In this document: positions 1 to 64,000 of the stretch, in pieces
How the letters are laid out: the number at the start of each line of letters is the position of its first letter
Position numbering within the stretch: the stretch's first letter is position 1
Source of the DNA: Streptomyces antibioticus
GTDB taxonomy: Bacteria; Actinomycetota; Actinomycetes; Streptomycetales; Streptomycetaceae
Reading direction: 5' to 3'
Assembly (NCBI RefSeq): GCF_001514065.1
Contig: NZ_KQ948426.1
Coordinates: 703,419 to 767,418, forward strand
Length of the DNA stretch: 64,000 bases
Position numbers and translations under genes: made by a program
The notes under the pieces: generated by a model
Seen by the model: only the letters and a program-made list of their open reading frames with translations
Databases searched by the model: none
What the model was told of the DNA's origin: nothing

Positions 1-110
1 CCGGACGCGGCCTCGGCGACGACCACCAGATCGTCCTCCAGCGAGAGCAGCGCGGCCAGCGCCCCGCGGATCAGATGCTCGTCGTCGGCGAGCAACAGCC
101 GTACGGTCAC
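1..110 (-). CDS. Response regulator of a two-component system, N-terminal fragment cut by the window edge
   Basis: Only the first 36 or so codons lie in the window. They read as a receiver-domain start: a hydrophobic strand, then the acidic pocket DDE (LLLADDEHLIRGAL), then a second strand entering VVVAEAASG. The likely start is GTG at 110, which overlaps the TGA of the upstream kinase gene (GTGA overlap), so the two are translationally coupled. It is the expected partner of the DesK-type kinase and, by family knowledge, should be a NarL/LuxR-class regulator controlling the ABC exporter genes upstream. The phosphoacceptor Asp and the DNA-binding domain lie outside the window. Confidence 0.85.
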   Translation of the reverse strand, partial: MTVRLLLADDEHLIRGALAALLSLEDDLVVVAEAAS

Positions 111-1315
111 GAGGCCACCTCGGTCACCATCGGCACCTGGGCCACGAGCCGGAACACACCCTCCCGCACGGTCCCCGCCTCCAGCGTCCCGTCCACCGCC
201 GCCAGCCGCTCCCGCAGCCCGGCGAGCCCGGACCCGCCCGGTCCGGACGGACCGGCCGCCCCGTCGTTCTCCACCGTCAGCACCACATCCTCGCCCGACC
301 GCCGTACGGTGACCGTGCACTGCTGGGCGTCGCCGTGCCGCAGGACGTTCGTCGTCGCCTCCCGGACCACCCAGCCGAGCGCCGACTGCACGTCCAGCGG
401 CAGCCCGGCCGCCTCCCCGTTGACCGTGCACTCGATCCCGGCTGCCGCCAACACCCCCTGGGCTCCGCTGAGTTCAATCCCCAGGTCGGCCTCCCGATAC
501 CCGCGCACGACCTCGCGCACCTCCTGCTGCGACTCCTGCGCGATGCGCTGCACCTCGATCATCTGCTCCTCGGCCTCGGGCCGCCCGCGCCGGGCCAGCT
601 GCACGGCGAGCTCGCTCTTCAGCGCGATCACCGCGAGGTTGCGGCCCATGACGTCGTGCAGATCGCGCCCGAACCGCAGCCGTTCCTCGGCGACGGCCAG
701 CCGCGCCCGGGTCTCGCGGGCCTCGTCGAGTTCGTAGACGGCGTTGAGGAGCCAGGCCGAGAAGGCGGAGGTGAAGGCGAGGAACCCGGCACCCAGCAGC
801 ACGGCCAGCGTCGTCAGCAGGGCGGCGGAGCCCGAACGCCCCAGCGGAAGGGCGAGGACACCCGAGCCCGCCGCGAAGCCCACGACGACGCCGTACACGT
901 GCCGTCGGTCGGGCAGGCCCATCGCGAGCACGCCGGCGCCGAAGATCAGGACGACCGCGAAGATCCCGCCCGCGGCCGTGTCGACGTCGTCCCCGCTCGG
1001 CCCGCGCTCCGTGACGGCGATCGCCGTCACGGCGACCACGGTGGTGAGCGCGCCGAGCGTCCACATCGTGTGGACGGGCTGATCGCGCCGGCCCAGGGTC
1101 CAGTCCAGCGCCCGGGACGCGGTCAGGGCACAGGTCACGGCGTGCCCGACCACCAGCGCCAGCAGCAGGGCGGCGAGCCAGCCCGGCACCCCGCCGCCGA
1201 GGAGCGGCAGCCCGACCGACGCCAGCTCGGCCAGCGCGAAGGCGTGGAACGACCACCGCGTGTACGTCTCCACCTTCGCCGGCGTGCTCTTGCGCCCCCA
1301 CCAGCCCCCGGGCAT
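107..1315 (-). CDS. DesK-type sensor histidine kinase
   Basis: Protein of about 402 residues. The N-terminal half holds about five to six hydrophobic membrane segments. A short coiled stretch leads into a HisKA_3 dimerisation motif with the phosphoacceptor His in RDLHDVMG. A HATPase_c domain follows, with an N-box (REATTNVLRH) and a G-box (GGSGLAGLRERL). This order is typical of DesK/NarX-like kinases linked to ABC exporters. I chose ATG 1315 because a GGGAAGG ribosome-binding site sits at the right distance; GTG 1321 is the alternative. The gene starts 20 bp after the permease stop and overlaps the response-regulator start, so it belongs to a four-gene operon. The signal is unknown. Confidence 0.93.
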   Translation of the reverse strand: MPGGWWGRKSTPAKVETYTRWSFHAFALAELASVGLPLLGGGVPGWLAALLLALVVGHAVTCALTASRALDWTLGRRDQPVHTMWTLGALTTVVAVTAIAVTERGPSGDDVDTAAGGIFAVVLIFGAGVLAMGLPDRRHVYGVVVGFAAGSGVLALPLGRSGSAALLTTLAVLLGAGFLAFTSAFSAWLLNAVYELDEARETRARLAVAEERLRFGRDLHDVMGRNLAVIALKSELAVQLARRGRPEAEEQMIEVQRIAQESQQEVREVVRGYREADLGIELSGAQGVLAAAGIECTVNGEAAGLPLDVQSALGWVVREATTNVLRHGDAQQCTVTVRRSGEDVVLTVENDGAAGPSGPGGSGLAGLRERLAAVDGTLEAGTVREGVFRLVAQVPMVTEVAS

Positions 1316-1335
1316 GCTCACCCTTCCCCCGTACC

Positions 1336-2115
1336 TCAGCGCCTCGGCTCCCACCGGAACCACCGCCCTACAGCAAACACCCCTGCCGCCGTCCAGGCCA
1401 GCGCGGTCAGCACCGGCCCGATCGTCTCGTACACGCTGAGCTCGCCGGTCCAGCCGCCGCGGATCAGCGTGATCACCGGGGTCAGCGGCAGCAGTTCGCA
1501 CACCGAGGCCATCCGGTCCGGCAGCAGTTCCAGCGGGACGGTCATCCCCGACCCCACCATGGCGACCATCACCAGCGGCAACGCCGTGACCTGGGCGCTC
1601 TCCACGGTCCGGGTGACACTCGCGGTGACGGCGGCCAGCAGGGCACACACCGCAAGCCCGAGGAGCAGGCCCAGGACGGCGAGGTGCGGCGCCTTCGGGG
1701 CCGGGACGTCGAGCAGGACGGTACAGGCCACGGCCAGCACCAGGGACTGCACGAGCCCCGTCGTCACGGCCGGCAGCGCGGTCCCGGCGAGGATCTCGCC
1801 GTCCCGCAGCTCTCCCGTCCGCAGCCGCTTGAGGACGAGTTCCTCGCGCCGCCCGACGTAGACGCCGACCAGCGCCGAGTACACCGCGAACAGCAGCGAG
1901 AACCCGATCGCCCCCGGCAGCACCACCGTCCCGACATTGAGCCCGGTGCCCTTCAGGTCCATGTCCTCGGCCACGGTCCGCACACTCACCGGCAGCACCA
2001 GCGGCACGAACACCGCGGTGACGATCATTCCCTTGCTGCGCCCGAAGAGGGTCAGCTCGGCCCGCGCGAGGGCCTTCACCCGGCCTGCCGCCATCCGATC
2101 GGCCATGGCGCTCAT
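1336..2115 (-). CDS. ABC-2 type transporter permease
   Basis: Integral membrane protein of 259 residues with about six hydrophobic helices and no ATPase motifs, fitting the ABC-2 (drug or lipid exporter) permease family. The start ATG at 2115 overlaps the stop of the ATPase gene (ATGA), showing coupled translation. Together with the upstream ATPase it should form an exporter of two ATPases and two permeases in the cytoplasmic membrane. The linked kinase/regulator pair suggests induction by a membrane-active compound; the substrate cannot be read from the sequence. Confidence 0.92.
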   Translation of the reverse strand: MSAMADRMAAGRVKALARAELTLFGRSKGMIVTAVFVPLVLPVSVRTVAEDMDLKGTGLNVGTVVLPGAIGFSLLFAVYSALVGVYVGRREELVLKRLRTGELRDGEILAGTALPAVTTGLVQSLVLAVACTVLLDVPAPKAPHLAVLGLLLGLAVCALLAAVTASVTRTVESAQVTALPLVMVAMVGSGMTVPLELLPDRMASVCELLPLTPVITLIRGGWTGELSVYETIGPVLTALAWTAAGVFAVGRWFRWEPRR

Positions 2116-3041
2116 GCCCCGACCTCCTGCGCGGCGATCCCCAGGAACGCCTCCTCCAGCGAGGCCGAGCGCACATCGAGCCCCCGCAGCTCGACCCCCG
2201 CCCTCGATGCCCACACCAGCACTTCCGTGGCCACCCGTTGCAACTCCCGCGTCCGCAGCCGTACGACCCGTCCGTCGACCTCGTGGGAGAGCACCCCCAG
2301 TTCCCCGAGCGGCGGCAGGCCGCCCAGGAAGTACCCCTCGGGCAGCTCGAAGGAGATCCGCGAGGGCTGCCCGGCCGTCACCTCGGCGGGGGTCCCGGTG
2401 ACCGCGATCCGCCCCTCGTGGAGGATGGCGAGCCGGTCGGCGAGGCCCTCGGCCTCCTCCAGATAGTGCGTGGTCAGCAGCACCGTCGTACCGCTGTCGC
2501 GCAGCGCCCGCACCAACTCCCAGGTGTCCCGGCGCCCCTCGGCGTCGAGTCCGGTCGTCGGCTCGTCCAGGAACAGCACCTCGGGCCGCCCCAGCAGCGC
2601 GAGCGCGAGATCCAGCCGCCGCCGCTCGCCCCCGGACAACTGCTTCACGCGTACGTCGCTCCGGCGCACGAGCCCGACGAGCTCCAGCGCCTCGGCGGGC
2701 GGCCGCGCCCCGCTCACGCATCCAGCCCACATCCGGGCGGTCTCGGCGACGGTCAGCTCGGAGGGGAACCCGCCCTCCTGGAGCATCACGCCGGTCCGCG
2801 GTCGTACGGCGGCCCGCTCGGCGTAGGGATCGTGCCCGAGCACCCGCACCCGGCCCCCGGCCGGCGGTGCGAGCCCTTCCAGCAGTTCGACCGTGGACGT
2901 CTTGCCGGCCCCATTGGTGCCGAGCAGGGCGAAGACCTCGCCGCGGGCCACGGAGAAGCTGATCCCGCGGACCGCCTCGAACCCGCCCCCGTAGACGCGT
3001 CGCAGGTCGGTGACCTCAATCACGTTCGTGTTCGTGTCCAT
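2112..3041 (-). CDS. ABC transporter ATP-binding protein (drug exporter type)
   Basis: 309-residue ATPase of the DrrA/CcmA-like exporter class. Visible motifs in order: Walker A (GTNGAGKTST, about residues 41-50), signature LSGGERRR, Walker B with catalytic Glu (VLFLDEPTTGLD), and the switch His in TTHYLEEAE. The C-terminal extension of about 80 residues after the nucleotide-binding core is usual for this class. It is the first gene of the exporter/two-component operon that runs leftward out of the window. The start ATG at 3041 matches the expected N-terminus (VIEVTDLRRVYGGG). Confidence 0.96.
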   Translation of the reverse strand: MDTNTNVIEVTDLRRVYGGGFEAVRGISFSVARGEVFALLGTNGAGKTSTVELLEGLAPPAGGRVRVLGHDPYAERAAVRPRTGVMLQEGGFPSELTVAETARMWAGCVSGARPPAEALELVGLVRRSDVRVKQLSGGERRRLDLALALLGRPEVLFLDEPTTGLDAEGRRDTWELVRALRDSGTTVLLTTHYLEEAEGLADRLAILHEGRIAVTGTPAEVTAGQPSRISFELPEGYFLGGLPPLGELGVLSHEVDGRVVRLRTRELQRVATEVLVWASRAGVELRGLDVRSASLEEAFLGIAAQEVGA

Positions 3042-3133
3042 GGTGCAAGCGTCCCGGCGCCGAGGACCCGGCAGGAGTGCGCGCTGTCATCACTCGGCAT
3101 GACAAATGTCAGAGGCGCTGCGCGCACACGAAG

Positions 3134-3161
3134 AAGCCCCCCGGCGGAAACCGGGGGGCTT
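3134..3161 (-). terminator. Intrinsic terminator of the tRNA-Gly operon
   Basis: A perfect 11-bp inverted repeat (AAGCCCCCCGG and its complement) with a 6-nt loop begins 9 nt beyond the 3' end of tRNA-Gly(GCC) in the direction of tRNA transcription. There is no long U-tract, as is common in Streptomyces. Confidence 0.8.
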
Positions 3162-3169
3162 TCATCAAG

Positions 3170-3242
3170 AGCGAACGACGAGGTTCGAACTCGCGACCTC
3201 AACCTTGGCAAGGTTGCGCTCTACCAACTGAGCTACGTTCGC
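3170..3242 (-). tRNA. tRNA-Gly (anticodon GCC)
   Basis: Full cloverleaf: acceptor GCGAACG/CGTTCGC, D-arm with the normal GG in its loop, anticodon stem CAACC/GGTTG with loop TTGCCAA (anticodon GCC), and a normal T-loop TTCGAAC. The discriminator base reads U; CCA is not encoded. It is the second gene of a two-tRNA operon and is followed by the hairpin at 3134-3161. Confidence 0.97.
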
Positions 3243-3321
3243 ATTGCCTCCGGTCAGCTCTCACCGACCGGCGCGAGCATCATCCTACCTGATCCACAAG
3301 AGGACCAGACCGGCGATGCAG

Positions 3322-3393
3322 AGCGGGTGACAGGAATTGCACACTGCGCCTTCCCCCTGGAAGGGGGATGTTCTGCTACTGAACTACACCCGC
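3322..3393 (-). tRNA. tRNA-Gly (anticodon TCC) with an irregular elbow
   Basis: Acceptor stem GCGGGTG/CACCCGC pairs perfectly. The anticodon stem is TCCCC/GGGGA with loop CTTCCAG, giving anticodon TCC. The D-loop has AG where elongator tRNAs have GG (18-19), and the T-loop has TGC where TTC (54-56) is expected. The T-stem pairs only as GCAG/CTGT plus one closing pair if a single T is bulged. All other parts are tRNA-like and it is transcribed ahead of a normal tRNA-Gly, so it is probably expressed. See the finding on its elbow. Confidence 0.9.
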
Positions 3394-3444
3394 ATGTACT
3401 CCGTGGGCTGGGCTTTTCCGTCCCCGCCCCTCGGCGTGCTCCAG

Positions 3445-3475
3445 ACTCTAGCCGACCAGGAGGGGTGCAGCGCAA
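3445..3475 (-). promoter_or_regulatory. Candidate promoter of the tRNA-Gly pair
   Basis: On the minus strand a TAGAGT -10 element (3445-3450) lies about 50 nt upstream of tRNA-Gly(TCC), with TTGCGC 19 nt further upstream (3470-3475). The spacing is slightly long for a sigma-HrdB promoter, so confidence is moderate. Confidence 0.45.
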
Positions 3476-3516
3476 GTCGGTTGCCCCGAGGGGCGGGTGA
3501 CCGGGCGTCGACGGGG

Positions 3517-3834
3517 CTACTGCGCCTCGGCGAACGCCTCGTAGACCTTCTTGGGGATGCGGCCGCGGGCCGGCACGTCCATCTTGTTCGCCTGGGCCCA
3601 GGCGCGGACCGCCGCCGGGTCGGGAGCGACCTCGGTCTGCTTGTACGCCTTGCCCGACCGGGAACGCTTCCGGCCTGCTTCCACGTAGGGCTCGAGGGCC
3701 TTACGCAGTTTCTCGGCATTCACCTGATTCAGGTCGATCTCGTACGACTTGCCGTCGAGTCCGAAGGCGATCGTTTCCGCCGCTTCCGAGCCGTCGATGT
3801 CGTCAAAGAGAGTGACCACGACCTTCTGCGCCAC
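3517..3834 (-). CDS. Lsr2-family nucleoid-associated protein (H-NS-like)
   Basis: 105-residue protein opening with AQKVVVTLFDDIDG. The N-terminal dimerisation half ends near residue 60. A basic linker (RKRSRSGKAYKQ) leads to a C-terminal DNA-binding domain with the AT-hook-like RGR motif (PARGRIPKK). Lsr2 proteins bind AT-rich DNA in the minor groove and silence foreign genes. Streptomyces usually has two copies; the position next to purS suggests this is the LsrL-type paralogue rather than the main Lsr2. GTG 3834 gives the canonical N-terminus; upstream in-frame sequence is not Lsr2-like. It is divergent from purS. Confidence 0.93.
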   Translation of the reverse strand: MAQKVVVTLFDDIDGSEAAETIAFGLDGKSYEIDLNQVNAEKLRKALEPYVEAGRKRSRSGKAYKQTEVAPDPAAVRAWAQANKMDVPARGRIPKKVYEAFAEAQ

Positions 3835-4128
3835 GAATATCGGTCCCTTCGTACGGCACTTTGCCAATTCATTTGTACAGTGCCCGACAATGCATTGTGA
3901 AGCCCGACTAAATCCTTTGGCGTGTCCGAGCGCAATAGGTATCGGGTGTCGATCGCGGATCTTTCCTGGAAATTTTGGTGAACGCCGCTCCCGATACCGG
4001 ATCGTGACTGGGGTCACGTAGCTTCCTACAAGTCAACGCGCGTAGAAATTTTGTGCGGGTAGTCTGAAGACACCTGTTGGAGGACCACCCGCAGGAACCT
4101 TGCTCAGCACCACACACCGGGAGTGCCA
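3835..4128. promoter_or_regulatory. Divergent lsr2-type gene / purS intergenic region, A+T-richer than its surroundings
   Basis: About 294 bp carrying promoters in both directions. It is visibly richer in A and T than neighbouring DNA and holds a perfect 12-bp palindrome, ACAATGCATTGT, at 3887-3898. Such sequence is the expected binding substrate of Lsr2 proteins, which suggests autoregulation (inference). I found no convincing paired -35/-10 boxes for purS and no purine riboswitch. Confidence 0.4.
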
Positions 4129-4392
4129 GTGGCACGCGTCGTAGTCGACGTCATGCTCAAGCCGGAGATCCTCGACCCCCAGGGCCAGGCGGTGCAGCGC
4201 GCACTGCCGCGTCTGGGTTTCGAAGGCATCTCGGACGTCCGTCAGGGAAAGCGTTTCGAACTGGAAGTTGACGGGCCGGTCGACGAGGCCGCGCTCGCCC
4301 GCATCCATGATCTTGCGGAATCCTTCCTCGCCAACACCGTGATCGAGGACTTCACGGTGAAGGTGGAAGAAGTCGCGGAGGCCGCGAAGTGA
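4129..4392 (+). CDS. purS: Phosphoribosylformylglycinamidine synthase subunit PurS
   Basis: 87-residue small subunit of FGAM synthase (step 4 of purine synthesis). It starts [18 protein letters not shown], a hallmark of PurS, and contains LANTVIEDF near the C-terminus. PurS forms a dimer that bridges PurL and PurQ and helps pass ammonia between them. I prefer GTG 4129 over GTG 4123 because GGGAG lies at proper spacing only for the former. Its stop overlaps the purQ start (GTGA), so purS, purQ and purL form a coupled operon. Confidence 0.95.
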
Positions 4393-5069
4393 CCGCTCGT
4401 ATTGGCGTCGTCACTTTCCCGGGGAGTCTCGACGACCGGGACACCCAGCGCGCGATCCGCCTCGCGGGCGCCGAACCGGTCGCCCTCTGGCACAAGGACA
4501 GGGACCTCCACCAGGTGGACGCGGTCGTCCTCCCGGGTGGTTTCTCCTACGGCGACTATCTGCGGGCCGGCGCCATCTCCCGCTTCTCGCCGGTGATGGA
4601 GACGGTCATCGAGCAGGCGAAGGCCGGTCTCCCGGTCCTCGGCATCTGCAACGGCTTCCAGATCCTCACGGAGGCCCACCTCCTCCCGGGCGGGATGCTC
4701 GGCAACGACCACCTGCACTTCATCTGCCGCGACCAGAAGCTGCGGGTGGAGAACACCTCCAGTGCGTGGACGGTCGACTACAGCGCGGGCCAGGAGATCC
4801 ACATCCCGCTGAAGAACATGGACGGCCGGTACGTCGCCGACGAGTACACCCTCGACAAGCTCGAGGCCGAGGGCCGCGTCGCCTTCCGGTACGTCGACTT
4901 CAACCCGAACGGCTCGCTGCGCGACATCGCGGGCATCACCAACGAGGCCGGCAACGTCGTGGGCCTCATGCCGCACCCGGAGCACGCCGTCGAGCCGCTC
5001 ATCGGGTCGGGCCGCACCGACGGCCTCCCCTTCTTCACCTCGATCCTCAAGAAGCTGGTCAACGCATGA
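4389..5069 (+). CDS. purQ: Phosphoribosylformylglycinamidine synthase glutaminase subunit PurQ
   Basis: 226-residue class I glutamine amidotransferase. The nucleophilic Cys lies in GICNGFQIL, and the His/Glu of the triad in the C-terminal MPHPEHAVE. It hydrolyses glutamine and supplies ammonia to PurL for conversion of FGAR to FGAM. The GTG start overlaps the purS stop and its own stop overlaps the purL ATG, so stoichiometric expression is built in. Confidence 0.97.
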
Positions 5070-7324
5070 GCCGGACGCCTCTGGACACGGTCGAGCACGC
5101 GGCCGCGACCCCCGACGTCGAGCTGCCCTGGGCCGAACTCGGTCTGAAGAAGGACGAGTACGAGCGGGTCGTGGAGATCCTCGGCCGCCGGCCCACCGGT
5201 GCCGAGCTCGCCATGTACTCGGTCATGTGGTCCGAGCACTGCTCCTACAAGTCCTCCAAGGTCCACCTCCGCCAGTTCGGCGAGAAGGCCCCGCAGAGCG
5301 ACGCCCTCCTCGTCGGCATCGGCGAGAACGCGGGCGTGGTCGACGTCGGCCAGGGTTACGCGGTCACCTTCAAGGTCGAGTCGCACAACCACCCCTCCTA
5401 CGTCGAGCCCTACCAGGGCGCGGCCACGGGCGTCGGCGGCATCGTCCGCGACATCATCGCGATGGGCGCCCGTCCGGTGGCCGTGGTCGACCCGCTGCGC
5501 TTCGGCGCGGCCGACCACCCCGACACCAAGCGCGTCCTGCCCGGTGTCGTCGCCGGCATCGGCGGCTACGGCAACTGCCTGGGCCTGCCCAACATCGGCG
5601 GCGAGGTCGTCTTCGACGCCTGCTACCAGGGCAACCCGCTGGTCAACGCCGGTGCCATCGGCGTCATGCGGCACGAGGACATCCACCTCGCCAAGGCGTC
5701 CGGCGCGGGCAACAAGGTCATCCTGTACGGGGCCCGGACCGGCGGCGACGGCATCGGCGGCGCCTCGATCCTGGCCTCCGAGACCTTCGACGACGCCAAG
5801 CCCTCGAAGCGTCCGGCCGTCCAGGTCGGCGACCCCTTCCAGGAGAAGCTCCTCATCGAGTGCACCCTGGAGGCCTTCAAGGAGAAGCTGGTCGTCGGCA
5901 TCCAGGACCTCGGTGCCGCCGGTCTCTCCTGTGCCACGTCCGAGCTGGCCTCCAACGGCTCGGGCGGCATGCGCGTCACCCTCGACGACGTTCCCCTGCG
6001 TGACTCGACCCTCTCTCCCGAGGAAATCCTCATGAGCGAGTCGCAGGAACGCATGTGCGCGGTGGTGGAGCCGGAGAAGGTCGACCGCTTCCTGGAGATC
6101 TGCGAGAAGTGGGACGTCATCGCCACGGTGATCGGTGAGGTCACGGACGGCGACCGCCTCGAGATCTTCTGGCACGGCGGCAAGATCGTCGACGTCGACC
6201 CGCGCACGGTCGCGCACGACGGCCCGGTCTACGAGCGCCCGTACGCCCGCCCGTCCTGGCAGGACGAGCTCCAGGCGGACGACGCCAACAAGCTGCCCCG
6301 GCCCACGACTTCGGACGAGCTGAAGCAGCAGGTCCTGAAGCTCGTGTCGTCCCCGAACCAGGCCTCCAAGAAGTGGATCACGTCCCAGTACGACCACTTC
6401 GTGCAGGGCAACACGGTGCTGGCCCAGCCCGAGGACTCGGGCATGATCCGCATCGACGAGAAGACCGGCCTCGGCGTCGCCATCGCGACGGACGGCAACG
6501 GCCGTTACGCGAAGCTGGACCCGTACACGGGCGCGCAGCTGGCCCTCTCGGAGGCCTACCGGAACGTGGCGACGACCGGCGCCAAGCCGCTCGCCGTCTC
6601 CGACTGCCTGAACTTCGGCTCGCCCGAGGACCCGGCCGTGATGTGGCAGTTCGCGGAGGCCATCCGTGGACTCGCCGACGCCTGCCAGCAGTTGGGCACC
6701 CCGGTGACCGGCGGCAACGTCTCGCTCTACAACCAGACCGGCGAGGTCGCCATCCACCCGACCCCCGTGGTCGCGGTGCTCGGCGTCATCGACGACGTCG
6801 CCCGCCGCACGCCCGTCGCCTTCCAGGAGGAGGGGCAGCTGCTCTACCTCCTCGGCGACACGCGTGAGGAGTTCGGCGGCTCGGCGTGGTCGCAGGTCGT
6901 CCACGACCACCTGGGCGGTCTGCCGCCGAAGGTGGATCTGGAGCGTGAGCGCCTGCTCGCGGAGATCCTGATCTCGGCCTCCCGCGACGGCATGATCGAC
7001 TCCGCGCACGACCTGTCCGACGGCGGTCTGATCCAGGCGGTCGTGGAGTCGGCGCTGCTCGGCGGCAAGGGCGCGCGTCTGATCGTCCCGGACGGGCTCG
7101 ACGCGTTCACCTTCCTCTTCTCCGAGTCGGCGGGCCGCGCGGTCGTCGCGGTACCGCGCTCCGAGGAGGTCCGTTTCAACGACATGTGCGGTGCGCGGGG
7201 CCTGCCGGTCACCCGTATCGGTGTCGTGGACGGGGACACGGTCGAGCTCCAGGGCGAGTTCGAACTGACCTTGGATGAGCTGCGTACGGCGCACGAGGGG
7301 ACTGTGCCGGGGCTTTTTGCCTGA
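5066..7324 (+). CDS. purL: Phosphoribosylformylglycinamidine synthase large subunit PurL
   Basis: 752-residue small-type PurL (without the extra N- and C-terminal domains of the long form), consistent with separate PurS and PurQ. It contains AIRS-type repeats with conserved motifs such as [18 protein letters not shown] and [13 protein letters not shown], and a second half with [11 protein letters not shown] and [11 protein letters not shown] 5066 overlaps the purQ stop, which excludes the longer upstream reading frame. Cytoplasmic, step 4 of purine synthesis. Confidence 0.97.
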
Positions 7325-7336
7325 CGGTTGTCGGCC

Positions 7337-7373
7337 GCGGCCCCCGCATGGACCAGGTCCGTGCGGGGGCCGC
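7337..7373 (+). terminator. Terminator of the purSQL operon
   Basis: A 12-bp perfect inverted repeat (GCGGCCCCCGCA and its complement) with a 13-nt loop starts 13 nt after the purL stop and lies before the convergent Uma2 gene, so it may work in both directions. Confidence 0.8.
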
Positions 7374-7390
7374 TACATCGGCCGATGCCG

Positions 7391-7987
7391 TCAGCGCGCG
7401 GCGTAGCGCTTGAGGATCTCGGTGTCGAGGACGATGCCGACAGGGTCGGGCAGAGCCACCTGTTCACCGAAACCGACTGTGTGGGTGTCTCGGTATCGGG
7501 ACCGCTCGGGATCTGGATTGCTGTGCACAGTGAGTGTGCTGTTGTCGCGGTCGATCAGCAGATAGACCGGGATCTGGGCTTCGGCGTAGGCCATGGGCTT
7601 CTCCACCCTGTCCCGGGCGTGAGTGTCGGAGTCGTACGAGGTGACCTCCACCGTCATGAGGACACCGCGAGGATCGGCCCAGTCCCCCTGGCCCGCAAAG
7701 TGCTCTGTGGGCGCGAGTACGCCATCGGGCTGGGCCCGGCCCTTCCGGTACGCATCGACCTGAAGGCCTGCGACGGGGTTGAGGTCGAGCTCGGGTCGTG
7801 CCTGCATGCACTGCCGGATCAGCCACATGATGATCGTGCTGTGATTGCCGTCGGTCATGCCCTTGATGCCGATCCGTCCGTCGATGAACTCCAACCTGAC
7901 GCCCTCGAACTGCTTGGCGGCGAATCGGGCGATCTGCTCGAACTCCTCCACCGACATCTGAGACGTGCGCTCGGCCATAACCGTCAT
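7391..7987 (-). CDS. Uma2 family (DUF820) protein, restriction-endonuclease-like fold
   Basis: 198 residues. The pattern fits DUF820/Uma2: an N-terminal helical stretch (MSVEEFEQIARFA), LEFIDGRI, a central PDGVLAP, then LMTVEVTS and PVYLLIDRD. These acidic residues form the presumed PD-(D/E)XK-like site. Members are common in Streptomyces and cyanobacteria and their role is not established. ATG 7987 has AAGGGGG upstream; ATG 7978 is possible. It is convergent with purL and lies downstream of the efflux pump gene; no toxin-antitoxin partner is visible. Confidence 0.85.
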   Translation of the reverse strand: MTVMAERTSQMSVEEFEQIARFAAKQFEGVRLEFIDGRIGIKGMTDGNHSTIIMWLIRQCMQARPELDLNPVAGLQVDAYRKGRAQPDGVLAPTEHFAGQGDWADPRGVLMTVEVTSYDSDTHARDRVEKPMAYAEAQIPVYLLIDRDNSTLTVHSNPDPERSRYRDTHTVGFGEQVALPDPVGIVLDTEILKRYAAR

Positions 7988-8088
7988 GTTGCACCCCCTT
8001 CCAGGCGGAAGCCAGTGTTGTCCGCCGCCCGGCGCCGCGCGGCGGCTTCCACAGCCGATCACACGTACGAGTGATCGCCCCGCGGACT

Positions 8089-9513
8089 TCAGTTCCCGAC
8101 CGGCACCGCCGCGGGGACTGGCTCCGAGGACGCCGGCCCCGCCTTCGGCAGCCGCAGTGCCAGCACCACCCCGAGCCCCATCAGCGCCGCTCCGCACAGG
8201 AACACCGCATCCATGGCGGAGACGTACGACGTCATGTCCGTGCCGTCGCTCAGCCTGCTGATCAGGGTGCCGAACAGGGCGGCGCCCAGGGCCGTGCCGA
8301 GGGTCTGGAAGAAGCGGACGCCGGTCGTGGCGACCCCGAGCTGGTGGCGGGGTGCCGCGTCCTGCACGAGCTGGATGAGCTGGCCGATCAGCTGGCCGAA
8401 CCCGGCGCCGACGAGGAGCAGTTCGGCGCGCAGCCACCACAGTGAGGTGTGGGTGCCGGTGGTGGCCAGGAGGAGGAAGGCGACGGCGGTGACGGCGGAC
8501 CCCGTGATCACGAACGTCCGCTCGGACCAGCCGCGTTCGGTGAGCTTGCCGGTGACGACGCCGACCACGGTCATGCCGATCGCCATGGGGATGAGGTACA
8601 GGCCCGCCGAGGAGCTCCCGATGCCCCGGACGACCTGGAGATAGATCATCACGTAGTACATCGAGCCGACCATGGCCGCGCCGACGAGCCCCTGGATGGC
8701 GAAGCCCCAGCGCAGCTCCGGGACCCGGAACATGGACAGCGGCAGGATCGGTTCGGCGGCGGTCCGCTGGCGGCGCAGGAACAGGGCGAGGGAGGCCGCC
8801 GAGGCCAGCGCCAGCCCGATGACCTGCGGGGACGTCCAGTCGTACTCCTTGCCGCCCCATTCGGTGACCAGCAGCAGCGTGGTGGAGAAGGCGGCGGCGA
8901 GGGCCGCGCCCAGGAAGTCGATGCGGTGCCGCTCGGTGTGCCGGGGAAGTTTCAGGGCGAGTGCCGAGGCGATCAGGACGGCGATGCCGATCGGCAGGTT
9001 GACGTAGAAGATCCACCGCCAGCTCGCGTGGTCGGAGAGCACCCCGCCGATCCACGGGCCGAGCGCCATGCCGCCGCCCGCGACGATGCCGCCCATGCCG
9101 GCGCCCTTGCTGTCCTTCTCCTTGCCGGGGTCCTTGAGCTGGGCGATCACCACCATCGTCACGCTCATCAGTCCGCCGGCGCCGATGCCCTGCACCGCCC
9201 GGGCGGCGATCAGCTGGCCGATCGACTGGGCGGCCCCGCACAGCGCCGAGCCGAACAGGAAGGTGCCGACGGCCCCGAGGAAGACCTGCTTGGCGCCGAG
9301 GGTGTCGCAGAGCTTGCCGTAGAGCGGCAGCACCGCGGCCGAGGCCAGCGAGAAGGCGCTGACCAGCCACGGGATCTTGTCGATGCCGTGGGCGGGGTCG
9401 AGGTCCCGGACGATCGGGACGGTCGCCGCGGACACGATCTGCATGTCCAGGACGGCCAGCACGATCGTGGCGAGGCAGACGAGGAAGCCGATCTTGCGCT
9501 GGATTTCGGTCAT
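8089..9513 (-). CDS. MFS drug efflux transporter, DHA2 (14-helix) type
   Basis: 474-residue membrane protein with about 14 hydrophobic segments. It shows the MFS motif-A region (LPLYGKLCDTLG) and a motif-C-like segment (GGGMALGPWIGG), as in EmrB/QacA proton antiporters. It probably exports hydrophobic compounds. ATG 9513 gives the usual short N-terminus (MTEIQRKIGF); a TTG at 9549 would add 12 residues, but that TTGACT looks more like a -35 box. It is divergent from a TetR gene 78 bp away, the classic layout of a pump and its repressor. Confidence 0.93.
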   Translation of the reverse strand: MTEIQRKIGFLVCLATIVLAVLDMQIVSAATVPIVRDLDPAHGIDKIPWLVSAFSLASAAVLPLYGKLCDTLGAKQVFLGAVGTFLFGSALCGAAQSIGQLIAARAVQGIGAGGLMSVTMVVIAQLKDPGKEKDSKGAGMGGIVAGGGMALGPWIGGVLSDHASWRWIFYVNLPIGIAVLIASALALKLPRHTERHRIDFLGAALAAAFSTTLLLVTEWGGKEYDWTSPQVIGLALASAASLALFLRRQRTAAEPILPLSMFRVPELRWGFAIQGLVGAAMVGSMYYVMIYLQVVRGIGSSSAGLYLIPMAIGMTVVGVVTGKLTERGWSERTFVITGSAVTAVAFLLLATTGTHTSLWWLRAELLLVGAGFGQLIGQLIQLVQDAAPRHQLGVATTGVRFFQTLGTALGAALFGTLISRLSDGTDMTSYVSAMDAVFLCGAALMGLGVVLALRLPKAGPASSEPVPAAVPVGN

Positions 9514-9591
9514 GGCAGAACCATGCCCGAGAATCGTGTACTCAGTCAATGTTTCATCCGGGATTAAATTTCATCTTGGTACAGTGACGGC

Positions 9592-10239
9592 ATGGCTTTT
9601 GCTGAGGGCATGGGGCTGCGCGAGCGCAAGAAGCTCCAGACGGCGCTGCGGATCTACCGGACCGCGGTGGCGCTGTTCGACGAGAAGGGCTTCGACGCCG
9701 TCTCCGTGCAGGAGATCGCCGACGCCTCCGAGGTCTCCAAGATGACCGTCTTCAACTACTTCGGCACGAAGGAGGACTTGGTCTTCAAGCCCATGGAGGA
9801 CCACTTCTCCGATCCGGCCCGCGCGGTGCGCGACCGGAAACCGGGCGAGTCCGCCGTGGAGGCCGTACGCCGGCAGTTCCTGGAGATGATCGACGGCCGT
9901 GACCCCTCGATCGGCCTGAACGCCGAGCCCTTCGCCCGCCGGATCCGCTCGGTGATCATCGCGACGCCCGTGCTGCGGGACCGGGCCTACGTCTCGGCGG
10001 AGAAGGGCGCCCTCGAACTCGCCGACCTGCTCACCGAGGAGACCGGCGACCGCACCCTGGCCCTGATCGCCGCCTCCACCCTCACCCACGTCCGCCAGGC
10101 CCTGATCGAGGAGCACCACCTGCGCATCGACGCCGGCGAGAGCGTGGACGAGGTCGCCGCCGACGCCGCCGAACGAGCCGAGCGCGCCTTCGCGTTGGTG
10201 GCCGGCGGCCTCTCCGGATACGCCGTCCGGCCCGCCTAG
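9592..10239 (+). CDS. TetR-family regulator, probable repressor of the divergent efflux pump
   Basis: 215 residues. The N-terminal TetR helix-turn-helix is clear (ALFDEKGFDAVSVQEIADASEVSKMTVFNYFGTKEDL, about residues 25-62), followed by an all-helical ligand domain. ATG 9592 and ATG 9610 are both possible; the second has GAGGG close by. Divergence from the DHA2 pump implies it represses both genes until a drug-like ligand binds (inference). I could not define a clean operator palindrome in the 78-bp gap. A DinB-like gene follows 9 bp downstream and may be co-transcribed. Confidence 0.92.
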   Translation: MAFAEGMGLRERKKLQTALRIYRTAVALFDEKGFDAVSVQEIADASEVSKMTVFNYFGTKEDLVFKPMEDHFSDPARAVRDRKPGESAVEAVRRQFLEMIDGRDPSIGLNAEPFARRIRSVIIATPVLRDRAYVSAEKGALELADLLTEETGDRTLALIAASTLTHVRQALIEEHHLRIDAGESVDEVAADAAERAERAFALVAGGLSGYAVRPA

Positions 10240-10248
10240 GCTGACCCC

Positions 10249-11046
10249 ATGCCACCGGCCAAGAAGCGCACCCGCAGCTACGACCCCGCCAAGATCCGCA
10301 CCGCGGTGCTCACCCAGTTCGGACAGGTACGACAGGCCGTACGCACCCTCACGCCCGAGCAGCTGGCCGGCCCCACCCGCCTCGGCGACTGGACCGTCCG
10401 CGACCTCGCCGCGCACCTCACCATGGCCGTCGGCGCCATCAGCAATGCCCTCGACGCCGAGGAACCGCCGAAGCGCGCCCTCGCCCTCCTGGACTGGCCC
10501 GCCACCACCGCGTCCCGAGGCGCCGACATCGACGACGGCACCCGGCGGCTGGCGCAGGAGAACCCCGACCTCGACGCCCTCTACGCCCGCACCGGGGAAC
10601 GCTTCACCGAGGCCCTCGACCGGGCCCCCGACGACCGCCTCATCGGCAGCCGCACCGGCGCCATGACCCTCGCCGACTACCTGGTCACCCGGACCGTCGA
10701 ACTCGTCGTCCACACCGACGACCTGAACGCCGCCGTCCCCGGCCTCGACATCCCCTACGACCGCCAGGCCCTGGCCGCCTGCACCCGGCTGCTCGCCGAC
10801 GCGCTCGCCGCGAAGGCCCCCGGCGGCTCCACCGAGGTGCGGATCCCGCCGTACGCCGTGGTGCAGTGCGTCGAGGGGCTCCGGCACACCCGCGGCACCC
10901 CGCCCAACGTCGTCGAGACCGACCCCCTGACCTGGATCAGGCTCGCGACCGGGCGGCTGACCTGGAAGGAAGCGGTCGAGGAGGCCAAGGTGAGCGCGAG
11001 CGGGGAGCGGGCGGATCTCGGCGGTCTGCTTCCCGTGATGGGTTGA
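10249..11046 (+). CDS. Maleylpyruvate isomerase / DinB-like (TIGR03083) family protein
   Basis: 265 residues. The family signature LGDWTVRDLAAHL (about residues 44-57), with its metal-ligand His, is typical of mycothiol-dependent maleylpyruvate isomerase-like proteins. A second conserved stretch is TRTVELVVHTDDLNAAV, with the expected second His. The C-terminal third resembles the SCP-like region found in this family. The substrate is unknown; members may transfer mycothiol or isomerise small molecules. It starts 9 bp after the TetR stop, so the two are likely co-transcribed. Confidence 0.8.
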   Translation: MPPAKKRTRSYDPAKIRTAVLTQFGQVRQAVRTLTPEQLAGPTRLGDWTVRDLAAHLTMAVGAISNALDAEEPPKRALALLDWPATTASRGADIDDGTRRLAQENPDLDALYARTGERFTEALDRAPDDRLIGSRTGAMTLADYLVTRTVELVVHTDDLNAAVPGLDIPYDRQALAACTRLLADALAAKAPGGSTEVRIPPYAVVQCVEGLRHTRGTPPNVVETDPLTWIRLATGRLTWKEAVEEAKVSASGERADLGGLLPVMG

Positions 11047-11084
11047 CCCGGGAACCGGCCTTCCACCCCTCCCGTCCCAGTGGC

Positions 11085-11843
11085 ATGGACACACAGCGAA
11101 TGACCCTCGCCGTCCTGACCGTCCTCCCGCTCGCCGCGGCCTGCGGAACCGAGCAGGCCGACGGCGGTTCGGTGGCCGCCGAGCGATCCGTCACCGGCAT
11201 CCACTGGAGCGTCGAGAGCGTCACCGTGGACGGCACCACCCACAAGGCCCCCGCCGGGGCGAACGTCACGATCGAGGACGGCAAGGCGGCCGGCAACTAC
11301 GGCTGCAACCACTTCAACGCCAAGGTCGCCTTCGAGGACGGCGCCATCCGGCTCAGCGACACCACCACCACGGAGATGGCCTGCGGGGAACGGCCCATGG
11401 CCTTCGAGAGGACCCTCGCCCGCACCCTCGCGGGAAGCCCCCTGAAGACCGACGTCACGGGCGACCGGCTCACGCTCACCACCGACGACGGCGACAGGGT
11501 CCGGCTGACCGAGGAGAAGGACGCCCCGCTCTACGGCACCCGGTGGAACATCACCTCACCCGCCCCCACCGGTGAGGCCCACCTCAGCTTCGACAAGAAG
11601 ACCGGGAAGGTGACGGGCAGCCTCGGCTGCAACAAGGTGACGGCGACTGCCACGGTCCGCGACGGACATATCACCCTGGGCGCTCCCGCCACCACCCGAA
11701 TGGTGTGCGACACCTCACTCATGAAGACGGAGAAGGCCCTCCTGGGCTTCTTCGACAGCACGGTGAGGTACGAACTGGATCATCGCGCCCTCACGCTGAC
11801 CAGCGAAAACGGAAAAACCACCAACGCGGTCGCGGCCAAGTGA
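11085..11843 (+). CDS. Lipoprotein with two META (HslJ-like) domains
   Basis: 252 residues. A short signal peptide ends in a lipobox-like LAAAC about 15-20 residues from the start, so it is probably exported and lipidated. Two META/DUF306 repeats follow, each with the family's Gly-Cys-Asn core (YGCNHFNA and LGCNKVTA) and a later MxC segment (TEMACGE and TRMVCDT). HslJ-like domains are linked to envelope stress in other bacteria. ATG 11085 or ATG 11100 could start it. It precedes purF by only 61 bp. Confidence 0.85.
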   Translation: MDTQRMTLAVLTVLPLAAACGTEQADGGSVAAERSVTGIHWSVESVTVDGTTHKAPAGANVTIEDGKAAGNYGCNHFNAKVAFEDGAIRLSDTTTTEMACGERPMAFERTLARTLAGSPLKTDVTGDRLTLTTDDGDRVRLTEEKDAPLYGTRWNITSPAPTGEAHLSFDKKTGKVTGSLGCNKVTATATVRDGHITLGAPATTRMVCDTSLMKTEKALLGFFDSTVRYELDHRALTLTSENGKTTNAVAAK

Positions 11844-11904
11844 TCCCCAAAAGGTCCGTATCCCCAATTCGGACCAGTGGTCGACCTCGCCTACACTCGG
11901 GGAC

Positions 11905-13434
11905 GTGCCACGTGGTGACGGTCGACTCAATCATGATCTGCTCCCCGGCGAGAAAGGCCCCCAGGACGCGTGTGGCGTCTTCGGTGTCTGGGCTCCGGGT
12001 GAAGAGGTCGCCAAGCTCACTTACTTCGGGCTCTACGCCCTCCAGCATCGGGGCCAGGAATCCGCGGGTATCGCGGTCAGCAACGGCTCCCAGATCCTCG
12101 TCTTCAAGGACATGGGCCTCGTGTCCCAGGTCTTCGACGAGACCTCTCTCGGTTCGCTCCAGGGTCACATCGCGGTCGGACACGCCCGCTACTCGACCAC
12201 CGGCGCCTCCGTGTGGGAGAACGCCCAGCCGACGTTCCGTGCCACCGCGCACGGCTCGATCGCGCTCGGCCACAACGGCAACCTGGTCAACACGGCGCAG
12301 CTCGCCGAGATGGTCGCCGACCTCCCGAAGGACACCAACGGCCGTTCGACCCGCGTCGCGGCCACCAACGACACCGACCTGCTCACCGCGCTCCTCGCGG
12401 CCCAGGTCGACGAGGACGGCAAGCCGCTGACCATCGAGGAGGCCGCTCACACGGTCCTTCCGCAGGTGCGCGGCGCCTTCTCCCTCGTCTTCATGGACGA
12501 GCACACGCTCTACGCCGCCCGCGACCCGCAGGGCATCCGCCCGCTGGTCCTGGGCCGCCTGGAGCGCGGCTGGGTCGTCGCCTCGGAGTCCGCCGCCCTC
12601 GACATCTGCGGCGCCTCCTACGTCCGCGAGATCGAGCCGGGCGAGTTCGTCGCCATCGACGAGAACGGCCTGCGCACCTCCCGATTCGCGGAAGCGAAGC
12701 CCAAGGGCTGCGTCTTCGAGTACGTCTACCTGGCGCGCCCCGACACCGACATCGCCGGCCGCAATGTGTACCTCTCCCGCGTGGAGATGGGCCGCAAGCT
12801 GGCGAAGGAAGCCCCGGTCGAGGCGGACCTGGTCATAGCGACTCCGGAGTCCGGCACCCCGGCGGCCATCGGCTACGCGGAGGCGTCCGGCATCCCGTTC
12901 GGCGCGGGCCTGGTGAAGAACGCGTACGTCGGTCGTACGTTCATCCAGCCCTCCCAGACGATCCGGCAGCTCGGCATCCGTCTGAAGCTGAACCCGCTGA
13001 AGGAAGTCATCAAGGGCAAGCGGCTGGTCGTCGTCGACGACTCGATCGTGCGCGGCAACACCCAGCGCGCCCTGGTCCGCATGCTCCGCGAGGCGGGCGC
13101 CGCCGAGGTCCACATCCGGATCTCCTCGCCGCCGGTCAAGTGGCCCTGCTTCTTCGGCATCGACTTCGCCACCCGCGCGGAGCTCATCGCCAACGGCATG
13201 ACGATCGACGAGATCGGCACCTCGCTGGGCGCCGACTCCCTGGCGTACATCTCCATCGACGGCATGATCGAGGCGACCAGCATCGCCAAGCCGAACCTGT
13301 GCCGCGCCTGCTTCGACGGCGAGTACCCGATGGAGCTCCCGGACCCCGAGCTGCTCGGCAAGCAGCTCCTGGAGACCGAGCTGGCCGCGGGTCCCGCAGC
13401 CACGGCCGCGGCCGACGCGATCCGTCGCCCGTAA
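11905..13434 (+). CDS. purF: Amidophosphoribosyltransferase
   Basis: 509 residues; first committed step of purine synthesis (PRPP plus glutamine to phosphoribosylamine). A short propeptide precedes the Cys of DACGVFGVW, which should become the N-terminal nucleophile after cleavage. The Ntn-hydrolase domain includes LQHRGQESAG, and the C-terminal phosphoribosyltransferase domain has the PRPP loop VVVDDSIVRGNT. It ends with a conserved Cys-containing tail (NLCRACFDGEYP). The start is GTG 11905. purM follows after 34 bp, forming a purFM unit. Confidence 0.97.
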   Translation: MPRGDGRLNHDLLPGEKGPQDACGVFGVWAPGEEVAKLTYFGLYALQHRGQESAGIAVSNGSQILVFKDMGLVSQVFDETSLGSLQGHIAVGHARYSTTGASVWENAQPTFRATAHGSIALGHNGNLVNTAQLAEMVADLPKDTNGRSTRVAATNDTDLLTALLAAQVDEDGKPLTIEEAAHTVLPQVRGAFSLVFMDEHTLYAARDPQGIRPLVLGRLERGWVVASESAALDICGASYVREIEPGEFVAIDENGLRTSRFAEAKPKGCVFEYVYLARPDTDIAGRNVYLSRVEMGRKLAKEAPVEADLVIATPESGTPAAIGYAEASGIPFGAGLVKNAYVGRTFIQPSQTIRQLGIRLKLNPLKEVIKGKRLVVVDDSIVRGNTQRALVRMLREAGAAEVHIRISSPPVKWPCFFGIDFATRAELIANGMTIDEIGTSLGADSLAYISIDGMIEATSIAKPNLCRACFDGEYPMELPDPELLGKQLLETELAAGPAATAAADAIRRP

Positions 13435-13468
13435 GCCTCGTAGAACCCAACCCGAAAGATCCCAGGCA

Positions 13469-14539
13469 ATGTCTGAGAGTTCCTCTACCGGTGCTTCCTA
13501 CGCGGCTGCCGGCGTCGACATCGAGGCGGGCGACCGCGCCGTAGAGCTGATGAAGGAGTGGGTGAAGAAGACGCAGCGCCCCGAGGTCCTCGGCGGCCTC
13601 GGCGGTTTCGCCGGCCTCTTCGACGCCTCCGCCCTCAAGAACTACGAGCGGCCCCTGCTCGCCTCCGCCACCGACGGCGTGGGCACCAAGGTGGACATCG
13701 CGCGCCAGCTGGGCGTCTACGACACGATCGGCCACGACCTGGTCGCGATGGTCATGGACGACATCGTGGTGTGCGGTGCCGAGCCGCTGTTCATGACCGA
13801 CTACATCTGCGTCGGCAAGGTCCACCCCGAGCGGGTCGCCGCGATCGTCAAGGGCATCGCCGAGGGCTGCGTCCTCGCCGGCTGCGCCCTGGTGGGCGGC
13901 GAGACGGCCGAGCACCCGGGCCTGCTGGGCCCGGACGACTTCGACGTCGCCGGCGCCGGTACGGGCGTCGTGGAGGCCGACCGGCTGCTGGGCCCCGATC
14001 GCATCCGTACGGGTGACGCGGTCATCGCCATGGCGGCCTCCGGTCTTCACTCGAACGGGTACTCGCTCGTCCGGCACGTCCTGCTGAACGAGGCGGGCCT
14101 GTCCCTGGACGCGCGGATCGAGGAGCTGGGCCGCACGCTCGGCGAGGAGCTCCTGGAGCCCACCAAGATCTACTCGCTGGACTGCCTGGCGCTGATGCGC
14201 ACCACCGACGTGCACGCCTACTCGCATGTCACCGGTGGTGGCCTCGCCGCCAACCTGGCCCGCGTGATCCCCGACGACCTGCACGCGATCGTCGACCGCT
14301 CCACCTGGACCCCGGCCCCGATCTTCGACCTCGTCGGCAGGACCGGCTCGGTCGAGCGTCTGGAGCTGGAGAAGACCCTGAACATGGGCGTCGGCATGAT
14401 CGCGATCGTCCCCGAGGAGTCGGCGGACGTGGCGCTCGCGACGCTGGCCGACCGCGGGGTCGAGGCCTGGGTGGCCGGCGAGATCACCGACCGCGGCGAC
14501 CACGCCACCGGCGCGGAGCTGGTCGGGGACTACGCCTGA
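13469..14539 (+). CDS. purM: Phosphoribosylformylglycinamidine cyclo-ligase (AIR synthetase)
   Basis: 356 residues; closes the imidazole ring (FGAM to AIR, step 5). Family motifs: LLASATDGVGTKV (about residues 62-74), MVMDDIVVCGAEPLFMTDY, and GLHSNGYSLVR. The product lies one step after PurSQL, whose genes are about 6 kb upstream. ATG 13469 gives an acidic N-terminal tag (MSESSSTGASYAAAGVDIEAG) usual for actinobacterial PurM. Confidence 0.97.
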   Translation: MSESSSTGASYAAAGVDIEAGDRAVELMKEWVKKTQRPEVLGGLGGFAGLFDASALKNYERPLLASATDGVGTKVDIARQLGVYDTIGHDLVAMVMDDIVVCGAEPLFMTDYICVGKVHPERVAAIVKGIAEGCVLAGCALVGGETAEHPGLLGPDDFDVAGAGTGVVEADRLLGPDRIRTGDAVIAMAASGLHSNGYSLVRHVLLNEAGLSLDARIEELGRTLGEELLEPTKIYSLDCLALMRTTDVHAYSHVTGGGLAANLARVIPDDLHAIVDRSTWTPAPIFDLVGRTGSVERLELEKTLNMGVGMIAIVPEESADVALATLADRGVEAWVAGEITDRGDHATGAELVGDYA

Positions 14540-14566
14540 CAGGCAGGCCGCTGACCGGCAGCGCAA

Positions 14567-14605
14567 AACCCGGTCCGGTGGTGTGGACCACTACCGGACC
14601 GGGTT
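14567..14605. terminator. Bidirectional terminator between purM and the DUF3073 gene
   Basis: A 13-bp perfect inverted repeat (AACCCGGTCCGGT and complement) with a 13-nt loop, placed 27 bp after the purM stop and 15 bp from the stop of the convergent DUF3073 gene. Confidence 0.85.
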
Positions 14606-14620
14606 GCGACTGCTGGAGCG

Positions 14621-14875
14621 TCAAGCGCCGCGGCGTTGCTGCGACGACGGACCGGACTCGTCGTCCTCGTCCTCATCGTCGTCGTTATAGAGATCCGCGT
14701 ACTGGGCGTACGGGTCGTCTTCATCGTCGTCTTCGAACGGCTCGCCATTCGGCGGCTGTTGCGAAGTCGAAGCGCCCAGCTCATTGGCCAGACGCGACAG
14801 GTCAGTCCCGCCGCTGCTGTACTTCAGCTGGCGGGCGACCTTCGTCTGCTTGGCCTTTGCCCGGCCGCGCCCCAT
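14621..14875 (-). CDS. DUF3073 family small acidic-tailed protein
   Basis: 84 residues. The basic N-terminus (GRGRAKAKQTKVARQLKY) and the following TDLSRLANELG are the DUF3073 signature found across actinobacteria. The C-terminal half is highly acidic (runs of Asp and Glu around EDDDEDDP and NDDDEDEDDE). The function is not known; the charge pattern suggests a nucleic-acid or protein-binding role (inference). ATG 14875 has GAGGGGG upstream. The 292-bp gap before it holds its promoter but no ORF I can support. Confidence 0.9.
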   Translation of the reverse strand: MGRGRAKAKQTKVARQLKYSSGGTDLSRLANELGASTSQQPPNGEPFEDDDEDDPYAQYADLYNDDDEDEDDESGPSSQQRRGA

Positions 14876-15167
14876 GGCTCGACCCCCTCGGTGACGGGGC
14901 TCGATGGCCCCAGAGTCTTGACACGCGTTCATGATCTGGAACGGGCTCTCCGCAGAGAGACCGGCCCGTAGGGCTTCCACGGTACCTGAGCCCACGCCCA
15001 TACGGTACGTCGCCCACAGGACGCGCCTGGCCCCAGAACCCGCGAGGCACCCTGTCCCCGCTGGTCAACCGCGATTTTAACCACTTCTTGGCGCCCGACC
15101 CGCCGACGAACGTGAGAGTTCTCTCTAAGTGCCCGCCGACGGGTACCGGCCTGCGCCGCTACGACGG

Positions 15168-16265
15168 TCAGCGCGCGCGGCGCGCCAAGCCCGCCTCGTG
15201 CATCCGCTGCTCGGCGATCCGGTCGGCCGCGGCGGCCGGCGGGATACCGTCCGCCTTCGCACGTGCGAATATGGCGAGCGTGGTGTCGAAGATCTTCGCC
15301 GCCTTCGCCTTGCACCGGTCGAAGTCGAAGCCGTGCAGCTCGTCGGCGACCTGGATGACCCCGCCCGCGTTCACCACGTAGTCCGGTGCGTAGAGGATGC
15401 CGCGGTCGGCGAGATCCTTCTCCACACCCGGGTGTTCGAGCTGGTTGTTGGCCGCGCCGCAGACGATCTTCGCGGTGAGCGCGGGCACGGTGTCGTCGTT
15501 CAGGGCGCCGCCCAGCGCGCAGGGGGCGTAGATGTCGAGGCCCTCGGCGCGGATCAGGGTGGCGGTGTCGGCGACGGCCGTGACGCCGGTCGGATGCGCC
15601 GCCAGGATGCGGCCCACGGCCTCCTCGCGGACGTCCGTGATGACGACCTCGGCGCCCTCCTCGCGCAGGTGGGTCACCAGGTGGTGGCCGACCTTGCCGA
15701 CGCCCGCGATGCCGACCTTGCGGCCGCGCAGCGAGGGGTCGCCCCACAGGTGCTGGGCGGAGGCCCGCATGCCCTGGTAGACGCCGAACGCGGTCAGCAC
15801 GGAGGAGTCACCGGCGCCGCCGTTCTCGGGCGAACGCCCGGTCGTCCACCGGCACTCACGGGCGACGACGTCCATGTCGGCGACATACGTGCCGACGTCG
15901 CAGGCCGTGACGTACCGTCCGCCGAGCGAGGCGACGAACCGGCCGTAGGCGAGCAGCAGCTCCTCGCTCTTGACCGTGTCCGGGTCACCGATGATCACCG
16001 CCTTGCCGCCGCCGTGGTCCAGGCCGGCCATGGCGTTCTTGTACGACATCCCGCGCGCGAGGTTCAGGGCGTCGGCGACGGCCTCCTCCTCGGTCGCGTA
16101 CGGGTAGAAGCGGGTGCCGCCGAGGGCGGGGCCCAGCGCGGTGGAGTGGATGGCGATGACGGCCTTCAGGCCACTGGCACGGTCCTGGCAGAGCACGACT
16201 TGCTCATGACCGCCCTGGTCCGAGTGGAACAGGGTGTGCAGGACGCCGGCTGATACTTCGGTCAC
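15168..16265 (-). CDS. vdh: Valine (branched-chain amino acid) dehydrogenase
   Basis: 365-residue member of the Glu/Leu/Phe/Val dehydrogenase family. The catalytic Lys is in DHGGGKAVI; the substrate-side motif is [12 protein letters not shown]; the NAD-binding Rossmann loop is [13 protein letters not shown]. Streptomyces enzymes of this type oxidise valine, leucine and isoleucine to keto acids that feed fatty-acid and polyketide precursors. GTG 16265 has AGGAG 9 nt upstream. It is convergent with nothing; the DUF3073 gene follows on the same strand 292 bp later. Confidence 0.93.
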
Positions 16266-16488
16266 TGTGGTGACTCCTGGATGCGTAGCGGCGGTTGGGA
16301 CCAGCTACCCGTAAGGGTGGCGGGCGCTGTGGGCACGAGATTAGAGCCTGGCTGCACCCGTCCACCTCGCCGTGCTCAGGATCACCTACACACGGAGTAC
16401 CCCCGTGCGACGATTTGCATAGATTTCGCGCCCGTTTGTGAGCGGGTTCCGAAGGTTTTCCTGGCAGCGGGCGGGGGAGGGAGCAGGC

Positions 16489-17331
16489 GTGCCCAAGGTG
16501 TCCTCGGTGGTCGTCCCGTATCCGACCTATCTCCGTGTGTACGAGCCGCTGGCCGCCTTCCCGGAGCCGGAGCGCAGCCACTGGGCGCGCTACGCCCGCC
16601 GCCCCGACCGCCCCTCGTACCAGGACGAACTGCGCCGCTCCCTGGCCGACTTGCTGCCCACCCCGCCGATGGCGGTGCCGGTGCACGAGAGCAGCGACGC
16701 CTTCGTGCTGGACGTGGACGGCGTGACCTGCGTCTGCCCCTGGCGGACCCGGCTGCGCGGCTGGCAGGCGCTGGCGGAGCTGGGCGAGGAGCTGCCGAAG
16801 CCGGTCCTGGACGCGGTGCTGCCGGAGGTCGTACGGCGGCAGGCGGCGCAGGACTACGAGCGGTGGCTGATCCGGAACCCGGACGCCCGCCCCTGGATCC
16901 GCTCCTCGACCTGGCAGGTGCCGCTGCACTGGTTCGTGCTGGTCGGCGACGAGGAGCGGTCCTTCGACAAGGGGTCGGGGGAGATCCCGGCGATGCTGCG
17001 CTACCGGACGCCGATGGTGCAGGCGCGGCGGCGGGTGGCGCGGGCCCTCAGGACGCTGAAGGACACCCTGGACGAGGGGCCGCTCATCGACGGCCTGGTG
17101 GACGTGGGGCGTTGGCTGGAGGAGTTCCACCCGCGCTCGCTCGTCGAGCTGGACTACGGCGGCCTCGTGCACACGCTGCCGGCCGGCGAGCTGGAGGACG
17201 ACCACTCGGCGGCGGACGTGGCCGAGGGCATCGAGGCGCTGCGGCAGGGTGACGGGGCGGCCGCGGGGGAGGCCTACGGACGGCTGGTGGAGCGCTGGCG
17301 GTCGGTCAGGGACCGGCGCTCGGCGAACTGA
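16489..17331 (+). CDS. Conserved hypothetical protein
   Basis: 280 residues, no signal peptide or membrane segment. The N-terminus is SSVVVPYPTYLRVYEPLAAF; the middle contains CVCPWRTRLRGWQAL and PLHWFVLVGDEERSF, and the C-terminal part is helical. I do not recognise a domain with known function. GTG 16489 is preferred over an in-frame start at 16438 because a GGGAGGGAG ribosome-binding site precedes it. It is divergent from vdh and lies upstream of bldC, and appears to be a single-gene unit conserved in Streptomyces (from memory of gene order). Confidence 0.8.
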   Translation: MPKVSSVVVPYPTYLRVYEPLAAFPEPERSHWARYARRPDRPSYQDELRRSLADLLPTPPMAVPVHESSDAFVLDVDGVTCVCPWRTRLRGWQALAELGEELPKPVLDAVLPEVVRRQAAQDYERWLIRNPDARPWIRSSTWQVPLHWFVLVGDEERSFDKGSGEIPAMLRYRTPMVQARRRVARALRTLKDTLDEGPLIDGLVDVGRWLEEFHPRSLVELDYGGLVHTLPAGELEDDHSAADVAEGIEALRQGDGAAAGEAYGRLVERWRSVRDRRSAN

Positions 17332-17854
17332 GTGAGGCTTAGGTCACGAACGGGTGTTTGACGTGACGCTCGTTTTGGGGTTTTGTCCTCGCACTGAGTT
17401 GCCCGGAGCTTGAGGTTCGCCCGACATGGGACGTACGTCACTATCCGGGCTTTCATCTCAACTGAGGCTCAAGTGCGGTCAAGCGTGATGGACCGCACGT
17501 ACCTGGCCCTTGCGTCTCTTCCCCCTCCTCATGCCAAAATAGGACAAGGGGCCCGGGGGAGGTTCCGCTTTGGGGGGTCTGGTGACTCCTGATCGTCCTG
17601 TGACTGATCGTCACAGTGGCGTGACTGTCCGCTATGGCATGGTCCATCGGCCTCTGTCGCCGATGAACACCTGGGGGGCAATTCCATCGGTTTGGCCGAC
17701 GCGGCTGGACAGATGGTGTAGTTGTAGTGCCGAGGACAAGCCGTTCGTCCTATAACCGACTCGACTCGCGTCCGCCATTTCGGGCAACGCGGGTCAAGGT
17801 GCAGAATTTAGAGGAAAGAACCGAGAAGGTTCGGTTCTCCCGAGGAGGCCGCTC
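17332..17854 (+). promoter_or_regulatory. bldC: Long bldC upstream region and leader
   Basis: 523 bp without a credible ORF. Visible elements: an inverted repeat GTGAC-TGATC-GTCAC at 17600-17614 flanked by further TGACT/GTGACT repeats between 17583 and 17628, and an 8-bp hairpin at 17817-17838 (AGAACCGA/TCGGTTCT, 6-nt loop) whose base lies 3 nt from the GAGGAGG ribosome-binding site (17842-17848). Long regulated leaders are common for developmental regulators. Confidence 0.55.
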
Positions 17855-18061
17855 ATGACCGCTCGCACCCCTGATGCCGAGCCGCTGCTGACCCCGGCTG
17901 AGGTCGCCACCATGTTCCGCGTGGACCCGAAGACGGTCACGCGGTGGGCGAAGGCCGGGAAGCTTACTTCCATCCGTACGCTCGGCGGGCACCGCCGCTA
18001 CCGCGAGGCGGAGGTCCGTGCACTGCTCGCGGGCATCCCGCAGCAGCGCAGCGAGGCCTGA
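17855..18061 (+). CDS. bldC: Developmental regulator BldC (MerR-like DNA-binding protein)
   Basis: 68 residues consisting of almost a single winged helix-turn-helix: LLTPAEVATMFRVDPKTVTRWAKAGKLTSIRTLGG, then HRRYREAEV. There is no dimerisation helix or ligand domain, which distinguishes BldC from classical MerR proteins. BldC binds direct repeats head-to-tail and delays entry into development in Streptomyces. ATG 17855 is fixed by the strong GAGGAGG site. A strong terminator follows at 18208-18247. Confidence 0.97.
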   Translation: MTARTPDAEPLLTPAEVATMFRVDPKTVTRWAKAGKLTSIRTLGGHRRYREAEVRALLAGIPQQRSEA

Positions 18062-18207
18062 ACCAACTGAATAACGGACAAACCGGCAGGTCCCCCAACG
18101 TGCCGATACGTCCGTGACACCGCTTCACAAGCTCCAAGCGACGCGGGTTCCGCCCCAACGGGGCCCACGCCCAAGCTCATCCCAAGAACATCACAGGGTG
18201 CGTCGTA

Positions 18208-18247
18208 GATCGCGCTGGACTCCGCCGGGTCCAGCGCGATCTTTTTT
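18208..18247 (+). terminator. Strong intrinsic terminator of bldC
   Basis: Perfect 12-bp stem (GATCGCGCTGGA and complement) with a 10-nt loop, immediately followed by six T residues (18242-18247). It is one of the few terminators here with a true U-tract. Confidence 0.93.
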
Positions 18248-18521
18248 GTGCGCGCGGAGCGTCCGGCTGCCGGCTCTGTGAGCGGGCTTGTCGGAGTCTG
18301 GGGAGGGGTGTCGGATCTCCTGTGGACGTCCCCTCCGGACTGGTGCAATTGCACATATTAAATTGACCAGTTGTAGGCGAAGGGTAAGTACCGCGGTTTC
18401 AGAAACTCATGCGGTGACACCCGTCACATGCCAGAGTCCTTGTTGCCTCTGGCTCATGTGCGCTAGAGGAGGCATGCGTTCCAGCGTCCCACGCCAGTAC
18501 GGGTGTTGGGGCCGCCGTTGG
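18248..18521. other. Gene-free stretch with a small palindrome
   Basis: No ORF with coding character. It contains a perfect 12-bp palindrome GTGCAATTGCAC at 18343-18354 and, just after, a promoter-like TTGACC at about 18363 reading rightward, but no gene follows on that strand. It could serve a short untranslated RNA; nothing else supports this. Confidence 0.3.
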
Positions 18522-18716
18522 TCATGCGTCGGCGGGACTTTCGTCCTGTACCGGCTCGTCGGCCCCCTCGGGAGCGCTGCGGGGCGGGGAGGCCATCGCC
18601 AGCCGCAGCAGCTGATGGCAGATCGGGCAGTGCCGGGTGAGATGGCGATAGGAGGAGGCGGCCGACAGATGGGCACGGAGCAGCGCCCGCGTCTCGTGCC
18701 TGACCGAAGCCGCCAT
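18522..18716 (-). CDS. Small conserved Streptomyces protein with a CxxC/His motif (DUF6274-like)
   Basis: 64 residues. The core reads ETRALLRAHLSAASSYRHLTRHCPICHQLLRLAM, with His-x-Cys-x2-Cys-His spacing that could bind a metal. The tail is acidic and low-complexity. I recall a Streptomyces-specific small family of this shape (DUF6274), with no known function. ATG 18716 has a good GGAGGTG ribosome-binding site. The longer in-frame extension upstream runs through tRNA-like repeats and is not credible. Confidence 0.7.
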   Translation of the reverse strand: MAASVRHETRALLRAHLSAASSYRHLTRHCPICHQLLRLAMASPPRSAPEGADEPVQDESPADA

Positions 18717-18864
18717 ACGCCACCTCCAGGGGCCGCACAGGGAAGGGGCCCTGGTTTCTGGGTACCGACCGAATGTGACGCCGTCAAGACGGCACGAGGC
18801 GGCTGAGGGGGCTGTGCGGGGAGAGGCCCAGCTGGTCGACGTACGGCTGGACGCACAAACAAGA

Positions 18865-18890
18865 AAGCCCGGATCCGAAGATCCGGGCTT
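18865..18890 (-). terminator. Terminator closing the tRNA-Asp-derived array
   Basis: Perfect 11-bp stem (AAGCCCGGATC and complement) with a 4-nt loop. In the direction of tRNA-Asp transcription it is the last hairpin after the three repeat units. Confidence 0.85.
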
Positions 18891-18897
18891 CTTTACT

Positions 18898-19302
18898 GCG
18901 GTCCTGACGGGATTTGCTGTACTCGATTGAGGCTGCGCCGCGGGCGCGGCCTCCACCTTGGCAGGGTGGCGAGCGGGTTGAGCGTGAAGAAGGGCCGTGC
19001 CCTTGTCGGGGCACGACCCTTGCTTCTTTGCTGCGGTCCTGACGGGATTTGCTGTACTCGATTGAGGCTGCGCCGCGGGCGCGGCCTCCACCTTGGCCGG
19101 GTGGCGAGCGGGTTGAGCGTGAAGAAGGGCCGTGCCGTTGTCGGGGCACGACCCTTGCTTCTTTACTGCGGTCCTGACGGGATTTGCTGGACCCGATTGC
19201 GGCTGCGCCGCGGGCGCGGCCTCCACCTTGGCCGGGTGGCGAGCGGGTTGAGCGTGAAGAAGGGCCGTGCCCTTGTCGGGGCACGACCCTTGCTTCCTTA
19301 CT
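18898..19302 (-). repeat. Three tandem 135-bp units made of tRNA-Asp fragments plus a terminator hairpin
   Basis: Units at 18898-19032, 19033-19167 and 19168-19302 have an exact 135-bp period and very few differences. Each carries the 3' end of tRNA-Asp (acceptor, T-stem and part of the T-loop), a roughly 27-nt insertion inside the T-loop, then the anticodon arm with anticodon GTC changed to GCC. The D-loop and 5' acceptor strand are missing. Each unit also has a 13-bp hairpin with one G-U pair (18990-19021, 19125-19156, 19260-19291) like a tRNA terminator. The array directly abuts the 3' end of the intact tRNA-Asp. None of the units can fold into a full tRNA. Confidence 0.92.
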
Positions 19303-19303
19303 G

Positions 19304-19378
19304 CGGTCCTGACGGGATTTGAACCCGCGGCCTCCACCTTGACAGGGTGGCGAGCACTCCAAACTGCTCCACAGGACC
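19304..19378 (-). tRNA. tRNA-Asp (anticodon GTC), copy adjoining the repeat array
   Basis: Acceptor GGTCCTG/CAGGACC, anticodon stem CCACC/GGTGG with loop CTGTCAA (anticodon GTC), T-loop TTCAAAT, discriminator G as expected for tRNA-Asp. The sequence is identical to the copy at 24035-24109. A TACAGT -10-like element sits 51 nt upstream (19430-19435). CCA is not encoded. Confidence 0.97.
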
Positions 19379-19472
19379 AGGTTTCGCGGCGCTTATTGTT
19401 GCATTGCGCTGCGAGAAGGACTGTACAGGAGGGTGAGGGTCCTGCGCGAACTCACCCCGTGTGCACGGTCGG

Positions 19473-22400
19473 TCACGGGACGGCCGCGTCGATCGCCTTC
19501 ACGATCCGCTTGTCCGAGATGGGGTACGCCGTGCCCAGCGCGTGGGCGAAATAGCTGACCCGGAGCTCCTCGATCATCCAGCGGATGTCCAGGACGGCGG
19601 CCGGCACCGGGCGGCCCTGCGGCATCTGCTCCAGGAGCCAGGCGTACTCGTCCTGCATCTCGTGGACCTTCTCCATGCGCGTCGTGTCCCGCTGCACGGC
19701 CGTCGGCATCTGCTGGAGGCGACGGTCGGCGGCGACCAGGTAGCGCATCAGGTCCGGCAGCCGGCGCAGCCCCGTCGCCGTCACGAAGCCCGGCTTCACG
19801 AGGGCGTCCAGCTGCTTGCGCACGTCCGTCAGGTTCGCGAGGAGCGCGGGGCTGCGTACGCCCTTCAGACGGCGCTCACAGGCCTGCCAGGCGGCCAGCA
19901 CCTGCTGCACCTGCCCGACCGTGCGCACCGTCGTGTCGACGATCTCCGCGCGGACCTTGTCGTACAGCTTCCGGTACGACTCCTCGTCCCACGCCGGTCC
20001 CCCGAAGTCGCCGATCAGCTTGTCCGCCGCCGCCATCGCGCAGTCGTCGAACAGGGCCTGGATCGTGCCGTGGGGGTTGGCGGAGAGCGCCAGCTTCTGG
20101 GCGTTCGTCAGGTGATCGCTCGCGAACTTCGCCGGGTTCACCGGGATGTTGCGGAGCACCAGCCTGCGCGTGCCCTTCCACATTGCCTCAGCCTGCTCCG
20201 CCTCGGTGTCGAAGAGCCGGACCGAGACCGTGTCGCCGTCGTCCACGAGGGCCGGGTACGCCTTCACCGGCTGACCGGCCCGGCGCGTCTCGAAGACCCG
20301 CGTCAGCGTGCCGATCGTCCAGTCCGTGAGGCCCTTGCGCTCCAGGGACTCGCCGCCCTGGCGCTCGGCGGTGGCCGCCGCGGCCTGCGAGAGGGCCTGG
20401 CGCGCCTTCGGCTTCAGCCGGAGCTTCAGTGCCTCAAGATCCTTGTCCTCGGCCAGCTTGCGGCGCCGCTCGTCGACGATCCGGAAGGTGATGCGCAGGT
20501 GCTCGGGGATCTTCGACCAGTCGAAGTCCTCGGCCTCGAAGGGCACCCCGACCATGCGCTTCAGCTCACGGGCCATGGTGGTCGTGAGGGGCTCCTGAAG
20601 GGGGACCGCCGTGTCCAGGAAGCGTTTGGCGAAGTTCGGCGCCGGGACGTAGTTGCGGCGGATCGGCTTGGGGAGGGAGCGGATCAGCTCCGTCACGACC
20701 TCCTCGCGCAGGCCCGGGATCTGCCAGTCGAAGCCCTCGTCCGTGACCTGGTTGAGGACCTGGAGCGGGATGTGGACGGTGACACCGTCGGCGTCCGCGC
20801 CCGGCTCGAACTGGTAGGTGACCCGGAACTTCAGCTGGCCCTGCCGCCAGGAGTCCGGATAGTCGGCCTTGGTGACCGCCTCCGCCGACTCCCGGATGAG
20901 CATCTCCCGCTCGAAGTCGAGGAAGTCGGGCTGCTCGTGCCGCTTGCGCTTCCACCAGGAGTCGAAGTGGGCGCCGGAGACGACGTGGTCGGGCACCCGC
21001 TGGTCGTAGAAGTCGAAGAGGGTGTCGTCGTCGACGACGATGTCCCGGCGCCGGGCGCGGTGTTCGAGCTCCTCGACCTCGCTCAGCAGCTTGCGGTTGT
21101 CGGCGTAGAACTTGTGGTGCGTACGCCAGTCGCCCTCGACGAGCGCGTTGCGGATGAAAAGCTCGCGGCTCGTCTCGGGGTCGATCCGGCCGTAGTTGAC
21201 CTTGCGCTGGGCGACGATCGGTACGCCGTACAGCGTGACCTTCTCGTACGCCATCACGGCCGCCTGGTCCTTCTCCCAGTGCGGTTCGGAGTACGTCCGC
21301 TTCAGCAGGTGCTCGGCGAGCGGCTCGACCCACTCCGGCTCGATCTTGGCGTTGACGCGGGCCCAGAGGCGCGAAGTCTCCACCAGCTCCGCCGACATGA
21401 CGAAACGGGGCTGCTTCTTGAAGAGCGACGAGCCCGGGAAGATCGCGAACTTGGCGCTGCGGGCGCCCAGGTACTCGTTCTTGTTGCCGTCCTTCACGTC
21501 CTTCATCCCGATGTGGGAGAGAAGGCCGGCGAGGAGGGAGACGTGGACGGACTGGTCCGGCGCGTCGTCCTCGTTGAGATGGATGCCCATCTGCTTGGCG
21601 ACGGTGCGCAGTTGCGTATAGATGTCCTGCCATTCGCGGATGCGCAGGAAGTTGAGGTACTCCTGCTTGCACATCCGGCGGAAGGACGACGACCCCCGCT
21701 CCTTCTGCTGCTCGCGGACGTACCGCCACAGGTTCAGATAGGCGAGGAAGTCGCTGGTCTCGTCGCGGAAGCGGGCGTGCTGCTGGTCGGCCTGGGTCTG
21801 CTTGTCGGCGGGGCGCTCACGCGGGTCCTGGATGGACAGCGCCGCCGCTATGACCATGACCTCGCGAACACAGCCGTTCTTGTCGGCCTCCAGGACCATT
21901 CGGGCCAGCCGCGGGTCCACAGGCAGCTGGGCGAGTTTGCGGCCGGTGTCGGTGAGGCGCTTGCGCGGGTCCTTCTCGGCCGGGTTCAGCGCGCCGAGCT
22001 CCTGGAGGAGCTGGACGCCGTCGCGGATGTTGCGGTGGTCCGGCGGGTCGATGAAGGGGAACTTCTCGATGTCGCCGAGGCCGGCCGCGGTCATCTGGAG
22101 GATGACGGAGGCGAGGTTCGTGCGGAGGATCTCCGCGTCCGTGAACTCCGGGCGGGCGAGGAAGTCGTCCTCGCTGTACAGCCGGATGCAGACACCGTCG
22201 GACGTACGGCCGCAGCGGCCCTTGCGCTGGTTGGCGCTGGCCTGCGAGATCGCCTCGATGGGGAGCCGCTGGACCTTGGTGCGGTGGCTGTAGCGGGAGA
22301 TACGGGCGAAGCCCGGGTCGATGACGTACTTGATGCCCGGGACGGTGAGGGAGGTCTCGGCGACGTTCGTCGCCAGAACGATCCTGCGGCCGGTGTGCGG

Positions 22401-23441
22401 CTGGAAGACGCGGTGCTGCTCGGCGTGCGAGAGCCGGGCGTAGAGGGGGAGGACTTCCGTGAACCGGTAGTTCTTCTTGTTCAACGCGTCCGCGGTGTCG
22501 CGGATCTCCCGTTCGCCCGAGAGGAAGACCAGGATGTCGCCCTTGCCCTCGCCCTGGAGCTCCTCGACGGCGTCGCAGATCGCGGTGATCTGGTCGCGGT
22601 CGGCGTCCTCGGAGTCCTCTTCGAGCAGCGGGCGGTAGCGGACCTCCACCGGGTAGGTCCGGCCGCTGACCTCGACGATCGGGGCGTCCCCGAAGTGCCG
22701 GGAGAAGCGCTCGGGATCGATGGTGGCGGAGGTGATGACGACTTTCAGATCCGGCCGCTTCGGCAGCAGCTGGGCCAGATAGCCGAGCAGGAAGTCGATG
22801 TTGAGGGACCGCTCGTGGGCCTCGTCGATGATGATCGTGTCGTAGGCGCGCAGCTCGCGGTCGGTCTGGATCTCGGCGAGCAGGATGCCGTCGGTCATCA
22901 GCTTGACGAAGGTGGCGTCCGGGTTCACCTGGTCGGTGAACCGCACCTTCCAGCCGACGGCCTCGCCGAGGGGGGTGTTCAGCTCCTCGGCCACACGCTC
23001 GGCGACGGTCCGGGCGGCGATACGGCGGGGCTGCGTGTGCCCGATCATGCCGCGGACGCCACGACCCAGCTCCATACAGATCTTCGGGATCTGGGTCGTC
23101 TTGCCGGACCCGGTCTCACCGGCCACGATCACGACCTGGTGATCACGGATGGCGTCCGCGATCTCGTCCTTCTTCTGGCTGACCGGGAGCTGCTCGGGAT
23201 AGCTGACGGCGGGCACGCGGGAGCGGCGCCCGGCCATGCGTTCCTCGGCCTTCGCGACCTCGCCCTCGATCTCGGCGAGCACGGCGGCACGGGCCTCCGG
23301 CTTGCGGATCTTGCGCGCGCCTTCGAGCCGGCGGCCGATCCGGTGCGCGTCACGCAGGGACAGCTCGCTCAGGCGGGGGGCGAGGGCGCCGAGGCTCGGG
23401 GCATCGGAGGCGCCGGGGGCGGGGGCGGGATGCGTAGACAT
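19473..23441 (-). CDS. hrpA: ATP-dependent RNA helicase HrpA (DEAH family)
   Basis: 1322 residues, the normal size for bacterial HrpA. Motifs in order: Walker A GETGSGKTTQ (about residues 107-116), TQPRRIAA, DEAH in IIDEAHERS, SAT (ITSATID), and motif VI QRKGRCGR. After the helicase core come the HA2/OB-fold region and the long C-terminal DUF3418 region (ending VSYFAHALGTAYPISDKR). HrpA resolves stalled or collided ribosomes in other bacteria. ATG 23441. It is a single gene lying between two tRNA loci. Confidence 0.96.
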   Translation of the reverse strand: MSTHPAPAPGASDAPSLGALAPRLSELSLRDAHRIGRRLEGARKIRKPEARAAVLAEIEGEVAKAEERMAGRRSRVPAVSYPEQLPVSQKKDEIADAIRDHQVVIVAGETGSGKTTQIPKICMELGRGVRGMIGHTQPRRIAARTVAERVAEELNTPLGEAVGWKVRFTDQVNPDATFVKLMTDGILLAEIQTDRELRAYDTIIIDEAHERSLNIDFLLGYLAQLLPKRPDLKVVITSATIDPERFSRHFGDAPIVEVSGRTYPVEVRYRPLLEEDSEDADRDQITAICDAVEELQGEGKGDILVFLSGEREIRDTADALNKKNYRFTEVLPLYARLSHAEQHRVFQPHTGRRIVLATNVAETSLTVPGIKYVIDPGFARISRYSHRTKVQRLPIEAISQASANQRKGRCGRTSDGVCIRLYSEDDFLARPEFTDAEILRTNLASVILQMTAAGLGDIEKFPFIDPPDHRNIRDGVQLLQELGALNPAEKDPRKRLTDTGRKLAQLPVDPRLARMVLEADKNGCVREVMVIAAALSIQDPRERPADKQTQADQQHARFRDETSDFLAYLNLWRYVREQQKERGSSSFRRMCKQEYLNFLRIREWQDIYTQLRTVAKQMGIHLNEDDAPDQSVHVSLLAGLLSHIGMKDVKDGNKNEYLGARSAKFAIFPGSSLFKKQPRFVMSAELVETSRLWARVNAKIEPEWVEPLAEHLLKRTYSEPHWEKDQAAVMAYEKVTLYGVPIVAQRKVNYGRIDPETSRELFIRNALVEGDWRTHHKFYADNRKLLSEVEELEHRARRRDIVVDDDTLFDFYDQRVPDHVVSGAHFDSWWKRKRHEQPDFLDFEREMLIRESAEAVTKADYPDSWRQGQLKFRVTYQFEPGADADGVTVHIPLQVLNQVTDEGFDWQIPGLREEVVTELIRSLPKPIRRNYVPAPNFAKRFLDTAVPLQEPLTTTMARELKRMVGVPFEAEDFDWSKIPEHLRITFRIVDERRRKLAEDKDLEALKLRLKPKARQALSQAAAATAERQGGESLERKGLTDWTIGTLTRVFETRRAGQPVKAYPALVDDGDTVSVRLFDTEAEQAEAMWKGTRRLVLRNIPVNPAKFASDHLTNAQKLALSANPHGTIQALFDDCAMAAADKLIGDFGGPAWDEESYRKLYDKVRAEIVDTTVRTVGQVQQVLAAWQACERRLKGVRSPALLANLTDVRKQLDALVKPGFVTATGLRRLPDLMRYLVAADRRLQQMPTAVQRDTTRMEKVHEMQDEYAWLLEQMPQGRPVPAAVLDIRWMIEELRVSYFAHALGTAYPISDKRIVKAIDAAVP

Positions 23442-23543
23442 ACGCGATCCAGGATCTCATCCCGGCGAAATTCATGGCGAACGCTTTTGCCGCGGGCGGC
23501 GGGCGTGCGTGTGAGACGCGCGGGAGACGCCGTGAGATCGGCC

Positions 23544-23861
23544 TCAGGAAACCTGGAAGACGTCCCCCGGCCCCTGCGCGGGTACCGCGGCCTCGGCCTC
23601 GCGCCGGCGCCGGTTCTCGTCGAGGGCGATCGACTTGGCCGTGTTGGAGACCGCCTTGATCCCCAGGTAGGCCGTGGTCATGGTGCTCACCGCGGTGAAG
23701 GCGGCGGTGAGGATGGCCACGGCGACGGACTGGTCGCCGTCCAGTCGCCAGACACCGATGACCGCCACCACCACGATCGCCAGATTGCTGGACACCACCG
23801 CCAGCAGTCCGTACCGGGCCCGAGCGAGCTCCACCCCGTCCCCCTGCACAGCCTTGGCCAT
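23544..23861 (-). CDS. Small membrane protein, two predicted helices
   Basis: 105 residues. A short cytoplasmic N-terminus precedes a first helix (YGLLAVVSSNLAIVVVAVIG), a short loop (VWRLDGDQS), a second helix (VAVAILTAAFTAVSTMTTAY), then a basic coiled tail (ENRRRREAEAA). I recognise no family. ATG 23861 is preceded by AGGGGGAG; an in-frame ATG at 23885 is possible but would overlap little else. It lies directly downstream of the tRNA operon terminator. Confidence 0.7.
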   Translation of the reverse strand: MAKAVQGDGVELARARYGLLAVVSSNLAIVVVAVIGVWRLDGDQSVAVAILTAAFTAVSTMTTAYLGIKAVSNTAKSIALDENRRRREAEAAVPAQGPGDVFQVS

Positions 23862-23898
23862 CGTCTCCCCCTGAGCACTGAGCATCGAGTAGGAACGA

Positions 23899-23930
23899 CG
23901 AAGCCCCTCCGGCTTCCCGGAGGGGCTTCG
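23899..23930 (-). terminator. Terminator of the tRNA Glu-Asp-Phe operon
   Basis: Perfect 14-bp stem (CGAAGCCCCTCCGG and complement) with a CTTC/GAAG tetraloop, beginning 5 nt beyond the encoded CCA of tRNA-Phe. Confidence 0.92.
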
Positions 23931-23934
23931 ATCA

Positions 23935-24011
23935 TGGTGGCTGGGGCCGGGGTCGAACCGGCGACCTATCGCTTTTCAGGCGATCGCTCGTACCAACTGA
24001 GCTACCCAGCC
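23935..24011 (-). tRNA. tRNA-Phe (anticodon GAA), CCA encoded
   Basis: Acceptor GGCTGGG/CCCAGCC, anticodon stem ATCGC/GCGAT with loop CTGAAAA (anticodon GAA), T-loop TTCGACC. Discriminator A is followed by CCA in the DNA, unlike the other tRNAs in the window. It is the last gene of the operon. Confidence 0.97.
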
Positions 24012-24034
24012 ACGAGGCTTCAGGGAAACCTCAG

Positions 24035-24109
24035 CGGTCCTGACGGGATTTGAACCCGCGGCCTCCACCTTGACAGGGTGGCGAGCACTCCAAACTGCTC
24101 CACAGGACC
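24035..24109 (-). tRNA. tRNA-Asp (anticodon GTC), operon copy
   Basis: Identical in sequence to tRNA-Asp at 19304-19378, with anticodon loop CTGTCAA. It is the middle gene of the Glu-Asp-Phe operon. The flanking sequences differ from the other copy and no repeat array follows it. Confidence 0.97.
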
Positions 24110-24147
24110 AAGCTGTTGCGTACGACAGTGTCGCACACGGTGTTGCG

Positions 24148-24220
24148 TGCCCCCAACGGGATTCGAACCCGTGCTACCGCCTTGAAAGGGCGGCGTCCTA
24201 GGCCGCTAGACGATGAGGGC
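24148..24220 (-). tRNA. tRNA-Glu (anticodon TTC)
   Basis: Acceptor GCCCTCA/TGGGGGC (one G-U pair), anticodon stem CCGCC/GGCGG with loop CTTTCAA (anticodon TTC), normal T-loop TTCGAAT. It is the first gene of the tRNA operon. Confidence 0.97.
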
Positions 24221-24263
24221 TATCGGCCCGCCTTGCGCTTCGCAGCGCGTCGGGGACGTGAGA

Positions 24264-24293
24264 AGCATATGGGATGCCGGGAGGTATCGCCAA
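24264..24293 (-). promoter_or_regulatory. Promoter of the tRNA Glu-Asp-Phe operon
   Basis: On the minus strand TTGGCG (24288-24293), an 18-nt spacer and TATGCT (24264-24269) lie about 44 nt upstream of tRNA-Glu. The same TATGCT -10 element precedes tRNA-Lys (34000-34005) and the initiator tRNA (39983-39988). Confidence 0.7.
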
Positions 24294-24299
24294 AACGGT

Positions 24300-25883
24300 T
24301 TAGGGAGCCCGGCTGGAAGGGGTGGAGGGCGGGGTCGGGGAGGGGGTCGGCGAGTGGGTCGCGCCCGGCAGGTTGTCCTCCGGGAGATGGCGGCTGACCT
24401 CGGCGGTCGTCAGGCCGAGGCCGCCCAGTTTGATCGAGTCCCAGGCCTGGAGGCGGCGGGTGTCCCGGTCGAAGTAGAGGATCGAGGCCTCGATCGGGTC
24501 CGGGTACTTGCCCTCGACCGCGCGCAGCCCGCTGCCGCCGGTGGAGCCCTCGACGCGCAGCCGGGTGCCGTTGCTCATGACCTCGGTGTCCTCGTGGTGC
24601 AGGTGCCCGGAGAGGACCAGCGGGACCGAGCCGTCGACCTCGCGGGCGGCGGAGGGTTCGTGGATCACGGCGACGTCGACGGGCTTCCCGGCGGTCGTCC
24701 AGTCCCGCAGCGACGCGGCGAGCCGGGCGCCGGCCGCCTCCTGGGTCTCCTGGGCGCCGGACTTCTCGCTGCGGTCGGGCGTGAACTGGGGATCGCCCAG
24801 CCCGGCGAAGCGCAGCCCGGCGACGGTCTCGGCGCGGCCGTCGTCGAGGACGTGGACGTTCTTCATGCGTTCCAGGTAGCGCTGGGTGACCCGGGAGTCG
24901 TGGTTGCCGCGGACCCAGACGTAGGGCGCCCCGAGGTCGGCGACCGGGTCGAGGAAGCCGTTCTCGGCGGCGGTGCCGTGGTCCATGGTGTCGCCGGAGT
25001 CGACGATGACGTTGACCTGGTACTGCTCCACCAGCGAGGCGATGATCTTCCAGCTCGCCGGGTTCAGATGGATGTCGGAGACGTGCAGGACGCGGATGGT
25101 CGTGGGGTCCGGCTGGTAGGCGGGAAGCGTGGACGTGACGTCGTACAGCTTGGTCACGTTCGTCACCAGGCGGGCCAGTTCCTGCTGGTAGACGTCGAAC
25201 TCGGTGACGATGCTGCGGGCGTTGCCGACCAGGGACGGTGCCGAGGAGAGCAGGCCGGAGAACTTCGGCTGGAGGACCGAGTCGGGGTTCCAGGTGGCGT
25301 ACGCCGTCCCGCCGGACGCGGCCAGCAGGGTCAGGGCGAGGCCGCCGGCGGCGAGGGCGCGGCGCGGGCGGCGGTAGACGGCGAGGCCGAGGGCGGTGGC
25401 GCCGGCGACGACGGCGACGCAGGAGCGCAGGGCCAGGTCGAGGGTGCCGTGTTCGACGTCCTTCGCGACCTCGTCCTGGAGGCCGGAGAGGCGTTCGGGG
25501 TGGTCGACCAGGGCCTGGGAGCGGGCCGGGTCGAGCTGGTCGACGTTGACGTCGAGGCGGACCGGGGCGTGGTGGCTGTCCAGTTGCAGGGCGCCGAGCG
25601 GGGAGATGTTGATCTTTGTGCCGCCGGTGAGGGACGGGCGGAGGGTCATCGTGGTGTTCATGGGCCCGACGGGGGTGCGGACGTTGCCCACGATCAGCAG
25701 GCCCAGCCAGGCGCCGAGCAGCACCACCGCGACCAGGCCGAGGGCGCGGCCCCACGGGTGCGGCTGGGGGACGAGCTCGACGGCCGGGTGCGGGCGGCGG
25801 GCGCGGTAGTGCCGGGCGAGGGTGCGCGGCGAGCGGCGGACACGGATCAGGGCGTTCAGGACTGCGGCGGGGACGCGGGCCAT
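24300..25883 (-). CDS. Membrane-anchored metallophosphoesterase
   Basis: 527 residues. A basic N-terminus precedes a membrane helix (ALGLVAVVLLGAWLGLLIVG, about residues 47-66). Two further hydrophobic segments follow in the middle. The C-terminal half is a calcineurin-like phosphoesterase with all metal motifs: HVSDIHLN, DSGDTMDHG, RGNHDS, VIHEP and SGHLHHE. The catalytic domain follows the last membrane segments and its side of the membrane is not certain. ATG 25883 lacks a strong ribosome-binding site but begins the family-like sequence. Substrate unknown. Confidence 0.88.
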   Translation of the reverse strand: MARVPAAVLNALIRVRRSPRTLARHYRARRPHPAVELVPQPHPWGRALGLVAVVLLGAWLGLLIVGNVRTPVGPMNTTMTLRPSLTGGTKINISPLGALQLDSHHAPVRLDVNVDQLDPARSQALVDHPERLSGLQDEVAKDVEHGTLDLALRSCVAVVAGATALGLAVYRRPRRALAAGGLALTLLAASGGTAYATWNPDSVLQPKFSGLLSSAPSLVGNARSIVTEFDVYQQELARLVTNVTKLYDVTSTLPAYQPDPTTIRVLHVSDIHLNPASWKIIASLVEQYQVNVIVDSGDTMDHGTAAENGFLDPVADLGAPYVWVRGNHDSRVTQRYLERMKNVHVLDDGRAETVAGLRFAGLGDPQFTPDRSEKSGAQETQEAAGARLAASLRDWTTAGKPVDVAVIHEPSAAREVDGSVPLVLSGHLHHEDTEVMSNGTRLRVEGSTGGSGLRAVEGKYPDPIEASILYFDRDTRRLQAWDSIKLGGLGLTTAEVSRHLPEDNLPGATHSPTPSPTPPSTPSSRAP

Positions 25884-25939
25884 TGGTCCCGTATGCCCAA
25901 GTCCGGGGGCGGGTATGCGGCGGACTTCGCCCGCGGTGA

Positions 25940-26290
25940 TCAGCCCCAGCCGAGTTCGTGCAGGCGCTCGTCCTCGATGCCGAAGTGGTGGGCGATCTCG
26001 TGGACGACGGTGACGGCGACCTCGTGGACGACGTCGTCGCGGGTCGCGCAGTGGCGCAGGGTCGGGCCCATGTAGATCGAGATGCGGTCGGGCAGGACGC
26101 CCGCGTACCACTCGCCGCGTTCGGTGAGCGGGGTGCCCTCGTAGAGGCCGAGCAGGTCGGGGTCGTCCGCCGGGGGTTCGTCCTCGACGAACACCGCCAC
26201 GTTGTCCATGACCCGGGTCAGCTCGGGCGGGATCCGGTCCAGGGCCTCGGCCACCAGCTCTTCGAAGGTGTCGCGCGTCATCTCCAGCAC
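25940..26290 (-). CDS. Metallopeptidase-like (zincin, DUF1025/MMP37-type) protein
   Basis: 116 residues ending in the zinc motif VVHEIAHHFGIEDERLHELGWG, that is HExxH followed by a downstream acidic ligand. The N-terminal part (FEELVAEALDRIPPEL and NVAVFVEDEPP) fits small actinobacterial and proteobacterial zincin-like proteins. Activity of such proteins has been debated. I prefer GTG 26290 (VLEMTRDTFEEL); ATG 26281 is the alternative. It is divergent from the lipoprotein gene at 26441, with a 150-bp shared promoter region. Confidence 0.85.
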   Translation of the reverse strand: MLEMTRDTFEELVAEALDRIPPELTRVMDNVAVFVEDEPPADDPDLLGLYEGTPLTERGEWYAGVLPDRISIYMGPTLRHCATRDDVVHEVAVTVVHEIAHHFGIEDERLHELGWG

Positions 26291-26440
26291 AGGGCCATTG
26301 TCGGGGACGGGGGCGCCGTCCGCGGGGTCGGGCGCGGTTCGGGTGAGGGCGGGCCGCACCGGGGTCCGGCGCGTGTCCTCTTGCGGGCGGCGGGAGTTGA
26401 ACAGGTTGACTCCCTCACCCGCCCTCGGAGGTGGCTGCCC

Positions 26441-26968
26441 GTGCGCCCCAAGTACGTACCCGTCCGTCTGGCCGCCACGGTCATGGCCGTCGCCGCTGCC
26501 GCCGGCTGCATGAGCGTCGGTGACGACGACGGGGGAAAGAGCGCCAAGCCCTCGCACTCCGCGGGCGAGCGGGGCGGTGAGGCGCCGGACGGCGGGGCGG
26601 CGGTGTCGGGCGGCGGCTCCGGGTACGGGGCGGCGGGCGTCGACGGCAAGCACGGGAAGAAGGAGAAGGGCAAGGGGAAGGACGGGGAGTCGGCGTCCCC
26701 CTCCGCCTCGGCGTCCGCCGCGGACGAGGCGTCCCCCTCGGCGAAGCCCAAGCCCGGGAAGCCCGACCAGCCGGGGCAGCCGACCCCGACCAAGGCGCAG
26801 CCGACGCCGACGAGGCCGGCCGACCCCGACCCGGTGACGCCGACGCCGGAGCCCCCGTCGCCGGAGCCGTCGACGCCCCCGGCCGAGCCGTCCTCCTCCG
26901 CGCACCCGGACACCGAGCCGCAACTCGTCCAGCGGGAGCCGGCGCCGACGGCGGGATCACCGGCGTGA
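26441..26968 (+). CDS. Proline/threonine-rich secreted lipoprotein
   Basis: 175 residues. A Sec signal (RPKYVPVRLAATVMAVAAAAGC) ends in a lipobox-like AAAGC about residue 22. The rest is low-complexity: a Gly/Lys-rich part with GKHGKKEKGKGKDG, then Pro/Thr/Ser-rich sequence typical of wall-spanning regions. No catalytic domain is visible. GTG 26441 has GGAGGTG 9 nt upstream. Low-complexity composition prevents a functional call. Confidence 0.75.
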   Translation: MRPKYVPVRLAATVMAVAAAAGCMSVGDDDGGKSAKPSHSAGERGGEAPDGGAAVSGGGSGYGAAGVDGKHGKKEKGKGKDGESASPSASASAADEASPSAKPKPGKPDQPGQPTPTKAQPTPTRPADPDPVTPTPEPPSPEPSTPPAEPSSSAHPDTEPQLVQREPAPTAGSPA

Positions 26969-27021
26969 CGGTGTCGCGAGGGTGTGGCGATGTGACGTAC
27001 GTCTAGTCCGGGGGGATTGGT

Positions 27022-27051
27022 TTGCCTTCGGGGGTGGAGGGTGCGTATGGT
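27022..27051 (+). promoter_or_regulatory. Candidate promoter of the DEAD-box helicase gene
   Basis: TTGCCT (27022-27027), an 18-nt spacer and TATGGT (27046-27051) would give a leader of about 150 nt before ATG 27210. Long structured leaders are usual for cold-inducible DEAD-box helicases; I do not see a defined RNA family. Confidence 0.45.
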
Positions 27052-27209
27052 GGTAGATCGTTTGATCCCATTGCCCGGCGCCATTGCAGAGAGCGCCGTG
27101 TGGCGCGTTCTCTCCCTTGCCGTGGCTGACCGCATAGAGGCGGTCGTATTGCGAAATCACGGAGTTGACGGGCGCGTGCCGACGAGACTCCGGAAGGTTT
27201 CGCTTACGC

Positions 27210-29420
27210 ATGTCCATTTCCAGTTCTGATCACATCGTCATGCCCGAGAACGACGAGAACGAGGCGGCCGTCGAGGCGCTCGAGACCGTCGACTCGGTCT
27301 CCTCGGCCGACTCGGCCGACGAGACCCCCGAGGTCACCTTCGCCGACCTCGGTCTGCCCGAGGGCGTCGTGCGCAAGCTCGCGCAGAACGGTGTGACCAC
27401 CCCCTTCCCGATCCAGGCCGCGACCATCCCGGACGCCCTGGCCGGCAAGGACATCCTCGGCCGTGGCCGCACCGGCTCCGGCAAGACCCTCTCCTTCGGT
27501 CTGCCGACCCTGGCGCGTCTCGCCGGCGGCCGCACCGAGAAGCACAAGCCCCGCGCGGTCATCCTCACCCCGACCCGTGAGCTCGCGATGCAGGTCGCGG
27601 ACGCCCTCCAGCCTTACGGCGACGTCGTCGGCCTGAAGATGAAGGTCGTCTGCGGCGGCACGTCGATGGGCAACCAGATCTACGCCCTGGAGCGCGGCGT
27701 CGACATCCTCGTCGCCACCCCGGGCCGACTGCGCGACATCATCAACCGCGGTGCCTGCTCCCTGGAGAACGTCGAGGTCGCCGTTCTCGACGAGGCCGAC
27801 CAGATGTCCGACCTGGGCTTCCTGCCCGAGGTCACCGAGCTGCTCGACCAGGTCCCGGCCGGCGGCCAGCGCATGCTGTTCTCCGCCACGATGGAGAACG
27901 AGATCTCCACGCTGGTCAAGCGCTACCTGGTCGACCCGGTCTCGCACGAGGTCGACAGCGCCCAGGGCAACGTCACGACGATGTCCCACCACATCCTGAT
28001 CGTGAAGCCCAAGGACAAGGCGCCGGTCACCGCGGCCATCGCCTCCCGCAAGGGCCGCACCATCATCTTCGTCCGCACCCAGCTGGGCGCCGACCGCATC
28101 GCCGAGCAGCTGCGCGAGGCCGGTGTGAAGGCCGACGCGCTGCACGGCGGCATGACCCAGGGCGCCCGCACCCGCACGCTGGCCGACTTCAAGGACGGCT
28201 ACGTCAACGCGCTCGTCGCCACCGACGTCGCCGCCCGCGGCATCCACGTGGACGGCATCGACCTGGTCCTCAACGTGGACCCGGCCGGCGACCACAAGGA
28301 CTACCTGCACCGCGCGGGCCGCACGGCGCGTGCCGGTCGCACGGGTACGGTCGTCTCCCTCTCCCTGCCGCACCAGCGCCGCCAGATCTTCCGCCTGATG
28401 GAGGACGCGGGCGTCGACGCCGGCCGCCACATCATCCAGGGCGCCGGCGCCTTCGACCCCGAGGTCGCCGAGATCACCGGTGCCCGGTCGATGACCGAGG
28501 TCCAGGCCGAGTCCGCGGGCAACGCCGCGCAGCAGGCCGAGCGTGAGGTCGCCTCCCTGACCAAGCAGCTGGAGCGGGCGCAGCGCCGCGCGACCGAGCT
28601 GCGCGAGGAGGCCGACCGCCTCGTCGCCCGGGCCGCCCGCGACCGCGGTGAGGACCCGGAGGCCGCGGTGGCCGAGGCGCAGGCGGAGGCCGTGGCCGCC
28701 GTCGAGGCCGCCGCGGTGGCCGTGCCCGAGCAGCCCGCGGCGCAGGACGTCGACCGTGACGACCGCGGTGGCCGTGGCTTCGAGCGCCGTGACAACGACC
28801 GTGGCGGCTTCCGCCGCGACGACCGTCCGTCCGGCCGCTCCTTCGAGCGCCGTGACGACCGCGGTGGCCGTGGGTTCGAGCGCCGGGACAACGACCGTGG
28901 CGGCTTCCGCCGTGACGACCGTCCGGCCGGCCGTTCCTTCGAGCGTCGTGACGACCGTGGCGGCTTCAACCGCGACAACCGCGACAACCGTGGCGAGCGT
29001 GGCTTCGAGCGCCGTGACAACGACCGCGGCGGCTTCCGCCGTGACGACCGCCGCGACGACCGCGGTGGCCGTTCCTTCGAGCGTCGTGACGACCGCGGTG
29101 GCTTCAACCGCGACAACCGCGACAACCGCGACCGTGGCGAGCGTGGCTTCGAGCGTCGGGACAACGACCGTGGCGGCTTCCGTCGCGACGAGCGTCCGGC
29201 CGGCCGTTCCTTCGAGCGTCGTGACGAGCGTGGCGGCCACCGTGGCAGCGACCGTCCCTTCAACCGCGACCGCCGCGACGACCGTCCGGGCTTCCGCTCC
29301 GGTGGCCACGAGCGCCCCTACGGCCGCCGTGACGACCACCGCGGCACCGGTACCGGCTCCGGTTCCGGCTCGTCCTTCGGCCGCCGCGACGACAAGCCGC
29401 GCTGGAAGCGCAACGGCTGA
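27210..29420 (+). CDS. DEAD-box RNA helicase with a long Arg/Asp/Gly-repeat tail
   Basis: 736 residues. Core motifs: Q motif (TPFPIQ), Walker A (GRTGSGKTLSFG), PTRELA, DEAD (LDEADQMSDLG), SAT, and HRAGRTARAG. After about residue 430 comes a predicted coiled coil, then from about residue 510 an Arg/Asp/Gly/Phe-rich tail of repeated FERRDNDRGGFRRDD-type modules to the end. Such tails bind RNA and can drive condensate formation. It resembles DeaD/RhlE proteins of actinobacteria. ATG 27210 has GGAAGG upstream at a rather long distance. A terminator follows at 29440. Confidence 0.95.
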   Translation: MSISSSDHIVMPENDENEAAVEALETVDSVSSADSADETPEVTFADLGLPEGVVRKLAQNGVTTPFPIQAATIPDALAGKDILGRGRTGSGKTLSFGLPTLARLAGGRTEKHKPRAVILTPTRELAMQVADALQPYGDVVGLKMKVVCGGTSMGNQIYALERGVDILVATPGRLRDIINRGACSLENVEVAVLDEADQMSDLGFLPEVTELLDQVPAGGQRMLFSATMENEISTLVKRYLVDPVSHEVDSAQGNVTTMSHHILIVKPKDKAPVTAAIASRKGRTIIFVRTQLGADRIAEQLREAGVKADALHGGMTQGARTRTLADFKDGYVNALVATDVAARGIHVDGIDLVLNVDPAGDHKDYLHRAGRTARAGRTGTVVSLSLPHQRRQIFRLMEDAGVDAGRHIIQGAGAFDPEVAEITGARSMTEVQAESAGNAAQQAEREVASLTKQLERAQRRATELREEADRLVARAARDRGEDPEAAVAEAQAEAVAAVEAAAVAVPEQPAAQDVDRDDRGGRGFERRDNDRGGFRRDDRPSGRSFERRDDRGGRGFERRDNDRGGFRRDDRPAGRSFERRDDRGGFNRDNRDNRGERGFERRDNDRGGFRRDDRRDDRGGRSFERRDDRGGFNRDNRDNRDRGERGFERRDNDRGGFRRDERPAGRSFERRDERGGHRGSDRPFNRDRRDDRPGFRSGGHERPYGRRDDHRGTGTGSGSGSSFGRRDDKPRWKRNG

Positions 29421-29439
29421 CGCCGACTGAGCTGATCAA

Positions 29440-29475
29440 GAAGGGCCCGTACGACTTCGGTCGTACGGGCCCTTC
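29440..29475 (+). terminator. Terminator of the DEAD-box helicase gene
   Basis: 15-bp perfect stem (GAAGGGCCCGTACGA and complement) with loop CTTCGG, 20 bp after the stop codon. Confidence 0.88.
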
Positions 29476-29579
29476 GGCTTTCCGGAGGCGGCTTTCCGAA
29501 GGCCTCGTCCGCCGAGCGCATCGGAGGCTTCGCCTCGGAGCCGTAGGCGTCCACACCCGTTCCGACCGGTCGGAACTGA

Positions 29580-30050
29580 AGGGACATGAAGGCGGGTACG
29601 TCGATCCGCCTCACGCTCCTCGAGGGGCAGACACACCAAGGCACGTACGGCGACCCGACCCGCCAGATCGGCCTGGTGGGCAAGGTCAGCGGGGCGGATC
29701 ACCGGCGTGCTCTAGGGCACGTGGGGCAGCGGCTACACGCAGGTCGCGGTCGGTGGGACGTGGTTCGACCCGGCATACGGCGACCAGAAGGCGCACCGGC
29801 TGCGGCGGGACGCGCTCGATGGCACCAGGAGACGTCGTACGGCGCGGTGACGTTCGCGGCCGGGGACCTGGCGACCGGTGAGCCGGACACCAACTACCTG
29901 CCTCCCTGTACAAGCGCCACATCGACCTGGGGGCCGGGGCCGCCAGATTGTGGACGCGTCCAGGCAGTACGTCGTCTTCGGATACGGCTGCATGTTCGGG
30001 TTCGGCAGCTGGTTCGGTCGTACGGGCCCCTCCGGGGCTCCACAACGTGT
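29580..30050 (+). pseudogene. Probable decayed coding sequence, family not recognised
   Basis: Rightward reading gives protein-like fragments in different frames broken by stops and frameshifts: SIRLTLLEGQTHQGTYGD and IGLVGKVSG (29592-29690), SGYTQVAVGGTWFDPAYGDQKAH (about 29730-29800), SYGAVTFAAGDLATGEPDTNYLP (about 29838-29910), YKRHIDLGAGAA and YVVFGYGCMFGFG (29918-30010). No frame stays open with a start and ribosome-binding site. The order and shared strand suggest one gene that has decayed; I cannot name it. The whole 29476-30180 gap otherwise holds only the promoter of the next gene. Confidence 0.35.
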
Positions 30051-30180
30051 CAACAATCGACTACCGGGGCCTGTGTGCCGGTTGTTAACATCCCAAGCGC
30101 TTGCATGGCGGAGTGTGGCCGAGGGGGAATTCGACGAGGCCTGCCGCGGTGCCTCTTCTGACTTCCCTGGGGAGGGAACC

Positions 30181-32298
30181 TTGACCCGGCCTGCCCGGAT
30201 CGCTCTCGCTCTCGTCGGCCTGGCTGCCCTCGGCGCCGGCTCACTGACCACCACCGCGGGCAGGGCGGCCGCGGACACCACCCCGACGCCGATCACCACG
30301 AGCGGCGTCTGGGGCCTCGACTACTCGGGCGGCTTCCTGACCGACGTGGAGGTCGCACCGAGCGGCTACCAGTGGGTGATCGGACGTCAGATCTCCGCCG
30401 ATGGCTCCACGGTGCTCGCCAAGACGTCCCGCGGCTACGCGGAGACCGACGCGGGCGGCGACCACATCGAGCGGGTACCGTGCGACGCTGGCGCATGCGT
30501 GCCGATGCGCACCTTCGGCAACACCTATGCCGGCTACTTCATGAACGCCGCCGACGGCAGGCAGACGGCCCAGATCTATCTGACCGAGAACTCGCTGAGC
30601 GGCACGGACCAGCCGACGGTCACCGGCGGCCGTTTCGTCGACGCCACCGGCCGCTACTACGTCTACCAGGCGTCCTCGACCGGCAAGCAGTACGTCGACG
30701 CGGTGGACACCTACCGCACTGCGGGCGTCCGGCTTACCCGCTCGATCACGGCCGCTTCCGTGTGGGGCTCGGCGCTGTGGACGCCCGGCTCGGGCAACGG
30801 TGCCGTCACCCAGTACGACCTGGAGACGAAGAGAACGGTCGCCACCGTCTCCACCGGAGCCCCCTGCACGGTCAAGGAGCTTCAGGTCATCGGCCGGTGG
30901 ATCTACTGGAACTGCGGCACGACGGGTGCCGCGGGGGTGTACGACCGTACGGCGAGGAAGAACATCACCGTGCCCTCCGGGCCGGCCCTCGTCGGCGACG
31001 GCTATCTCGTCCGGCACGACCGGACCGCCGGGAAGCTGATGCTGACGGACTACCACTCCGGTACGGCCGCCGTCGCGCGCGAGATCGCCGACCTGCCCGC
31101 CGGGAACACCGCCGACCAGCGGCGGCTGACCTGGACGGTGGACAAGCTCGGTGGTGACATCGCCTACGTCGACGCGGACCACACGATCCGGATCGTGCAG
31201 AGCGGGGTGCCGGCCCAGGCCCTGGCGAAGATCGAGTCGGACGTGGCCGGCGACGCCGTGGACGTGAAGGGCAAGAACGGCGTCGAATACTGGGGCAGCT
31301 ACTGGCAGTTGAACAAGCCTGCCGATTGGACCTTCACGGTGAAGGACGCGCAGGGCCGCACCGAGCGCACCCTCACCGGCAGCGGCGCGTCCGTCGACGT
31401 CGAATGGGATCTGAGGTCGGACACGGGCACCTATCTGACCAACGGCCCCAAGACCTGGAGCCTCAAGGCCGTCGCCCAGGACGGCGGCGGCACCTACACC
31501 ACGGGCGGCTCGCTCGGGTACGTCGGCGGCCTCCCCGGCTTCCACGACCAGGGGTACTACAGCTACGGCGAGCTGGTCACCCTCAACTCCTCGGGCGCCC
31601 TGACCTTGCATTACACCAAGGGCAAGGGCACGTTCGACTTCAAGTCCTCCGGCTCGGGCTGGCCCGCCGGCTCGGTCGCCGTGCCCTTCGCCGACATGGG
31701 CAGCGACCGGTGCGCCGAGCTGCTGGTGCGGATGCCGGGCGGTGAGCTGCGGCGCTACACGGGCCGCTGCGGCAACCCGTACAAGCCGTCCCACGCCTAT
31801 GTCTCCCTCGGCACTGGCTGGAACGCCTACAACGTCCTGACCTCGCCCGGTGACCTCACCGGCGACGGACGCGCCGACCTCCTCGCCCGCAAGGCGTCGA
31901 ACGGCGACGTCTACCTGTTCGCCAACGGCGGCAACGGGAAGCTGAAGACGGGCGTGAAGATCCGCACGTGGTCCGGCTACAAGAAGATCGTCGGCGCCGG
32001 TGACCTCGACGGCGACGGTTTCGGTGACGTCCTGGCGCTGGACAGGTCCAACACCCTGTGGCGTTACGACGGCACGGGCACGGGCCAGGTGGAGGAGCGG
32101 GTGAAGCTCTTCAGCGACTGGGGCGGCTCCTACAACGCGATCGTCGGCGTCGGCGACATCACCGGCGACGGGAAGGCGGACATCGTCGCGCGGGACACCA
32201 GCGGCAACCTGTACCGCAACAACGGCGACGGCAAGGGGTCGTTCGGGGCGCGGACGAAGATCGCCTCCGGGTGGCAGGTATACAAGGGCATTTTTTAG
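30181..32298 (+). CDS. Secreted FG-GAP/VCBS repeat protein
   Basis: 705 residues. The signal peptide (RPARIALALVGLAALGAGSLTTTAGRAAA) predicts export. The N-terminal two-thirds resemble a beta-propeller of repeated strands (for example TSGVWGLDYSGGF, GGRFVDATGRYYVY). The C-terminus has FG-GAP/VCBS calcium-binding repeats: DLTGDGRADLLAR, DLDGDGFGDVLAL and DITGDGKADIVAR. The ligand is unknown; Streptomyces has many such proteins. Start TTG 30181 is chosen because GGGAGGG lies just upstream and the signal peptide begins there. Confidence 0.9.
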   Translation: MTRPARIALALVGLAALGAGSLTTTAGRAAADTTPTPITTSGVWGLDYSGGFLTDVEVAPSGYQWVIGRQISADGSTVLAKTSRGYAETDAGGDHIERVPCDAGACVPMRTFGNTYAGYFMNAADGRQTAQIYLTENSLSGTDQPTVTGGRFVDATGRYYVYQASSTGKQYVDAVDTYRTAGVRLTRSITAASVWGSALWTPGSGNGAVTQYDLETKRTVATVSTGAPCTVKELQVIGRWIYWNCGTTGAAGVYDRTARKNITVPSGPALVGDGYLVRHDRTAGKLMLTDYHSGTAAVAREIADLPAGNTADQRRLTWTVDKLGGDIAYVDADHTIRIVQSGVPAQALAKIESDVAGDAVDVKGKNGVEYWGSYWQLNKPADWTFTVKDAQGRTERTLTGSGASVDVEWDLRSDTGTYLTNGPKTWSLKAVAQDGGGTYTTGGSLGYVGGLPGFHDQGYYSYGELVTLNSSGALTLHYTKGKGTFDFKSSGSGWPAGSVAVPFADMGSDRCAELLVRMPGGELRRYTGRCGNPYKPSHAYVSLGTGWNAYNVLTSPGDLTGDGRADLLARKASNGDVYLFANGGNGKLKTGVKIRTWSGYKKIVGAGDLDGDGFGDVLALDRSNTLWRYDGTGTGQVEERVKLFSDWGGSYNAIVGVGDITGDGKADIVARDTSGNLYRNNGDGKGSFGARTKIASGWQVYKGIF

Positions 32299-32346
32299 CC
32301 ACGTTGTGGCGTGTGTCACGCCCCCGGCGAGGGAAATGCTGGGGGC

Positions 32347-33891
32347 ATGACAGATGACGCGATAGCGAGCGGGCCGTCCAAGGGGCCATCCGGCCTGTCG
32401 GACGAGGAACGGCTGGCCCAGCTCGGTTACACGCAGGTCCTTGCCCGCCGTATGTCGGCGTTCTCCAACTACGCGGTCTCCTTCACGATCATCTCGGTCC
32501 TGTCCGGCTGTCTGACGCTGTATCTGTTCGGCATGAACACCGGCGGCCCCGCGGTGATCACCTGGGGCTGGGTCGCGGTCGGGCTGATGACGTTGTTCGT
32601 CGGGCTGTCGATGGCCGAGATCTGTTCGGCGTACCCGACCTCCGCTGGCCTGTACTTCTGGGCCCACCGGCTGGCCCCGCCCCGGACCGCCGCCGCCTGG
32701 GCGTGGTTCACGGGCTGGTTCAACGTGCTCGGGCAGGTCGCCGTGACCGCCGGCATCGACTTCGGGGCCGCGTCCTTCCTGGGCGCCTACCTGAACCTCC
32801 AGTTCGACTTCAAGGTGACTCCGGGTCGGACGATCCTGCTCTTCGCCGCGATCCTCGTCCTGCACGGCCTGCTGAACACCTTCGGCGTGAAGATCGTCGC
32901 CCTGTTGAACGACATCAGCGTGTGGTGGCACGTGATCGGCGTCGCGCTCATCGTCGGCGCGCTGACCTTCGCCCCCGACCACCACCAGTCGGCGTCCTTC
33001 GTGTTCGGCGAGTTCGTGAACAACACGGGCTGGGGCAGCGGGGTGTACGTGGTCGCGCTCGGCCTGCTGATGGCCCAGTACACCTTCACCGGCTACGACG
33101 CCTCCGCCCATATGACCGAGGAGACGCACGACGCCTCGACGGCCGGCCCGAAGGGGATCGTGCAGTCGATCTGGACCTCGTGGATCGCCGGTTTCGTGCT
33201 GCTGCTCGGCTTCACCTTCGCCATCCAGTCCTACGACGATGCCCTGAACTCCCCGACGGGGGCGCCGCCCGCCCAGATCCTGCTGGACGCGCTGGGCGCG
33301 ACGAGCGGGAAGCTGCTGCTCCTGGTCGTCATCGGTGCACAACTCTTCTGCGGGATGGCGTCCGTGACCGCCAACAGCCGCATGATCTACGCGTTCTCGC
33401 GCGACGGTGCCCTTCCGTTCTCGCACCTCTGGCACACCGTCAGCCCACGCACCCGCACGCCCGTGGCGGCCGTGTGGCTGGCGGCGGGCGGCGCGCTGCT
33501 GCTGGGACTGCCGTACCTCATCAACTACACGGCCTACGCGGCGGTCACCTCGGTGGCGGTGATCGGCCTCTACATCGCCTACGTCATCCCGACCCTGCTG
33601 CGGCTGCGCAAGGGCGAGGAGTTCGAGCGCGGGCCGTGGCATCTCGGCCGCTGGTCCAGGGCGATCGGCGTGGTGTCGGTGGTGTGGGTCGGCGTGATCA
33701 CGATCCTGTTCATGCTGCCGCAGGTCTCGCCGGTCAACTGGGAGACCTTCAACTACGCGCCGGTGGCCGTCCTCGCGGTCCTCGGCTTCGCGGCGGCCTG
33801 GTGGCTGGCCTCGGCCCGGCACTGGTTCCTCAACCCCGACCACGAGCGGACGCGGGCACGGGAAGCGGCCCGCAAGGGGGCAGCGGCATAG
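32347..33891 (+). CDS. APC-family amino acid permease
   Basis: 514-residue membrane protein with about 12 helices. The N-terminal conserved stretch LGYTQVLARRMSAFSNYAVSF and the helix-1 region SVLSGCLTLY fit the APC superfamily, GabP/Bat1-like branch (amino acids, GABA or choline). GYDASAHMTEET (near residue 255) is a signature of this group. ATG 32347 begins 48 bp after the FG-GAP gene; co-transcription is possible but not shown. Substrate cannot be assigned. Confidence 0.92.
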   Translation: MTDDAIASGPSKGPSGLSDEERLAQLGYTQVLARRMSAFSNYAVSFTIISVLSGCLTLYLFGMNTGGPAVITWGWVAVGLMTLFVGLSMAEICSAYPTSAGLYFWAHRLAPPRTAAAWAWFTGWFNVLGQVAVTAGIDFGAASFLGAYLNLQFDFKVTPGRTILLFAAILVLHGLLNTFGVKIVALLNDISVWWHVIGVALIVGALTFAPDHHQSASFVFGEFVNNTGWGSGVYVVALGLLMAQYTFTGYDASAHMTEETHDASTAGPKGIVQSIWTSWIAGFVLLLGFTFAIQSYDDALNSPTGAPPAQILLDALGATSGKLLLLVVIGAQLFCGMASVTANSRMIYAFSRDGALPFSHLWHTVSPRTRTPVAAVWLAAGGALLLGLPYLINYTAYAAVTSVAVIGLYIAYVIPTLLRLRKGEEFERGPWHLGRWSRAIGVVSVVWVGVITILFMLPQVSPVNWETFNYAPVAVLAVLGFAAAWWLASARHWFLNPDHERTRAREAARKGAAA

Positions 33892-34025
33892 GCCCTCACC
33901 GACGCCCCGAACCGGTCGATCCGTGATCTTTGCGGCCGGTACCCGACCCCGGCGCGGCCGTGTCCCCGATACCCGATCGGAGAGACGGCCGCGTCCGGCT
34001 ATGCTCGGGGAGGCAACATCGCCTG

Positions 34026-34098
34026 GGGCCCTTAGCTCAATTGGCAGAGCAGTGGACTTTTAATCCATTGGTTGTGGGTTCGAGTCCCACAGGGCCTA
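34026..34098 (+). tRNA. tRNA-Lys (anticodon TTT)
   Basis: Acceptor GGGCCCT/AGGGCCT (G1-U72 wobble), anticodon stem GTGGA/TCCAT with loop CTTTTAA (anticodon TTT), T-loop TTCGAGT, discriminator A. A TATGCT -10 element lies 20 nt upstream (34000-34005). Confidence 0.97.
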
Positions 34099-34105
34099 CA
34101 GAACA

Positions 34106-34141
34106 CGGCGCCCGAGCCGGCTTCGGTCGGTTCGGGCGCCG
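34106..34141 (+). terminator. Terminator of tRNA-Lys
   Basis: 14-bp stem (CGGCGCCCGAGCCG pairing with CGGTTCGGGCGCCG through one G-U pair) starting 8 nt after the tRNA. Confidence 0.85.
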
Positions 34142-34253
34142 CGGCGTTTCCGGAGAACCCGGTCCTGGTGTTCGGCCTCGACTGGCTCGGGGCGCGACGA
34201 GAGCACGCAGGCCTCCAGAAGCATCCGATCGGGGCGCCGACCTGCTGCCGGGG

Positions 34254-34904
34254 TCAGCGCGTCCCTGGCCACAGCGCCCCGAGGATCAGCCTTACCTGGT
34301 CGATCAGGTGCGCCGGGTCGAAGGTGCCGGGGGCCGTGAGGGCCAGGCGGCCGAAGTGTTCCGCGCAGGCGACCAAGGCGTGGGCGAGGATGCGCGGGTC
34401 GAGGGGCGGGGCGTCTCGGTCGGCCGGGAGGCGGGTGAGCCAGGCCTCGACCAGGAGGCGGAACCGCTCTCTGTCCGCCTCGATGCGGTCGCGGACGACG
34501 GCCGGCATGTTGCCGGGCGGCGACAGGATCAGGCGCCAGGTGTCCGGGTCCTGATGGAGCATCACGGACATGCGGCGCACGGTCTCCGCGGCGAACGCGG
34601 CCGGGTCGGGCGACTGGGCCGAGTCGGGCAGCGTGGCGAGCAGGCGGTCGAAGGCGCGGGCCTGCTGCCGGTCGAGCAGCGCGGTCAGCAGGGTGTCGAG
34701 GTTGTCGTAGGCGCCGTAGACCACGGACCGGGCGACGTCGGCCCGCTTGGCGACGGCGTCGATGGAGATCCGGTCGTAGCCCTCGCTCACGATCACGGCG
34801 AGGGCGGCGTCCAGCAGTTGCTCGCGGCGCTGCTCGATCGGGACGCGGGGGGCGTAGGGGCGTCGTTTGCGGGGCCGGTCTCCGGAAGTCGCGTGGGTCG
34901 ACAC
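34254..34904 (-). CDS. TetR-family regulator divergent from the MpaB-like gene
   Basis: 216 residues. A basic N-terminus (RPRKRRPYAPRVP) precedes a TetR helix-turn-helix (RISIDAVAKRADVARSVVYGAYDNLDTLL, about residues 46-74). The ligand domain is helical and not assignable. The start is GTG 34904. The 68-bp gap to the divergent gene holds a 41-bp nested palindrome (34914-34954), the obvious operator for autoregulation and control of the neighbour. Confidence 0.92.
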   Translation of the reverse strand: MSTHATSGDRPRKRRPYAPRVPIEQRREQLLDAALAVIVSEGYDRISIDAVAKRADVARSVVYGAYDNLDTLLTALLDRQQARAFDRLLATLPDSAQSPDPAAFAAETVRRMSVMLHQDPDTWRLILSPPGNMPAVVRDRIEADRERFRLLVEAWLTRLPADRDAPPLDPRILAHALVACAEHFGRLALTAPGTFDPAHLIDQVRLILGALWPGTR

Positions 34905-34913
34905 CTTGGCAGT

Positions 34914-34954
34914 TTACGACAGACGTGTCTTAATTTAAGACACCAGTGTCGTAA
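34914..34954. promoter_or_regulatory. 41-bp nested palindrome, probable TetR operator
   Basis: Symmetric about 34934: outer arms TTACGACA and TGTCGTAA (8 bp), 5-nt spacers, and inner arms GTCTTAA and TTAAGAC (7 bp) around one T. Each half also holds a smaller dyad, GACA-GACG-TGTC at left and GACAC-CA-GTGTC at right, so two TetR dimers per site are plausible. It spans the region where both divergent promoters must lie. Confidence 0.8.
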
Positions 34955-34972
34955 GTGAGGGGCGGCGGCTTC

Positions 34973-36034
34973 ATGGCCAAGGTGAGGCGCGGTGACGTCA
35001 TACCGCACGAGGACTACGGGTTCTTCGGGCCCGGGTCGGTCGTGTGGAAGGTCTGGAGCTATCCGACCGCCCCGACCGTGGGGTTCCAGCGTGCCGTGGT
35101 CGTCGAGGAACTCGACCCGCCGCTGGTGGCCGCCGTCCACGCGACCCAGGGCATCTACCGACGCGCCCGCACCCGTTACGACCGCACGCTGCGGTACTTC
35201 GCCATGGTGGCCTTCGCCGGCACCCGTGAGGTCTGCCAGGCCGCGGACGTCCTGGTCAAGGTCCATTCCAAGGCGATCGGCGAGCTGCCGTACGGCGGCG
35301 GCATCTACGACGCCAACGACCCCGCCTCACAACTGTGGATCCAGCTCACCGGCTGGCACTCGATCCTCTACGCCTACGAGAGATACGGCCCCGGCAAGCT
35401 CACCGAGCGGGAGGAGACGGAGTACTGGGAGGCCTGCGCCCTCGCCGCGGAGCTCCAGACCTGCTCCCCGGACGACGTACCGCGCAGCCGGGAGGGAATC
35501 CGGGCGTACTTCGCCGAGATGCGCCCGCGGCTGTCCGCCAGCCCGATCGCCCAGCAGGCCATGAACCACCTGCTCAGGACCGAGCTGGTGCTGCCGCCGA
35601 CGCCGTGGTGGGCGAAGCCCGCGAGCCTCGCCGTGGCGCGGGCCCAGCGGATCGCCACGATCGCCACCCTGCCGCGCTGGATGCGCGAGCTGGCCGGCAT
35701 CCGGCAGTCCCGCCTCCTCGACAGCCTCATCGTGCCCTTCATGAAGACGGCCTTTGCGCTCGCCCATCTGAGCCCCCGGCTCGAACTGCTCCTGATAGGA
35801 CGGCTGTCGCCCTCCACGGTGCCGGTGATCGCGCCGATGAAGCTCGGCGTCCCGCCCCGCACGCCGGAGGTGCTGACGCCCGCCGAGGCCCGCGCCCGGC
35901 ACGGCTACCCCAGGCCATCCGAGGCCCACCTCGACTTCCGCGCCCGGCAGGCCGCCCGCGTCTTCGAGGACGGCAAGGCGCCCAGCGACCAGGGACTCAT
36001 CGAGTCCCAGGAGATCCTCGGCCCGCTCTCCTGA
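34973..36034 (+). CDS. MpaB-like oxygenase (DUF2236)
   Basis: 353 residues without signal peptide. The family pattern is present: an N-terminal FGPGSVVWKVW, a central GTREVCQAADVLVKVHSKAIG (about residues 80-105), and the later LWIQLTGWHSILYAYERY with conserved His. MpaB/Lcp relatives bind haem through a His and act on hydrophobic substrates such as rubber or meroterpenoids; this subset is uncharacterised. ATG 34973 follows GAGGGG; GTG 34955 is an alternative. Likely repressed by the divergent TetR protein. Confidence 0.87.
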   Translation: MAKVRRGDVIPHEDYGFFGPGSVVWKVWSYPTAPTVGFQRAVVVEELDPPLVAAVHATQGIYRRARTRYDRTLRYFAMVAFAGTREVCQAADVLVKVHSKAIGELPYGGGIYDANDPASQLWIQLTGWHSILYAYERYGPGKLTEREETEYWEACALAAELQTCSPDDVPRSREGIRAYFAEMRPRLSASPIAQQAMNHLLRTELVLPPTPWWAKPASLAVARAQRIATIATLPRWMRELAGIRQSRLLDSLIVPFMKTAFALAHLSPRLELLLIGRLSPSTVPVIAPMKLGVPPRTPEVLTPAEARARHGYPRPSEAHLDFRARQAARVFEDGKAPSDQGLIESQEILGPLS

Positions 36035-36046
36035 AGGGCGGGAGGG

Positions 36047-36682
36047 TTATCCGACGCTCAGCTCGGTGAGTTCGCCCAGCGGCAGCGTGTGCTGGGTCTG
36101 GAGCACCTTCGCCCGCAGGTAGCGGACGTTGTGGGCGGTGGTGAAGACCCCGGTGGGGACGCGGTCGCGGACGTCGATGCCGAGGTCGCGCAACTGGCCC
36201 GCCTTGTCGGGGTTGTTGGAGAGGAGGTCCAGCGACTCGATGCCCAGGGCCTTCAGCATCTGCGCGGCGGCCGTGTAGTCGCGGTCGTCCTCGGGCAGGC
36301 CCAGCGCGGTGTTCGCGGCGTAGGTGTCGAGGCCCTGGTCCTGGAGGGCGTACGCGTCGAGCTTGTTGTAGAGACCGATGCCGCGGCCCTCCTGACGGAG
36401 GTACAGCAGCACGCCGCCGCGTTCGGCGATGCGCTCGACCGCCTCGCGCAGCTGCGGGCCGCAGTCGCAGCGGGCGGAGCCGAAGACATCGCCGGTGAGG
36501 CACTCGGAGTGCAGCCGGACCAGGGGGTCGGGGCCCGGTTCGCCGAGGACGACCGCCAGGTGTTCCTGGCCGTCGACCAGTCCGTGGAAGGTGACCAGCT
36601 CGGAGTCGACGCGGTAGCCGTCACCGAAGCGCAGGGGCACGCGGACACGGGAGCGCTGGGTTGCGGCGGGGATGTCGGTCAT
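36047..36682 (-). CDS. ribA: GTP cyclohydrolase II
   Basis: 211 residues, a stand-alone RibA (no DHBP synthase domain fused). Zinc ligands are CLTGDVFGSARCDC (Cys-x10-Cys-x-Cys), the catalytic region is RQEGRGIGLYNKL, and GTP recognition continues in DLLSNNPDK. It makes the pyrimidine precursor of riboflavin from GTP. ATG 36682 has GGAG 9 nt upstream; ATG 36706 would add eight residues. It lies downstream of a MarR gene on the same strand and has two MarR-like sites in front of it (36711-36728, 36755-36770), suggesting control separate from the main rib operon. Confidence 0.93.
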   Translation of the reverse strand: MTDIPAATQRSRVRVPLRFGDGYRVDSELVTFHGLVDGQEHLAVVLGEPGPDPLVRLHSECLTGDVFGSARCDCGPQLREAVERIAERGGVLLYLRQEGRGIGLYNKLDAYALQDQGLDTYAANTALGLPEDDRDYTAAAQMLKALGIESLDLLSNNPDKAGQLRDLGIDVRDRVPTGVFTTAHNVRYLRAKVLQTQHTLPLGELTELSVG

Positions 36683-36710
36683 GCGGGTACTCCGGTCCGT
36701 AGACATATCT

Positions 36711-36770
36711 GCTTCAGATTTGAATCAGATCTACGGTTCGAGACCCTACCTCATGCTTTAAATTTGAAGC
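36711..36770. promoter_or_regulatory. Two MarR-type operator-like sites upstream of ribA
   Basis: Site 1 is GCTTCAGATTTGAATC (36711-36726) and site 2 is GCTTTAAATTTGAAGC (36755-36770). Their centres are 44 bp apart, close to four helical turns. Both match the site before the marR gene (37322-37337), with shared core TTcAA-nn-TTGAA. The region is strikingly A+T-rich for this genome. Confidence 0.7.
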
Positions 36771-36800
36771 AACAGGTATATGGCGCTCGTCACGCACCCG

Positions 36801-37304
36801 TCATGAACAGGATGGCGACGACCGCCGCCGCCACGGAACCTCGTCCCCCGTGTCCTCCTGGAGCCCGTCCGCGATCACCCGGGAGATCTCCTCCAGCTGC
36901 CCCACCTGCTCCGGGCTGAGCCGGTCGAAGATCGCGGAGCGGACCGCCTCGACATGTCCCGGCGCCGCCCGCTCCACCTCGGCCATGCCCTCGTCGGTCA
37001 GTACGGCGATGCTGCCGCGCTTGTCCCACCGACAGCTCTCCCGCCCGACCAGCCCGTCCTTCTCCAGCCGGGTCACGGCGTACGTGAGCCGCGGCCGCGT
37101 GATCTTCAGCCCCTCGGCGAGGTCGGTCATCCGCAGCCTCCGCTCCGGCGCCTCGGAGAGAGTGGCAAGGATGGAGTAGTACAGGTGCGGCATGCCGGCA
37201 TCCTGCTGGAGCTGCCGGTCGATCGCGTCCTCCAGGAGGTGCGTCGCGGCCATGTACGCGCGCCAGGCGCGCTGCTCCTCGGGGGTGAGCCAGCGGGTCG
37301 TCAT
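36801..37304 (-). CDS. MarR-family regulator of the ribA/RibD-like locus
   Basis: 167 residues. Winged helix-turn-helix: YSILATLSEAPERRLRMTDLAEGLKITRPRLTYAVTRLEKDGLV (about residues 43-86), then the wing DKRGSIAVLTDEG. MarR proteins bind as dimers to 16-20-bp palindromes and respond to small ligands. ATG 37304. Matching dyads before this gene and before ribA imply it controls itself, ribA and possibly the divergent RibD-like gene. A flavin or oxidative signal would fit (inference). Confidence 0.92.
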   Translation of the reverse strand: MTTRWLTPEEQRAWRAYMAATHLLEDAIDRQLQQDAGMPHLYYSILATLSEAPERRLRMTDLAEGLKITRPRLTYAVTRLEKDGLVGRESCRWDKRGSIAVLTDEGMAEVERAAPGHVEAVRSAIFDRLSPEQVGQLEEISRVIADGLQEDTGDEVPWRRRSSPSCS

Positions 37305-37321
37305 GCTCCCAGTGTAGGTTT

Positions 37322-37337
37322 GCTTCAAACTTGAACC
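37322..37337. promoter_or_regulatory. MarR-type operator between the marR and RibD-like genes
   Basis: GCTTCAAACTTGAACC, with the dyad TTCAA-AC-TTGAA at 37324-37335. It lies 18 bp from the marR start and 75 bp upstream of the divergent RibD-like gene. Confidence 0.7.
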
Positions 37338-37411
37338 AAGAGTGCCACGTCACAGCACCCACCACCCGCCGCAGCACGCCACCGCACACCTCAGCGAGAG
37401 GGACCGCGCCG

Positions 37412-38539
37412 ATGCCCCACCCGTACGTCCTCCTCTCCGCCGCCGTCTCCCTCGACGGCTACCTCGACGACACCGGCCCCGACCGGCTCCTGCTCTCCTC
37501 CCCGGCCGACTTCGACCGCGTCGACGAGGTCCGCGCCTCCGTCGACGCGATCCTGATCGGCGCCGGCACCATCCGCGCAGACAACCCGCGCCTGCTGGTG
37601 AACTCCGCGGAGCGCCGCGCGGCCCGGCTGGCGGCGGGCAAGCCGGAGTACCCCCTGAAGGTCACGGTCAGCGGCTCGGGCGACCTGGACCCGGAGGCGA
37701 ACTTCTGGCACACGGGCGGCGACAAGGTCGTCTACACGACGGACAAGGGCGCCGAGCGTGCCGAGGCGCACGGCCTCGCCGCCGACGTCGTCTCCCTCGG
37801 CGCCGACCTCGACTGGCACCGCCTGCTGGCCGACCTCACCGCCCGGGGCGTGGACCGCCTCATGGTCGAGGGCGGCGGCCGGATCCACACCCAGCTCCTC
37901 CAGCTGGGCCTCGCCGACGAACTCCAGCTGGTGCTGGCCCCGTTGTTCGTCGGCACCCCGGAAGCCCCCCGCCTCTTCGGCCCGGGCGGCTATCAGGCCG
38001 GACGCCTGCGGCTGACGGAAACCCGGCAGATCGAGGACGTGGTCCTCATGCGCTACGAACCCACCGCCCCCGGCACCGGCCCGCGCGCCACGCCCGCCGA
38101 CCACCACTGGCTCCGTCTCGCCTGCGAACTGGCGACGCTCTGCCCGCCCTCGCGGACCGCGTTCAGCGTCGGCGCGGTCGTGGTCGCCGCCGACGGCACC
38201 GAACTCGCCCGCGGGCATTCGAGGGAGGGCGACGACCCCGTCGTACACGCGGAGGAGGCGGCCCTGGCGAAGGTCGACCCGAACGACCCCCGGCTCGCGT
38301 CGGCGACCGTCTACAGCAGCCTGGAGCCCTGCGCCCGCCGCGCCTCCCGCCCCGCGCCCTGCGCCCGGCTGATCCTCGACGCCGGAGTACGACGGGTCGT
38401 GACGGCCTGGCGGGAGCCGGACACGTTCGTGGCGGCGGCGGACGGGAACGGGCTGCTGGCGGCGCAGGGGGTCGACGTCGTCGTACTGCCGGAGTACGAG
38501 GAGCGGGCGAAGGCGCCCAACAAGCACTTGCTGTCGTAG
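37412..38539 (+). CDS. RibD-like bifunctional protein with reversed domain order (reductase then deaminase)
   Basis: 375 residues. Residues 1 to about 225 are a RibD C-terminal-type reductase: VLLSAAVSLDGYLDD, ILIGAGTIRADNPRLLV and LMVEGGGRIHTQLL. Residues about 235-375 are a cytidine-deaminase-like zinc domain: GAVVVAADG, VVHAEEAAL (His-Ala-Glu) and EPCARRASRPAPC (two Cys ligands). Canonical RibD has the deaminase first, so the fusion is inverted. The Cys spacing is nine residues rather than the usual eight. It would perform the two steps after RibA in riboflavin synthesis. ATG 37412. Its last 45 bp are tandemly repeated downstream. Confidence 0.9.
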   Translation: MPHPYVLLSAAVSLDGYLDDTGPDRLLLSSPADFDRVDEVRASVDAILIGAGTIRADNPRLLVNSAERRAARLAAGKPEYPLKVTVSGSGDLDPEANFWHTGGDKVVYTTDKGAERAEAHGLAADVVSLGADLDWHRLLADLTARGVDRLMVEGGGRIHTQLLQLGLADELQLVLAPLFVGTPEAPRLFGPGGYQAGRLRLTETRQIEDVVLMRYEPTAPGTGPRATPADHHWLRLACELATLCPPSRTAFSVGAVVVAADGTELARGHSREGDDPVVHAEEAALAKVDPNDPRLASATVYSSLEPCARRASRPAPCARLILDAGVRRVVTAWREPDTFVAAADGNGLLAAQGVDVVVLPEYEERAKAPNKHLLS

Positions 38540-38635
38540 GGGCGAGAGCGGGCGAAGGCGCAAACAAGCACATGCTGTCGTAGGGGCGAGGAGCGGGCGA
38601 AGGCGCCGAACAGGCGCCTGTTGCCCTGATCGTGG
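38501..38635 (+). repeat. Three 45-bp tandem copies of the 3' end of the RibD-like gene
   Basis: Copies start at 38501, 38546 and 38591. The first encodes the C-terminus (ERAKAPNKHLLS and stop) of the RibD-like protein. The second keeps the same sequence with a few changes, including the stop codon. The third has diverged at its 3' end. Confidence 0.88.
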
Positions 38636-38710
38636 GACCCCGCCCGGTCCGGCCGACCGATCGGCCCAACAGATCCTGCGGCCCGGCAACCCCCGGTCCA
38701 CGCTTCCCCT

Positions 38711-39925
38711 ATGAGGCCCCGACTCACCGCCGCTCTCTTGCTGGCCCCCCTCCTCGCCACCGCCTGCGCGGAGACCGGTGCCGGCACCCGCACCATGGCC
38801 CGCGCGCTGCCCCCGGACACCGCCTTCACCCACCCCGGCGTGCTCGTCAGCGAGGCGCAGCTGGAGGCCGTGCAGAAGAACGTCACCGCGGGGAAGCAGC
38901 CGTGGCTCAAGGCCTACCTCGACATGCGGGACAGCAAGTACGGGGCGTACAACTACCGGCCCGAGCCGTACGCCAGCGTCGACTGCCCCGGTGGCGACCA
39001 CGCCGACCGGCCCGCGCACGGGTGTGTCGAGGAGCGCGAGGACGCCATCGCCGCCTACACCCAGGCCCTTCTCTTCCGGATCACCGGCAAGCAGCAGCAC
39101 GCCGTGAAGGCCAGGGAGATCCTGGACGCCTGGTCGGCGAAGATGCGGCGGCACACCGAGGAGGACGCCGGGTTGCAGACCGGGTGGGCCGGGTCGACGT
39201 GGGCGCGGGCCGCCGAGCTCGTCCGGCACAGTCCCGGCGCGGGCTGGCCGGCGGACCGGGTCGCCCGGTTCGAGACCATGCTGCGCACGGCGTATCTGCC
39301 GACCGTCACCCGCAAGGTCCCCGACTACAACGGCAACTGGGACCTCGTGATGACCGACGCGGCCATCGGGATCGCCGTCTTCCTGGAGGACCGCAAGGCC
39401 TTCGACCACGCCCTGGAACGGTTCCGCGAGCGCGTGCCCGCCTACTTCTACCTGGCGAAGGACGGCAAGCTGCCGATCACGCCCAAGGGGTCGACCGTCA
39501 CCACTCCGCAGAAGCTCACGACGTACTGGTTCGGGCAGCGGACGTACAAGGACGGCATGTCCCAGGAGACCTGCCGCAACTTCAAGCACGTCGGCTATTC
39601 CGTCGCCGCCACCGCCCACATCGCCGAGACCGCCTGGCACCAGGGCATCGACCTGTACGGCGAGGTGAAGGACCGGCTCAAGAGCACCCTCGCCTTCCAC
39701 GCCCGCTACCAGGCGGGGGAGACCGCGCCCGGGTGGCTGTGCGGCGGCAAGGTGGACCGGACCATGGGGCCGGACCTGGAGGTCGCCCTCAACCACCTGG
39801 AGAACCGCCTCGGCATCGCCGTCCCGGCCGCCCACAAGCTCGCCGAGGAGACCCGCCCGGCCGGCACCGACAACCTCTTCGTCTCCTGGGAGACCCTGAC
39901 CCACGCGGGCAATCCCGGCAGCTGA
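38711..39925 (+). CDS. Alginate lyase-like lipoprotein (PL5-type fold)
   Basis: 404 residues. The signal peptide ends in LLATAC (lipobox), so it is a probable extracellular lipoprotein. The rest is an alpha/alpha-barrel alginate-lyase-like domain: TQALLFRITGKQQHAVKAREILDAW, YNGNWDLVMTDAAIGIAVFL (the Asn-Trp motif of this fold), and ETCRNFKHVGYSVAATAHIAETAWHQG with candidate catalytic His. The substrate may be another uronic-acid polymer. ATG 38711 has no clear ribosome-binding site. Confidence 0.88.
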   Translation: MRPRLTAALLLAPLLATACAETGAGTRTMARALPPDTAFTHPGVLVSEAQLEAVQKNVTAGKQPWLKAYLDMRDSKYGAYNYRPEPYASVDCPGGDHADRPAHGCVEEREDAIAAYTQALLFRITGKQQHAVKAREILDAWSAKMRRHTEEDAGLQTGWAGSTWARAAELVRHSPGAGWPADRVARFETMLRTAYLPTVTRKVPDYNGNWDLVMTDAAIGIAVFLEDRKAFDHALERFRERVPAYFYLAKDGKLPITPKGSTVTTPQKLTTYWFGQRTYKDGMSQETCRNFKHVGYSVAATAHIAETAWHQGIDLYGEVKDRLKSTLAFHARYQAGETAPGWLCGGKVDRTMGPDLEVALNHLENRLGIAVPAAHKLAEETRPAGTDNLFVSWETLTHAGNPGS

Positions 39926-39999
39926 GAACCGCCCGTGAGCTGGGGCGACGTATATGTGGCGCGAGCGGTCCCGCGGATGGCGTATGCTGGTTTCACCGA

Positions 40000-40073
40000 C
40001 GCGGGGTGGAGCAGCTCGGTAGCTCGCTGGGCTCATAACCCAGAGGTCGCAGGTTCAAATCCTGTCCCCGCTA
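40000..40073 (+). tRNA. Initiator tRNA-fMet (anticodon CAT)
   Basis: Anticodon stem CTGGG/CCCAG with loop CTCATAA; the three consecutive G-C pairs next to the loop are the initiator hallmark. Position 1 (C) cannot pair with position 72 (T), another initiator feature. T-loop TTCAAAT, discriminator A. A TATGCT -10 element lies at 39983-39988. Confidence 0.96.
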
Positions 40074-40082
40074 CTGAAGGCC

Positions 40083-40124
40083 CAGGGCCGGAATCCAGTC
40101 AATGGATTCCGGCCCTGAGTTTTT
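40083..40124 (+). terminator. Terminator of the initiator tRNA gene
   Basis: 15-bp perfect stem (CAGGGCCGGAATCCA and complement), 5-nt loop, followed by a run of five T at 40120-40124. Confidence 0.93.
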
Positions 40125-40180
40125 CCCTCGGTCGGTCCACACCGCTCGCCGCCCGCCCCCGCTCCGGGAAACCTGGAGAT

Positions 40181-41263
40181 GTGGATCAAGAAGCGGTGGA
40201 CGAATGGCGCGTCTCCGCGCTGCGCTTCCTCCCCGCTCTGCTGATCGTCGGCGGTGTCGTCTACGACGTCCTGACCCCCCGCGACTTCACCGCGGTCCCC
40301 TTCTTCACCGCCGCCCCGCTGGTCGCCGCCCCCCTGTACTCGCTGGGCGGCACGCTCGTCACCGGAGCCGTGGCGCTGGCGGCGACCTACGGCGTGCACC
40401 TGCGCTTCGGCAGCCATCTGGACGCCGACACCCTCACCGAGACGCTCACCGTGCTCACGGTCGCCGCGCTCGCCGCCTTCCTCAACCGGGTGGTGCGCCG
40501 CGGCGACCAGCGGCTCGCCTCGCAGCGGGTGATCGCCGAAGCCGCCCAGCGCGCGGTGCTGCCCGAGCCGGAGGACCGGATCGGCGCGTTCGAGATCGCG
40601 GTGCGCTACGAGGCGGCGCAGCGGGACGCGTTCATCGGCGGGGACCTGTACGCCGTGCAGGACAGCCCCTACGGGGTGCGGGTGATGGTGGGGGACGTAC
40701 GGGGGAAGGGGATGGGGGCGGTGGCCGCGGTCGCCGTGCTCATCGGGGCGTTCCGGGAGGCCGCCGAGCAGGAGGCCACGCTCGCGGCGGTCGCGCGGCG
40801 GCTGGAGCGGGCGCTGGACCGCGAGGGCACCCGGCGCGGGGGCCTCGACGCCGTGGAGGGGTTCACCACCGCCGTCCTCGCCGAACTCCCGCGCGGCGAC
40901 GGCGTCGTCCGCATCGTCAACCGCGGCCATCCGCCACCGCTGCTGCTCGGCCCCGACGGCGCCGTACGTCCGCTGCCCGCCACCGAGCCCGCACTGCCGC
41001 TCGGCCTGGGCGAGCTCGGCAGTTGGCTCGACCGCGTGGAGCAGGCCCGCTTCCCCGACGGGGCCACGCTGCTTCTCTACACCGACGGCCTGTCCGAGGC
41101 CCGCGACCGGCACGGGGAGTTCTACGACCCGGTGGCCCGGCTCGCGGGCCGTGTCTTCCGCTCGCCCGGGGTGCTGCTGTCCGCCCTCGCCGAGGAGGTG
41201 CGCCGGCACTGCGGCGGCGGAACGAGGGACGACATGGCGCTGCTCGCCGTACGCCGGCCGTGA
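40181..41263 (+). CDS. Membrane-bound PP2C-type (SpoIIE-like) phosphatase
   Basis: 360 residues. Three hydrophobic segments occupy the N-terminus (LRFLPALLIVGGVVYDVL, FFTAAPLVAAPLYSLGG, TLTVLTVAALAAFL). The C-terminal two-thirds are a PPM/SpoIIE phosphatase: FIGGDLYAV, VMVGDVRGKGMGA and LYTDGLSEARD contain the metal-binding Asp residues. Such enzymes dephosphorylate anti-sigma-antagonist proteins. GTG 40181 is close to a GGAG. No partner anti-sigma gene is adjacent. Confidence 0.92.
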   Translation: MDQEAVDEWRVSALRFLPALLIVGGVVYDVLTPRDFTAVPFFTAAPLVAAPLYSLGGTLVTGAVALAATYGVHLRFGSHLDADTLTETLTVLTVAALAAFLNRVVRRGDQRLASQRVIAEAAQRAVLPEPEDRIGAFEIAVRYEAAQRDAFIGGDLYAVQDSPYGVRVMVGDVRGKGMGAVAAVAVLIGAFREAAEQEATLAAVARRLERALDREGTRRGGLDAVEGFTTAVLAELPRGDGVVRIVNRGHPPPLLLGPDGAVRPLPATEPALPLGLGELGSWLDRVEQARFPDGATLLLYTDGLSEARDRHGEFYDPVARLAGRVFRSPGVLLSALAEEVRRHCGGGTRDDMALLAVRRP

Positions 41264-41509
41264 CGATGTGACGGCCGGTGATCGGGCGAGCGCCCTCCGC
41301 ATAACAACTGACATACCGTCAATACCTGTGAGGTTCCTGAGGGTCTCCTCGGGCGGGGTCAACTCGCCCGTTTTTCACCGGCCATGACCCCTACGTCCTG
41401 CTGAAAAAGGTTAATGATCAAGCGGAACAGCTTGGAATCCACACCCCGGGTCTATTAACGTTCGATAACGCAGCGCGGTCGTCCCAGCCGTCACAAGAGT
41501 CGGCTCCGT
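41264..41509. other. Gene-free leader region ahead of the riboswitch
   Basis: 246 bp with no credible ORF. It should carry the promoter of the riboswitch-peptidase unit; an A+T-rich stretch (about 41395-41475) is the likely place. No paired consensus boxes are convincing. Confidence 0.35.
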
Positions 41510-41650
41510 GCGCACGCGCCGAATCCCGCAAGGGAACCGGGGAACCACCAACTTGGGGTGAATCACGCGTAAGCCGCCGTGGCAGCACGGCGGATATACG
41601 CGCGTAGGAGACCTTCCTGCTCCGAACCCGTCAGCTAACCCGGTAGGCGA
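41510..41650 (+). ncRNA. c-di-AMP (ydaO/yuaA) riboswitch
   Basis: The conserved blocks of this class are all present in order: CGCCGAATCCCGCAAGGGAA, then CCGGGGAACCA, GGGGTGAATC, a variable hairpin (GCCGCCGTG/CACGGCGG), GGAGACCTTCCTGCTCCGAA, and the closing CAGCTAACCCGGTAGGCG. In Streptomyces this RNA sits before cell-wall hydrolase genes and c-di-AMP usually lowers expression. It lies 26 nt before the M23 peptidase start. Confidence 0.93.
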
Positions 41651-41675
41651 GAAGGAAGGAAAGGAGCACGCCCAC

Positions 41676-42710
41676 GTGGCGTCAAACCGGCCTGCCCCCG
41701 AGGCCCCGTATGTGCCGAGCCAGCGCAGCACCGATGCCTTCGGCTACGGCAGCTACCACCACGACGAGGGCCCGCAGGACGTCTGGAATCCCACCGAGGA
41801 CTCCCTCCGTCCGCCGCGTGGCAAGCACCGGGTGGCCAAGCAGCGCGGCGGGGGACTCGCCCGCAGCTCCACGGTCCTGGGCGTCGGTGTCATAGCCGCC
41901 GTCGGCGCGGGCGGCATGGCCAGCGCCAACACCGGCAAGCCGCCGGTCTCCATCTCGATACCCGACCTGCCCAACGTGGGCGGCGTCTTCGGCGGTGACG
42001 ACGAGGCTCCCAAGGGTTCCGCCACCGCGCTCAGCAGCCTGGCCACCAGCGCCACGCAGACCGCCGAGACCGGCTCGGACGCCGGTGAGGCCCTGCGCAA
42101 CCGGATCATGGCGCAGGCCGAGAGCCAGCAGAACCAGGTCGACAACAAGGCGCAGCTGGCCGCTGAGGCCGAGGTCGCCTCGCAGACCGCGAAGGCCGAG
42201 GCCGCCGCGCTCAAGCAGGCCGCCGACGACGCCGCGGCGGCGAAGAAGGCAGCCGAGGAGAAGGCCGCGAAGGAGGCCGAGGCCAAGCGCCTGGCCGAGC
42301 TCGCCAAGCAGTTCACGCTGCCGACCTCGTCGTACACCATCACGGGGACCTTCGGTCAGGCCGGTTCGCTCTGGTCCTCCGGCTACCACACCGGTCTGGA
42401 CTTCGCGGCGCCCACGGGCACGCTGATCAAGGCGATCCACAGCGGCACCATCACGGAGGCCGGCTGGGCCGGCTCCTACGGCTACCGCACGATCCTCACC
42501 CTCGACGACGGCACCGAGCTGTGGTTCTGCCACCAGTCCTCGATCAGCGTCAGCGTCGGCCAGAAGGTCGGCACCGGCGATGTCATCGGACGCGTGGGCG
42601 CGACCGGCAACGTGACCGGCGCCCACCTGCACCTGGAGGTCCACCCGGGCGGGGCGGCCACCGGCATCGACCCGATGGCCTGGCTGCGGAGCAAGGGCCT
42701 GAACCCCTGA
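41676..42710 (+). CDS. M23-family peptidoglycan endopeptidase under riboswitch control
   Basis: 344 residues. A basic N-terminus and one hydrophobic segment (SSTVLGVGVIAAVGAGGMASA, about residues 65-85) act as signal or anchor. A long Ala/Glu/Lys coiled coil (about residues 140-210) follows. The C-terminal LytM/M23 domain has the zinc motifs HTGLDFAAPTG (HxxxD) and HLHLEVH (HxH). It should cleave peptidoglycan cross-links. GTG 41676 follows AAGGAG. The riboswitch directly upstream ties it to c-di-AMP, as for spore and wall hydrolases in Streptomyces. Confidence 0.93.
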   Translation: MASNRPAPEAPYVPSQRSTDAFGYGSYHHDEGPQDVWNPTEDSLRPPRGKHRVAKQRGGGLARSSTVLGVGVIAAVGAGGMASANTGKPPVSISIPDLPNVGGVFGGDDEAPKGSATALSSLATSATQTAETGSDAGEALRNRIMAQAESQQNQVDNKAQLAAEAEVASQTAKAEAAALKQAADDAAAAKKAAEEKAAKEAEAKRLAELAKQFTLPTSSYTITGTFGQAGSLWSSGYHTGLDFAAPTGTLIKAIHSGTITEAGWAGSYGYRTILTLDDGTELWFCHQSSISVSVGQKVGTGDVIGRVGATGNVTGAHLHLEVHPGGAATGIDPMAWLRSKGLNP

Positions 42711-42730
42711 GGCGTGTCACCTTCTGAACC

Positions 42731-42778
42731 CCGGCGGTCCTGACGCTCACCCCCCGACGTCAGGGCCTCCGGTTTTTT
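42731..42778 (+). terminator. Terminator of the M23 peptidase gene
   Basis: Imperfect stem (CCGGCGGTCCTGACG with CGTCAGGGCCTCCGG) ending in six T residues at 42773-42778. Confidence 0.88.
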
Positions 42779-42875
42779 GCGTGCTTCCGTGCCCGCTGCG
42801 GAATACTGCGGTCCGCTTGTTTACGGGAACTTTGCGGCCGCCCCGGAAGCACCGCCTCCGACGCGGGCGTTGTCC

Positions 42876-43826
42876 ATGACCATGACTTCTCTTCGCAAGC
42901 TGGGCACGTCCGACCTCGAGGTCTTCCCGCTCTCCCTCGGCGGCAACGTCTTCGGCTGGACCGCCGACGAGGCGCAGTCCTTCGCCGTCCTCGACGCCTA
43001 CGCCGCCGCGGGCGGCAACTTCCTCGACACCGCCGACTCCTACTCCTCCTGGGCGGAGGGCAACTCGGGCGGCGAGTCCGAGACCATCATCGGCAAGTGG
43101 ATCGAGGCGCGCGGCAACCGCGACGACATCGTCATCGCCACGAAGGTCAGCCAGCACCCGGAGTACCAGGGCCTGACGGCCGCCAACATCAAGGCCGCCG
43201 CGGACGCCTCCCTGCGCCGCCTGGGCACCGACCACATCGACCTCTACTACACCCACTTCGACAAGCCCGAGGTGCCGGTCGAGGAGATCATCGGCGCGCT
43301 CGACGAGCTGGTGAGGGCGGGCAAGGTGCGGCACATCGCCGCGTCCAACATCTCCGCCGAGCGGCTGGAGAAGTCGCTGGCCTTCTCCGAGCGCGAGGGC
43401 CTGGCCCGGTACGTGGCGCTCCAGCCGCACTACAACCTGGTCTCGCGCGCGACGTACGAGGGTGAGCTCCAGGACCTGGCGGAGCGCACCGGCCTCGCCG
43501 CCGTCCCCTACTACGCGCTCGCCTCCGGGTTCCTCACCGGCAAGTACCGCGACGGCGAGGTGGTGGAGGGCGCCCGGGCCGCCGGCGCCGGCAAGCACCT
43601 GGCGACCGAGCGGGGCCGCAAGGTCCTCGCCGCCCTCGACGACATCGCCGAGGCCCACCGCGTGCCGGTCGCCACGATCGCCCTGGCCTGGCTCGCCGCC
43701 CGGCCGACCGTGGCGGCCCCGATCGCCTCGGCACGGGTGGTGGACCAGCTGCCGGCGCTGCTCAAGGTCGCGGAGGTGACCCTCACGCAGGCCGAGGCGG
43801 AGCGGCTGACGGAGGCGTCCGCGTAG
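42876..43826 (+). CDS. Aldo/keto reductase
   Basis: 316 residues, a TIM-barrel NADPH-dependent oxidoreductase. Family motifs: GGNFLDTADSYSSW with catalytic Asp and Tyr, IVIATKVS with Lys, YYTHFDKPEVPVEE with His, and the cofactor-binding ASARVVDQL near the C-terminus. It resembles the YajO/Tas-like group. ATG 42876 and ATG 42882 are both possible. The stop lies 6 bp from the stop of the convergent PrsW gene with no room for a terminator. Confidence 0.93.
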   Translation: MTMTSLRKLGTSDLEVFPLSLGGNVFGWTADEAQSFAVLDAYAAAGGNFLDTADSYSSWAEGNSGGESETIIGKWIEARGNRDDIVIATKVSQHPEYQGLTAANIKAAADASLRRLGTDHIDLYYTHFDKPEVPVEEIIGALDELVRAGKVRHIAASNISAERLEKSLAFSEREGLARYVALQPHYNLVSRATYEGELQDLAERTGLAAVPYYALASGFLTGKYRDGEVVEGARAAGAGKHLATERGRKVLAALDDIAEAHRVPVATIALAWLAARPTVAAPIASARVVDQLPALLKVAEVTLTQAEAERLTEASA

Positions 43827-43832
43827 CCCTCG

Positions 43833-45152
43833 TCAGGACTGATAGGGGTTGTAGGCGGGGTACGGCGCCGGCTGCTGGCCGTAGCCGTACACCCCGTGCA
43901 TCGGCCACGGCGCCGCCACCACCGGGACCGGCGGTGCCGTCGTCCGGGCCGCGTGGTCGAGCGCCGGGCGGGCGACGTCCCGCCGGGCCCACAGCTCGTG
44001 CAGCAACTCCCTCTCCCGTACGACGAAGTCCGCGCCGGCGCGGCCACGGCTCCCCCGGTGCCGCAGGAACGCCAGGGACGTCGCGTAGGCCTCGTACTGC
44101 GCCACCGCCCGCGCGGCGGGCCGTCCGGCGTGATGGCGGGCGTACTGGCGGGCGATGCGCCGGGCCCGCATCGAGCCGAGCGCGAAGGGTTCGGCGGGGG
44201 TGAGCCAGCCGGCGACGGCGTAGGCGGGCAGTTCCTCGCGGACGGTCCTCAGCTCGCGCTGCCGGGTCCAGATGACCAGCCAGGTCAGCAGCCCGAACGC
44301 GGGGAGCATGAAGACCGCGTACACGGCGAAGAAGCCGTACTCCCCGAAGGTGGACGAGCCGTTCCAGACGGCGTGCATGCCCATCGCGAGCAGCAGGCCG
44401 GAGAGGGGGAGCAGGACGCGGCGGAGGTGCTGGCGGTCCGCGGAGAGGGCGGCGATGCCGAAGCCGATGCCGGTGAGGACCGTGAACAGGGGGTGCGCGA
44501 ACGGGGACATGATCACGCGCACGAAGAAGGTCGCGGCGGTCACGGACGCGATGCCGCGGTCGCCGGTGAGCTGGTCGGTGCCGAAGGCGGTGCCGAGGTA
44601 GAGGATGTTCTCGGTGAACGCGAAGCCGGTGGCGGTGACCCCGGCTATCACCACGCCGTCGACGATCCCGGTGAAGTCCCGTCTGCGGAAGAGGAACACC
44701 AGCAGGACGGCGGCGGCCTTCGCGGACTCCTCCACGATGGGCGCTATGACCGTGGCACCCAGGGTGTCGGCGCTGGACGGGTCGGCCGTCGCCGTGGCTA
44801 TCCATCTCGTCGCGAAGCTGTTGGCGACGATCGCTATCAGCGCCGCCGCGCAGGCCCCCCAGGCGAAGCAGAACAGCAGATTGCGCCAGGGGCCCGGTTC
44901 GACGCGGTCCAGCCAACGGAACGCGGCTATGAGCAGCGGCACGGGGAGGATCGCGAGGCCGAGGCCGACCAGGAAGCCCTCGGTGCCGGTCTGCTCGCGA
45001 ACCAGGGCGAGGATGACGAGCCCGGACAGGGCCAGCAGGGTGGTGAGGGCGCCGTAGCGCACCCACTTCTTCTGCCACCAGTGCGCGTGCCGCAGCGCAC
45101 CGCCGGCGGGGCCGGTGGGAGGGTGCGTGGGGTACGGGGGAAAGGTGGCCAC
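43833..45152 (-). CDS. PrsW-family membrane protease
   Basis: 439 residues with about eight hydrophobic segments in the N-terminal two-thirds. The PrsW active-site motifs are visible: EESAK in the third or fourth helix region, GFAFTENILY with its Glu-Asn pair, and a later membrane His (SPFAHPLFT and MGMHAVWN). PrsW cleaves anti-sigma factors at site 1 in Bacillus; the substrate here is unknown. A cytoplasmic tail of about 140 residues ends in a Tyr/Pro-rich stretch. GTG 45152. Confidence 0.9.
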   Translation of the reverse strand: MATFPPYPTHPPTGPAGGALRHAHWWQKKWVRYGALTTLLALSGLVILALVREQTGTEGFLVGLGLAILPVPLLIAAFRWLDRVEPGPWRNLLFCFAWGACAAALIAIVANSFATRWIATATADPSSADTLGATVIAPIVEESAKAAAVLLVFLFRRRDFTGIVDGVVIAGVTATGFAFTENILYLGTAFGTDQLTGDRGIASVTAATFFVRVIMSPFAHPLFTVLTGIGFGIAALSADRQHLRRVLLPLSGLLLAMGMHAVWNGSSTFGEYGFFAVYAVFMLPAFGLLTWLVIWTRQRELRTVREELPAYAVAGWLTPAEPFALGSMRARRIARQYARHHAGRPAARAVAQYEAYATSLAFLRHRGSRGRAGADFVVRERELLHELWARRDVARPALDHAARTTAPPVPVVAAPWPMHGVYGYGQQPAPYPAYNPYQS

Positions 45153-45237
45153 GGCATTGACCTTAACGAGGGGGGTGGCTGCGGGGCTTGTCTCTCTCGG
45201 TTCTCGCTCGGTTCTCTCTTGCCTTCTCCACGGCTGT

Positions 45238-46095
45238 CTATCGCTGTACGCGACGGAACAACAGGTCGTTCACGACATGTCCCTTGTCCAGTCCCTGGCC
45301 CTCGAAACGGGTCAGCGGCCGGTAGTCGGGACGCGGCGCAAAACCGCCGTCGGCCTGGGTGTTCTCGAAGTCCGGGTGCGCCGTGAGCACCTCGAGCATC
45401 TGTTCGGCGTACGGCTCCCAGTCGGTCGCGCAGTGCACGATCGCGCCCGGCTTGAGGCGGGTCGCGGCGAGGCTGAGGAACTCCGGCTGGATCAGCCGCC
45501 GCTTGTGGTGCCGCTTCTTCGGCCAGGGGTCGGGGAAGTAGACGCGCAGCCCGTCGAGGGAGTCGGAGGCGAGCATCTCGCGCAGCAGGATGATGGCGTC
45601 GCCGTTGCCGACGCGGACGTTGGGCAGGCCGTTCTGGTCGGCGAGGTTGAGCAGGTTGCCCTGGCCCGGGGTGTGCACGTCGACGGCGAGGATGTTGGTG
45701 CCGAGGTCGGCGGCGGCCATCTGGGCGGTGGCCTCGCCCATGCCGAACCCGATCTCCAGGACGACGGGATGGGCGTTGCCGAACAACTCCTCCAGGTCGA
45801 TGTCCCGCCCGTCGATGTCCAGCCCCCATTTGGGCCACAGCCGCTGCAAGGCGTCGGCCTGCCCGGCGGTCACCCGGCTGCGCCGCGGCTGAAAACTCCG
45901 GATCCGCCGCTCGAAGTGCGACCCGGCGGGGTCCGGCTTGGGACCGTCGGGGAACCTGGGCTCACCCTTGGACCGGCTGTGCCGGACGGAGACACCGGGG
46001 GTGTGCTCGGACGCTTCGCCGGGGGCGTGCGGGGCCGGCTCACCGGGGTTGGCGGTGGGCTGGGGGGCTTCGGGGGTGATGGGGGAGTCAGACAC
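45238..46095 (-). CDS. trmB: tRNA (guanine-N7-)-methyltransferase
   Basis: 285 residues. A low-complexity N-terminal extension of about 65 residues precedes the TrmB core: SAM-binding EIGFGMGEATAQMA, NILAVDVHTPG, VRVGNGDA and the signature YFPDPWPKKRHHKRRL. It methylates G46 of tRNA. GTG 46095. lhgO is upstream on the same strand with a 39-bp gap, so they may be co-transcribed. Confidence 0.95.
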   Translation of the reverse strand: MSDSPITPEAPQPTANPGEPAPHAPGEASEHTPGVSVRHSRSKGEPRFPDGPKPDPAGSHFERRIRSFQPRRSRVTAGQADALQRLWPKWGLDIDGRDIDLEELFGNAHPVVLEIGFGMGEATAQMAAADLGTNILAVDVHTPGQGNLLNLADQNGLPNVRVGNGDAIILLREMLASDSLDGLRVYFPDPWPKKRHHKRRLIQPEFLSLAATRLKPGAIVHCATDWEPYAEQMLEVLTAHPDFENTQADGGFAPRPDYRPLTRFEGQGLDKGHVVNDLLFRRVQR

Positions 46096-46134
46096 AGTGG
46101 GGTCGATTTTACGGGCGTGGCCGCGCCGCGTCGC

Positions 46135-47346
46135 TCAGCCGTCGGCCAGTGCTTCCAGCGCTCTCCTCGCCACCTCCCGCCCGATCGGCAGCGAGGCCGT
46201 CGCCGCCGGGGACGGTGCGTTCAGTACGTGGACCGTCCGGGCGCCCTCCTTGATCAGGAAGTCGTCCACCAGCGTCCCGTCCCGCAGCACGGCCTGCGCC
46301 CGCACCCCCGCCGCCGTCGGTACGAGGTCGTCCTCCCGGACGACAGGCAGCAGCCGCCGCACCGCCCGCGTGAACGCCGCCTTGGACACCGACCGCCGCA
46401 GCTCCCCGGCCCCGTACCGCCAGTGCTGCCGCGCTATGTGCCACGACCCGGGCCAGGCGAGCGTCGCACCCAGCTCCCGAGGCCGTACGACACCCCACCC
46501 GTACCCCTCCCGGGCGAGCGCCGGCACCGCGTTGGGCCCGATGTGCACGCCTCCGTCGATCCCGCGCGTGAGATGCACGCCGAGGAACGGGAACGCCGGG
46601 TCCGGCACCGGATACACCAGCCCCCGCACCAGCTCGGGCCGCGCCAGCTCGTAGTACTCGCCCCGGAACGGCACGATCCGCATCTCCGGGTCGTCCCCGG
46701 CCAGCCGCGCCACCTCGTCGCAGTGCAGCCCGGCGCAGTTCACCAGCACCCGCGCGCGGACCACGTCCCCGGCGGTGGTGCGCACGGCGACCCCCAGCTG
46801 CGGGCGCCGGTCGATCCGCTCGACCCGCGCGCCGTACCGGATCTCCGCCCCGGACGCCGCCGCGAGCTGCCGGGCGACGCCGACGAAGTCGCACACGCCG
46901 GTCGTGCCGACGTGTATGGCGGCGAGGCCCTCGACCTCCGGCTCGTACTCGGAGATCTGGGCGGGGCCCAGCTCGCGCACCGGAATGCCGTTCTCCCGGC
47001 CGCGCTGCACCAGGCCGTGCAGCCGCGGCAGCTCGTCCCGCTCGGTGGCGACGATCAGCTTGCCGGTGACCGCGTGCGCGATGCCGTACTCCGCGCAGAA
47101 CTTCACCATCTCCGCGGCGCCCTTGACGGCGTACCGCGCCTTGAGCGACCCCGGGCGGTAGTAGATCCCGCTGTGGATGACCCCGCTGTTCCGCCCCGTC
47201 TGATGCCGGGCCGGGCCGGCCTCCTTCTCCAGCACGGTCACCCGGGTCCCGGGCGCGGCACGCGTGATCGCGTACGCCGTGGACAACCCGACGATGCCCC
47301 CACCGATCACGAGCACGTCACAGTCGTAAGCGACGGCCGAGCGCAC
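46135..47346 (-). CDS. lhgO: L-2-hydroxyglutarate oxidase (DAO-family FAD enzyme)
   Basis: 403 residues. FAD-binding VIGGGIVGLSTAYAIT at the N-terminus, followed by ARHQTGRNSGVIHSGIYY, which is diagnostic of LhgO among DAO-family enzymes, and the C-terminal NAPSPAATASLPIG. It oxidises L-2-hydroxyglutarate to 2-oxoglutarate and passes electrons to the membrane pool. I chose GTG 47346 because GGAGGTG is well placed for it; GTG 47352 and 47355 are also in frame. Confidence 0.9.
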   Translation of the reverse strand: MRSAVAYDCDVLVIGGGIVGLSTAYAITRAAPGTRVTVLEKEAGPARHQTGRNSGVIHSGIYYRPGSLKARYAVKGAAEMVKFCAEYGIAHAVTGKLIVATERDELPRLHGLVQRGRENGIPVRELGPAQISEYEPEVEGLAAIHVGTTGVCDFVGVARQLAAASGAEIRYGARVERIDRRPQLGVAVRTTAGDVVRARVLVNCAGLHCDEVARLAGDDPEMRIVPFRGEYYELARPELVRGLVYPVPDPAFPFLGVHLTRGIDGGVHIGPNAVPALAREGYGWGVVRPRELGATLAWPGSWHIARQHWRYGAGELRRSVSKAAFTRAVRRLLPVVREDDLVPTAAGVRAQAVLRDGTLVDDFLIKEGARTVHVLNAPSPAATASLPIGREVARRALEALADG

Positions 47347-47418
47347 GTGCACCACCTCCCACCTCGATAGTGCACTGCGCCACTGACAGTCCCTTCAAAC
47401 GCGGGACGCGACAGGTGT

Positions 47419-48843
47419 CTAGGCGGGAGCCATCAGCAGCGGCCTCGCCCGCTCCCGCAGCTCCACCACCCGCGGCTCGTCGCCGTACGGCTCCAGGCGG
47501 TGCAGCAGGTCCTTCACGTACTCGGTGGTGCGGGCCGACGAGATGCGCCCCGCGACCTCCACCGCCCGCACGCCCTGCTCGCATGCCGCATCGAGATTGC
47601 CCGACTCGAGCTCGGCGACCGCCGAGACGACGAGCCGCAGTCCGTGCGACCGCACGAACTCCTCCGTCGGCTGCGACAGCGCCTGCTCCGTGAAGCGGCG
47701 CACCTGGCGCGGTGCCTTGAGATCGCGGTAGCACTCGGCCGCGTCGGCGGCGAACCGGTCGTAGGAGTAGAAGCCGAGCCAGGACGGGTCCTGGTCGCCG
47801 TCCCGCGCCCGCTCCAGCCAGCCCTCGGCGGCCCGCAGTGCCGCGCCCGCCGCATGGGCGTCACCGGCGCGTGCGTGCGCGCGTGCCTCGACGAGGCGGA
47901 AGAAGCTCATGGTCCGGGCGGTCGCCAGGCCCCGGTTGCGTTCCAGGGCGGCCTGGGCGAGGTCGACGCCCTCGTCGCCGAATCCTCGGTAGGTCGCCTG
48001 GAGGGACATGGAGGCCAGCACGTAGCCCCCGAGGGGCACGTCGGCCGCCGCGCGGGCCAGCCGCAGGGCCTGGATGTAGTAGCGCTGCGCCGCTTCCTGC
48101 TGGCCGGTGTCGAAGGCCATCCACCCGGCGAGCCGGGTGAGTTCGGCGCTGGCACCGAAGAGCGCCCGGCCCACCTCGTCGGAGTAGGAGCCGAGCAGCA
48201 GCGGTGCCGCCTCCACCCGTAAACACTCCGGCACCATGGACGAACGCCAGTCGCCGCCTCCGTACTTGGAGTCCCAGCGCCTGGCGTCCTCGGCGGCCTC
48301 CCGCAGTTTCTGCACGTCGCTGTGGCCGACTTTGAGCGGTGCGCCGGAGTCCTCCGAGTGGTTCACCTCGCGCGCGACCGAGCTGTCGGCCGGGGTTATC
48401 AGCCACCGTGAGGCAGGCGTTGCGTACGCGCTTACTGCGAACGATCCGGCCAGCGACTGCCAGATGCCGCCGGAGCCGGCCCGGCGGCCCGCGAGGTCGA
48501 GCCGGTACAGCTCGGTCGCGCTGCGGACGGCCTGTCCGACGTCCCTGGGGAAGGCGAGGCCCACTTCGGGCGCGGGATCCGCGTCCGCCAGACCGATCTC
48601 GTGGAGCGGCACCGGGCGGCCGAGCTTCTGGCCGATCGCGGCGGCGATGAGGTGCGGCGCAGCGCCTTGCGGCACCATGCCCTTGGACACCCAGCGCGCC
48701 ACCGAGGTCTTGTCGTAGCGAAGAGTCAACCCGCGTTGAGCGCCAAGATCGTTGACGCGACGCGCGAGTCCTGCGTTGCTGATTCCCGCGAGGGCGAGAA
48801 CGGCGCCGAGTTTTTCGTTCGGCCCGCGTTGCTCCCTGGACAT
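47419..48843 (-). CDS. Helical-repeat (TPR-like) sporulation-associated regulator with a TTA codon
   Basis: 474 residues. The N-terminal part ([23 protein letters not shown] and [12 protein letters not shown]) is HTH-like; the rest consists of paired helices resembling tetratricopeptide repeats. The protein matches the Streptomyces group annotated as sporulation-associated, related to NsdA-type regulators (family knowledge from memory). Codon 208 is TTA (48220-48222, in [11 protein letters not shown]), the only in-frame TTA I found in the window, so translation may need the bldA tRNA. ATG 48843 follows GAGGGG. It is divergent from the asparagine-synthase-like gene across a 683-bp gap. Confidence 0.85.
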
Positions 48844-49526
48844 GCGCCACCCCTCGACACAGACGGCTGCCGCGCTGGCATAACCACGCGGCATTCGTAA
48901 ACCCAGCGTAGTTCGCCGCATCCCAAGCGTTAAGGGGCATTCTTCCGGATGGCGGGATTGTGGCCCGTACGCGCGTACGGGCTCCCCACGCACCGTCGTG
49001 GCGTGCTCCCGCCGTGTGGCCGTGCGCCCACGCGTGCGCTCTTCTCCGGCCATCGGGGGAGCGGTTCCATGGATCGTGCGTGGGTCGGCCCGCTGTACTG
49101 GATCCAGTGGGCTGGGGGATTCCGCCACCTCCATCCCCGCGGGTGGCGGAACGGTCCGGGGGGCGAACTCCGTTCCCCGGACTGCGCGTTGCCGAGGCGG
49201 TGCGCAGAGCCTGTACGGAGCGTGCGCGAGCCTGTCCCCACCGCGCCAATTTGGCTGAAAACCGCCCCCGCGTTCCGCGGGTAATTACCGCTCCCACCAT
49301 GGACGTTGGCGGCGCGAAGGGCGTTCTGGGGGAGCGTACCGGGGGCGCATTCAGGTCGCAGACCCCCTCCCCAGTACGGGTGTTCGCTTCTTCACGGGCA
49401 TGCGCGCGGGGGCGCATGCGGCGGAGCTCAAGCGGCTCCACCGCCCCTCCGGCGCGCGTCCTTCATGGCAGCATGGTGAACCGATTCGTACGGTGCACTG
49501 GTTGTCCACAGCCTGTGGAGGCGTCC
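48844..49526. other. Large divergent intergenic region between the TTA regulator and the asparagine-synthase-like gene
   Basis: 683 bp. No ORF has coding character together with a start signal. It includes a perfect 20-bp palindrome (GCCCGTAC-GCGC-GTACGGGC) at 48963-48982. No lasso-peptide-like precursor ORF (short, Thr at -2 of a leader) could be recognised on either strand. It must carry two promoters and probably regulator sites. Confidence 0.5.
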
Positions 49527-51626
49527 ATGCGGTGGTTGGTGGGGTGGAGCAGCACCGCAGCGGGAGCGGCCGAGATCGGCTCGGCCGGGGCCACCGGCGC
49601 GGACGGCGAGACCGTGCACCCGGTGGGGTCCCAACTCCTCTGGGGTGATCCCGATCCGCTGTGGGCGGTCGGCGACTGGCGCCCCGACGAGGTGCGGGTG
49701 GTGAAGGCCGACGCCCAGAACCGCATCGCCGTCCTCGGCACCTGCGGCGCGAGCGACGAGCAGCTGCGGGTCGGTCTGTTCGCCGCGCGCGGAGGGGCAC
49801 TTCGCCATCTGACGAACTGGCCCGGCAGTTACACCGCGGTCGTCCAGGTGGGCCGCCGCGTCACGGTGTGCGGCGATCTCGCGGGCGCCCGCCCGGTGTT
49901 CTACACCCCCTGGGCCGGCGGCACGGCGTACGCGACGGCAGCCCTCCCGCTCGCCGACCTCATCGAGGCCAACCTCGACTTCGGTCACCTGGCGGCGCTG
50001 CTGGCCGCTCCCGACGTACCGGCGGCCCTGCACGACTCCACGCCCTACGACGGCGTACGGCGCATTCCGCCGGGGCACGCGCTGATCCTGCGCGCCGGGG
50101 CGCGTGAGATCGCCGGGTACGAGCCGGTGGCCTCCCTCGCGGTGGCGGCGCCCACGGCCGATCCCGACAGCGCGGTGGACGCCGTACGGGACGCGCTGGT
50201 GGAGGCGGTACGCGCGCGCTTGTCAGCCCCTCGGCATGTGCCCGGCGCCGACATCGACCCGGGTCCCGTGCCCGGCATGGGGCCCGCCGAACGCCGTGCC
50301 GCGCGCGGGATGCCGGTACCGGGAATCGGCGCCGACCTCTCCGGCGGCCCCGCGTCCGGCACCCTCGCCCTGCTGGCGGCGGGCCTCCCGGGCATGCCGG
50401 GCACGGTGCTGGGACACGGCACGGGGGCGGGCGAGCGCCTCCTGGCGGTCACCTTCAACGACCTGGCCGTGGGCGGCCGTGAGGCCGAGCTCGAACGCGC
50501 CGGGAACCTCGCCGCCAACCCGCGCCTGCACCACGTGGTGGTGACCGGCGGCGAGGAGACCCTGCCGTACGCCGACCTGGACGGCCCGCTGACCGACGAG
50601 CCCGGCGCGAGCCTGGTGACGGCCGCCCGCCATCGAGCCCGTCTGGCCTCCGGCAGCGCCGACCACTTCACGGGCTACGGCGCCCGCCAGGTCCTGGACG
50701 CCCACCCGGCCCGCCTCGCCGACCTCCTGATGGACCGCAAACGCCGCCATCTGGTCCGCCCGGTCGCCGCGCTGGCCAAGGCGGACGGCTCGGTGATGGT
50801 CCCCGCGCGCGTGTACAGCGCGGCGCGCCGGCTGGCCCGGACGCCGTACAGGGCAGGTCTGGAGGTCCTGGCCGACCGCCTGATGGACCGCCGCTTCGAC
50901 GAGCCCGGCGGCGCGGTCGGCGCCTCCCTGGCCGCGCTCACCTGGGCCAGACCGGGCCCCGCGGCCCGTTGGCTGACCGGCGAGGCCCTTGCTGAAGTAT
51001 CGGTTCGCCTCCAGGGCGCGACGCACCGCTCGGCGGTGGGACCGGGCCAGCGTCCCGGCGACTACCGCGCGCGTGCGGCGCTGGCGAGGCACGCGGCGGA
51101 CCTGAGGGTGCTGGAGCAAGCCGCCGAGATCCGCTTCCAGCGCCTGCACGCCCCGTTCCTCGACAACCAGGTCGTCCGCGCCTGCCGAGCCCTCCCCGAG
51201 GCCCTGCGCGTCCAGCCGGGCGCCCGGGCCGCGATCCTGCGCACGGTCCTCCAGGGCGCCGGCGTGGCCGACCTCCCCCCGGGCTGGGGCGCCCCGTCCC
51301 ACGCCCCGGCGGCGGTGGCGGCCCGCACGGGCCTGCGCGTGGCCGCGGACTCCCTCATGGCACTCTTCGGCACGCCCTTGCTGGCGGAGGCGGGCCTGGT
51401 GGAAGCACGAGTGGTCCGCAAGGCCCTGAGAGCGGCGGCGGAGGGCGAACCACTTCCCCTGGACGGCCTGGCCGACCTGGTCTCCCTCGAACTCTGGCTG
51501 CGCCGCCTCCTGGCCCGCCGGGGAACCTGCTGGACCGGAACCCCGGCCCGCGCGCGTGCGGTACCGGCGGGGATCACGCCGCAGCGGGGGGCGTTGGGGG
51601 CGGGGGCCACGGCGCGGAGGGGGTAG
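49527..51626 (+). CDS. Asparagine synthase-related protein with degenerate PP-loop
   Basis: 699 residues. The N-terminal half looks like a class II amidotransferase fold without the catalytic Cys (starts MRWLVGW). It includes the region RHLTNWPGSYTAVV, where related lasso cyclases have conserved aromatic residues, and GDLAGARPVFYT. The synthetase domain has LSGGPASG where the ATP-pyrophosphatase loop should read SGGxDS, so the Asp is missing. Later parts (RFHAPFLD-like FQRLHAPFLDNQVVRAC) are typical of asparagine synthases. ATG 49527 has TGGAGG 6 nt upstream. No lasso partner genes are nearby. Confidence 0.85.
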   Translation: MRWLVGWSSTAAGAAEIGSAGATGADGETVHPVGSQLLWGDPDPLWAVGDWRPDEVRVVKADAQNRIAVLGTCGASDEQLRVGLFAARGGALRHLTNWPGSYTAVVQVGRRVTVCGDLAGARPVFYTPWAGGTAYATAALPLADLIEANLDFGHLAALLAAPDVPAALHDSTPYDGVRRIPPGHALILRAGAREIAGYEPVASLAVAAPTADPDSAVDAVRDALVEAVRARLSAPRHVPGADIDPGPVPGMGPAERRAARGMPVPGIGADLSGGPASGTLALLAAGLPGMPGTVLGHGTGAGERLLAVTFNDLAVGGREAELERAGNLAANPRLHHVVVTGGEETLPYADLDGPLTDEPGASLVTAARHRARLASGSADHFTGYGARQVLDAHPARLADLLMDRKRRHLVRPVAALAKADGSVMVPARVYSAARRLARTPYRAGLEVLADRLMDRRFDEPGGAVGASLAALTWARPGPAARWLTGEALAEVSVRLQGATHRSAVGPGQRPGDYRARAALARHAADLRVLEQAAEIRFQRLHAPFLDNQVVRACRALPEALRVQPGARAAILRTVLQGAGVADLPPGWGAPSHAPAAVAARTGLRVAADSLMALFGTPLLAEAGLVEARVVRKALRAAAEGEPLPLDGLADLVSLELWLRRLLARRGTCWTGTPARARAVPAGITPQRGALGAGATARRG

Positions 51627-51764
51627 GGACTGTCCTTTCCGGGGACGGCTCTTCCCGCGGCCTGTCCTCCCAGGGCGACTGCCCTTCGGGGCGGCCACCC
51701 CCACCCATCCGCCCCAGGACACCCCACCGCCCACAAACCCCGTGCCCCTCGCAGCCTCCCCGGC

Positions 51765-51779
51765 GACAATGACCCGGTG
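51765..51779 (+). promoter_or_regulatory. -10 element positioned for a leaderless transcript of the SARP gene
   Basis: GACAAT at 51765-51770 ends 6 nt before GTG 51777. Transcription would start at or next to the start codon, and no ribosome-binding site is present. Confidence 0.55.
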
Positions 51780-54700
51780 CGGTACAGAATTCTGGGTGTC
51801 ACCCAGGCAGCGGACGACCACGGCACCGTCGTACCCCTGGGCGGCCCCCGAGTCCGAGCTCTGCTCACCGCCCTCGCCCTCCGCCCGGGCCACACCCTGA
51901 CCCCCGACACCCTCATCGACGACATCTGGGCCGACGAGCCGCCGCAGGACGCCAACGCGGCCCTCCAGGCCCTCGTGGGCCGCCTGCGCCGCGCCATCGG
52001 GAGGACGACGATCGTCTCGACCCCCGGCGGCTACCGCCTCGCCGCGGCCAGGACGGACGTCGACCTCTTCGTCTTCGAACGCCTCGTGCACCAGGGCATC
52101 GAAGCCCTCCACACCGGCGACCCCGGCACCGCCGCCCGCGCCCTGGACGAGGCCCTCGCCCTGTGGCACGGCCCGGCCCTGGCCGACCTCCCCGACCGCA
52201 CCGCCGCGACCCGCCCGGAGACGCTCCGCCTGGAGGCGACCAGGACCCGCGCGGAGGCGTCCCTGCGCCTCGGCCGCGCCCAGGACGTCGTACCGGAACT
52301 GACAGAGCTGACCACGGCCCGTCCGTACGACGAGAAGCTGCACGCCCTCCTCGTCCGCGCCCTGCGCGACACCGGCCGCCAGGCCGACGCCCTGGCCGCG
52401 TACGAGACGGCCCGCCGCGCCCTGTCCGAGGGCCTGGGCACCGACCCGGGCCCGGAACTCCGGGCCCTGCACGCCGAACTCCTGGCCCCGGCGCCACCGG
52501 CATCCGAGGCGCCCCCCACACCGCCCGCACCCGCCCGCACCGGCAACCTCCGTCCCCGCCTCAACTCCTTCGTGGGCCGGGAACCCGAACTCGACGCCAT
52601 CCGTTCCGAATTGCACAGGGCCCGACTCGTCACCCTCACCGGGCCGGGAGGCTCCGGAAAGACCCGCCTCGCCGAGGAAGCCGCCGCCGGGCTGCCCCAG
52701 GCGTGGCTGGTCGAACTGGCACCGCTGGACCGCCCGGAGGCGGTGCCCGGCGCGGTGGTCAGCGCCCTCGGCCTGCGGCAGACCGTGCTGCTGGCCACCG
52801 AGCTGTCCACCCCGCAGGAGGACCCGCTCGCCCTGCTCGTCGAGTACTGCGCCCCGCGCAGCCAACTCCTGATCCTTGACAACTGCGAACATGTGATCGA
52901 GGCGGCGGCCCACCTCGCCGAAACCCTCCTCACCCACTGCCCGGGGCTCACGATCCTCGCGACCAGCCGTGAACCCCTGGGCGTCCCCGGCGAGTCCGTG
53001 CGCCCGGTCGAGCCCCTCCTCCCCGACCAGGCCCACCGACTCTTCACGGAGCGCGCGACGGCCGTCCGCCCGGACGCGGCGGACCTCGTCCTGCGCGACT
53101 CCGACGCGGTGGCGGAGATCTGCCGCCGCCTCGACGGACTGCCGCTCGCCATCGAGCTGGCAGCGGCCCGCCTGCGGCTGCTCACGCCCCGGCAGATCGC
53201 CGACCGCCTCGACGACCGCTTCCGCCTCCTCACCTCCGGAAGTCGCACGGTCCTGCCCCGCCAGCAGACCCTGCGCGCGGTCGTCGACTGGTCCTGGGAC
53301 CTGCTCGACGAGCGGGAGCGGACGGTGCTGCGCGAGGTGTCGGTGTTCGCGGGCGGCTGGGACCTCGCCGCCGCGGAGGCCGTGTGCACCGGCCCCGCCG
53401 CCGAACTGATCGGGGCGCTCGTCGACAAGTCCCTGATCGTGGCGGCCCCGGGCGAGGGCGCGGCCGTCTGCGGCGCCATGCGCTACCGCATGCTGGAGAC
53501 GATCCACGAGTACGCCGTGGAGCGCGCCGCCGAGGCCCCGCAACAGCGCGCCGGCGCCGAGCGGCGGCACCGCGCGTGGGCGGCCGCCCTGGTCGCGGAA
53601 GCCGAGCCCGTGCTGCGCTCGGTCGGCCAGCTCCCGTGGATCGCCCGTCTGGAGACCGAGCTGGACAACATCCGCGCGGCCCTGCACCGAGCCGTCGAGG
53701 ACGGTGACGAGGCGGCGGCGGGCGCCCTCGCCCTGAACATGGGCTGGTTCTGCTGGCTGCGCAACTACCGACGCGAGGGCGCCGACTGGGTCGACCGGAT
53801 CCTCCGGCTGGGCACGGCGCTGGACGCGGGCCCGCTCCCCGCGGACCTCCGGGCCCGCTGCTCCCTCATCGAGGCCGTGGACCCGAGGGAAGCCCTGCTC
53901 TCCGCGCCGGACGGCGAGGCCGGGCACCCGCTGCACGCGCTCCGTATGGAGCTGCGGATGCTGCACATCCTGCTCGTCTCGGAGCTCGAGGCGCGCAACC
54001 GGGTGCCGGACGAGCGGATGGACGAGTACATCTCTCACGTGCGGGCGTACTTCGAGAAGGGCGGCCCGCAGGCGGCCCGGATGCCCGGTCTCGTCTGGCC
54101 GCTGACCTCGTTCTTCATGGGCGACCGGGGGGACGCCCGGGGCGTCCTGGACACCGCGGTCGCCAACTGCCGCGAGTACGGCGGCGACTGGGAGATGGGC
54201 GTCTCCCTGATGTTCCGCACGCACATGGTGGTCGACTCGCCGGGCGGCATGCAGGGTGTGGACGACGACCTGGCGGAGCTGCGGGTTCTCAGCCGCCGCG
54301 TCGGCGACCGCTGGCTGCTGGCCCAGGTGTACAGCGCGGCGGGGGAGACGGCCATGGCCCGCGGCCGGCTCCAGGAGGCGAAGGGGGAGTACGAGGAGGC
54401 ACTGCAACTCGCCTACGAGGTCGGGGCGTACACGGAGACGCCGTTCCTCATCGCCCGCCTCGCCGAGATCGCCTACCGCGCGGGCGACCGCTCGGCCGCG
54501 ATCACGGCCCTGGACGAGGCGAGCGAGGCCTCCGACCGGTACGGTGTCGGGGACAGCAGGGCGTTCGTCCTGCTCCTGCGGGCGCACGTCGCGCTGGACG
54601 ACAAGGACACCGCGACCGCGCGCGAGATGCTGGAGGAGGCCCGCGTGGAGACCGCGCGGGGCACCCCGCCCCCGCAGTTCATCGTGATGCTGAACTCGGT

Positions 54701-55079
54701 CGAGGCCATGGTGACGGTCGCCGAGTCAGGCCCGGGGCACGGACTGCCGCTGCTGGTCGCCACGGTCCGGGAGGCCCTGGACAAGCAGTGCGCCGACCTG
54801 ATCGTGGCGACGCTCGTCGACGCGACGGCGGCCCTGCTCGCGGACCTCGACGACCTTCCCCGCGCCGTCAGGCTGCTGGCCGCCGCCGGGCACTGGCGGG
54901 GCGACGCCGCGCGCTCCATGCCGGAGGCGGCCCGCGCCGAGCGCGCCGAGTCGGCGGCCCGCACCGGGCTGGGCCCGGCGCGCTACGAGGAGGAGCACGC
55001 GCGCGGCGTCACCCTCACCGCGGCCGACGTCCTCGACGAACTCGACGAGGCACTGCGCGCGGGCGTCACCGGCCTCTGA
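51777..55079 (+). CDS. AfsR-like SARP regulator with NTPase and TPR domains
   Basis: 1100 residues. Order: OmpR-type DNA-binding domain (about 1-90, with LRRAIGRTTIVSTPGGYRL), BTAD (about 95-240, with RALDEALALWHGPALADL), Pro-rich linker, NB-ARC/STAND ATPase with Walker A GPGGSGKTR (about 288-296) and Walker B LLILDNCEH, and a C-terminal TPR region. This is the architecture of AfsR and large SARPs that activate secondary metabolism or development. The N-terminus begins MRYRILG with no leader. The cluster it controls is not obvious; it may be a global regulator. Confidence 0.93.
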   Translation: MRYRILGVTQAADDHGTVVPLGGPRVRALLTALALRPGHTLTPDTLIDDIWADEPPQDANAALQALVGRLRRAIGRTTIVSTPGGYRLAAARTDVDLFVFERLVHQGIEALHTGDPGTAARALDEALALWHGPALADLPDRTAATRPETLRLEATRTRAEASLRLGRAQDVVPELTELTTARPYDEKLHALLVRALRDTGRQADALAAYETARRALSEGLGTDPGPELRALHAELLAPAPPASEAPPTPPAPARTGNLRPRLNSFVGREPELDAIRSELHRARLVTLTGPGGSGKTRLAEEAAAGLPQAWLVELAPLDRPEAVPGAVVSALGLRQTVLLATELSTPQEDPLALLVEYCAPRSQLLILDNCEHVIEAAAHLAETLLTHCPGLTILATSREPLGVPGESVRPVEPLLPDQAHRLFTERATAVRPDAADLVLRDSDAVAEICRRLDGLPLAIELAAARLRLLTPRQIADRLDDRFRLLTSGSRTVLPRQQTLRAVVDWSWDLLDERERTVLREVSVFAGGWDLAAAEAVCTGPAAELIGALVDKSLIVAAPGEGAAVCGAMRYRMLETIHEYAVERAAEAPQQRAGAERRHRAWAAALVAEAEPVLRSVGQLPWIARLETELDNIRAALHRAVEDGDEAAAGALALNMGWFCWLRNYRREGADWVDRILRLGTALDAGPLPADLRARCSLIEAVDPREALLSAPDGEAGHPLHALRMELRMLHILLVSELEARNRVPDERMDEYISHVRAYFEKGGPQAARMPGLVWPLTSFFMGDRGDARGVLDTAVANCREYGGDWEMGVSLMFRTHMVVDSPGGMQGVDDDLAELRVLSRRVGDRWLLAQVYSAAGETAMARGRLQEAKGEYEEALQLAYEVGAYTETPFLIARLAEIAYRAGDRSAAITALDEASEASDRYGVGDSRAFVLLLRAHVALDDKDTATAREMLEEARVETARGTPPPQFIVMLNSVEAMVTVAESGPGHGLPLLVATVREALDKQCADLIVATLVDATAALLADLDDLPRAVRLLAAAGHWRGDAARSMPEAARAERAESAARTGLGPARYEEEHARGVTLTAADVLDELDEALRAGVTGL

Positions 55080-55090
55080 AGCACGGCGGG

Positions 55091-55154
55091 GCCAGGGACA
55101 GGCCCTAGGAGCTCCGGAACGCAGGGCCAGGACAGGCCCTAGGAGCACCGGAAC
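55091..55154. repeat. Direct repeat (30 and 29 bp) covering the ECF gene's stop region
   Basis: Copy 1 is 55091-55120 and copy 2 is 55126-55154; they share almost all positions (GGACAGGCCCTAGGAGC then CCGGAAC). Copy 2 contains the last codons and stop of the ECF sigma gene; copy 1 lies in the intergenic gap. Confidence 0.85.
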
Positions 55155-57043
55155 TTCGACTCGGCCCAGTCCGCCAGCATCAGGTCGTCGTACTCGCTGT
55201 GCGGCTCGACGACCAGCCGTACGGTCTTGCGCCCGGTGAGGTCGACATGGACCGGGATCGCCGCGTCCCCGCCCTTCACCATGCCGGACTTCCACAGCTG
55301 GACGCCGTCGGCGTAGACGGAGAAGTACATCTTGCCGAGCCCGAGGGTCATGTCGTCGACGCCGACGGAGGCGTCGTAGGAGGTGCACGCACGGTTGAGG
55401 TCGATGGTGACGGAGGACCGGCCGTGCACGGTCACGCCGTGTGCGTAGCTCCTGCCCGCGATCGAGACGCCGTACCGCTGCCACACCCAGCTGCTCTCGG
55501 CGATCCGCATCTCGGGCTTGGTGCCGTCGCCGTTGACGTTGTACGCCAGCTCGCTCCACTGGTAGACGGCCGGGACGGGCGTGGGTGTGGGCGTGGGCGT
55601 CGGAGTGGGGGGTGGGGTCGGCTTGGGCTTCGGCTTCGGTGTGGGGGTCGGGGCAGGGGTAGGGGTCGGCGTGGGTTTCGGGGTGGGCTTGGGCGTCGGG
55701 GTGGGAGTCGGCGTCGGGGCCGGGGCGATGACCGGTGGCGCGGGCGCGGGCTGCTTCTTCGGCGGCCTGGGCGTCTCCACCGCGGGCTCGGCGACCGGCG
55801 TGGAGGCGGGCGGCCTGGCCTCGGGCTTGTTGTCGACCGGCTTGTCGTTGCCGGACAGGGCGAGCGCCGCGGCCACGCCCGCCGCGACCAGCGCACTGGC
55901 CGCGATACCCACCTTCACCGGCGCGCCCAGCCCCTCGGAGGCCGCCGCCCCGCCGGCCGCGCCCGCCCCGCCCGACGAGCCGCCGCTCGCCGCCGCGGCG
56001 CCCGCGACCCCGGCCGCGCCCACTCCGGTGCCTCCGGCGATGAGCGCGGCGACCTTGGCGTACCCGGCGGCACCGAACCAGCCGATGACCGCGACCGGCA
56101 CGACAGCGGGGATGCTGCTCGCGACCTCGGAGATCTGGGCGGCCGCGAGGCGGCACTTGGCGCACTCCTCCAGGTGCTTGCGCAGGCCGCGTTCGGCGCG
56201 GGTGCGCAGCCGGCCGCGGGCGTAGGTGCCGAGCTGGTCGGCGTAGCGGGCGCACTCCTCGTCGTCGGCGAGGGTCGCGCTGACGTGGGCCTGGAGATAG
56301 GCCTGCTTGAGGCCCTCGCGGGCGCGGGAGGCCAGCACGCGTGTGCCGTTGGCGTCGAGTCCGAAGAGCGTGGCGACATCGCTCGGCGACTCGTCCTCGA
56401 CCTCGGTGTGCCACAGCACGGCCTGCCAGCGCTCGGGCAGCGACCGGAAGGCCTGCATGGCCATCGACTGCTCGGCCTCGTGCATCGCGCGGACGTCGGC
56501 GCCGAGGTCCAACGTGTCGTCGGTGGAGGCCTCGCTGACGCGTGCGGACTGCGCGGCGAACAGCGCGAAGTCGTCGACCAGTTGCTCCCGCTTCGCGGAC
56601 TTCGTCCAGTTCGCGGCGACCCGGCGGACGGTGGTCAGGAGATACGCGCGTACGGCGTGCTCGGGCCCCGAGCCGCCGCGCACCGCCTGGAGCATGCGGG
56701 CGAAGACCTCGGCGGTGAGGTCGTCGGCGGTGTGGGCGTCCCGGCAGCAGGTGCGGGCGTAGCGGCGGACCGCGTCCGCGTGGCGCCGGTACAGCTCCTC
56801 GTAGGCCGAGTCGTCGCCCGAGCGCATCCGGCCGATCAGGTCGGCGTCGGAGGACGGCAGCTCCCGGGGCGGCGGCAGGACACCGTCGTCACGCCGGTCG
56901 CGCTGGGTCGGGACGCTGCCCTCGACCGGGTCGCCGCCACTGTGCGGGCGTCCCGCCCGTCCGCCCTGGCTCGGCACCTGGGGCGACGCGAAGCCGTCCG
57001 GCTCACCGTCACCGTGTGACTCGTCCCGCCCGTCAACGCTCAT
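55139..57043 (-). CDS. ECF sigma factor fused to zinc-binding anti-sigma domain, membrane segments and an NPCBM module
   Basis: 634 residues. An acidic N-terminal extension (about 65 residues) precedes sigma region 2 (YEELYRRHADAVRRYARTCC) and region 4 (LPERWQAVLWHTEVEDESPSDVATLF). About residue 288 a zinc-binding anti-sigma-type motif appears (HLEECAKC). Two hydrophobic segments follow (about 308-350 and 375-398), then a Pro/Thr linker of 60-70 residues, and an NPCBM-like beta-domain (about 494-634: YNVNGDG, VHGRSSVTIDL, VYADGVQLW, LVVEPHSEYDDLMLADW). NPCBM modules bind carbohydrate, so the tail is probably outside the cell. ATG 57043. Confidence 0.92.
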   Translation of the reverse strand: MSVDGRDESHGDGEPDGFASPQVPSQGGRAGRPHSGGDPVEGSVPTQRDRRDDGVLPPPRELPSSDADLIGRMRSGDDSAYEELYRRHADAVRRYARTCCRDAHTADDLTAEVFARMLQAVRGGSGPEHAVRAYLLTTVRRVAANWTKSAKREQLVDDFALFAAQSARVSEASTDDTLDLGADVRAMHEAEQSMAMQAFRSLPERWQAVLWHTEVEDESPSDVATLFGLDANGTRVLASRAREGLKQAYLQAHVSATLADDEECARYADQLGTYARGRLRTRAERGLRKHLEECAKCRLAAAQISEVASSIPAVVPVAVIGWFGAAGYAKVAALIAGGTGVGAAGVAGAAAASGGSSGGAGAAGGAAASEGLGAPVKVGIAASALVAAGVAAALALSGNDKPVDNKPEARPPASTPVAEPAVETPRPPKKQPAPAPPVIAPAPTPTPTPTPKPTPKPTPTPTPAPTPTPKPKPKPTPPPTPTPTPTPTPVPAVYQWSELAYNVNGDGTKPEMRIAESSWVWQRYGVSIAGRSYAHGVTVHGRSSVTIDLNRACTSYDASVGVDDMTLGLGKMYFSVYADGVQLWKSGMVKGGDAAIPVHVDLTGRKTVRLVVEPHSEYDDLMLADWAESKFRCS

Positions 57044-57256
57044 CGCGGAAAGCCCCCGCCGCCTGCCCTGCCCGTCCCGAACACCGGGTCAGAGTGCCAT
57101 AACGGCTTTTGACCGGGCCCCGGCAGCACGGGGCTTCCACTCGTCCGTGGGGACTTGTGGCAAGGGAGTACTAGCCGTCACCCATCCGGGGAAGGCTCAA
57201 CTGACGTCGCCTATGCGGGAGTTGAGGGACGTATCCGAAAAAGCCGGAATGTGACC

Positions 57257-57286
57257 GGGGTGTGAGCGGCGCACCGCTCACACCCC
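57257..57286 (-). terminator. Terminator of atrA
   Basis: Perfect 13-bp stem (GGGGTGTGAGCGG and complement) with a CGCA/TGCG loop 36 nt after the atrA stop on the minus strand, followed by a T-rich stretch. The rest of the 57044-57322 gap should carry the ECF gene promoter; I see no other element. Confidence 0.85.
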
Positions 57287-57322
57287 GTCGTCACCTTTTC
57301 GAGTCACCGGGTCGCGCGCTGT

Positions 57323-58093
57323 TCACGACGGCCGCGACCGCAGACCCTCCAGCAGGATGTCCAGCAGTCGCGCCGACGCCGCCGCCTGCTGCGCCGCGTC
57401 CGGCAGCGAGGGCGCCGCCGTCGCGATCACCAGCAGCACGTCCGCCACCGACACGTCAGCCCGCAGCTCACCCGCCGCTCGCGCCCGCTCCACGAGCTGG
57501 CCCACCACGTCGAGCAGCGCCGCCGCCCCCGTGTCGTCGGCCGACAGCGACTCCTCCGACACCAGCCGCAACTCACCCGCGCCCGGCTGGGTCCGCTGCT
57601 GCGGCACCCGCGCCTCGTCGAAGACGGCCCCGTCGGCGTGCCCGGCACGCTCCTCGGGGACCCCGACCCGCAGCACCTGCGGCGGCAGCAGCCGCCCGGC
57701 ACCCGAGGCCACCGACGTCCGCAGGAAGCGCGACAGCGCCGACCACGGCTCGTCCTCCTGCCCGAGCGCCGCCCGCGCCTGGTCGGTCAGCCGGGAGGTC
57801 TCCTCCTCGGCTATCCGGCGCACCAGGACGTCCTTGCTCGGGAAGCGCCGGTACACGGTGCCGACACCGACCCGCGCGCGGCGCGCCACGTCCTCCATCG
57901 GCGCGCCGTATCCCAGCTCGCCGAAGACCTCGCGCGCGGCACGCAGTACGTGCTCCAGATTGCGCTGTGCGTCCACGCGCAGCGGTGTCGAGCGCGACGC
58001 GTCCCCGCGTCCGTTGCCCGCCGCCGCGCTCATCGCTCCGCCACCGGATGCGATGGCAGACGCGGAAGACCAATGAGAGTCCTGAACATGCAT
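57323..58093 (-). CDS. atrA: TetR-family regulator AtrA
   Basis: 256 residues. It has the AtrA-type N-terminus (MHVQDSH, then RGDASRSTPLRVDAQRN) and a TetR helix-turn-helix (YGAPMEDVARRARVGVGTVYRRFPSKDVLV, about residues 61-90). In S. coelicolor AtrA activates actII-ORF4 and N-acetylglucosamine uptake genes, linking carbon status to antibiotic production (family knowledge). ATG 58093 has GGGGGA at good spacing. It is divergent from an NADH dehydrogenase gene, as in S. coelicolor. Confidence 0.93.
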   Translation of the reverse strand: MHVQDSHWSSASAIASGGGAMSAAAGNGRGDASRSTPLRVDAQRNLEHVLRAAREVFGELGYGAPMEDVARRARVGVGTVYRRFPSKDVLVRRIAEEETSRLTDQARAALGQEDEPWSALSRFLRTSVASGAGRLLPPQVLRVGVPEERAGHADGAVFDEARVPQQRTQPGAGELRLVSEESLSADDTGAAALLDVVGQLVERARAAGELRADVSVADVLLVIATAAPSLPDAAQQAAASARLLDILLEGLRSRPS

Positions 58094-58439
58094 AAGCGAT
58101 CCCCCGGTAATGACGTCTCCCCCCGGAGACTCTCCCCGCCACTGAAAGGCCGGGGCGACACAGGGAACGAACCCGGATCACGGGCCGCCCGTCGCGGACC
58201 CGATGAGCGCATCCCCCTACACCCCGTCGACACACGAACATAGTTGAGAGGGAGTCAATTCAGAAGGGGCAGGTTCCGCACGGAGCGCCCCCCGAAAGGA
58301 GTACGGGTCGTATACGTCCCGATTGCACCCCCTGAGGCCCCCCGGCGCACACCCGCTGACCTGCAATCCTTCCTCGCACGCCGTCGATTCGGCCAACCCC
58401 GCGCACACGAAGTCGCCGGTCACACAAATTGTCGGGGCT
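58094..58439. promoter_or_regulatory. Divergent atrA/ndh intergenic region
   Basis: 346 bp. It should hold both promoters. A TTGACT-like box appears on the minus strand near 58252-58257, but no well-placed -10 element goes with it. No structured RNA was recognised. Confidence 0.4.
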
Positions 58440-59852
58440 GTGGACAAACTCAAGCGCCGGGTGCGTCATGGGGTGGTGAAGGAACGCGCGCGCATTCTCG
58501 TTGTCGGCGGCGGCTACGTCGGGATGTACACGGCCCTGCGTCTCCAGCGGAAGCTGAAACAGGAACTCAGGCGCGGAGACGTCGAGATCACGGTGGTCAC
58601 TCCCGACCCTTACATGACCTACCAGCCATTCCTTCCCGAAGCGGCCGCCGGCTCCATCTCCCCGCGCCATGTCGTCGTCCCGCTGCGCCGCGTCCTGGAC
58701 CACTGCACCGTGATCATCGGCGAGGCCACCGCCATCGACCACGCCAAGCGCACCGCCACCCTGACCACCCTCGCCACGGAAGAAGAAGGAACGGGCGCCC
58801 GGCAGCTGACGTACGACGAACTCGTCCTCGCCCCCGGTTCCGTCTCGCGCACCCTGCCCATCCCCGGCCTCGCCGACCACGCCATCGGCTTCAAGACCGT
58901 CGAGGAGGCCATCGGACTGCGCAACCACGTCATCGAGCAGATGGACATCGCCTCCTCCACCCGCGACCCCGCGATCCGCGACGCCGCCCTCACCTTCGTC
59001 TTCGTCGGCGGCGGCTACGCGGGCGTGGAGGCGCTCGGCGAACTGGAGGACATGGCCCGCTACACCGCGCGCTACTACCACAACGTCCAGCCCGAGGACA
59101 TGAAGTGGATCCTCGTGGAGGCCTCCGACCGCATCCTCCCCGAGGTCGGCGCCGAGCTGGGCCGCTACACCGTCACCGAACTGCGCCGCCGCAACATCGA
59201 CGTACGCCTGAACACCCGCCTCGAATCCTGCGCCGACCGGATCGCCGTCCTCAGCGACGGCGCCCGCTTCCCGACCCGTACGGTCGTCTGGACGGCCGGC
59301 GTCAAACCCCACCCCGTCCTCGCCGCCAGCGACCTCCCGCTCACGGACCGGGGTCGGCTGAAATGCACCGCTGAACTGACGATCGAGGGCGCCACACACG
59401 CGTGGGCGGCCGGAGACGCCGCCGCCGTCCCCGACGTGACCGCCGGGGAACCCGGCAGGGAGACCGCCCCCAACGCCCAGCACGCGGTGCGCCAGGCCAA
59501 GGTCCTCGGCGACAACATCGTCCACGCGCTCAAGGGCGAGCCCTTGGAGACGTACTCCCACAAGTACGTCGGCTCAGTGGCCTCCCTCGGCCTCCACAAA
59601 GGCGTCGCACATGTCTACGGACGCAAGCTGAAGGGCTACCCTGCCTGGTTCATGCACCGCGTCTACCACCTCAGCAGGGTCCCCACCTTCAACCGCAAGG
59701 CCCGCGTCCTGGCCGAATGGACCCTGTCCGGGCTCTTCAAGAGGGAGATCGTCTCGCTGGGTTCGCTCGAACATCCCCGAGCGGAGTTCGAACTCGCGGC
59801 CGGTGGAAAGCCTCCTCAGGACCCCACGAACGACCCGAAGGGGTCGTCCTGA
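58440..59852 (+). CDS. ndh: Type II NADH dehydrogenase
   Basis: 470 residues. Two Rossmann motifs: FAD-binding VVGGGYVGMYTALRL near the N-terminus and NADH-binding FVGGGYAGVEALGEL in the middle. The second FAD contact is AWAAGDAAAVPD, and the quinone-side AQHAVRQAK also fits NDH-2. It transfers electrons from NADH to menaquinone without pumping protons. The C-terminal part has an amphipathic membrane-contact helix. I chose GTG 58440; GTG 58476 is possible. Confidence 0.93.
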   Translation: MDKLKRRVRHGVVKERARILVVGGGYVGMYTALRLQRKLKQELRRGDVEITVVTPDPYMTYQPFLPEAAAGSISPRHVVVPLRRVLDHCTVIIGEATAIDHAKRTATLTTLATEEEGTGARQLTYDELVLAPGSVSRTLPIPGLADHAIGFKTVEEAIGLRNHVIEQMDIASSTRDPAIRDAALTFVFVGGGYAGVEALGELEDMARYTARYYHNVQPEDMKWILVEASDRILPEVGAELGRYTVTELRRRNIDVRLNTRLESCADRIAVLSDGARFPTRTVVWTAGVKPHPVLAASDLPLTDRGRLKCTAELTIEGATHAWAAGDAAAVPDVTAGEPGRETAPNAQHAVRQAKVLGDNIVHALKGEPLETYSHKYVGSVASLGLHKGVAHVYGRKLKGYPAWFMHRVYHLSRVPTFNRKARVLAEWTLSGLFKREIVSLGSLEHPRAEFELAAGGKPPQDPTNDPKGSS

Positions 59853-60024
59853 CCGGACCCAGGAACTCCACCGGCGGGGCAGGCGTCTGACGGATGTCGG
59901 CCCGGTCGGTCACACTGCCACACTGATCCCCGACCCAGGACGGGTGGACGCCCGCCCACCGAACCCGCGAGGACCCAGGCCGGGTCCGGAGCCGGCCGAA
60001 GACGACGACACGAGGCAAGGATTC

Positions 60025-61662
60025 GTGAACTTCACGCGCTGGAGCGCCCGGCTCCCCGGAACGCAGCGCCGCGCAGCCGCGCGGACCGACCACGAGCTCA
60101 CCCCGGACCGACTCGGGGAGGGCGCCGTACCCGCGGCCCGCGCCGAACAGCTCACCGACGACGCACCCCCCGTGCCCGCCGTCGACGAACTCCCCGTGCG
60201 CGAGGTCCTCGACCGCGTCCCGGCCCTCGTCGCCCTGGTCCACGGCCCCGACCACCGCCTCGCCTACGTCAACGACGCCTATGTGACCGCTTTCGGCCCA
60301 CGCTCACCGGGCGCCCCCGCGAGCGAAGCCCTCCCCGAGCTCCACGAGACGGGCCTCCTCCCCCTCCTCGACCAGGTCCTGCGCAGCGGCAAGCCGCGCA
60401 CGATCAAGTCCCGCAAGGCCCCCGACGGCCGGTCCTACACCTTCACCTGCACCCCGGTGTCGGAAGGCGACGGCGGCGTCCTCGTCTTCGCCACCGACGT
60501 CACCGACCACGCCGAAGCCGCCGAGCGCCTCAGAGCGAGCGAACGCCGCCAGCGCGAAACCGCCGTGACCCTCCAGCGCTCCCTGCTCCCCCAGGTCCTG
60601 GAGGAACCCGACGACCTCCGCATCGCCGCCACCTACCAGCCCGGCGGCACCGAGGCCGCGGTCGGCGGCGACTGGTACGACGTCATCACCCTCGGCGGCG
60701 GCCGCACCGCCCTCGTCATCGGCGACGTCATGGGCCGCGGCGTCCGCGCGGCAGCCGTCATGGGCCAACTCCGTACGGCCGTCCGCGCGTACGCCCGCCT
60801 CGACCTGCCCCCGCACGAGATCCTCCAGCTCCTCGACGGCCTCGCCACCGAGATCGACGCCAACCAGATCGCCACGTGCGTGTACGCCATCCACGACCCC
60901 AACGAGGGCAAGCTGGTGTACGCCTCCGCGGGCCACCTCCCGATCCTCGTCCGCGACGAGAGCGGCGCGGTGCTCCGCGCGGACGAGCCGACCGGCCCGC
61001 CCCTCGGCACCGGCGGCTGGATCCACGCCTCCGGCTCGATCCCACTGGGCCCCGGCGCCACGGCGGTCCTCTACACCGACGGCCTCGTCGAACGCCGGGA
61101 CGAGGACCTGGACGAGGGCATCGCGTCCCTTGAGCGAGCCCTGTCCGGCGCCACCGGCACGCCCCAGGTCGTCTGCGACCGCCTCGTCCGCTCCGCCGGC
61201 GTCACCGCCGACCACGACGACGACGTCGCCGTCCTCGTCCTCCAGCACCCGTCCCGTACGGGCCCCGACAGCGACCTCTTCCGCAACGCCGCGCTCGAAC
61301 TCCTCGGCGGAGTGGAGGCGGCCCCACGCGCGCGTGCGTTCGCCTCCGGCGTGCTGACCAGTTGGCGGTTCCCGGCGGAGCTCCATGACCTGGGGGTACT
61401 GGCGGCGAGCGAACTGGTCGCGAACTCCTTGCAGCACGGGACGCCGCCGATGCGGCTGCGTCTACGCAGGACTGATCGACGTCTGATCATCGAGGTGACG
61501 GACGGAGACGACCATCTGCCTCGGCGTCGGAAGGCTGAACCCGGGGATGAGTCGGGGCGGGGGATCGCGATTGTGGCGACCATTGCTTCGAACTGGGGGT
61601 CGCGGCGGACGCCGGGTGGTGGCAAGGCTGTTTGGTGCGAGTTTGTGTTGCCTAAGGGGTAG
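60025..61662 (+). CDS. PAS-PP2C-HATPase regulatory phosphatase
   Basis: 545 residues. Domains: PAS (about 60-165, PALVALVHGPDHRLAYVNDAY), SpoIIE-like PP2C (about 190-410, AVGGDWYDVITL, LVIGDVMGRGVRAA, LYTDGLVERRD), and a C-terminal RsbW/HATPase_c (about 430-545, LAASELVANSLQHG, GRGIAIVATIASNWG). This is the usual Streptomyces layout for partner-switching control of anti-sigma factors: phosphatase and kinase in one chain. GTG 60025 follows AAGGA. No membrane segment. Confidence 0.93.
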   Translation: MNFTRWSARLPGTQRRAAARTDHELTPDRLGEGAVPAARAEQLTDDAPPVPAVDELPVREVLDRVPALVALVHGPDHRLAYVNDAYVTAFGPRSPGAPASEALPELHETGLLPLLDQVLRSGKPRTIKSRKAPDGRSYTFTCTPVSEGDGGVLVFATDVTDHAEAAERLRASERRQRETAVTLQRSLLPQVLEEPDDLRIAATYQPGGTEAAVGGDWYDVITLGGGRTALVIGDVMGRGVRAAAVMGQLRTAVRAYARLDLPPHEILQLLDGLATEIDANQIATCVYAIHDPNEGKLVYASAGHLPILVRDESGAVLRADEPTGPPLGTGGWIHASGSIPLGPGATAVLYTDGLVERRDEDLDEGIASLERALSGATGTPQVVCDRLVRSAGVTADHDDDVAVLVLQHPSRTGPDSDLFRNAALELLGGVEAAPRARAFASGVLTSWRFPAELHDLGVLAASELVANSLQHGTPPMRLRLRRTDRRLIIEVTDGDDHLPRRRKAEPGDESGRGIAIVATIASNWGSRRTPGGGKAVWCEFVLPKG

Positions 61663-61737
61663 GGGCGCGGGGTGGTGTGGCGGCTGCGGGTGCGTTGTGG
61701 CTGGTCGCGCAGTTCCCGCGCCCCTAGGTAGCTCCAG

Positions 61738-63018
61738 TTACGCGGCGACGGATTCTTGCTGTGTGCCGCCCTTGGCCACCACGCGGCTCCTTGCTCGCCA
61801 CGGATGGTCCTGTACGTCAGTCAGCTGACGGCCCAGCCGCAGCGCCAAGTACGTGATGCCCAGCGAGAACAGCAGGAACGCCACGATGTACGGGGCGTGC
61901 AGGGACGCGCCCATCGGGCCGCCGATCGCCGGGCCCACCGCCAGGGCGAGCTGCTTCACCAGGGCGAAGGCCGAGTTGTACTGGCCCGCCAAGCCCGTCG
62001 GGGCGAGGTCGGCCACCAGCGGGGCGACCGTCGGGGACAGCATCGCCTCGCCCAGACCGAAGAGGGCGTACGTCGAGACGAACGCGGCCGTCGCCATGGC
62101 CTGGCTGCCGTGGCCGAGCCCGGCGTACCCCGCCACGACCCACGCCACCGACCAGATGATCCCGACCGCGGCGATCACACGCGAGCGCCGACGCCGCTCC
62201 ACGAACTTCAGGACCGCGAACTGCGCCACGACGATCATCGCCGTGTTGGCGGCCAGCGCCGTTCCCAGCGCGGACGTGGAGATCCCGGCGGCCTCGACGC
62301 CGTACGCGGCCAGACCCGACTCGAACTGCCCGTAGCAGGCGAAGAACAGCACGAAGCCCAGCACGCACAGCTGCACCATCGCCCGGTTCCCCAGCAGCTG
62401 CTTCCAGCTGCCCTTGGCGGAAGCGGACGGCGCACCCTCGATCCGCGGCGCGCGCGGCATCCGCACCGTCGCCATCACCACGGCGAGCAGCAGGAACATC
62501 GCCGCCTCGATCGCGAAGAGGAGGGTGAACGAGGAGACGTTGGTGGTGTCGACGAGGTGACCGCCGATGAGTCCGCCGACACCGAGCCCGAGGTTCTGGA
62601 GGAAGAACTGCATGGCAAAGGCGCGCGAGCGCGTCTCCGACGTGGAGCAGTCCACGATCATCGTCGCCAGGGCGGGCTGCATCACGGCCTGGCCCGCGCC
62701 CAGCGCGGCGGCCGACATCAGAACGGTGGTCGCGTTGTTCGCGAGCCCCAGGCTCAGCGCGCCCAGCGCGGCGGTGACCAGGGCGACGAGCAACACCGGA
62801 AGCGGGCCACGCCGCACGATCGCCCGGCCGGCGAACGGCAGCACGATCAGCGCGGCCACGGCGAAGACGGCGAGGACGAGCCCCGCCGTCATGGCCCCCA
62901 GCCCCCGCACCTGCGCCACATAGACGTACAGGTAGGGGACGGTGAAGCCGAGCCCGAACGCGCTGAGTGCGTTACCCACGTGAATCCGGCGCATCGCTGC
63001 GCCCATCGCCCTGGTCAC
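61738..63018 (-). CDS. MFS transporter (12-helix)
   Basis: 426 residues with about 12 hydrophobic helices. Motif A-like segment FAGRAIVRRG follows the second helix; LGAGQAVMQPALATMI and FFLQNLGLGVGGLIGG fit DHA1-type efflux proteins. Divergent MarR gene suggests regulated drug or metabolite export. GTG 63018 has GAGG at proper spacing; GTG 63024 is the alternative. Confidence 0.92.
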   Translation of the reverse strand: MTRAMGAAMRRIHVGNALSAFGLGFTVPYLYVYVAQVRGLGAMTAGLVLAVFAVAALIVLPFAGRAIVRRGPLPVLLVALVTAALGALSLGLANNATTVLMSAAALGAGQAVMQPALATMIVDCSTSETRSRAFAMQFFLQNLGLGVGGLIGGHLVDTTNVSSFTLLFAIEAAMFLLLAVVMATVRMPRAPRIEGAPSASAKGSWKQLLGNRAMVQLCVLGFVLFFACYGQFESGLAAYGVEAAGISTSALGTALAANTAMIVVAQFAVLKFVERRRRSRVIAAVGIIWSVAWVVAGYAGLGHGSQAMATAAFVSTYALFGLGEAMLSPTVAPLVADLAPTGLAGQYNSAFALVKQLALAVGPAIGGPMGASLHAPYIVAFLLFSLGITYLALRLGRQLTDVQDHPWRARSRVVAKGGTQQESVAA

Positions 63019-63066
63019 GTTCACCTCTCTCAGGTAGTTGGAGTCCCTCAGTACTTAGAACCGAAG

Positions 63067-63082
63067 ACTTCAAAGCTAAAGT
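63067..63082. promoter_or_regulatory. Candidate MarR operator between MFS and marR genes
   Basis: Imperfect dyad ACTTCAAAGCTAAAGT in an A+T-rich 128-bp gap. Its outer four bases are symmetric (ACTT/AAGT). It resembles but does not match the sites of the other MarR gene. Confidence 0.4.
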
Positions 63083-63146
63083 TCAGACCTAAAGAGTACA
63101 CAGAGAAGGACTTCAACGCCAAGCGGCCGCGTGCCATACTGCGACC

Positions 63147-63716
63147 ATGGCTGACACCCCCGGCGGTCCCGGCAGTCTCCACATCGGCAGCGAGCCGACA
63201 CTCGAGGAACAGATCGCCGCCTACCAGCGCGAGTTCCAGGACCTCGACCCTCAGGTCGAGCAGATCGTCTCGGCACTGTCGCGACTGAACCGCCGTATGA
63301 ACGTCGCCTACGGCCGCCAGACCTCCGCCCTCGGCATCAGCAGCACGGACTGGGAGGTCCTCAAGGCCCTCGTCCTCTCCGGTGCCCCCTACCGGATGGG
63401 TCCCGGCGAGCTCGCCAAGCGCCTCGGCCTGACGCCGGCCGCCATGACCCATCGCATCGACCGGATGGTCACGGAGGGACTGGTCACCCGGGAGCGCGAC
63501 GAGTCCAACCGCGTCCGCGTCATCGTGGAGCTGACCGCGGAGGGGCGCGAGAAGTGGCTGGAGGCCATGCGCATGGCGACGGTCTTCGAGGAGGACCTCC
63601 TCCAGGACCTGTCCTCCGAGGAGCGCACGGCCCTCGGCGATGTCCTCACCCGCCTCCTGCGCAGGGTGGAGCACGCCCAGCCGGACGCGGGCGGCCGCCT
63701 CACCGACCTGGACTGA
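63147..63716 (+). CDS. MarR-family regulator
   Basis: 189 residues with an N-terminal extension of about 35 residues. The winged helix-turn-helix reads SSTDWEVLKALVLSG then LAKRLGLTPAAMTHRIDRMVTEGLV, with wing DESNRVRVIVELTAEG. It probably represses the divergent MFS gene and itself until a ligand binds. ATG 63147. Confidence 0.93.
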   Translation: MADTPGGPGSLHIGSEPTLEEQIAAYQREFQDLDPQVEQIVSALSRLNRRMNVAYGRQTSALGISSTDWEVLKALVLSGAPYRMGPGELAKRLGLTPAAMTHRIDRMVTEGLVTRERDESNRVRVIVELTAEGREKWLEAMRMATVFEEDLLQDLSSEERTALGDVLTRLLRRVEHAQPDAGGRLTDLD

Positions 63717-63772
63717 CGTCACCACCTGACCGGCCCCTTGGCGTCACCCGAAAAGATCTTGACAGGGGGTGC

Positions 63773-63801
63773 TTGACAGCCCCCTCGCGGATCCGTAGAG
63801 T
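63773..63801 (+). promoter_or_regulatory. Strong sigma-HrdB-type promoter
   Basis: TTGACA (63773-63778), a spacer of exactly 17 nt, and TAGAGT (63796-63801). A second TTGACA lies just upstream at 63759-63764. It reads rightward into a region without ORFs. Confidence 0.8.
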
Positions 63802-64000
63802 TCTTCGGGTTGCCGCGGAGCCGTAACGGTTCTTCGACAACACCTCCGCCGCATCAGCGGCACCACAAACCATCAGAACGATCTCCCAGCCGGGATGAAT
63901 TCGGCGTGCCCGAATTCAATTCGATTTGGGTTCGGCAGCTCGATTAGGAACTGCCGGGAGGATCCGCTAAGGTTTGAGACGTCGGAACGGCCCAACAGCC
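63802..64000 (+). other. Untranslated leader, probably of an rRNA operon starting beyond the window
   Basis: 199 bp of A+T-richer, non-coding sequence. It contains an 8-bp hairpin at 63897-63917 (GAATTCGG/CCGAATTC). The text around GTTTGAGACGTCGG near the end resembles Streptomyces rRNA leader sequence as I remember it. No ORF or ribosome-binding site is present. The 16S gene itself is outside the window, so this is an inference. Confidence 0.5.

Follow-up and report, generated by a model that had tools for sequence, protein, structure and literature searches.

The tandem array behind a tRNA-Asp gene of Streptomyces antibioticus raises the question of what it is and how it came about. The earlier note had offered two answers, stacked remnants of repeated integration and a transcribed array of tRNA-like fragments. 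We analyzed the array in a window of 64,000 nucleotides and compared it with the corresponding loci of relatives. The reading we prefer, at about even chances, is that a tRNA-Asp pseudogene became fused with a dispersed palindromic repeat and was amplified, homogenised and lost via recombination or slippage.

Architecture of the array

The array lies on the minus strand, hence downstream of tRNA-Asp, and consists of three 135-bp units in tandem, with pairwise identities of 95.6, 96.3 and 97.8%. Tandem Repeats Finder reported a period of 135 at positions 18887-19321 (3.2 copies, 97% matches, 0% indels, score 821), and exact copies of the 17-nt tRNA tail end 135, 270 and 405 nt past tRNA-Asp. 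Each unit runs from CAG... through a 13-pair hairpin (T1), a short linker, a 30-nt tRNA-Asp-like stretch and a 29-nt insert, here called X, to the 17-nt tRNA-Asp tail (Table 1). The 30-nt stretch spans tRNA-Asp from the end of the D-arm to the start of the T-stem. In unit 1, 28 of its 30 positions are the same as in tRNA-Asp (alignment score 26), and none of 2000 dinucleotide shuffles aligned as well. The anticodon triplet reads GCC in all three units.

These results agree with what the earlier note had seen: units of exactly 135 bp that continue directly from the intact tRNA-Asp and originate from it, with a changed anticodon and a 13-bp hairpin. The T-loop insertion that it described is correct in that 29 nt are inserted, but the loop is not merely enlarged, as X replaces GGTTC. 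The internal hairpins are likewise present in the units, but the hairpin at the end of the array (T2), which has a T-rich tail, is a different one.

ARAGORN called the intact tRNA-Asp but no tRNA in any of the three units. The units thus hold recognisable parts of tRNA-Asp without a foldable tRNA, the 5' half of the T-stem being gone, and can be classed as a tRNA pseudogene array. A reading frame (18522-19337) is open through the array; we rejected the array as a coding sequence because unit lengths in other species are often no multiple of three. The tRNA-Asp in front of the array is identical over 77 bp to a second tRNA-Asp 4.7 kb away. For S. coelicolor, an excerpt of a published account mentions two identical tRNA-Asp genes (PMC9262613). 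A literature search, covering titles and abstract starts of open-licence papers, gave nothing on this array.

Elsewhere in the window, positions 28754-29237 are taken up by tandem repeats, 33-144 bp in size, that overlap one another, abound in CGTGACGACCG and perhaps encode a repetitive protein tail, and 2.4 copies of a 45-bp unit (92% matches) occupy positions 38497-38606.

Table 1. Position of the array, its parts and its neighbours in the window.
Feature	Position	Strand	Basis
Intact tRNA-Asp (GTC), locus B, directly upstream of array	19303..19378	-	ARAGORN, Rfam tRNA
Unit 1, 135 bp: hairpin, anticodon arm, X, 17-nt tail	19169..19303	-	tandem repeat and tail register
Unit 2, 135 bp	19034..19168	-	tandem repeat and tail register
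Unit 3, 135 bp	18899..19033	-	tandem repeat and tail register
Unit hairpin T1, 13 pairs, loop of 6, no long T tract (unit 1)	19260..19291	-	hairpin search
T1 in units 2 and 3	19125-19156, 18990-19021	-	135-bp register
Anticodon arm, variable loop and T-stem start of tRNA-Asp, GCC (unit 1)	19215..19244	-	alignment and shuffles
Anticodon-arm stretch in the other units	19080-19109, 18945-18974	-	135-bp register
X, 29 nt, in place of T-loop GGTTC (unit 1)	19186..19214	-	locus comparison
X in the other units	19051-19079, 18916-18944	-	135-bp register
tRNA-Asp tail AAATCCCGTCAGGACCG	19169..19185; also 19034-19050, 18899-18915	-	exact match
Closing terminator-like hairpin T2, T-rich tail	18864..18891	-	terminator call
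hrpA-type helicase, conserved neighbour upstream of tRNA-Asp	19473..23441	-	Pfam
DUF6274 gene, conserved neighbour downstream of array (start inferred)	18522..18716	-	Pfam
Second tRNA-Asp, identical; locus A, Glu-Asp-Phe operon, array-free here	24034..24109	-	ARAGORN

Occurrence in Streptomyces

A DNA search of 295 genomes of the same genus gave matches in 294, mainly to short tRNA or hairpin pieces, and the best 12 loci in other genomes matched at 71-82%. In all 29 loci fetched from other genomes, the chimera of X and tRNA tail was found behind tRNA-Asp. A pattern for X plus the end of the T-loop occurred in 43 of the 295 genomes (reversed control, 0), as did an exact-tail pattern with a base other than T before C. 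The union of the pattern searches, together with two variants (G013 and G235), places the chimera behind tRNA-Asp in at least 50 of the 295 genomes. The array is present in about one in six sampled relatives, with a come-and-go distribution.

Only a single kind of insert was found. All 57 exact broken-T-loop tails in the 295 genomes carry GC before AAATCCC, though the pattern allowed A or C, and X is present at all 57 (48 by pattern, five by reading and four by BLAST over X plus tail). Exact partial copies without X are all but absent, because 252 of the 258 genomes with any exact intact tail hold just one or two. The three intact tails each in G190 and G155 were considered as possible islands; the stretches read contain further complete Asp-Phe tRNA pairs (L309-L311), and this idea was rejected. 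Fusion of X to other tRNAs was also rejected, since genomes with a match numbered 27 of 295 for a pattern that ends in the usual T-loop sequence and about 40 for the reversed control, which is no excess. The matches of this pattern in G055 have X joined to another repeat instead.

In the GTDB species collection, 92 stretches matched the exact pattern; the 80 listed comprise 78 from Streptomyces, one from Streptantibioticus and one from Actinacidiphila. The chimera ends 78-302 bp past an intact same-strand tRNA-Asp in 77 of the 80 listed loci, while the remaining three are masked (L106), begin inside the tRNA (L109) or are rearranged (L070). The earlier note had argued that a 135-bp unit far from any tRNA would speak against a tRNA origin; no chimera away from tRNA-Asp was found, and a match of the X plus T-loop-end pattern at 3.79 Mb in G103 looks like chance. 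It had also proposed to compare unit number, which is not fixed: among 79 arrays including the window, 62 have a single tail copy, 14 have two and 3 have three, with at least one tail missed by this count (L112).

Gain or loss at a conserved locus

The locus itself is conserved. The hrpA gene is upstream in all 97 fetched loci, and the DUF6274 gene was found downstream in 81 of them, 40 of the 44 array-bearing loci and 41 of the 53 that lack an intact unit. Its distance is 100-657 bp, with a median of 379 bp where the array is present and 210 bp where it is absent. A tree of hrpA DNA was built with 97 rows, i.e., 44 loci with the array, 49 without and 4 relics, picked by presence or absence and not at random. 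On this tree array presence requires at least 24 changes, 21 of which are forced by well supported branches. Shuffles gave a mean of 32 changes, and only 1 of 500 was as low as the observed 24. Array presence is clustered on the tree yet very labile.

Relics were recognized by eye at 4 of the 53 loci without an intact unit. In the closest sister pair, L217 with the array and L282 without, the empty site corresponds to the sequence past the last unit (43.0 vs 10.5). For 16 sister pairs, the array-free site resembled the last-unit flank better in 4 and the tRNA flank better in 10, with 2 ties. The advantage of the tRNA flank was often small, being clear in L241/L249, L226/L271 and L216/L300, and many pairs were too diverged to tell. 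Sister pairs do not in general show a clean deletion from tail to tail. Three array-free loci (L259, L271 and L300) have two hairpins each, as judged by eye, and such loci fit an arrangement of tRNA, T1, pseudogene and T2 that lost its middle in some lineages.

Duplication and homogenisation

Units of one array mostly resemble each other more than they resemble those of other species. This holds for 12 of 14 arrays, a comparison from which three more multi-unit arrays were excluded for N runs or a missed tail. The best match of the window's units in another species has 85.5% identity, against 95.6-97.8% among themselves, in line with the earlier suggestion of recent duplication or homogenisation. 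In L099 and L136, units within one array are less alike than units between species. In G093, both units share one tail mutation.

The duplicated DNA is local. In 50 of 78 arrays, a set that includes two with N runs and omits one cut array, the 50 bases past the tRNA and the 50 bases past the last unit are more similar to each other than are 95% of cross-locus pairs. In the window and some other arrays, the flank past the tRNA differs from that past the last unit. In L066, L115, L134 and L246 the chimera is found at the other tRNA-Asp, in the Glu-Asp-Phe operon, where the duplicated DNA includes that locus's own spacer and tRNA-Phe, whole or in part. Because the DNA duplicated there is the locus's own, a second event or a transfer is needed. 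In L246, the X copies differ between the two tRNA-Asp loci.

Divergence of tail and insert

Divergence was determined for the first unit of each of 44 arrays, with hrpA third codon positions as the yardstick. The mean difference between species was 27.5% for the hrpA third positions and 24.6% for the right part of X, of which 2 of 13 bases lay in the search pattern. It was 7.4% for GAGGCCGCG, 0 for CCC and 1.4% for the last ten tail bases, these three segments being the only ones free of search-pattern bias. Most of AAATCCC was left out, as the search pattern covered it in the majority of the 44 arrays. We discarded the invariant X stem as a sign of selection, since the stem is inside the search pattern for most loci and its invariance is partly built in.

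With 1.4% difference as compared with 24.6% in the right part of X and 27.5% at hrpA third positions, the array tail is protected, and plain decay does not account for its being intact. Gene conversion from tRNA-Asp could guard the tail and is a likely candidate. Two loci count against this: in L112 the pseudogene lacks the change of tRNA-Asp at the one altered base common to both, and the mutation in the G093 tails is uncorrected.

Likeness of X to a dispersed repeat

At the level of sequence, array X is similar to one module of a repeat dispersed in Streptomyces, of the form GGGGCGCGGGG[AACTG or X]CGCGACCAGCC, which is REP-like and has many copies in the genome. In the genome of S. antibioticus, the X module is found dispersed in 22 copies (0-1 mismatches; reversed-pattern control, 1) and the X-less form, with AACTG in place of X, in 123 copies (up to 3 mismatches; control, 0). 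No tRNA was present in any of the 22 dispersed X loci, taken at 3 kb each. The likeness between array X and dispersed X is GCGGCGNAGCCGCA..TC..ACAGC, but with two mismatches, a one-base shift and a distinct consensus: across species, array X keeps to a consensus of its own, which differs in a loop base and AATCRGRYACAGC. The exact dispersed-X pattern matched 6 of 10 genomes and gave no match in G047, G044, G279 and G002, though array X is found there.

X is preceded by CGCG in the repeat as well as in the tRNA, and the few bases whose place it takes end in TTC. By eye, its left end is palindromic with the flank at three kinds of site, namely the tRNA-Asp T-loop, the dispersed repeat and a tRNA-Phe copy in L070. 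These palindromic junctions hint at template switching.

The tRNA-Phe copy of L070 (S. himalayensis) has an inverted X in its anticodon loop, at about 3345-3373, just behind the X-tail chimera. In L206, at about 1500-1630, X is joined to another repeat (AGCCCCTCCGGCGTTTGAGGAGC) in two copies 97 bp apart. Some X-less repeats form inverted pairs 69-93 bp apart, like small inverted-repeat elements (L150, L151, L167 and L168); examples in the genome of S. antibioticus are G000:C1:684006-684125 and C3:124497-124592.

Hairpins, transcription and RNA

If the array were a source of RNA as in E. coli tyrT, it would be co-transcribed with tRNA-Asp and processing of the precursor would release array RNAs. 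The architecture resembles that of E. coli K-12 tyrT, where rttR is annotated as a small RNA, and the tail is conserved. Moreover, among minus-strand terminator calls in the window, the closing hairpin was called and the unit hairpins were not. Against this, the first hairpins of 44 arrays match those of 49 array-free loci in strength (p 0.17) and T-richness (p 0.27), a mild argument against read-through. The last hairpins have a weaker folding energy (p 0.0002) and no higher T content (p 0.14). An apparent lack of T in first hairpins (p 0.005), seen with perfect stems only in 18 of the 44 arrays, was unconfirmed by a fold-based analysis of all 44. Owing to its hairpin, the unit is more stably folded than its shuffles (z -4.1); for the X-tail core no such excess was seen (z 0.03). 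Units 2 and 3 of the window have a disrupted X stem that no compensating change restores. Rfam gave no match inside the array up to E 1, and its matches in 18000-25000 were four tRNAs and sub-threshold others, none of them RtT. We infer that the array probably releases no RNA product and consider an rtT-like RNA source an unlikely explanation.

Selection for a stack of terminators, in which every unit contributes one more terminator to protect DUF6274 downstream, would account for the strong unit hairpins, for the closeness of that gene behind the array and for the two hairpins at some array-free loci. It sits poorly with the weaker last hairpin, with between-species conservation in the X palindrome and tail rather than in the hairpins, and with most sampled species having no array, and we regard it as very doubtful.

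The possibility of integration scars

Partial tRNA copies that share the 3' end and lie behind an intact tRNA are also what integration at tRNA 3' ends leaves behind, with X-tail as attR and the first hairpin as element DNA left after integration and deletion. The T-loop, where the tail begins, is a common crossover place of tyrosine integrases, and the filled and empty sites of L217 and L282 differ by one block. However, hrpA and DUF6274 were both identified in 81 of 97 loci and leave no room there for an integrase between them (DUF6274 was not found in the other 16), and a Pfam scan of six window ORFs gave no integrase. The plasmid collection gave no match to the chimera, viral contigs no exact pattern match, and the phage collection only weak matches to three Brevundimonas phages (E 0.009). 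The left arm of the T-loop core site (GCGGG) is gone, X resembles a dispersed repeat, and the DNA behind the tRNA is local and not element-specific in 50 of 78 arrays. Because an integrase has no room, no mobile element matches convincingly and the junctions are not varied, with one insert at all 57 tails, stacked integration scars, as the earlier note had proposed, are unlikely, and their derivation from an attR in the above way is highly improbable.

Proposed origin of the array

In the preferred reading, a pseudogene fused with a repeat, the founder would have been a second, 5'-truncated tRNA-Asp with its terminator behind tRNA-Asp; both this founder and its age are reconstructions. Replacement of its T-loop by X, a putative relative of the dispersed palindromic repeat, would give the order tRNA-Asp, T1, pseudogene (anticodon arm, X, tail), T2. 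The unit of T1 and pseudogene may then have been multiplied, here to three copies, by recombination between repeats or by slippage during replication, the presumed motor. Such exchange is possible because the array tail is the tRNA-Asp's own 3' end. The same process would homogenise units within a genome and permit their loss in other species, presumably by this route.

Comparison with known systems

Integration scars at tRNA 3' ends share the partial copies with the array, which differs in its single kind of insert, the lack of room for an integrase and the duplication of local flank. Partial tRNA copies are easily mistaken for such scars, and probably none are present here.

In architecture, the closest known system is E. 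coli tyrT/rtT. Both are tandem repeats directly behind a tRNA gene, with tail copies that start in the T-loop. At tyrT/tyrV of E. coli K-12, where RttR (a small RNA) and Tpr are annotated, we found 3.1 tandem copies of 178 bp behind tRNA-Tyr, with the tail from AATCC on in 178-bp steps. The last 19 nt of each rtT unit copy the tRNA tail exactly (AATCC...), and the unit includes sequence past the tRNA. In excerpts of the literature, rtT-like sequences are grouped among BIME repeats (PMC2965389) and the rtT transcript is described as a released RNA (PMC4986893). The differences lie in the unrelated sequence, the other tRNA and the other phylum, and the released RNA is that of E. coli. The anticodon arm is clear in the Streptomyces unit, whereas the tRNA likeness before the E. 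coli tail is not safely beyond chance, with 40 of 2000 shuffles as good; this likeness concerns AAGGTTCGA of the tRNA-Tyr T-arm, which lies about 66 bases before the tail (L315), as if the T-loop were interrupted. The array thus has its architecture in common with rtT, with tandem tRNA-tail repeats behind a tRNA, but is not a member of the RtT family of Rfam, whose sequence and structure model it does not match.

A broader conjecture, which we think rather improbable, is that distant phyla repeatedly form tRNA 3' arrays in which a dispersed palindromic repeat takes over the T-loop of a local copy of the tRNA 3' part, with X, as a small palindromic module, copied into hairpin loops (those of the tRNA-Asp copies, of the dispersed repeat and, in inverted form, of the tRNA-Phe copy in L070), perhaps by template switching, something guarding the tail, and the arrays feeding rtT-like small RNAs. 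The Streptomyces array provides a counterpart in architecture to E. coli tyrT/rtT from another phylum. It has been gained and lost many times in nature, so that the formation, homogenisation and function of tRNA-tail arrays can now be addressed through comparison.
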